Of a stretch of DNA of 22,647 bases, positions 1 to 22,647 are shown in pieces (position 1 is the first letter of the stretch; every line of letters starts with the position of its first letter). The notes below the pieces were generated by a model. It worked only from the letters and a program-made list of their open reading frames with translations. It was not told the origin of the DNA and did no database searches. This DNA comes from a virus: IMG/VR virus record IMGVR_UViG_3300006749_000158, positions 1-22,647 of that record, one strand, 5' to 3'. The position numbers were made by a program, and so were the translations under genes.

Positions 1-71
1 ACAGCAAAAGCTGAGGATGTAATCCCCTGATAATCTAAGGGGACTTTTCTTATTTCATTATATGGATACAT
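1..71 (-). CDS. Start of an unidentified gene, cut by the window edge
   Basis: The ATG at 71 opens a frame that stays open to the window edge (23 codons), beginning MYPYNEIRKVPLDYQG. It is preceded by AAGGAG inside the end of the primase-helicase gene, and the start lies 2 bases after that gene's stop, so it is the next gene of the same minus-strand operon. Too little of the protein is visible to assign a family. The strong ribosome site and operon position make it a real gene start. Confidence 0.7.
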   Translation of the reverse strand, partial: MYPYNEIRKVPLDYQGITSSAFA

Positions 72-73
72 AA

Positions 74-1822
74 TTACTCCTTTTTGTCAATATTAACGCC
101 ATTAATTTTAAGCGTTGTGTTAAGAGAGCCTCGCTCTCTGTTAGCTTCTGTCTTAATTTGCATACCAAATGCATCGCCATTAGGCTTTTTAGCTACTGTA
201 AGTGATAATATTTTACTTGCATTATATGCGATACGAAACGAACCACGAACAGATGATATATTCATACCTTCTGACATAGCTTGTTTAGTAATTTCTGATA
301 CTGCAAATACTATTATATTATTCTTAATAGCAACTTCAGTTAATGCACCAGCAATTTCTTCCATCTTCATATTTAAATCTCTATGCTTAGAAGGCATTAG
401 ACCCATATGGTCGATGACTACAATTTCTGGTTTAACAGGCAACATACTTATCTTTTTAGCTAGTTCTACAGCATAACAAGGGGCATAATCTACATACAAC
501 CATTTAAACTTATCGCTAAAGCTATTTAAAGCTCCACTAGCATAATGTTTACGTAATTGTTCTTCATCCCATCGTTGTTCTATTTGTATAAATCTAGACC
601 ATATCTGTCTTGGAGACATTTCCATCTCTAGAAAATAAGTAGGTTTCTTTAATGCATTTACCCAGTTTTGTAATAACATAGTCTTCATAGATTTAGGTGG
701 TGCTTGTATAACAACAAGCTCGCCAGGATATATAGGAAAATCTACACCATATAGTTCTCCTAAATTAACAGGCTTTACATCTCCACTTAAAAAGCTAACG
801 AGACTAGCTTCCATATCATTAGCAGTCATTAGGCTTTGTGATTTCTTTGATTGATATAATTTGCATGAAGGTTTACAAAAACTATCCATAATATTATCCA
901 TACAACCATATCTATAACCTTGACCACCATGACCTTTATAGCAATCAGTAACAATTCTATCCATCTCTGATTTTTTAAATGGATGGTCATCACTACTAAC
1001 TCTATTACGCCAATCTTCCATTATTAATCTCACAGTATGTTCAGGATAACGCCATCTAAGCCACGCAGCAGTACGCAATGCAACTGCATGTCTGTTACCA
1101 AATGATGTTCCTTGTAACATTGTAGATATACATGGATGATTTACTGGGTCTGGATTTTGTCCCATATTAGATTGATAGACTTTAGTTTCTTTCTTTTTAT
1201 TTCTAGCCATACAATCAAAGACAGGATTAGCTGCCTCTAATATAGGAATTGTAACATCTCTTCTTGGACGTTGAGCTAACTCTTGAATATCAAGTGCATT
1301 ATATGCATCCAACTCTCCCTTTTTCAAGAATACTTTCCATAATTTTGACTTAGTATTTAATGTATTATTAAGTCTGATTATTCTAGTTTTATCTGTGACG
1401 GATGGGTCAGCATATGCAAATATGCCATGTTTGTTAAGCTCATCTTTTACTCTTAAATGTAAATCTTCACTAGGTTCATATCTAAAAGCTGTACTTGGGA
1501 TGCCAAGATGAAAACCTCTACCACTAAAATAAGTATTATATGGAACATTCTTTTCTTCTAATAATTTACTTAAACTTAGTGCTTTCATTCTTGCTGTAGC
1601 AATATCTGTGCCATCTACATCTAACAAAAATTCATCTGGCATATATATTTTACCATTAAATCCTGATAGAGATTTATGTTTATTGAAATATTCTACTACA
1701 TCCTTATCGTATCCAAAAAGAGAAACAAATGTATCTCGTGCTACATAATACCATAATGATGCTTTATCTGTTGTATCAAAATGGTGTCTATCGGCAAAGC
1801 CGAAAGCATATTCTCTTATCAT
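74..1822 (-). CDS. Primase-helicase: archaeo-eukaryotic-type primase fused to RecA/DnaB-fold helicase
   Basis: A 582-residue replication protein expected to lay down primers and unwind the fork. Residues 1-170 look like an archaeo-eukaryotic primase (AEP): LLDVDGTD (66-73, acidic metal pair D68/D70), SGRGFH (100-105, catalytic-type His105) and RIIRLNNTLN (147-156). Residues 229-325 form a helical block with four cysteines (C231, C307, C316, C320), resembling the Fe-S or zinc domain of large primase subunits. The C-terminal half is a DnaB/RecA-type ATPase: P-loop APPKSMKT (374-381), Walker B EIVVIDH (466-472), and a late SVRGSFR/NRERGS pair typical of DnaB-like helicases. The P-loop has Lys and Met at positions usually filled by Gly. 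The start at 1822 is supported by AAGGAG about 7 bases upstream. Family assignment is strong; the cofactor of the four-Cys domain is inferred. Confidence 0.88.
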   Translation of the reverse strand: MIREYAFGFADRHHFDTTDKASLWYYVARDTFVSLFGYDKDVVEYFNKHKSLSGFNGKIYMPDEFLLDVDGTDIATARMKALSLSKLLEEKNVPYNTYFSGRGFHLGIPSTAFRYEPSEDLHLRVKDELNKHGIFAYADPSVTDKTRIIRLNNTLNTKSKLWKVFLKKGELDAYNALDIQELAQRPRRDVTIPILEAANPVFDCMARNKKKETKVYQSNMGQNPDPVNHPCISTMLQGTSFGNRHAVALRTAAWLRWRYPEHTVRLIMEDWRNRVSSDDHPFKKSEMDRIVTDCYKGHGGQGYRYGCMDNIMDSFCKPSCKLYQSKKSQSLMTANDMEASLVSFLSGDVKPVNLGELYGVDFPIYPGELVVIQAPPKSMKTMLLQNWVNALKKPTYFLEMEMSPRQIWSRFIQIEQRWDEEQLRKHYASGALNSFSDKFKWLYVDYAPCYAVELAKKISMLPVKPEIVVIDHMGLMPSKHRDLNMKMEEIAGALTEVAIKNNIIVFAVSEITKQAMSEGMNISSVRGSFRIAYNASKILSLTVAKKPNGDAFGMQIKTEANRERGSLNTTLKINGVNIDKKE

Positions 1823-1844
1823 TATATTTCTCCTTGGGGTTAAA

Positions 1845-1928
1845 ATGGGGACTCACGTATTCCTTTGCTTGGGTCTATAGTATATTATATTAATAACCAA
1901 GACTTACAGGACGAGTTGATGTCCCCAT
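1845..1928 (-). promoter_or_regulatory. Structured leader in front of the primase-helicase gene
   Basis: An 8-bp perfect inverted repeat (ATGGGGAC at 1845-1852, GTCCCCAT at 1921-1928) encloses two more helices: TCCT/AGGA (1861-1864, 1908-1911) and CTTGG/CCAAG (1868-1872, 1897-1901). It fills the gap between the ssDNA-binding protein stop and the primase ribosome site, and its outer stem ends about 10 bases before AAGGAG. It has no U-run, so it is not a classical terminator. A processing site or translation-control leader is an inference. Confidence 0.5.
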
Positions 1929-1940
1929 TTATAGGGTTAT

Positions 1941-2438
1941 TTAGAACGGTGAAGCTTCAGCTGTTGTAGCTGTTTTAGGCTTTCTACCTTCCATGTATTT
2001 TTCTGCTGCAGCTTTAATATTAGCTATACGGTCTTCTGTATAATTATCAACTACATTTTGGAAAGGAGCAGCAGGTGCTACCTTTTGACATACTTCTGCA
2101 TATCCATTTTCATTCTTATAAAACAATACTTGTAGCTTTTTACCTTTTAATCCATCAGGGGTATCATCTACTGAAATTGTTTTCTTTCCATCATCGCTAG
2201 TACCTTCTTCTAAAATAGTAGGATTAGCACTTCTAATCATATTAGATACACTAAATTCTACACCATCTTGGCCTCTAGCTTCCCATATTCTACATTTAAG
2301 TGTTTCAGGATAATCTTCAAACCATAAATCTACAAAACCTGAACCATTAAAGTCCCCACGTTTTGCTTGACTTATTGTTACATTCTTCCAACCTTCACCA
2401 AATGAACTTCCTGTACTTTCTGTTATAGTAATTGCCAT
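1941..2438 (-). CDS. Probable single-stranded DNA-binding protein
   Basis: 165 residues. The middle looks beta-rich with alternating hydrophobics (for example FVDLWFEDY, LKCRIWEARG, LQVLFYKNENGYAEV), compatible with an OB-type or similar barrel. The C-terminal 30 residues are low-complexity and end in SPF; a terminal Phe after a flexible tail is typical of phage and bacterial SSBs. It lies only 3 bases downstream of the Sak4-like recombinase and upstream of the primase-helicase, the usual place for an SSB; Sak4 recombinases work with a cognate SSB (shown for phage HK620). The tail is less acidic than in classical SSBs. Start ATG at 2438 follows AAGGAGAATAAGTA. The function rests mainly on context and tail. 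Confidence 0.5.
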   Translation of the reverse strand: MAITITESTGSSFGEGWKNVTISQAKRGDFNGSGFVDLWFEDYPETLKCRIWEARGQDGVEFSVSNMIRSANPTILEEGTSDDGKKTISVDDTPDGLKGKKLQVLFYKNENGYAEVCQKVAPAAPFQNVVDNYTEDRIANIKAAAEKYMEGRKPKTATTAEASPF

Positions 2439-2441
2439 TAC

Positions 2442-3200
2442 TTATTCTCCTTGTGTTTTATTATTAATTAATGTTTTACAACTAAGTGTTTTACCACTAC
2501 CAGGTTCTCCTATAATAAGAATCTTTGCTGAATCCCAGCCTTTCTTCTTTATCACATCAAGTATTATCTGATAGTCTTGAGGCATTTCAGGTTCTAAAGC
2601 TTGACTTCTATCTTTTGCATGACAGAAATGTTCATCTCTAGCTGTTACCCAAACATATTCTCTTTCACCTTTCTTATTTTTCTTAACTTTAGTATATAAT
2701 ACAAAGTCAAACCATTTACCGACATCTACCTTAGTAGAGCCTTCGATATATGGCATCATTCGCAATACACCATTTTCATTGTCTTGTTCTGCTTTAGAAT
2801 GACAATTAACTATTAAACTACATGGTATAGAGTTAGTAAAAGCAAAGAAACTATCTAGTTTATCCTTTAACTTACCCCATTGCTGTAGTTTTAACGCATC
2901 TTGTGAGCCTTTTAACTCTCTTGCGTATTTCTTAGCCATCTCACTAGCTGTATCAATGACCATACATTCTACTTTATGGCCATCTTTAGGCACAACTTTT
3001 AAAGATGTCTGATTTACTTTAACACCATCTATATCTACAACTGATTCAACTCTTTCACGAGTCCACAGCTGTGCTATAAATGATGAAAAGTCTGAGAATG
3101 TATTAAACTCAAGTGGAGCATATCCAAACATTTGTTTAATACTATCTCTACTTCCTAGTGATTTATAACCATTTTCTAGGTCAACATATAGTGTTTTCAT
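2442..3200 (-). CDS. Sak4-like phage recombinase ATPase with circularly permuted P-loop
   Basis: 252 residues of the RecA-related Sak4 family (single-strand annealing recombinases of phages). Visible motifs: MKTLYVDLENGYKSLG (1-16), the strand normally just after the P-loop helix; VECMVID (77-83, Walker B-like, D83); LIVNCHSK (129-136, sensor-like); and HAKDR (194-198) with LEPEMPQDYQIILDVI, the usual end of the family. After that canonical end, the protein continues as AKILIIGEPGSGKTLSCKTL (225-244), a perfect Walker A strand, loop and helix. In ordinary members this is the N-terminus. Joining the C-terminus to the N-terminus restores the normal order. No P-loop is encoded upstream of the ATG: 3201-3279 is AT-rich and non-coding. 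The start at 3200 has AAGGAA about 9 bases upstream. Family call is strong; that the protein folds and works as a permuted ATPase is inference. Confidence 0.82.
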   Translation of the reverse strand: MKTLYVDLENGYKSLGSRDSIKQMFGYAPLEFNTFSDFSSFIAQLWTRERVESVVDIDGVKVNQTSLKVVPKDGHKVECMVIDTASEMAKKYARELKGSQDALKLQQWGKLKDKLDSFFAFTNSIPCSLIVNCHSKAEQDNENGVLRMMPYIEGSTKVDVGKWFDFVLYTKVKKNKKGEREYVWVTARDEHFCHAKDRSQALEPEMPQDYQIILDVIKKKGWDSAKILIIGEPGSGKTLSCKTLINNKTQGE

Positions 3201-3279
3201 ACGTTATTATTTCCTTTTTATTTGATTTTTAGTAAGTCTTAAATTTACAATTACTTATATAATAATAAAAGAAATATTA

Positions 3280-3483
3280 CTAACTTGCATTATATGTATA
3301 CTTAGCATAACCCTTTTTAGGTACAATACTAGTCTCAATATCATAACCTTGCTTACGAAGATTAAATATTAACGCACCTAACCTAAAACTTCCATATTTT
3401 TCTAAAGCCTCAAGTGGTGTTATACTACCATGTACTTGTAAGTGAGTAAGCACTTTTTCTTGTTTACTTATTTTCTTGTCCAT
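3280..3483 (-). CDS. Small winged helix-turn-helix protein (HTH_39 type)
   Basis: 67 residues matching the small phage/prophage helix-turn-helix domain HTH_39: KQEKVLTHLQVHGSITPLEALEKYG, then FRLGALIFNLRKQGYDIET and a short beta wing (PKKGYAKYTYNA). This is essentially a stand-alone DNA-binding domain with no partner domain, consistent with a small transcription or replication-control protein. AAGGAG lies 6-7 bases before the ATG. The start sits inside the end of the 51-residue gene upstream, suggesting translational coupling. Its target is unknown. The 79 bases after its stop hold no gene and only the ribosome site of the Sak4-like gene. Confidence 0.75.
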   Translation of the reverse strand: MDKKISKQEKVLTHLQVHGSITPLEALEKYGSFRLGALIFNLRKQGYDIETSIVPKKGYAKYTYNAS

Positions 3484-3619
3484 AATACTCCTTTGCTGTT
3501 ATTTTATTGTCTTTAATAGTATTCCAATTGACTGACTTAGGAAGATTATCCCAGTCATATCCTAAATCATAACCGTAATCTGATAGCCAATCTTGTGCTA
3601 CATCTTTTACTCTACCCAT
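3464..3619 (-). CDS. Small overlapping gene, unknown function (51 residues)
   Basis: A 51-codon frame beginning MGRVKDVAQDWLSDYGYDLG and ending YYGQENK. The start ATG lies inside the last codons of the 85-residue gene (overlap 3607-3619) and the end overlaps the HTH gene start by 20 bases, so three genes are chained by overlaps. GGAG sits 9 bases upstream of the ATG. The protein is acidic and aromatic (three Trp, six Tyr) with no recognised domain. It fills what would otherwise be a gap, which together with the ribosome site supports it being real. Confidence 0.65.
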   Translation of the reverse strand: MGRVKDVAQDWLSDYGYDLGYDWDNLPKSVNWNTIKDNKITAKEYYGQENK

Positions 3620-3864
3620 TTCTTAATTCTCCTTATTAATATCCATTCACCAGTATGAGTAACATGATGAATAATTTTTTCTTGCATTTGTTTATTATTT
3701 AATTCACCATCTTCCCATATTTCTTCTTTAGGCACTTCTTCCCAGTTATTTACATCTTCACCCATATCGTTATCTTTCCACCATTGATATCTTTTATCTT
3801 CAGGTAATTCATTTACAACTGGTTTACATACACATACTTTATAAATACATTTACATTCAATCAT
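3607..3864 (-). CDS. Small protein with cysteine-rich N-terminus, unknown function
   Basis: 85 residues starting MIECKCIYKVCVCKPVVNE, with four cysteines in the first 13 residues as two CxC pairs, which could bind a metal. The remainder is acidic and Trp-rich (WWKD, NNWEEVP, IWEDG) and ends in a basic stretch (LIRRIKKWVE). AAGGAG lies about 6 bases before the ATG at 3864. It starts 10 bases after the stop of the radical SAM gene, in the same operon. No family recognised; metal binding is only suggested by the CxC spacing. Confidence 0.6.
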   Translation of the reverse strand: MIECKCIYKVCVCKPVVNELPEDKRYQWWKDNDMGEDVNNWEEVPKEEIWEDGELNNKQMQEKIIHHVTHTGEWILIRRIKKWVE

Positions 3865-3874
3865 ATTAATCTCC

Positions 3875-4735
3875 TTAGAATATATATCTTATTGTTTGCC
3901 ATGGTATGTTGTGATAATGTAGATTCTCAAACTTTTTAATGTAATCTTTCTTTAATCTATAGTAGTAACGTATATTATCACCTCCATATTCAGACGTTTT
4001 ATCTTCCTGTAAGCTTGGATTCCACAAGAAATTTTCACCAGGTACATCATTATCTATATTATATTGATGCATTTCTTTATTATGAGTTAGAAATATACAT
4101 TCTGCTTTGATTTTATCTTTGATACTATCATCTACAATAGCATTTACTAATGTAAATAGCTCTTTATAATCTTGAACAAAGTCTTTATACATAATAATAG
4201 GTGAATAATTTAGATGTACATCGTACCCAGCTTCATAAAAATCATTAACAGCTTTAAGTTTGTCTATAATTTTGCTTGTGCCAGGCTCTAGTACATCAGA
4301 CATTACTTGTGGCATTACACTAAATCGTATTCTAACCTTACGATTAGCGTTATATTTTAATAAATGTTTATTTACATACTTAGTTGCTGCTGTACCCATA
4401 GCTTTATCATTATTTTTAAAGTAATCAAATAGTTTTTCCCATTCGTGATACTTTGCATGGGCTACATAGTCTTCGTTGCAGCTAAAATCATAAGTATAAT
4501 ATGTTTCGTGTGTTTGATTAGGCTCTTTAGGCCAATCAAGTAGCCATAAATGTCTATCAAGAGCATCTAATATTGCATTTGTATTCTTAGCAATTGCTAA
4601 TCCATGCTTATTATGTCTTCGCATATAACAATAACTACATTTATATATACAGCCATAGCCAAAACTGGGCGTTATATAGTCACTACTACGACCTGAAGGT
4701 CGAATAATCATTGATTTTCTATTTATATATTTCAT
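3875..4735 (-). CDS. Radical SAM protein related to spore photoproduct lyase (DNA repair photolyase-like)
   Basis: 286 residues. Near the N-terminus, GYGCIYKCSYCYMRRH contains the radical SAM Cx3Cx2C motif (C29, C33, C36) in the arrangement of spore photoproduct lyase SplB: Gly-Cys, then aromatic residues around the second and third cysteines. The rest fits the partial TIM barrel of that family (RIRFSVMPQVMSDVLEPGTS, HLNYSPIIMY). C86 in the DFSCNED context could be the hydrogen-donor-type cysteine of SPL, but this is speculative. Enzymes of this type split a thymine dimer photoproduct using S-adenosylmethionine and a 4Fe-4S cluster. An upstream in-frame ATG at 4762 exists, but CAGGAG lies just before the ATG at 4735 and the upstream ATG is inside an inverted repeat, so 4735 is preferred. 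The substrate in this phage is not known. Confidence 0.8.
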   Translation of the reverse strand: MKYINRKSMIIRPSGRSSDYITPSFGYGCIYKCSYCYMRRHNKHGLAIAKNTNAILDALDRHLWLLDWPKEPNQTHETYYTYDFSCNEDYVAHAKYHEWEKLFDYFKNNDKAMGTAATKYVNKHLLKYNANRKVRIRFSVMPQVMSDVLEPGTSKIIDKLKAVNDFYEAGYDVHLNYSPIIMYKDFVQDYKELFTLVNAIVDDSIKDKIKAECIFLTHNKEMHQYNIDNDVPGENFLWNPSLQEDKTSEYGGDNIRYYYRLKKDYIKKFENLHYHNIPWQTIRYIF

Positions 4736-4752
4736 TCTTACTCCTGTATAAG

Positions 4753-4804
4753 GGGTCTGCAACCTTGGCTATCAGCTATTCGTCACAGGATTTACTGCAG
4801 ACCC
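4753..4804 (-). promoter_or_regulatory. Structured leader in front of the radical SAM gene
   Basis: A 9-bp perfect inverted repeat (GGGTCTGCA at 4753-4761, TGCAGACCC at 4796-4804) encloses a 34-base loop that contains a weak inner CCT/AGG pairing. It occupies nearly the whole gap between the 83-residue gene and the radical SAM gene, and its stem ends just before the AGGAG ribosome site. No U-run follows on either strand. Position and size match the other early-gene leaders. The function is inferred. Confidence 0.5.
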
Positions 4805-4815
4805 TATTATATTAT

Positions 4816-5067
4816 TTAATCTTTCAATCCTAATACTGGTAAAACATCTTGCTCTTTACCTGTACCATACCATAATGCACCACCGTCATTACCTTCATCA
4901 TCTGCTTGTAATATTAATCGTGTACCATTATCAAGAACTATACATACAGGTCTAGAATACCAATCATAATCTTTAGCTTCTTCAACACCCATATATTCTA
5001 CATCAACTATTTTACGTTTAAGTAATACATCACGTGCTTTTTCATTCCAATATTCTGGTAAATCCAT
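4816..5067 (-). CDS. Conserved hypothetical protein with DDEGNDGGAL motif
   Basis: 83 residues. It resembles a small uncharacterised family found in bacteria and phages, recognisable by IVDVEYMGVEEAKDYDWYSRPVCIVLDNGT followed by QADDEGNDGGALWY. The pattern of short beta strands and an acidic Gly/Asp loop suggests a compact mixed domain; the biochemical role is not established. AAAGGAG is about 9 bases upstream. The start overlaps the stop of the excisionase-like gene by one base (TAATG), implying coupled translation. Confidence 0.7.
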   Translation of the reverse strand: MDLPEYWNEKARDVLLKRKIVDVEYMGVEEAKDYDWYSRPVCIVLDNGTRLILQADDEGNDGGALWYGTGKEQDVLPVLGLKD

Positions 5068-5303
5068 TATTTATTCTCCTTTGTAAGCCATTTTTCAAGT
5101 TCAGAGCGTTTAAAAAGTAATTTACCAGTAGTTTGAGATGCCGATAATTTATTATCTTTTACATGTCTTCTTAATGTTGCAGTAGATACACTACAATATT
5201 TAGACGCTTCATTGACACCTATCCATTTATCTGTTGCCTCTTTATTTAGTAAAAGATTCTTAACATCATTTATTAAAGATACTATTCTTTCAACATTTTC
5301 CAT
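5067..5303 (-). CDS. Excisionase/MerR-type helix-turn-helix protein
   Basis: 78 residues from the ATG at 5303. Residues 28-76 (WIGVNEASKYCSVSTATLRRH, then LFKRSELEKWL) form the HTH_17 or excisionase-type winged helix used by Xis proteins and small phage regulators. A short helical N-terminal extension (MENVERIVSLINDVKNLLL) could dimerise. A longer frame starts at 5375, but AGGAG lies 7 bases before the ATG at 5303 and the extension has no ribosome site, so 5303 is chosen. With no integrase in view, a regulatory or replication role is as likely as excision. Confidence 0.75.
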   Translation of the reverse strand: MENVERIVSLINDVKNLLLNKEATDKWIGVNEASKYCSVSTATLRRHVKDNKLSASQTTGKLLFKRSELEKWLTKENK

Positions 5304-5376
5304 TGTTTTCTCCTGTGAGTTGATATTTATTATTAGTGAGATACTTATTGAAGCATTATTAAGCTTTTTTCTCATT

Positions 5377-5459
5377 CTATGGTAGTGCTTATAACTGGTT
5401 TTCTGACGAGATATAAGTTCCTGGAATAAACTTAGGCTAACTTCTCAGGACTGCCATAG
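5377..5459. other. Inverted-repeat element C in the 427-base non-coding block
   Basis: A 10-position stem pairs CTATGGTAGT (5377-5386) with ACTGCCATAG (5450-5459). As plus-strand RNA it is a full helix with one U-G wobble; as minus-strand RNA it has one C-A mismatch. Inside, TAAGTT/AACTTA forms a smaller hairpin. This is the one element of the group that pairs better on the strand opposite to the neighbouring genes. It lies about 60 bases upstream of the excisionase-like gene's ribosome site. Role unknown. Confidence 0.4.
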
Positions 5460-5486
5460 CTATAGTTAGCTACTTATATATGCTTT

Positions 5487-5540
5487 AGAGCTGTACCACA
5501 CAATAACGGGCCATTAAGGATATATTGTTCACCTCACTCT
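5487..5540. other. Inverted-repeat element in the 427-base non-coding block
   Basis: ACAATA (5500-5505) pairs with TATTGT (5523-5528), and AGAG (5487-5490) pairs with CTCT (5537-5540), giving an interrupted hairpin of about 54 bases. It sits between two longer elements in a stretch without an ORF. It is the weakest of the group and could be chance in AT-rich DNA. Confidence 0.25.
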
Positions 5541-5547
5541 ATAATTT

Positions 5548-5630
5548 AAAGGGGGCTTGACCCTCGTTAGTTAAATACCCCTAGCATTGCCATCGGCATT
5601 ACATCAACTCGCCTGTCAATATCCCCCTTT
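5548..5630 (-). other. Inverted-repeat element D, long multi-helix hairpin
   Basis: Nested helices: AAAGGGGG/CCCCCTTT (5548-5555, 5623-5630), TTGAC/GTCAA (5557-5561, 5615-5619), AGTTAA with TCAACT (5569-5574, 5604-5609) and TGCC/GGCA (5588-5591, 5595-5598). The third helix has a G-U wobble as minus-strand RNA but an A-C mismatch as plus-strand RNA, which favours the minus transcript, the strand of the surrounding genes. It carries ACATCAACTCG, shared with the leader of the primase-helicase gene. Plus-strand CCCCCTTTTTT at the end looks terminator-like, but no plus gene precedes it. Confidence 0.45.
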
Positions 5631-5730
5631 TTTCGACGAGACAACATCCAGTTCCCTGGTGTTACCTATATCTAAATTTGTGTGGACGATTTATTTATAG
5701 TGATACGCCCACGCCTCACTTGCATAGAGT
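5631..5730. other. Non-coding stretch with two further hairpins
   Basis: After element D there is a hairpin AACA(T)CCAG-TTCC-CTGGTGTT (5643-5663) and a 6-bp stem GTGTGG/CCACGC (5680-5685, 5709-5714). No ORF with a ribosome site was found on either strand. With elements C and D it completes a 427-base non-coding block (5304-5730) between the excisionase-like gene and the 175-residue gene. Confidence 0.3.
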
Positions 5731-6258
5731 CTAGCCGATTTGAAATCCACCAGACTCGGAGCAGAACAAAATAAAGTCTTGCAGATGACCCACGCTAAAT
5801 GGATACATCATATCAAAGTCTTTTGGGTCACCATGTTCATCTTTTTCACATTGTTCATAAGATAGTTTTATTTCATTTTCATAATGAGCAGCTGTACCGT
5901 CATCAATAGTTTCTTGTAGACGTTTAGCTATAGCACTAGCTTTCTCTTCAGATATCTCGTGCATATCATTATAACTACCACCTTCTAAATCTTCTTCAGT
6001 TAATTCATCACAATAGTCAAAAGCATAAGCCCATAGTCTACGCCACCACCATACATTAGAACGAAAATATATACCTGGATTTTCTTTCTCTCTTAACGTC
6101 ATTTCACTATAATAAGTTTTCTCTAACTCATCTTTAGCTTCTTTAAATATTGCTTGTCGCTCATCCCAATTCATACCTTCATATTTATTATATATAGGAT
6201 ATTTATCTTCGTTTATTTCTCTCATTACTGGATTCATACCATGTAAATCAAATCCCAT
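5731..6258 (-). CDS. Conserved phage hypothetical protein (YFRxNVWWWRxLW ... SGGFQI family)
   Basis: 175 residues. The signatures GFDLHGMNP at the start, YFRSNVWWWRRLWAYAFDYC in the middle and YPFSVGHLQDFILFCSESGGFQIG at the end mark a recurrent phage protein family of unknown function. Other members commonly carry a short Cys-rich insertion before the YPF block, which appears to be absent here. A helical segment (EEKASAIAKRLQETIDDG) lies between. AAGGAG precedes the ATG at 6258. It is flanked on both sides by long non-coding structured DNA, so it may be transcribed as its own unit. Confidence 0.72.
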   Translation of the reverse strand: MGFDLHGMNPVMREINEDKYPIYNKYEGMNWDERQAIFKEAKDELEKTYYSEMTLREKENPGIYFRSNVWWWRRLWAYAFDYCDELTEEDLEGGSYNDMHEISEEKASAIAKRLQETIDDGTAAHYENEIKLSYEQCEKDEHGDPKDFDMMYPFSVGHLQDFILFCSESGGFQIG

Positions 6259-6293
6259 TGTTCTTACTCCTTATGTTAGTTAATTAAATTTCA

Positions 6294-6367
6294 CCCTACA
6301 CTTGACAGAACCACGTCTTATTTTTCATATCTGCATTTAGTTGCAACTCGCTTGGACTAGTGTAGGG
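6294..6367 (-). promoter_or_regulatory. Structured leader E in front of the 175-residue gene
   Basis: A 9-bp perfect inverted repeat (CCCTACACT at 6294-6302, AGTGTAGGG at 6359-6367) encloses a 56-base interior with a small TTGCA/TGCAG hairpin. It is followed, on the minus strand, by a short AT-rich spacer, AAGGAG and the start codon at 6258. The interior contains CAACTCGCTTG (6344-6354), which matches CAACTCGCCTG of element D at 10 of 11 positions and lies at a similar place, next to the outer stem. There is no U-run. Confidence 0.5.
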
Positions 6368-6380
6368 ATTTTAGCTAAAT

Positions 6381-6416
6381 CTAGACCCCAAGTAGTCTAG
6401 GAGGAGCATCTTGGGG
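6381..6416. other. Two mutually exclusive overlapping hairpins
   Basis: CTAGAC/GTCTAG (6381-6386, 6395-6400) and CCCCAAG/CTTGGGG (6386-6392, 6410-6416) are both perfect but share bases, so only one can form at a time. They lie in the 354-base non-coding block 6259-6612. A purine-rich AGGAGGAG on the plus strand in the loop is not followed by a usable ORF. It may be a small switch or chance. Confidence 0.3.
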
Positions 6417-6494
6417 CAATGTGTTTATCAACACTTAAAGACTGTTTAAATCCTCACCAGTAGTTAACTAGTTTGATTGGTTTATTCAGCTCCT

Positions 6495-6588
6495 GTTAAT
6501 GGGTCTGTGGCAGTGCGTGAGAAGTGTTCCGAGAGTCCTAGGAACTCTGTCGCTTAACTTGCATGAGTACTTTCTTCGTGCCATTAAC
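6495..6588. other. Inverted-repeat element I downstream of the 106-residue gene
   Basis: An 8-bp perfect inverted repeat (GTTAATGG at 6495-6502, CCATTAAC at 6581-6588) encloses about 78 bases that can form AGAAGT/ACTT(T)CT and a central hairpin at AGAGT-CCTAGGA-ACTCT. A separate small hairpin, AGCAC/GTGCT (6595-6599, 6608-6612), lies directly after the stop of the 106-residue gene. Nothing codes here. Similar size to the other elements but less clearly linked to a ribosome site. Confidence 0.35.
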
Positions 6589-6612
6589 TATTGCAGCACA
6601 CGCTAATGTGCT

Positions 6613-6933
6613 TTAATTTATATCCATCTCCATCATAAATGGTTCAACATCTTTACCACTATCAAATTTATGGATAAAATCTGCTACTACTTTCCATTCA
6701 CATTTAGATTTAGGTGAAACACCAAACATAAATTCCATTTCTGCATTATTATTATGATGATGTACATTTATATCGTTATCATGAACAGTAACTATTACAT
6801 TCTTTGTATCTACTTCATAACTATCACACATATCCTGCTCAACAGCATCTTGTATTGCTAACGCTATGGGACAATTACATTCATCTTCTTGAATACCATT
6901 TTTTATATGTTCTTCGGTTACCTCAATCCACAT
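6613..6933 (-). CDS. Phage hypothetical protein with NCPIALAI motif
   Basis: 106 residues, acidic. The N-terminal half contains EDECNCPIALAIQDAV, a motif seen in small phage proteins of unknown function; a His/Asn-rich stretch (DINVHHHNNNAEMEF) follows and could bind metal. GGAGG is 9 bases before the ATG at 6933. The start overlaps the end of the upstream 65-residue gene by 11 bases, suggesting coupled translation. No catalytic motif recognised. Confidence 0.65.
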   Translation of the reverse strand: MWIEVTEEHIKNGIQEDECNCPIALAIQDAVEQDMCDSYEVDTKNVIVTVHDNDINVHHHNNNAEMEFMFGVSPKSKCEWKVVADFIHKFDSGKDVEPFMMEMDIN

Positions 6934-7120
6934 TATACTTAGCCTCCATTTCTTTTTGGTCTAGCCAATTATCATAGGCATCCATTTCAGTTTGGTTTTC
7001 TTCTATCTGTTGCTTTAATTCTTTCTTAAATGTTTCTATATCATCATCAGCGTCTGCTTTTAATAAACGTAACGCTGTCTTTAGCATTGCTGTGCTATCA
7101 GCTAGTTCTGTGTAACTCAT
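6923..7120 (-). CDS. Small acidic coiled-coil protein, unknown function
   Basis: 65 residues, almost entirely helical by eye, with heptad-like spacing in LKTALRLLKADADDDIETFKKELKQQIEENQTEMDAYDNWLDQKEMEAK. Strongly acidic. AAGGAG lies 9 bases upstream of the ATG at 7120, and the end overlaps the next gene. A small regulatory or anti-host protein is possible, but nothing in the sequence shows it. Confidence 0.6.
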   Translation of the reverse strand: MSYTELADSTAMLKTALRLLKADADDDIETFKKELKQQIEENQTEMDAYDNWLDQKEMEAKYNVD

Positions 7121-7154
7121 TTCTTTAATCTCCTTAAATTTAATTGATACTTAT

Positions 7155-7241
7155 ACCGTACTCGTTTAGTAGCCTGCTTGATAGAAATGTGGGTATACTC
7201 AGAATCTGAGACATTCCTACCAAGGGCTACATCTTTACGGT
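7155..7241 (-). promoter_or_regulatory. Long interrupted hairpin in front of the 65-residue gene
   Basis: Five stacked helices in register: ACCGTA/TACGGT (7155-7160, 7236-7241), GTAGCC/GGCTAC (7169-7174, 7225-7230), CTTGATAG with CTACCAAG (7177-7184, 7217-7224), AATGT/ACATT (7186-7190, 7211-7215) and CTCAG/CTGAG (7198-7202, 7206-7210). That is about 30 pairs within 87 bases. The only imperfect pair is a G-U wobble in minus-strand RNA and an A-C mismatch in plus-strand RNA, so the transcribed minus strand is favoured. AAGGAG and the start codon at 7120 follow. Internal loops between helices resemble RNase III targets; this is inference. Confidence 0.65.
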
Positions 7242-7268
7242 TTATATAATGAATAAACTCGCTTGCTC

Positions 7269-7610
7269 TCATCCTCCAAAGTACTCTTTTAAATCACAAT
7301 AAATAGCGTGCATGATTTCAGTATATCTTTCTTCATTGACACGTTCATTATTTATTTCTCTTAGTTCTACAAATACTTTAGTGATAAGAGCTTGAAAGGG
7401 TTGTTCTAACCATGGCTTAGGAGGAGGTTCTTTTAACAACGCCTTATTTAGCTCGGATGGGTGTTCATTTATCATATGTTCCATAAGATTATTATCAGGT
7501 TGATTGATAAATATATCATCAACATATCTATTGTCTTCTTGCACACAGAAAGGACATGGTTCACCATTACCTACTGCTAGCATACTTGTTACATCTATTT
7601 CTCTAGCCAT
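7269..7610 (-). CDS. Small putative zinc-finger protein, unknown function
   Basis: 113 residues. CPFC near residue 20 and HMINEH near residue 46 give a CxxC...Hx4H arrangement of one zinc finger, with a typical hydrophobic Leu before the first His. The C-terminal half is helical (QALITKVFVELREINNERV, YTEIMHAIYCDLKEYF). AAGGAGG is 6 bases before the ATG at 7610, inside the end of the upstream gene, which it overlaps by 8 bases. A nucleic-acid or protein-binding role is likely from the finger but not demonstrated. Confidence 0.6.
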   Translation of the reverse strand: MAREIDVTSMLAVGNGEPCPFCVQEDNRYVDDIFINQPDNNLMEHMINEHPSELNKALLKEPPPKPWLEQPFQALITKVFVELREINNERVNEERYTEIMHAIYCDLKEYFGG

Positions 7611-7827
7611 CGTTGTCCTCCTTTATAAAGTCTAATAATTCACAAAGAACAATTAGAACTTCTGAACTACCTGACCAATTAGCATAACCTACAGTTTCGT
7701 CAGGAGTTACAGTTGGATTCTGTTCACTATAACTTGCTCTTAATACTACTAAATCAAACCTTTTATATCTTTCACATTTATCTTCATACTTCTTGCATAA
7801 TTGCCATATTTTATCTTTAATATTCAT
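7603..7827 (-). CDS. Small hypothetical protein (74 residues)
   Basis: Starts MNIKDKIWQLCKKYEDKCERYKRFDLVVLRASY, a charged helix followed by a strand-like segment, and ends in a helix, LIVLCELLDFIKEDNDG. No family recognised. A longer frame begins at 7875, but AAAGGAG lies about 8 bases before the ATG at 7827, and the extension would run into the inverted repeat of the leader, so 7827 is preferred. The end overlaps the zinc-finger gene by 8 bases. Confidence 0.6.
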   Translation of the reverse strand: MNIKDKIWQLCKKYEDKCERYKRFDLVVLRASYSEQNPTVTPDETVGYANWSGSSEVLIVLCELLDFIKEDNDG

Positions 7828-7851
7828 TTGTTCGCTCCTTTGTTTAATTAT

Positions 7852-7961
7852 AAGAGAGAGAATGCCTTTCATCAAATGATAGGTATAGTTTTAAGCTATG
7901 ATTTGTAGACTTTGTAGCATGCGATAAGCCTCTTAAAACAACGGACTGACATCTCTCTCTT
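7852..7961 (-). promoter_or_regulatory. Structured leader H in front of the 74-residue gene
   Basis: A 10-bp purine/pyrimidine stem AAGAGAGAGA/TCTCTCTCTT (7852-7861, 7952-7961), extended by flanking AATT pairs, encloses a second perfect 8-bp stem GTTTTAAG/CTTAAAAC (7888-7895, 7932-7939), which contains a small inner hairpin. The outer stem ends shortly before AAAGGAG of the gene starting at 7827. No U-run follows. Two nested perfect stems in 110 bases are unlikely to be chance, but the role is unproven. Confidence 0.5.
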
Positions 7962-8007
7962 AATTTGTTGGGCTACTAGTCGCTCCTTGACGTTCACCCA
8001 CGCACCA

Positions 8008-8196
8008 TTAGTCTTCGTAAGAATTACCATAAAATATATCTAGGATAGGACTGATACTCATACCAAATAGAACTATCCATATAACTACTAGAGGTTCGTA
8101 GTGTAGACCACGATACCAATGATTGACTACTAGTATAGTCATTAATATTTGTGCTACAATTGGGGCATATCTGCCGAATTTATCAAAAGAATCCAT
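8008..8196 (-). CDS. Small membrane protein with two transmembrane segments
   Basis: 62 residues with two hydrophobic stretches, APIVAQILMTILVVNHW (about 11-27) and PLVVIWIVLFGMSISPILDIF (about 35-55), joined by a short charged turn. AAGGAG precedes the ATG at 8196. Two-TM proteins of this size in phages include holins, antiholins and superinfection-exclusion proteins. Its place in the early arm, away from the holin-like gene beside the terminase, makes a non-lysis role plausible. The specific function cannot be told. Confidence 0.6.
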   Translation of the reverse strand: MDSFDKFGRYAPIVAQILMTILVVNHWYRGLHYEPLVVIWIVLFGMSISPILDIFYGNSYED

Positions 8197-8312
8197 AGTA
8201 TAATTACTCCTTATTGTTTAGGACACGTTTATTTATATATATTGCGTGTATATGTGTGTATATCAGTTTATATCAGGTAACATAAGCGTAACACCCCCAC
8301 GTAAGCAGGGAT

Positions 8313-8338
8313 GCTATGCTATAGAATTGCTATGCTAT
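8313..8338. repeat. 10-bp direct repeat across the end of the 183-residue gene
   Basis: GCTATGCTAT occurs at 8313-8322 and again at 8329-8338, 6 bases apart. The second copy includes the last codons and stop of the GC-richer gene. It could be a duplication left by insertion of that gene or by slippage; no matching copy was noticed at the gene's other end. Confidence 0.4.
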
Positions 8339-8881
8339 TGAGATAACCTCGTCAGCATTCATACTCCTCGCAATTTGCTCCTCCTCTGTGGCAGAACTCT
8401 CCACTTGAGAAGGATACTCTATGCTTTGAGAATCAAGGTTGTAGGTTGCGTCTCCAAAGCCCTCGTCTTGGTAGAGGTTAAACATCTCCTCGTCCATTTC
8501 ATTACACCATAGGGTAATGTTGTTCTGGCCATTAGAGTCTTGGCCTTGCACGGTGATAGAGCAAGAGATGTTAGCTGGGCCAACACCAGTCACAGTAACC
8601 CTCGGGTTTGAAGAGTAAGCAAAAGCGTGCTTGTCCTCGCCTGTGGTCTTGTCCACCCAGTTGATACGTGTTAAAGATACTGGGATAAGATTGCCACCCC
8701 AATGAGATTTTAAAGTTGCTATAAGATTTCTATTCATTTGGATACTCCATTCAGGCTGAATTGCCTTGTTAGTTAAGTTGCCATCTAGTTTGAATTTTAA
8801 CCCATTTTGGATTGGCAAAACCCATTTGGGGTGGGTATACCTCCCGAATATGGTTGTATAACATTTTGTAATAATTTTCAA
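8330..8881 (-). CDS. Unknown protein of higher G+C content, start uncertain
   Basis: The frame is 183 codons long but begins with TTG at 8881, with AAGGA 6 bases upstream. An internal ATG at 8737 also has a good site (GGAG, 7-base spacer) and would give 135 residues. The protein has strand-like segments (AFAYSSNPRVTVTGVGPANISCSITVQG, NNITLWCNEMDEEMFNLY) and an acidic tail. No family recognised. Its DNA is clearly richer in G+C (roughly 45% by eye) than its neighbours (about one third), suggesting recent acquisition. It is the outermost gene of the minus arm and so likely among the first expressed. Confidence 0.5.
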   Translation of the reverse strand: MKIITKCYTTIFGRYTHPKWVLPIQNGLKFKLDGNLTNKAIQPEWSIQMNRNLIATLKSHWGGNLIPVSLTRINWVDKTTGEDKHAFAYSSNPRVTVTGVGPANISCSITVQGQDSNGQNNITLWCNEMDEEMFNLYQDEGFGDATYNLDSQSIEYPSQVESSATEEEQIARSMNADEVISIA

Positions 8882-9241
8882 AACTAGTCCTTGGATTTGT
8901 GATAGTACTCACATTATATTGAAAAGTTGTATGAGGCAATATTTTAAATATTATCACCCTAGAAGTACCCCTGCAATGGTTCTGCTTAGAGGGTCAGACG
9001 TTGGTTTTGCTCTCCATATAGGATAAAGAGTTTTTCACCTACAGCCTCTTAAATTGTTTTAATATAAATTTTAGTATGGGTCAATAGATATTACCCGATG
9101 AAGTCAAGATGAGATTGAGAGTGTCCCCTTGTGACTAATTAAGCTTGGCTTACTGAAAGTAAGCTCTTAGTGTACTGGCTAAAAGGAAATTTAAAATTAA
9201 ATAGCTTTGCCTCAGGGGGATTCCTACGCCCAATACTACAC
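8882..9241. other. Non-coding divergent region between the two arms
   Basis: About 360 bases with no supported gene. The minus frame reaching 8957 has no ribosome site and lies in another frame of the 183-residue gene's upstream region. Visible structures are a perfect GCTTACT-GAA-AGTAAGC hairpin (9148-9164), an ACCCT/AGGGT stem around 8957-8996, and GGGT/ACCC around 9085. Early and late promoters are expected here, but I see no convincing -35/-10 pair; TTGAC boxes on the minus strand near 9086-9113 lack a well-spaced -10. This is also a plausible place for a regulatory RNA. Confidence 0.4.
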
Positions 9242-9275
9242 GCAAATAAGATTTTGAGAATCTCATTTGCTTTTT
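9242..9275 (+). terminator. Terminator-like hairpin just ahead of the structural operon
   Basis: GCAAATAAGATT (9242-9253) pairs with AATCTCATTTGC (9259-9270) around a 5-base loop and is followed by TTTTT, the form of an intrinsic terminator for plus-strand transcription. One A-C mismatch on plus-strand RNA becomes a U-G wobble on minus-strand RNA. It lies 14 bases before the first structural-arm start codon, where a terminator would silence the operon unless read through or unless the promoter lies downstream, so attenuation is possible. Confidence 0.5.
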
Positions 9276-9288
9276 GTATATTAATATT

Positions 9289-9501
9289 ATGGATAAAGAT
9301 AAAAAAGGTAATGTTGTTTATACACTCAAAATAAGTTTTAATCCTGATACTGACGAAGTAGATTATATTGCTGAAGGTATGGATGATGAATTTGACTTCA
9401 CTCCAATTAACCCATTAAACTTTGATAGAGATTACACAGAGATAGTTACGTCCGAGGATATGGAAGCTATAAGAGAGTTGTTTGATATAGATATAGACTA
9501 A
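9289..9501 (+). CDS. Small acidic protein at the head of the late operon
   Basis: 70 residues from the ATG at 9289: MDKDKKGNVVYTLKISFNPD, then an acidic tail ending LFDIDID. No family recognised. An in-frame TTG at 9274 would add five residues but lies in the terminator T-run. No Shine-Dalgarno sequence is visible before either start, in contrast to almost every other gene here. The stop overlaps the TerS start (TAATG), which supports it as the first cistron of the packaging operon. Confidence 0.55.
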   Translation: MDKDKKGNVVYTLKISFNPDTDEVDYIAEGMDDEFDFTPINPLNFDRDYTEIVTSEDMEAIRELFDIDID

Positions 9502-10232
9502 TGAGACATTACACAGTAAATAAGTTTAAGCATACTGTATATGAAGATGATACAGAAGTGCCATCTAATCTAATTGTAAAAGAAGATTGGCGTACTGGAA
9601 ATATAGGAGATTGGGTAAGAGCAGACGATGACTGCATTATTCAAATACTTCGTAAAGGTAAGATGCTTAGAAAAAAAGGTACTCGGTATTATGTAGGAAC
9701 ATGTACAGGTACTTTTTTAGTTTTACCTAAAACAAAGATGGATACAGACCGTAGGTCTAATATATACTCTTTTGGTGGGCATGAAACACCTGAGGAAGTA
9801 GTAAAGAATAGAAAAGAATTAACAGCCAATGAGGAACTTTTTGTTAAGTTCATGGCTATAGATAAAGATATGCCAGAGGAAGCGTATGTTAAAGCGTTTC
9901 CTACAAATAATAAAAGGTATGCTAGAATTAAAGCTGCTAACCTTTTACAAACTGAGAGGATAAGAACTCGCATGAAAGAAGACTTAAAACCAACCTTAGA
10001 TGAATTAGGTATAGATGATAGAATGGTTCTAAGTGGAATTAAAGAAGAAGCTGTTAATGCTGAAAAATCAGATACTAGGCTTAAAGCTTTATTTAAATTA
10101 TCTGATATACTTGACTTAGAAGAAAAGACTACTACTAAAGTCCAACAAGTTACAGGAGCTGTTTTCCAAGGATTTACTGATGATATGATAGAACCTGTAG
10201 AAAAATTAAAAGAAATATCTGATGGAAAATAG
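9501..10232 (+). CDS. terS: Terminase small subunit
   Basis: 243 residues. The DNA-recognition subunit that selects phage DNA for packaging with TerL. From about residue 108, LTANEELFVKFMAIDKDMPEEAYVKAFPTNN and KAANLLQTERIRTRMKEDLKPTLDELGIDD form the helix-turn-helix and following helices typical of small terminases (the terminase_2/Nu1-like pattern). Residues after this, LKALFKLSDILDLEEKT, are the usual oligomerisation-type helix. The first 100 residues are an extra N-terminal region of unknown role (KGTRYYVGTCTGTFLVLP). It precedes TerL with one small gene between, as expected. Confidence 0.8.
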   Translation: MRHYTVNKFKHTVYEDDTEVPSNLIVKEDWRTGNIGDWVRADDDCIIQILRKGKMLRKKGTRYYVGTCTGTFLVLPKTKMDTDRRSNIYSFGGHETPEEVVKNRKELTANEELFVKFMAIDKDMPEEAYVKAFPTNNKRYARIKAANLLQTERIRTRMKEDLKPTLDELGIDDRMVLSGIKEEAVNAEKSDTRLKALFKLSDILDLEEKTTTKVQQVTGAVFQGFTDDMIEPVEKLKEISDGK

Positions 10233-10377
10233 TAAGCCTAAGCTAAAGGCAGTTAGACTTGAAACTCCATTTGGTGCTATCGAAAGTGATAGTGGTAATC
10301 ATTCTGTAGACGTTATTACTATAGGTGCATTATTAATTGTACTATATATATGCAAAAGGATATATTTTGGTAGATGA
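10222..10377 (+). CDS. Small single-TM protein between the terminase genes
   Basis: 51 residues: MENSKPKLKAVRLETPFGAI, then ESDSGNHSVD and a hydrophobic segment VITIGALLIVLYICKRIYFG ending in basic residues. The start overlaps the end of the TerS gene by 11 bases. The protein has one transmembrane helix with a positively charged end. Small membrane proteins at this place are common in phages with this gene order; the role is unknown. A pinholin or spanin-like role is conceivable, but no signal or lipobox is present. Confidence 0.6.
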   Translation: MENSKPKLKAVRLETPFGAIESDSGNHSVDVITIGALLIVLYICKRIYFGR

Positions 10378-10396
10378 TAGAAGAGGTAATTAGTTT

Positions 10397-11956
10397 ATGG
10401 CTAATGTTAATTTTAATAATGTATCTAAAGCAGAAGAAGCATTAAGGCTTGCTAGCAAAGATAATATTGCATTTGGAAAATTATTTTTACAAGATGACTT
10501 TCTTAGAAGTGAAACTCCACCTTTCCATTATGAAATAGCCGATGTAATTTCAAACGAAGAACATAAGCAAGTAGCTATAATACTTCCTAGGGGTCATGGT
10601 AAAACAGTAATGACTAAGTGTGATATACTTAAATCATTTTGTTTTGCAGATAAAAATAATCCTTTGTTTTATGGATGGGTATCAGCTACTGCTAAATTAG
10701 CTACAGGTAATATGGATTATATTAAATACCATATAGAATTTAACGAACGGATTAATTATTATTTTGGTAACTTAAAGGGTAATAAATGGACCGAAACTGA
10801 TGTGGAGCTTACAAATGGATGCAAACTTATTTCTAAATCGAATATCTCAGGGATTCGTGGAGGTGCTAAACTCCATAAAAGATACGACCTTATTATTCTG
10901 GACGACTTTGAAGACGAAAACAATACGATTACACCAGAAGCTAGAGCCAAAAACTCCAACCTTATCACTGCTGTGGTCTTTCCTGCACTTGAACCTCATA
11001 CTGGTAGGCTACGTATTAATGGGACTCCTGTTCATTTTGATTCTTTTATTAACAACCTTATTATTAATCACGAGCAGTCTAAAAAAGAAAACAAAGATTT
11101 TTCGTGGAAGGTAGTTCTTAAAAAAGCAATAGAAGATGATGGCACTATGTTATGGGATTCATGGTTTGGTGCTAAGGAAATGGAACGTAAAAAGAAATTC
11201 TACGCTGATAGTGGACAACCCCAAAAGTTTTTCCAAGAATATATGATGGAAGTTCAGAGTGAAGATGATGCTATGTTTACTCGTGACCATATAAAATTTT
11301 ATAAAGGTAACTTTATGCATGATGCTGATTCAGGTTTAGGTTATCTTATACCTGACGATGGAGATGCACAGCCTGTAAATGTATATGTAGGAGTTGACCC
11401 AGCAACTGATAGTGCAAGAAGAGAAGCTGATTATAGTGTACTACTTGCAGTTGCAGTTGATTTAAATAATAATGTATATATATTAGAATATTTAAGAAAA
11501 AGAGGAATACCTGTATTAGGTATACCTGGTGAAGATAAGAAAGGAATAGTAGATTATATTTTTGATTTTGCGTCTAAGTATTCTCCACAGCTATTTACTA
11601 TAGAAGATACTGCAATGAGTAAGCCAGTATTCCAAGCATTAAGAGCCGAGATGCGTAGACGTAATAATTTTGATGTACGTTTTAAAGAAGAGTTGCCAGG
11701 AACTAGACTATCTAAAAGAGATAGGATACAAGGTATTCTTGCACAACGATTTGCAATAGGTCAAATACATTTAAAGAAAGATATGTATGATTTACAAAGA
11801 GAGATAATAACATTTGGTCCACGTATGAGTCACGATGATACTATTGATGCACTTGCATATGCATGTAAGTATGCACAACCACCTATTGGAATAAAAGAAA
11901 ATAAAGATAGTTATTATAAACATAGACCAAAAGCTAAAAGCTGGGTAACTGCATAA
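10397..11956 (+). CDS. terL: Terminase large subunit
   Basis: 519 residues. The motor that cuts and pumps DNA into the procapsid. ATPase domain: Walker A LPRGHGKT (63-70), Walker B LIILDDFED (165-173), and a coupling-type RINGTP (206-211). Nuclease domain with RNase H fold: VGVDPATDS (331-339, Asp334), FTIEDTA (400-406, Glu403) and SHDDTIDALAYA (478-489, Asp480/481). Length and motif order are those of a complete terminase. The region 10900-11060 is locally less AT-biased, which may reflect constraint. The start has only a weak purine run (AGAAGAGG) upstream. The gene abuts the holin-like gene, whose ATG falls at its last base (TAATG). Confidence 0.95.
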   Translation: MANVNFNNVSKAEEALRLASKDNIAFGKLFLQDDFLRSETPPFHYEIADVISNEEHKQVAIILPRGHGKTVMTKCDILKSFCFADKNNPLFYGWVSATAKLATGNMDYIKYHIEFNERINYYFGNLKGNKWTETDVELTNGCKLISKSNISGIRGGAKLHKRYDLIILDDFEDENNTITPEARAKNSNLITAVVFPALEPHTGRLRINGTPVHFDSFINNLIINHEQSKKENKDFSWKVVLKKAIEDDGTMLWDSWFGAKEMERKKKFYADSGQPQKFFQEYMMEVQSEDDAMFTRDHIKFYKGNFMHDADSGLGYLIPDDGDAQPVNVYVGVDPATDSARREADYSVLLAVAVDLNNNVYILEYLRKRGIPVLGIPGEDKKGIVDYIFDFASKYSPQLFTIEDTAMSKPVFQALRAEMRRRNNFDVRFKEELPGTRLSKRDRIQGILAQRFAIGQIHLKKDMYDLQREIITFGPRMSHDDTIDALAYACKYAQPPIGIKENKDSYYKHRPKAKSWVTA

Positions 11957-12303
11957 TGGATATATTTGCATTATTAGAAACCTTTGGACTTCCTGTCGCA
12001 GGAGTGATAGCTCTAGCTTTCTATATTTCCAAAAAAGATAAACAAACAGAAAAAGAACAAAAATGGATAAGAGAAGAACTGTCTAAAGAAAATAGAGAAT
12101 CATTCCAACGACTAGAAGATATTATAGATAAAGACTTTAGAGGTATAGTTATTGGATTAATAAATGCACAAAAAGAAACTCAAATTAAAATAAGTGAATT
12201 AAATAGAAGTTACAAAGCTATCGTAGAAATTATGTGTATGCTAGAAGACAATGGTTTAAAAAAGAAATGGCTTGAGAAAAAAAACATAGAAGAAGACTGG
12301 TAA
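11956..12303 (+). CDS. Holin-like protein (one TM segment plus coiled coil)
   Basis: 115 residues. LLETFGLPVAGVIALAFYISKK near the N-terminus is a single transmembrane helix, and the rest is a charged coiled coil (EKEQKWIREELSKENRESFQRLEDIID and on to the end). This layout matches BhlA/UviB-type holin-like proteins, and a holin beside the terminase genes is common in podoviruses. The start overlaps TerL by one base. No endolysin is seen in the window, so lysis function is inferred from shape and place only. Confidence 0.55.
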   Translation: MDIFALLETFGLPVAGVIALAFYISKKDKQTEKEQKWIREELSKENRESFQRLEDIIDKDFRGIVIGLINAQKETQIKISELNRSYKAIVEIMCMLEDNGLKKKWLEKKNIEEDW

Positions 12304-12341
12304 ACTTTATTATATTACGTTTAAAATATTTAAGGAAATTA

Positions 12342-12521
12342 ATGAAAGAATCTATAAAGGGCGTTAGCATTAAAGGGTTAAATAAAAGACAGCAAAATGC
12401 TATGAAAAGTCATAGTAAACATCATACTGCAAAACATATTAGAAGTATGGTTGCAATGATGAAAAAAGGAAAAACTTTTACTGCTTCTCACAAAGCTGCT
12501 ATAAAAAAAGTTGGCAAATAA
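12342..12521 (+). CDS. Small very basic protein before the portal gene
   Basis: 59 residues, rich in Lys and His with almost no acidic residues: GLNKRQQNAMKSHSKHHTAKHIRSM, MKKGKTFTASHKAA and a terminal KKVGK. AAGGAA precedes the ATG, and the stop abuts the portal ATG at 12522 with no gap. The composition suggests nucleic-acid binding or packing with the head. A similar K/H-rich protein at this site recurs in related uncultured phages as far as I recall. Function unknown. Confidence 0.65.
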   Translation: MKESIKGVSIKGLNKRQQNAMKSHSKHHTAKHIRSMVAMMKKGKTFTASHKAAIKKVGK

Positions 12522-14789
12522 ATGGCAAAAAGAACTGATAAAACTGCACAAAAAGTTAAACGATTATACGAAAATTCTAGAACAGAGAAAAGAATCCAAT
12601 GGGAGTATATTAACCAAAAAGGATTTGATTTTGCTAATGATAATCAATTATCAGAAGAAGAAAGAATTGCTTTAGAAGAACAAGGTATGCCCACATTTAC
12701 TATTAATAGGATTATTCCTGTAGTAGAAATGTTAAATTTTTACGCTACTGCTAAAGACCCAAGATGGCAAGCAGTAGGAAGTGAAGGAAGTGATACAGAT
12801 GTTGCAGCTGTATTTTCAGATGTAGCTGATTATATTTGGTATACATCGCATGGGCAAACACTATTATCAAATGCTATTAATGATGCAATTACAAAATCAC
12901 TAGGATATTTAATGGTAACAGTTGACCCTGATGCCGATAGAGGTATGGGGGAAGTAGTAATAAAACAACCAGAGCCTTTTGATGTTTTTGTAGATAACAA
13001 AACAAGAGATATATTATTTAGAGATGCTGCTTTTATTCTCATTCGCAAACTCCTTCCTAAATCCCATCTTATACAACAATATCCAGATAGTAAAAGAAAA
13101 ATAATGGCAGCATCCTCTAATACAAATAGTTTTGACGATTTATCAGAAAAATCAACAGATAGAACGCAACATGATTTTCATTATAAAGAGATGGGAAGTA
13201 ATGATGTATATGGAGATAAGCGAGATGATGTTGTAGAATTTTTTGAATTATATGAAAAAGAAAAAGTAGCATTTAGAAATGTATTTATGAAAGTTCCACC
13301 TAATCCAGAAATATTAGCACAGATAAAAGCACAAGCTCAAGAACAAGTTGCTAAAATGGAAGTAGAAATGGAAGTTTCTTTAAAAGAAAAAAGTATGCAA
13401 ATGCAAATGGCTGTAGATAACGGAGAAATGCTACCTGAAAGAATGCAGCTTGAAATGCAAAAAGAAACAGAAATGATGATGCAGCAATTAAAATCTTTTG
13501 AGATTGAAGTTACTGCTAGACTTCAAGATGAAAATTCCAGAATTGAAAATGAAGTTATGTCAGATAAAGAATTTAATATTTTACTAAAGGATGAATCATT
13601 TAAATCAAATTTAGTAGAAGCAATTAAATTTCATGAAAATAGAATTAAATTATGTTGTATTGTAGGAGATAAAACTTTATATGAAAAATATCTTCCACTT
13701 ACAGAATATCCAATTATACCTTTCCATTATAAATGGACAGGCACACCATTTCCAATGTCTGCGGTTGCACCTCTTATCGGAAAGCAAAGAGAGCTTAACA
13801 AAGCTCATCAGCTCATGGTGCACAATGCATCGTTGGGGAGCAGTCTTCGTTGGATGTATGAAGAAGGAAGTATTGATACAGATTATTGGGAAAAATATTC
13901 ATCAGCCCCTGGAGCTTTATTGCCAAAAAGAAGTGGGTTTGATGCTCCACAACCAGTAATGCCTTTTCAGTTAAATAATGCATTTTTTAGTTTAACTCAA
14001 ACAGGTAAAGGTGATATGGAATATTTAGCTGGTATATATTCTGCAATGCAAGGCGATACATCTGCATCTGCTGATATGCCTTATCGTGGTATGTTAGCTA
14101 TGGATGAATATGGAACTAGAAGAATTAAATATTGGTTAAAGAATTGTATTGAGCCTGCACTTAGACAAGTAGGAGAGCTTGTAAAACAATATAGTCAAAA
14201 TGTATATACTGCTCATAAAGTGTTTAAAATTGTTCAACCTGATAGCATTGAAGAAGAAAAGCAAGTAGAAATAAATGTTCCAGTTTATAATGATTATGGA
14301 GAAGTTATAGATAAATATATGGATTACTCTATGGCTAAGTTTGATATAAGAATACAAGCTGGTTCTACATTACCTGTTAATAGATGGGCATACTTAGAAG
14401 AATTAAAACAATTAATGCAGCTAGGAGTTGTAGATGATATTGCAGTTTTAGCTGAAACAGATATTAGAAATAAAGATAAAATTGTACAAAGAAAAAGTTT
14501 ATATTCTCAATTGCAATCTCAACTAGAAAATCTTGAACAAGCAATAACTGATAAAGACGGTACTATTGAAACATTAGAACGTCAATTAGTTCAAGCTGGT
14601 ATTAAAAATAAAGTTATGCAAGGTGCAGTTGAAGTTAATAAAAGAACTGAAGATAGTAAATCTAGCGTATATAAAGAAGAGTTAGAAAGTAAAGCTCAAC
14701 AAAAGATGTTGCAGAAAAAAATGCAAGATACATCAAAAATGCTAGATGATTTAGAAAAAGTCCAAAGAAATAATTTGGAAAGTGAATAA
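12522..14789 (+). CDS. Portal protein (P22-like)
   Basis: 755 residues. It forms the dodecameric ring through which DNA enters and leaves the head. The early region (INRIIPVVEMLNFYATAKDP, then ITKSLGYLMVTVD and PEPFDVFVDNKTRD) fits P22-type portals, and the central RELNKAHQLMVHNASLGSS and YRGMLAMDEYGTRRIKYWL match the stem and crown region. Residues about 262-345 are a long Met/Gln/Glu-rich coiled coil inserted between the wing strands. The C-terminal 100 residues are another coiled coil, likely the barrel. The scaffold gene follows 50 bases later. There is no strong ribosome site; translation probably continues from the abutting small basic gene. Confidence 0.88.
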   Translation: MAKRTDKTAQKVKRLYENSRTEKRIQWEYINQKGFDFANDNQLSEEERIALEEQGMPTFTINRIIPVVEMLNFYATAKDPRWQAVGSEGSDTDVAAVFSDVADYIWYTSHGQTLLSNAINDAITKSLGYLMVTVDPDADRGMGEVVIKQPEPFDVFVDNKTRDILFRDAAFILIRKLLPKSHLIQQYPDSKRKIMAASSNTNSFDDLSEKSTDRTQHDFHYKEMGSNDVYGDKRDDVVEFFELYEKEKVAFRNVFMKVPPNPEILAQIKAQAQEQVAKMEVEMEVSLKEKSMQMQMAVDNGEMLPERMQLEMQKETEMMMQQLKSFEIEVTARLQDENSRIENEVMSDKEFNILLKDESFKSNLVEAIKFHENRIKLCCIVGDKTLYEKYLPLTEYPIIPFHYKWTGTPFPMSAVAPLIGKQRELNKAHQLMVHNASLGSSLRWMYEEGSIDTDYWEKYSSAPGALLPKRSGFDAPQPVMPFQLNNAFFSLTQTGKGDMEYLAGIYSAMQGDTSASADMPYRGMLAMDEYGTRRIKYWLKNCIEPALRQVGELVKQYSQNVYTAHKVFKIVQPDSIEEEKQVEINVPVYNDYGEVIDKYMDYSMAKFDIRIQAGSTLPVNRWAYLEELKQLMQLGVVDDIAVLAETDIRNKDKIVQRKSLYSQLQSQLENLEQAITDKDGTIETLERQLVQAGIKNKVMQGAVEVNKRTEDSKSSVYKEELESKAQQKMLQKKMQDTSKMLDDLEKVQRNNLESE

Positions 14790-14839
14790 GATTGCTATTA
14801 ACTTATACACTAGATTTTTAAATAAAAAGGAGAAACCAT

Positions 14840-15724
14840 ATGTCAGATGAAATGACTTCAGGAGGCAACCCAGAGCAATCTGCAGCAGAAGATGCAGTAT
14901 TTGGCTCTTCCGATTCATTCTTTGAAGCCCTTAACGAAGATGTTAATGGTATGGTAACCGAAGATAAGAGCGAAACAGTAGCTGAGGAAACTCCACAACA
15001 AGTGGACCCCAACAATGCCAACGTAGAACCTCAGGTTCCTAATGATGCTTTTCAAAAGCGTTATCAGGATTCCAGTCGTGAAGCACAAAGATTAAAAGCC
15101 CAACTTGATGAGTTGAAACCTTTTGTTCCTGTGTTAGATGCGATGAAACAAGATAGTGGACTAGTAGACCATGTTCGTGGTTATTTTCAAAATGGTGGTG
15201 AAGTTCCTGGTAATGTTAAAGAGCAATTAAAGCTTGATGAAGATTTCCAGTTCGACACAGACGATTTAGTTAATAACGCTGACTCAGATTCTAGAAAAGT
15301 GTTTAACACTATGGTAGATAAAATAGTTAGTCAAAGAGCGTCAGAAATACTTGAAAGAGAAAAAGCTGAAAATATTAAATATGCTAGAAAACAAAGAACT
15401 AAAGAATTGGCTTTAGATTTTATGCAAAGAAGTGGTATGAATGAAGACCAATTTGCTGACTTTGTTATATCGGCAAAAGAAAGATTTAGTAGCCAGCCTT
15501 TGTCTTTTGATGACATGTATGCTTTGATGAATAAACAAGACGTAAATAAAAACGTTGCAAATGCTACCAAAGAAGATATGCTTGCCCAGATGAAGAATGT
15601 TAGAGAAATACCTACTAGTCAAAGCGGCTCTAATAATGCAGGAGATAAAAAAGCCAGTCCAGACGATGGTATCTTTGATGCATTAATGGATGTCGATGGT
15701 AATCTCGATAACATGTTTGGCTAG
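14840..15724 (+). CDS. Capsid scaffolding protein
   Basis: 294 residues, highly charged, helical and acidic. The N-terminal third is disordered and acidic (SAAEDAVFGSSDSFFEALNEDVN), the middle is a coiled coil (FQKRYQDSSREAQRLKAQLDELKPF), and the tail ends with DGIFDALMDVDGNLDNMFG. This composition and its place between portal and major capsid are those of an internal scaffold that directs head assembly and is then lost. No protease domain is visible. AAGGAG lies about 8 bases upstream of the ATG. The stop codon lies inside a stem that continues into the capsid leader. Confidence 0.8.
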   Translation: MSDEMTSGGNPEQSAAEDAVFGSSDSFFEALNEDVNGMVTEDKSETVAEETPQQVDPNNANVEPQVPNDAFQKRYQDSSREAQRLKAQLDELKPFVPVLDAMKQDSGLVDHVRGYFQNGGEVPGNVKEQLKLDEDFQFDTDDLVNNADSDSRKVFNTMVDKIVSQRASEILEREKAENIKYARKQRTKELALDFMQRSGMNEDQFADFVISAKERFSSQPLSFDDMYALMNKQDVNKNVANATKEDMLAQMKNVREIPTSQSGSNNAGDKKASPDDGIFDALMDVDGNLDNMFG

Positions 15725-15790
15725 ATAAAACTAATCTTAAAGACTATCTAGCTTAACTAACTTCACACAAAAGTGTGGAAAGGATAGTCT
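15720..15790 (+). promoter_or_regulatory. Capsid gene leader with two competing stems
   Basis: Stem 1: GCTAGATA (15720-15727, including the scaffold stop) pairs with TATCTAGC (15745-15752). Stem 2: AGACTATC (15741-15748) pairs with GATAGTCT (15783-15790). They share bases 15745-15748, so they exclude each other. Stem 2 covers part of the AGGA ribosome site (15781-15784) and runs to 2 bases before the capsid ATG. Between them lies a small hairpin, CACAC-AAAA-GTGTG (15764-15777). The pairing is direct reading; use as a translation switch is inference. Confidence 0.5.
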
Positions 15791-15791
15791 C

Positions 15792-17336
15792 ATGGCAGAT
15801 TTATTCAATCTCGGGAATTTGGATGTCTCTCCTGTTTCTGGTAACGGACCTGGTGCAGGTACTGGTTTATCAACTGGAGATATGCGTAGACGGTTTAACT
15901 TTGGTGACAGAGTTTCCGAACTATCAATCGCTCAAGACCCATTTTTTCGATTCGTAAGTAAAGTGGCTAAAAAGCCAACAGATGACCCTCAATTCAAATT
16001 TACTGAAAAGAGAGGCTCATATCATAAAAGGTATGCATATGTAATGGGATTTGTTAGCAATGGTGCTGATGAATTTACAGATGCAGAACTAGACCAATCA
16101 GATGCTGGTGCAGCTGTTTCTGCAGTTGACCAAAATGTTCAATTGTACATGGCAACTGATTATAAATCTCAAGGTAATTTACAAAATGTCTTTGGAAATA
16201 CTGCTACAGATGTAACTGTAGGTGGAACAGGAACTTCTCCTACATTTTTCTTAGCTGGACAAATTGTAAAAATACCAGTTACTGCAACAGGTGGTGGTGA
16301 TGGACAGCCTACTGGATATCATTTGGTAAAAGTAACTAATGTAGAAGCTGGGTTAACTAAAGACAGTAAAGAGTGTGCTAGAATAGATGGCAAAATTATA
16401 AAGTTTGAATCAGGCAAAAATGAACTTGCTTCTTTCCATACTAATAATTTTAGTCCTGGTAACGCTGCTGGAGATGAAGTTACAGCTGACCAATCAATAG
16501 CAACTGTTCTAGAAGGATTTCGTTCATATGTTGTAGGTACTGCTCATGCTGAAGGTTCTGGTTATCCAGAGACTTGGCAAGACCAGCCTTACTCAACAAA
16601 CTATGGAAGGACTCAAATATTTAAAACTTCTTTAGCTATGACTAACACAGCAATGGCTACTCAACTAAAGCATGAATCTAGTGAGTGGGCAAGAATGTGG
16701 AAAGAAAAGCTAATAGAGCATAAGTTTGATATTGAAACTTCTCTATTGTTTGGAACTCAGAATGACACACATTATACAACGCAAGGTGCTGTTGATTATA
16801 TTATTAACTATGGTAACCAATTTAGTTTAAACACTTCAACTAAGACTTCAGATGATTTCTTAGATGATATGTCTAACTATATGGACCCTAGATATAATCA
16901 AGGTGGAGCAAATGTATTTTTTGTTAGCACTGATGTTTATAACTGGATGCATAAGCTAGGTGGATATATGTATAATAACGCTCTTATCGGTAATGCTACT
17001 GACAATAGAGGTGCTATGTATACATCTGAAATAGCTTTATCTGGTAAGAAAAAAGTATTTGGAGTAGATATTACTTCATTTACAACTCCATATGGGGATA
17101 TGAATGTAGCTAGAAATATTCACCTTGATGGAACTAATGTAAAAATGCTTGGTATTGATATGAAGCATTGTGCGTATCGTCCACTAGTGGGCAACGGTAT
17201 CAACAGAGACACTTCAGTTTACGTAGGTGTGCAAACACTCGAAAACTCTGGTGTTGACCGTAGAGTTGACTTAGTACTAACAGAAGCGGGAATGGAATGG
17301 TCAATGCCTGAAGCTCACGCTGTATGGTTAGGTTAG
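15792..17336 (+). CDS. Major capsid protein
   Basis: 514 residues. The main shell protein, expected to have the HK97 fold. The call rests on position straight after the scaffold, length, the strong expression leader and features such as SYHKRYAYVMGFV, the helix-rich SLAMTNTAMATQLKHESSEWARMWKEKLIEHKFDIETSLLFG (spine-helix-like) and the closing DRRVDLVLTEAGMEW. The central part resembles the SU10-type capsid family. Residues about 125-230 are Gly/Thr-rich strands that may be an inserted surface domain. No N-terminal processing region is evident, in keeping with a separate scaffold. AGGA is 7 bases before the ATG. Confidence 0.85.
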   Translation: MADLFNLGNLDVSPVSGNGPGAGTGLSTGDMRRRFNFGDRVSELSIAQDPFFRFVSKVAKKPTDDPQFKFTEKRGSYHKRYAYVMGFVSNGADEFTDAELDQSDAGAAVSAVDQNVQLYMATDYKSQGNLQNVFGNTATDVTVGGTGTSPTFFLAGQIVKIPVTATGGGDGQPTGYHLVKVTNVEAGLTKDSKECARIDGKIIKFESGKNELASFHTNNFSPGNAAGDEVTADQSIATVLEGFRSYVVGTAHAEGSGYPETWQDQPYSTNYGRTQIFKTSLAMTNTAMATQLKHESSEWARMWKEKLIEHKFDIETSLLFGTQNDTHYTTQGAVDYIINYGNQFSLNTSTKTSDDFLDDMSNYMDPRYNQGGANVFFVSTDVYNWMHKLGGYMYNNALIGNATDNRGAMYTSEIALSGKKKVFGVDITSFTTPYGDMNVARNIHLDGTNVKMLGIDMKHCAYRPLVGNGINRDTSVYVGVQTLENSGVDRRVDLVLTEAGMEWSMPEAHAVWLG

Positions 17337-17346
17337 GAGATAAACA

Positions 17347-17844
17347 ATGAGTGCTAATATACCTTTGTACGGACAAAATAAAGATGGTGGATTTCTTGGA
17401 AATCGTGTTGCTGGCAGAGTAATTACTACTTCTGGAGGTGAAAACCTTACATTGAGTGCAGCTGATGCTGGTTCTATTGTAGTAATTTCAGGAGGAGTAA
17501 ATGGAGCTTGTGCTATTTCATTACCTCCAGGTGAAGATGGAATGGCTTTCGAGTTTTGGTTAAAAGCAGCTAATGGTACAGGAGACTGTGACATTGATGC
17601 TTATGACCCTGCAACTGGAACACATGACTATTTTCTAGGAATGGTAACACACCATGAAGCTAGTGCTGATACAAATACTCCATTTGCTGCTTCTACTAAT
17701 GACCAATTAACATTGGTTGCTAGTAAAGGTGATGTGGGTGATGTAATGAAAATCGTTTATGGCGGTGGACATTGGTTGCTTACTGGGCATACAGGAGATG
17801 CTGATGGTTGGGTAGTAGGTACTGCTTCAGCCAATAATGGTTAA
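17347..17844 (+). CDS. Beta-rich head protein, possible capsid decoration protein
   Basis: 165 residues, nearly all short strands and Gly/Ala/Asp turns (VAGRVITTSGGENLTLS, AGSIVVISGGVNG, GMAFEFWLKAANG, GDVMKIVYGGGHWLLTGHTG). The pattern is that of small trimeric head-decoration or head-fibre proteins. It starts 10 bases after the capsid stop, and its AGGAG overlaps that stop codon, so the two are probably made together at high level. Direct family match not recognised. A hairpin of 7 bp, AATACTA/TAGTATT (17843-17859), begins at its stop codon. Confidence 0.5.
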   Translation: MSANIPLYGQNKDGGFLGNRVAGRVITTSGGENLTLSAADAGSIVVISGGVNGACAISLPPGEDGMAFEFWLKAANGTGDCDIDAYDPATGTHDYFLGMVTHHEASADTNTPFAASTNDQLTLVASKGDVGDVMKIVYGGGHWLLTGHTGDADGWVVGTASANNG

Positions 17845-17863
17845 TACTAATATAGTATTATAA

Positions 17864-17905
17864 ACTAATCGAGTTTGCCTGTTTCGGCAGGCAGACTCAC
17901 TTAGT
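17864..17905 (+). promoter_or_regulatory. Strong hairpin directly before the ribosome site of the 364-residue gene
   Basis: An 11-bp stem GAGTTTGCCTG/CAGGCAGACTC (17871-17881, 17888-17898) with a 6-base loop is capped at its base by ACTAA/TTAGT (17864-17868, 17901-17905). The one wobble is U-G in plus-strand RNA and C-A on the other strand, favouring the transcribed strand. AAAGGA and the ATG at 17916 follow at once. There is no U-run, so it is more likely a 5' processing or stabilising hairpin than a terminator. Confidence 0.6.
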
Positions 17906-17915
17906 AAAGGAATAA

Positions 17916-19010
17916 ATGCAAAGTTTAGGTAAAAGAATAGTAGAGTTAATAGGAAAAAGTACAGTAATTACTACTTCTAGTACTCCAGTTAATGAAGAAG
18001 ATATTTCTAATTTTATTAAAGATGGAATTAGAGATTTTACTTCTAAAATAATTGCGACACAAAACCCTAATTTATTATCAATGTTAAGTACAACTAAAAT
18101 GGATATTGGTTCAGGTATATCTATTGATAATGGCTTTATACTTTCTGTAGTAAGGAATGAAGGTACTGCTAGTAGTGTAGAAAATCCTGCAACAGCTATA
18201 GATGCTTCTTTAAGAGGTAGAGTTTCTGATGCAAATAGTTTGTTCTTTCATTCTAAATATAATCCAGCTTATTATATATTAGATGGAGTAGTAAATACAT
18301 TGCCTGCTCCTACAAGCTCTACTGATTATTCTAAAGTATCATATATATCATCAGAAGAAGCTGTAAACTCAGCTGATTATAATTCATTAGAATTAAACAA
18401 TTTTCCAAACACATTTACAAATAATATTGTTGCATATGGAGCTGCAATGACATGTTTGGCTTATGCTTCTGATGTTCATAATAATATGAATAGCAATCTT
18501 ACATTACCTACAGCACCAACAGCTCCAGTTGATTTAGCTGTGCCTGAAGAAGTAAATGGAATAGATTTACCTTCTGTTCCTGTATTTTCAGCACCTACAT
18601 TAACATATAGTTTAACAAATGTAAATACACAAATATCAAATGAAGATATGGATTTAATAGATAAAGAATTTGAAGTTATCTCTAAAAATATGTCTAAGTT
18701 TGAAAAAGATTTAGAAGTTGCTAGAGAAAATTATACACAGCAATTAAATGAATTTAATAAAGAATTTGATAAAAGAGATAAGAATAATGAAAGAGCTATT
18801 AGCTCTAAGATTTCTGTACACAGAGAAAATGTTGGAAAGTATGAAAAGGAAATTGCTAAATATTCTGCTGAACTTGCATCTTACTCTGCTGAAATGAAAA
18901 AGTATATATCTGAATATCAATGGTATACACAAAAATATCAATTATTATACAATCAATATATGTCTGGGATAGCTCAAAGCAGACCAGCACAACAGCAAGC
19001 CGAAGCGTAA
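17916..19010 (+). CDS. Virion structural protein with C-terminal coiled coil
   Basis: 364 residues. Residues 1-65 (LGKRIVELIGKSTVIT, then NEEDISNFIKDGIRDFTSKII) look like the N-terminal helix of head-tail adaptors. A strand-rich middle includes FHSKYNPAYYILDG and VSYISSEEAVN. A Pro-rich linker follows (about 200-230, TLPTAPTAPVDLAVPEE), then a long coiled coil (about 240-350) with repeated YSAELASYSAEMKKY. The order adaptor-like head, linker, coiled coil suggests a neck or tail-attachment protein or a head-completion protein; no exact family recognised. AAAGGA precedes the ATG, directly behind a strong hairpin. Confidence 0.6.
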   Translation: MQSLGKRIVELIGKSTVITTSSTPVNEEDISNFIKDGIRDFTSKIIATQNPNLLSMLSTTKMDIGSGISIDNGFILSVVRNEGTASSVENPATAIDASLRGRVSDANSLFFHSKYNPAYYILDGVVNTLPAPTSSTDYSKVSYISSEEAVNSADYNSLELNNFPNTFTNNIVAYGAAMTCLAYASDVHNNMNSNLTLPTAPTAPVDLAVPEEVNGIDLPSVPVFSAPTLTYSLTNVNTQISNEDMDLIDKEFEVISKNMSKFEKDLEVARENYTQQLNEFNKEFDKRDKNNERAISSKISVHRENVGKYEKEIAKYSAELASYSAEMKKYISEYQWYTQKYQLLYNQYMSGIAQSRPAQQQAEA

Positions 19011-19020
19011 GGAGATATAA

Positions 19021-19530
19021 ATGGCTTCTATAAAATTTTCAACAAGTGCTACACCAATTGAAGTTGCAACCGTTCAAGAAGGGACAGGTCCAAGTATAGC
19101 TGCTACTGAATGTTATGGTTCAGTTGGTGGTAATGGAGAAGTTGAATCAATAACAGTAGTATCTGGTGGTGGAAACAATGACGGATATACAGATGGAGCA
19201 AAGTTTTATCTTTCAGCTACAGCTGTAGTAGATGGTAGTGCAGTTGCTATAACTAATTTAGCTAGCACTAAATTTATATATTTTAAACATACAGGATTTC
19301 AATATAGTTCATCTTCTGCTTTAAGCTCTACTGCTAATACTGCAGATGTATTGACAATAACTGCTGGTAGTACAGTAATAGCCAGATTAAAAGCAGGGGA
19401 AGCTTTAATGCTACCTACTAGAGGAGCAACTGCTTTAGACCAATTTAAAATTAATTCAGGCGATGGAGCTAATTTAGATGGTAGTGTAGGTAGTGCTACT
19501 ATAGCAGTTGAATTTCTAGCATTTGCATAG
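19021..19530 (+). CDS. Beta-rich virion structural protein
   Basis: 169 residues, low in charge and rich in Ser, Thr, Ala and Gly, with regular short strands (KFYLSATAVVDGSAVAITN, KFIYFKHTGFQYSSSS, VLTITAGSTVIARLKAGEALMLP). The last part, a strand pair around a Gly-rich turn followed by GSATIAVEFLAF, is typical of small virion beta-sandwich proteins. GGAG overlaps the stop of the gene before, with 7 bases to the ATG. Likely a head or neck accessory protein. Specific function not recognised. Confidence 0.5.
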   Translation: MASIKFSTSATPIEVATVQEGTGPSIAATECYGSVGGNGEVESITVVSGGGNNDGYTDGAKFYLSATAVVDGSAVAITNLASTKFIYFKHTGFQYSSSSALSSTANTADVLTITAGSTVIARLKAGEALMLPTRGATALDQFKINSGDGANLDGSVGSATIAVEFLAFA

Positions 19531-19537
19531 GAGATAT

Positions 19538-19819
19538 ATGACAGTTAAGGAATTAATGGAACGAGCAGGAGCTACACAAACAGGTAGAGCTATTGCTTAT
19601 ATAAAAGATGGGTTAGAAGATTTAAATATAAAGTTTGAAACTCATACTAATACAGAAAGAATAGATATTGCTGAAAATAAAAGGTTTTATGATTTTCCTA
19701 ATGATATGGTAAAAGTAATTGACATAAGAATGAAAAATCATTTAAATGAAAAAGATGAATATAGAAGTGTTCCAAGAATGATACACAAACCTATTATTGT
19801 AGATGGAGATGATGTATAA
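19538..19819 (+). CDS. Head-tail adaptor, N-terminal part encoded as its own gene
   Basis: 93 residues from the ATG at 19538: MTVKELMERAGATQTGRAIA, then YIKDGLEDLNIKFETHTNTERIDIAENKRFYDFPNDMVKVIDIRMKNH. This is the N-terminal half of phage head-tail adaptor proteins, where a helical hairpin is followed by strands. AGGAG lies only 4 bases before this ATG; an upstream TTG at 19523 is disfavoured because it would use codons inside the preceding gene. The stop overlaps the next ATG (TAATG), and that gene supplies the complementary C-terminal half. Confidence 0.6.
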   Translation: MTVKELMERAGATQTGRAIAYIKDGLEDLNIKFETHTNTERIDIAENKRFYDFPNDMVKVIDIRMKNHLNEKDEYRSVPRMIHKPIIVDGDDV

Positions 19820-20463
19820 TGGCTAAAGAATATGCATATTATATAGAAGGAAATAAAGTAGCTATTGTAGAAAGAGATACTGCATTTGATAATAATGTAA
19901 ATTCAAAAGAATATGGCCCAGGAGTATCAAGAGCTATGTGGAAATCTCCTAAAACATCTGTAACTGATGGGCTTGAAATAAAATATGCTTATAGTCCTAA
20001 ATATAGGATAAATGATATAGGAGATAAATCTACTTCTATTACTGGATATGAAGAGTCAGATGGATTGTTAAAGTTTACGGGCTCAGGATTGTCTACGGAT
20101 GCTGAAATTACGTATATTGTTATTAGTAATTCTGAAAAATGGAATGGTTTGCACAAAATTAAAACTCTAAATTCTAGTTATTGGATAGTAGAAACTATTT
20201 ATAATGGAACAGATGTAGTTGAAAATCCTACTGCTCATACAGATATTAATGTCTTAAATGATGAAGCAGATACTATAGATATTCCTTCTTATTTAAGCAA
20301 GGCGTTGGTATATTACGTGAAGGCTAGACTAGCAGAAGACTCTGGCCAGATAGAATTAAAAGAATATAATATGAGAGAATATAAAAAACATATTGAACAA
20401 TATGAATCATCTCTCATGAAAGGGCCTAGAATAATGAGTTCAGGTCCTTATGCAATTAGATAA
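19819..20463 (+). CDS. Head-tail adaptor, C-terminal part with an inserted beta domain
   Basis: 214 residues. Residues 1-65 (EYAYYIEGNKVAIVERD, GLEIKYAYSPKY) and 150-214 (IDIPSYLSKALVYYVKARLAEDSGQIELKEYNMREYKKHIEQYESS) are the halves of a common adaptor protein, with helices that pack on the portal. Between them, about 66-148, lies an insert with strand pattern LLKFTGSGLSTDAEITYIVISNSEKWNGLHKIKTLNSSYWIVET, which looks like a separate small beta domain also used in other virion proteins. Start coupled to the gene before by TAATG. Adaptor role is likely; the role of the insert is unknown. Confidence 0.6.
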   Translation: MAKEYAYYIEGNKVAIVERDTAFDNNVNSKEYGPGVSRAMWKSPKTSVTDGLEIKYAYSPKYRINDIGDKSTSITGYEESDGLLKFTGSGLSTDAEITYIVISNSEKWNGLHKIKTLNSSYWIVETIYNGTDVVENPTAHTDINVLNDEADTIDIPSYLSKALVYYVKARLAEDSGQIELKEYNMREYKKHIEQYESSLMKGPRIMSSGPYAIR

Positions 20464-20467
20464 AATA

Positions 20468-20501
20468 GTACATTCACGGTCAAGCTAAGACCTTAAAGTA
20501 C
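20468..20501 (+). promoter_or_regulatory. Hairpin before the 113-residue gene
   Basis: GTAC/GTAC (20468-20471, 20498-20501) and GGTC/GACC (20478-20481, 20489-20492) give a two-step hairpin in the 57-base gap, followed by CAACTCG and AAAGGAG before the ATG at 20521. It resembles the other leaders in position but is short and weak. Confidence 0.35.
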
Positions 20502-20520
20502 AACTCGAAAGGAGAATAAA

Positions 20521-20862
20521 ATGGCTGGACATAAAGGAAGAGGACTGCATTCATATACAGTCCAAGAAGCACAGAATGCAACAATGGGGCAGGCTGGAGC
20601 TATACTAACAAATGATACATCAAATGATATTGATGCACCTTCTAATCAAGTATTTGTAGCTTTGCAAATGGTAGAAGATGTAACCTTTACAACATTAACT
20701 CAAGAAGATAATAAATGGTTTGGCTCTGCTACTGGAGCTACTGATATTGATAGTAATGGTGATTCTACTTCTGGAATTACATTTCCAGCAGGTATGACAA
20801 TATATGGAAGATGGACAAAATTTAATTTAAATGGTGGCTCAATTATAGCCTATATAGGATAA
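20521..20862 (+). CDS. Small virion-associated protein, unknown function
   Basis: 113 residues starting MAGHKGRGLHSYTVQEAQNA and continuing with strands VFVALQMVEDVTFTTLTQEDNKWF and GITFPAGMTIYGRWTKFNL, ending GGSIIAYIG. The closing pattern (a Gly-Met-Thr-Ile-Tyr-Gly-Arg-Trp strand before a short loop) is frequent in small phage proteins encoded beside receptor-binding genes. AAAGGAG is 7 bases upstream. It abuts the LamG gene with one base between, so they are likely co-expressed. Confidence 0.55.
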   Translation: MAGHKGRGLHSYTVQEAQNATMGQAGAILTNDTSNDIDAPSNQVFVALQMVEDVTFTTLTQEDNKWFGSATGATDIDSNGDSTSGITFPAGMTIYGRWTKFNLNGGSIIAYIG

Positions 20863-20863
20863 T

Positions 20864-22105
20864 ATGCCTAAGTTAGGTTTAGGTACAGGAATAGGTCGTT
20901 CAGGTATTGTTACTCCAGGTGTTGTAACAGATAGTCTGGTTATGAAACATATGTATCCTGCAGGAGCAGTACAGCCAGTAAGTGATGGTGCTGCATATTT
21001 TGATAGTACTGATGATTACATAGATTGCGGAGCATCTAACAGTATTATAACAGGAACAAATGTTACATATGCTTGTTGGGTTAATGTATCTGATGCTGAC
21101 CAAGCTCGTTTAATAACTTCTCAAAAAGGTTCAGGCTCAACAAACCTTTCTTTAGGCATACATAATAACAATGGTGCCAATGTAGAAGGATATATTACTT
21201 TAATAGTTTGGGATGGTTCAAGTAATCATCGTTATGTTAATTTTGATGCCGACATAAATGATAATAAATGGCATCATATAGTTGCTACAACTACATCTTC
21301 AGCACAGAATTTATATTTTGATGGAGCATTAGTAGCAACACAATCACATACGTTTGGAAATTCGGTAAGTTCAAATATATTTACATTAGGTGCTATAAAT
21401 GGTACGAGTGAATTTTTAGGTGGTTATATGGCTAATGTAGGAGTATGGAATAGAGTATTAACTCAAGCAGAAATAAAATCAATTATGTTTAAACAGTATG
21501 CAGATTTAACAACTACTGAAAAAACTAGTTTAGTATCATGGTGGAATTTAGATACAGCTTATGATTCATTTGTTCATAATGAAGCTGGTGGTTCTACTAG
21601 TATAGAAAATATTGCTTTTGACAATCATCATGGTGGTGGGAATATATATGGAAGTGAGCTAATATCTAATGGTGATTTTAGTAATGGAACAACTGGGTGG
21701 AGTAATCAAAGTAATAGTTGGGATGATGCTTTTGAAGTAGATTCTCAAAATAGATTGCATTTACAAGCTAGTTCAGTAGCTTATCCCCAAGTAAATAGTA
21801 CTGGATTTAGTATTACTGGAGGTAAAACTTATAGAATACAATATACTGCTACAAATGTAAGTTCTACTCATAATATGTTTGTTGGTATTTATGATAATGC
21901 ATCTGTAGCTTCTGCTGAATCCCCTTCAGATTATAGTGAACAAATCACAGGAACTGAAACAGTAGATACATATTTTTATGCTACCGACACTGAAACTGTA
22001 TATTTAAAATTATGGATTAATAATAGTGGAACACCTTCAGGAGAGGCCTATTTAAGCAATGTATCGGTAACTGAGGTAAATGGAAATACAGGAAGTTTAA
22101 AATAA
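20864..22105 (+). CDS. LamG-domain and carbohydrate-binding appendage protein
   Basis: 413 residues, probably a surface fibre or decoration protein that binds polysaccharide. Residues about 40-210 are a concanavalin A-like LamG jelly roll: AAYFDSTDDYIDCG, then VTYACWVNV, NKWHHIVATTTSS, NLYFDGALVAT and the closing GYMANVGVWNRVLTQAEIKSIM. Residues about 260-410 are a second jelly roll like CBM4/9-type modules: GSELISNGDFSNGTTGWS, GKTYRIQYTATNV and AYLSNVSVTEV. The first 30 residues (KLGLGTGIGRSGIV) are a Gly-rich attachment region. It is followed at once (TAATG) by a protein with a related second domain. Catalytic residues are not evident. Confidence 0.8.
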   Translation: MPKLGLGTGIGRSGIVTPGVVTDSLVMKHMYPAGAVQPVSDGAAYFDSTDDYIDCGASNSIITGTNVTYACWVNVSDADQARLITSQKGSGSTNLSLGIHNNNGANVEGYITLIVWDGSSNHRYVNFDADINDNKWHHIVATTTSSAQNLYFDGALVATQSHTFGNSVSSNIFTLGAINGTSEFLGGYMANVGVWNRVLTQAEIKSIMFKQYADLTTTEKTSLVSWWNLDTAYDSFVHNEAGGSTSIENIAFDNHHGGGNIYGSELISNGDFSNGTTGWSNQSNSWDDAFEVDSQNRLHLQASSVAYPQVNSTGFSITGGKTYRIQYTATNVSSTHNMFVGIYDNASVASAESPSDYSEQITGTETVDTYFYATDTETVYLKLWINNSGTPSGEAYLSNVSVTEVNGNTGSLK

Positions 22106-22647
22106 TGCCAGCTACAATACAAAAAATATTAAAACCAACTAAATACAGAGCAGAAGATACTTCTACATCATTGCAACCTACTATTAATGTAATTAATGAT
22201 GGAGGATTTAATACAGATGTTGCTGAAAGTACAACTGGAACATTTTGGAAAACTGGAGATGATTGGGTTGTAAGTGGTGGTTCTGCAACATGCACTAATG
22301 ATAGTGGAGATTCAAGCAGTAATATAGTTCAAACAAATTTAGCACATCCTTTAGAAAATGGCGCTACTTATAGGGTAACTTTTACATTATCTGGATTTAA
22401 TCAAACAAGTGCAGATGATAATCCTGATGGTACAGGAGGATTTAGAGTAAAGTTACATGCGGAGGCTGGAACTGTTGCTATAGGAGAAACAAGAAAAGCT
22501 AATGGAACATATGTTGAAGATTTAACTATTGCCTCAGGAAGTGGTTCAGCAGCTAATCAGGTTATTATACAAACTTATCAAGACCCTATGTCTGGAACTA
22601 TAGATAATATTTCTGTTGAAAAACTAGAATTCTTTAGTAACAACAAT
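22105..22647 (+). CDS. Carbohydrate-binding-like appendage protein, cut by the window end
   Basis: Open from the ATG at 22105 to the window edge (181 codons), overlapping the LamG gene stop by one base. Starts MPATIQKILKPTKYRAEDTS; from about residue 28, NVINDGGFNTDVAESTTGTFW through LENGATYRVTFTLSGFN to SGTIDNISVEKLEFF is a jelly-roll module with the same plan as the C-terminal domain of the preceding protein (an N-G-F start, a Y-R strand and an I-x-N-I-S-V end). Likely a second adsorption or decoration protein. The remainder lies outside the window. Confidence 0.65.
   Translation, partial: MPATIQKILKPTKYRAEDTSTSLQPTINVINDGGFNTDVAESTTGTFWKTGDDWVVSGGSATCTNDSGDSSSNIVQTNLAHPLENGATYRVTFTLSGFNQTSADDNPDGTGGFRVKLHAEAGTVAIGETRKANGTYVEDLTIASGSGSAANQVIIQTYQDPMSGTIDNISVEKLEFFSNNN

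Follow-up and report, generated by a model that had tools for sequence, protein, structure and literature searches.

A Sak4-like RecA-core ATPase with a naturally circularly permuted motif order in environmental phages

The stretch of DNA analyzed in this work (the window, 22,647 nucleotides, IMG/VR record IMGVR_UViG_3300006749_000158) encodes a homologue of Sak4 in which the order of the motifs is circularly permuted, the Walker A motif being found at the C-terminal end of the protein. The natural circular permutation is confirmed as real and is not an assembly mistake. A sequence-only reading of this gene had proposed a circularly permuted Sak4/RecA-like recombinase, and the proposal is supported by split profile matches, by the occurrence of the same arrangement in ~82 contigs, by selection on the relocated motif, by the grouping of the permuted proteins in one clade and by a confident model of the monomer. 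It is highly probable that the protein is a functional circularly permuted Sak4, derived from one ancestral permutation, with an ATP site completed in cis and an ATP-dependent annealing activity exerted together with an SSB.

Results

Gene and motif layout

The gene is located on the minus strand at positions 2442–3200 (start codon 3198–3200, stop codon 2442–2444) and its product, a permuted Sak4-like (AAA_24) RecA-core ATPase according to its Pfam, PHROG and Sak4-profile matches, comprises 252 residues, with MKTLYVDLENGYKSLG at the N-terminus and KILIIGEPGSGKTLSCKTLINNKTQGE at the C-terminus. A Shine-Dalgarno-like AAGGAAA (3210–3216, minus strand) is found 9 nt 5′ of the ATG, which opens the chain at the strand that follows the P-loop helix. 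This first strand, KTLYVDLE (residues 2–9; 3174–3197, minus strand), aligns with LLFDLE and LIIDTE of conventional Sak4s, and Glu9 presumably occupies, by alignment, the catalytic-glutamate position of RecA and Sak4. It is followed by the Walker B strand CMVIDT (residues 79–84; 2949–2966, minus strand), which carries the invariant D83 and T84, and by the sensor strand IVNCHSK (residues 130–136; 2793–2813, minus strand), whose invariant His134 aligns with the histidine of IVGHRK and ITHE in conventional members. The C-terminal β region with the AKDR motif (residues 184–198; 2607–2651, minus strand) aligns with the GSR of conventional members, which, together with their invariance, makes K196 and R198 a candidate Lys/Arg finger. 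The junction (residues 199–226; 2523–2606, minus strand) consists of the old C-terminal tail, including a helix at residues 210–220, and runs straight into β1. The relocated β1 and Walker A, ILIIGEPGSGKT (residues 227–238; 2487–2522, minus strand), fall within Sak4-profile positions 7–29 and contain Lys237 in the P-loop; the Walker A itself reads GEPGSGKT (residues 231–238) and precedes a helix that closes the chain. The open reading frame, its coordinates and strand, the assignment of ILIIGEPGSGKT to residues 227–238 and the position of Lys237 had all been given correctly in the sequence-only reading. With 252 residues and profile coverage over nearly the whole chain, the protein corresponds to a RecA core of minimal size that lacks the RecA CTD.

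Profile matches in permuted order

The Pfam family AAA_24 (PF13479) matches the protein at 62.9 bits, above its cutoff of 27, its best stretch placing residues 2–198 on profile positions 24–194, and the Sak4-like family PHROG 124 matches it with an E-value of 3.5e-26 in two stretches, residues 3–219 lying on profile positions 66–259. For a dedicated Sak4 profile, 15 conventional sequences with the P-loop at the N-terminus were combined, namely those of HK620 and of N4-like, crAss-like and further phages, and L045. This profile matches the window protein in two domains, residues 2–217 on positions 31–214 (domain E-value 3.7e-12) and residues 225–247 on positions 7–29 (E-value 8.2e-8). These stretches complement each other without overlap, as is required of a circular permutation, and the earlier observation that a P-loop follows the canonical family end and that the chain starts at the strand that should come after it is confirmed. 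The cut separates the P-loop helix from the strand bearing E9.

The same division is found in 10 genomes that carry the permuted gene. In these, PHROG 124 matches at about positions 65–259 first and then, in the C-terminal part, at about 42–65, and AAA_24 matches at about 22–195 and then at about 2–24, the second piece being listed for all but G008; conventional contigs, in contrast, show AAA_24 as a single piece, from 2–195 to 5–195. An N-terminal Walker A is present in all conventional Sak4 members examined and is absent from the window protein. Since homology to Sak4 is clear but the motif order is not that of the family, the protein is classed as a permuted homologue or variant of Sak4 and not as an ordinary member. 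The pattern G.{4}GK[ST] occurs anywhere in just 1.4% of shuffled window proteins, whereas the motif is found at its C-terminal place in 88 of 88 aligned relatives, a set chosen for this motif, and near the C-terminus in an unfiltered survey, so the relocated P-loop is not a product of chance.

Predicted structure

A structure prediction of the monomer, proposed beforehand as a check, was carried out with AlphaFold2. From 23 permuted rows alone it reached a pLDDT of 57.6, and from a mixed alignment it yielded a confident model, with a pLDDT of 91.7 and a pTM of 0.88. The mixed alignment was assembled for this purpose, with the body and the P-loop pieces of conventional members entered as separate rows; version A10 was used, and versions A6–A9, in which MAFFT misplaced the conventional pieces, were set aside. 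Residues 221–240 have a mean pLDDT of 94–95 and the strand at residues 226–231 is paired. As this pairing occurs in a monomer, the modeled C-terminal β1 joins the sheet of its own chain, and it is thus predicted to rebuild the RecA-core fold within that chain. The pairing also speaks indirectly against a C-terminal segment that stays clear of the ATP site, the third observation named beforehand as counting against a permutation.

As the sequence-only reading had considered, the P-loop might instead be real but completed between chains, the C-terminal β1–P-loop–helix segment swapping into the next protomer and making oligomerization obligatory. Sequence alone cannot separate completion in cis from completion in trans, and RecA-type ATP sites are already located between protomers; moreover, the Sak4 of phage 52A forms filaments, the solved assembly consisting of filaments rather than rings (PMC11846896). 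The swap is nonetheless unlikely, given that the monomer model places strand 226–231 in its own sheet with high confidence and that only five residues lie between helix 210–220 and β1, a short junction for such an exchange. An inter-protomer exchange of β1 and the P-loop that coupled ATP binding with filament or ring assembly, unlike the assembly of conventional Sak4, is likewise doubtful.

Regarding known structures, no significant match to a solved RecA-family chain was obtained in a PDB sequence search, and Foldseek against the PDB returned nothing significant, T4 UvsX (3io5) being the sole RecA-family row among the 50 PDB fold matches listed (TMq 0.24, E-value 0.39). The lack of significant hits in the fold search was to be expected, since the method depends on chain order and would tend to overlook a permuted fold. 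The best Foldseek match in BFVD was A0A516LUR7, a protein of 248 residues with 68% identity along its entire length (TM 0.91/0.93); it superimposes sequentially on the whole window protein and represents the permuted family in a public database. Later BFVD matches were phage AAA/RecA-like proteins, several of them annotated as recombinases, with TMq of ~0.5–0.65.

Relationship of the relocated segment to Sak4

We regard as very improbable a non-homologous replacement, in which the original P-loop of a Sak4 would have disappeared and an unrelated one been acquired at the C-terminus. The segment is just ~24 residues long and generic AAA models match it too (AAA_22, E-value 2.2e-4), but its best PHROG, when searched alone, is the Sak4-like phrog_2872 (positions 3–26, E-value 1.3e-4), with a clamp loader at 0.016. 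Its ending, GKTLSLKTL, resembles GKTVSLRTL of Fnu1, GKTRSLKNL of Shewanella phage 3/49 and GKSTSLRNF of phiPSA1, and the breakpoints are exactly complementary, at Sak4-profile positions 29 and 31, which also argues against a replacement.

Relatives and selection

Relatives were sought in scans of IMG/VR with permuted and also with conventional queries. The search for the permuted order in environmental phages, suggested by the sequence-only reading, showed that the permuted form is encoded by ~82 different IMG/VR contigs (a count of contig names). The resulting alignment contains 88 rows, each required to hold GxPGSGKT, in 40 clusters at 90% identity, the lowest identity to the window protein being 40%. 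Residues D7, E9, G11, D83, T84, H134, K196, D197 and R198 are invariant in all 88 rows, as are G231 and P233–T238 of the P-loop, for which the rows were selected. The invariance of the Walker A is thus partly a consequence of row selection, and fairer evidence is provided by an open reading frame survey without the motif filter, which found exactly one P-loop per frame, near the C-terminus, and by the pN/pS ratio, which is 0.10 for the Walker A (residues 230–240) versus 0.36 for the body, with similar synonymous change in both. Such a ratio denotes strong purifying selection on the relocated motif.

No N-terminal P-loop was found in any permuted relative examined, and none is encoded within up to 300 nt 5′ of the gene at 34 loci, in agreement with the earlier statement that the upstream DNA holds no other P-loop. 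An overlooked upstream start that would restore an N-terminal P-loop was considered and rejected, the stop-to-start stretches and the upstream nucleotides being devoid of one. The starts of the permuted relatives are preceded by AGGA-type Shine-Dalgarno sequences, and the complete open reading frames, other than the frameshifted L005, read through the P-loop. A frameshift or assembly join inside the gene and an N-terminal P-loop encoded elsewhere, both named beforehand as observations that would speak against a permutation, were looked for and neither was found. An artefact of assembly, frameshift or gene calling has a negligible probability: the L005 contig is indeed frameshifted before the P-loop and IMG/VR contigs can be chimeric, but the order recurs in ~82 contigs from 40 sequence clusters, behind Shine-Dalgarno sequences at the permuted starts and with synonymous variation running through the junction.

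In a tree built on the bodies alone, with the P-loop columns excluded, the permuted proteins are separated from the rest by a branch with support 95/94. One origin is therefore sufficient to account for this single clade. No permuted relative was found among cultured phages (INPHARED, DNA and protein searches), no bacterial or archaeal carrier in two scans of GTDB representatives, and no intermediate with P-loops at both ends. Some relatives (L326, L408, L387 and L404) have a tail of 30–40 residues after the P-loop helix, ending in TNGVNV; whether the tails of L326 and L408 (KKKLVSVDPKDL and KKKLAPVDPKDL) could be leftovers of a second strand that had been duplicated was considered, and this was rejected on account of the weak likeness.

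One contig, L126 (IMGVR_UViG_3300030098_004195, G010:14000-28000), contains a conventional Sak4 cassette at 2859–3533 and a permuted one at 9571–10332, ~6 kb apart; both cassettes continue with a further small protein gene and a primase/helicase gene. Along the G010 contig, similarity to the conventional lineage stops near 20,870 and similarity to the permuted lineage starts near 20,910. In view of this abrupt switch of lineage, the contig was not accepted as proof of the coexistence of both forms; it may represent a recombinant phage or a chimeric assembly.

Neighboring genes

The next gene downstream (1941–2438, minus strand) encodes a putative SSB-like protein of 165 residues with the tail EASPF. 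It has no Pfam or PHROG family match of its own; the assignment comes from its tail and from two relatives that match phrog_378 SSB weakly (E-values 6.8e-4 and 4.7e-3). Among 56 distinct neighbors, 44 end in P[F/W](D/E), that is, PF or PW with or without one acidic residue, and at most permuted loci the next gene overlaps or lies at most 24 nt away and encodes ~165–200 residues with an acidic tail. The location beside an SSB-like gene, a trait of sak4 genes, is thus shared by the permuted ATPase, the match to the SSB family being weak.

Further downstream, a primase/DnaB-type helicase is encoded at 74–1822 on the minus strand (PF03796, E-value 3.6e-10; phrog_19, 2.3e-21; phrog_16345 primase, 6.7e-18), and a primase/helicase-like protein likewise follows in L126 and L129. 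The helicase at 74–1822 has an unusual Walker A, APPKSMKT, identical in its L126 relative (10965–12704), and the other helicases of L126 and L129 have GPTGSNKT and GPTGSGKT. In addition, the window encodes at 3875–4762 a radical-SAM-type protein that matches spore photoproduct lyase (PF20903, E-value 2.3e-21), which is unusual in a phage. In both lineages the Sak4 cassettes are preceded by adjacent open reading frames that by eye resemble a JAB-type protease and a ThiF/E1-like enzyme (L126, 1127–2784; L129, 2342–3477).

Proposed function and origin

In HK620, Sak4 binds and anneals ssDNA in an ATP-dependent manner, and the SSB of this phage stimulates it by means of its six terminal residues, NDYPPF (PMC5928155). 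Up to 80% of sak4 genes adjoin an SSB gene (PMC5928155), phage sak4 genes being commonly found upstream of ssb (PMC8093625), and roles of the catalytic glutamate and the Walker B aspartate have been described in Sak4 (PMC8093625). From the HK620 precedent and the SSB-like neighbor we infer that the permuted protein works like Sak4; its ATP hydrolysis, annealing activity and oligomeric form are all deduced from homology and gene neighborhood.

In the ancestor, a single event would have shifted the segment coding for β1, the Walker A and its helix from the 5′ end to the 3′ end of the gene, possibly through a DNA-level route such as a tandem duplication whose two ends were later trimmed. The present chain would fold back so that the C-terminal β1 inserts in its own central sheet, restoring an ATP site formed by the Walker A (residues 231–238), D83 of the Walker B, Glu9 and His134, with the putative trans finger K196/R198 provided by a neighboring protomer. 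The ATP-bound protein would then assemble on SSB-coated ssDNA and anneal complementary strands in the manner of the HK620 Sak4 with its SSB, and this annealing may support phage replication and recombination.

Discussion

The protein shares with Sak4 (PF13479 AAA_24, PHROG 124; phages HK620, PA73 and 52A) a homologous RecA-core body with Walker A and B, a glutamate on the strand after the P-loop helix, a conserved Lys/Arg in the C-terminal β region, a length of ~250 residues without the RecA CTD and an SSB-like gene next to it, and differs from it in the C-terminal position of the Walker A, which is N-terminal in all conventional members examined. The RecA-core fold and the layout of the ATP site, known for Sak4, are also those of RecA, UvsX, RadB and Rad51 (PMC8093625, PMC5928155), in which the motif order differs from that of the permuted protein. 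Circular permutation that is natural and inherited is documented for the P-loop NTPase domain of the GTPases RsgA/YjeQ/YloQ and RbgA/YlqF (PMC6912228), a precedent also invoked in the sequence-only reading; these are, however, TRAFAC GTPases of ribosome assembly, outside the RecA group. That reading gave no example of a permuted RecA-fold recombinase, and our survey of mainly open-access literature, with few preprints, likewise turned up no published case of a permuted RecA core.

RecA-like recombinases are recognized by the landmark of a Walker A that opens the core, and order-dependent searches, such as Foldseek against the PDB with nothing significant here, can miss permuted proteins. The permuted protein might also serve recombineering, as a scaffold from which annealases could be split or fused. 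The existence of a stable and diversified permuted lineage indicates that the RecA fold tolerates new termini at the ATP site, after the P-loop helix and before the glutamate strand, and provides a system found in nature for asking whether the order of the chain affects folding, co-translational assembly and the formation of filaments.
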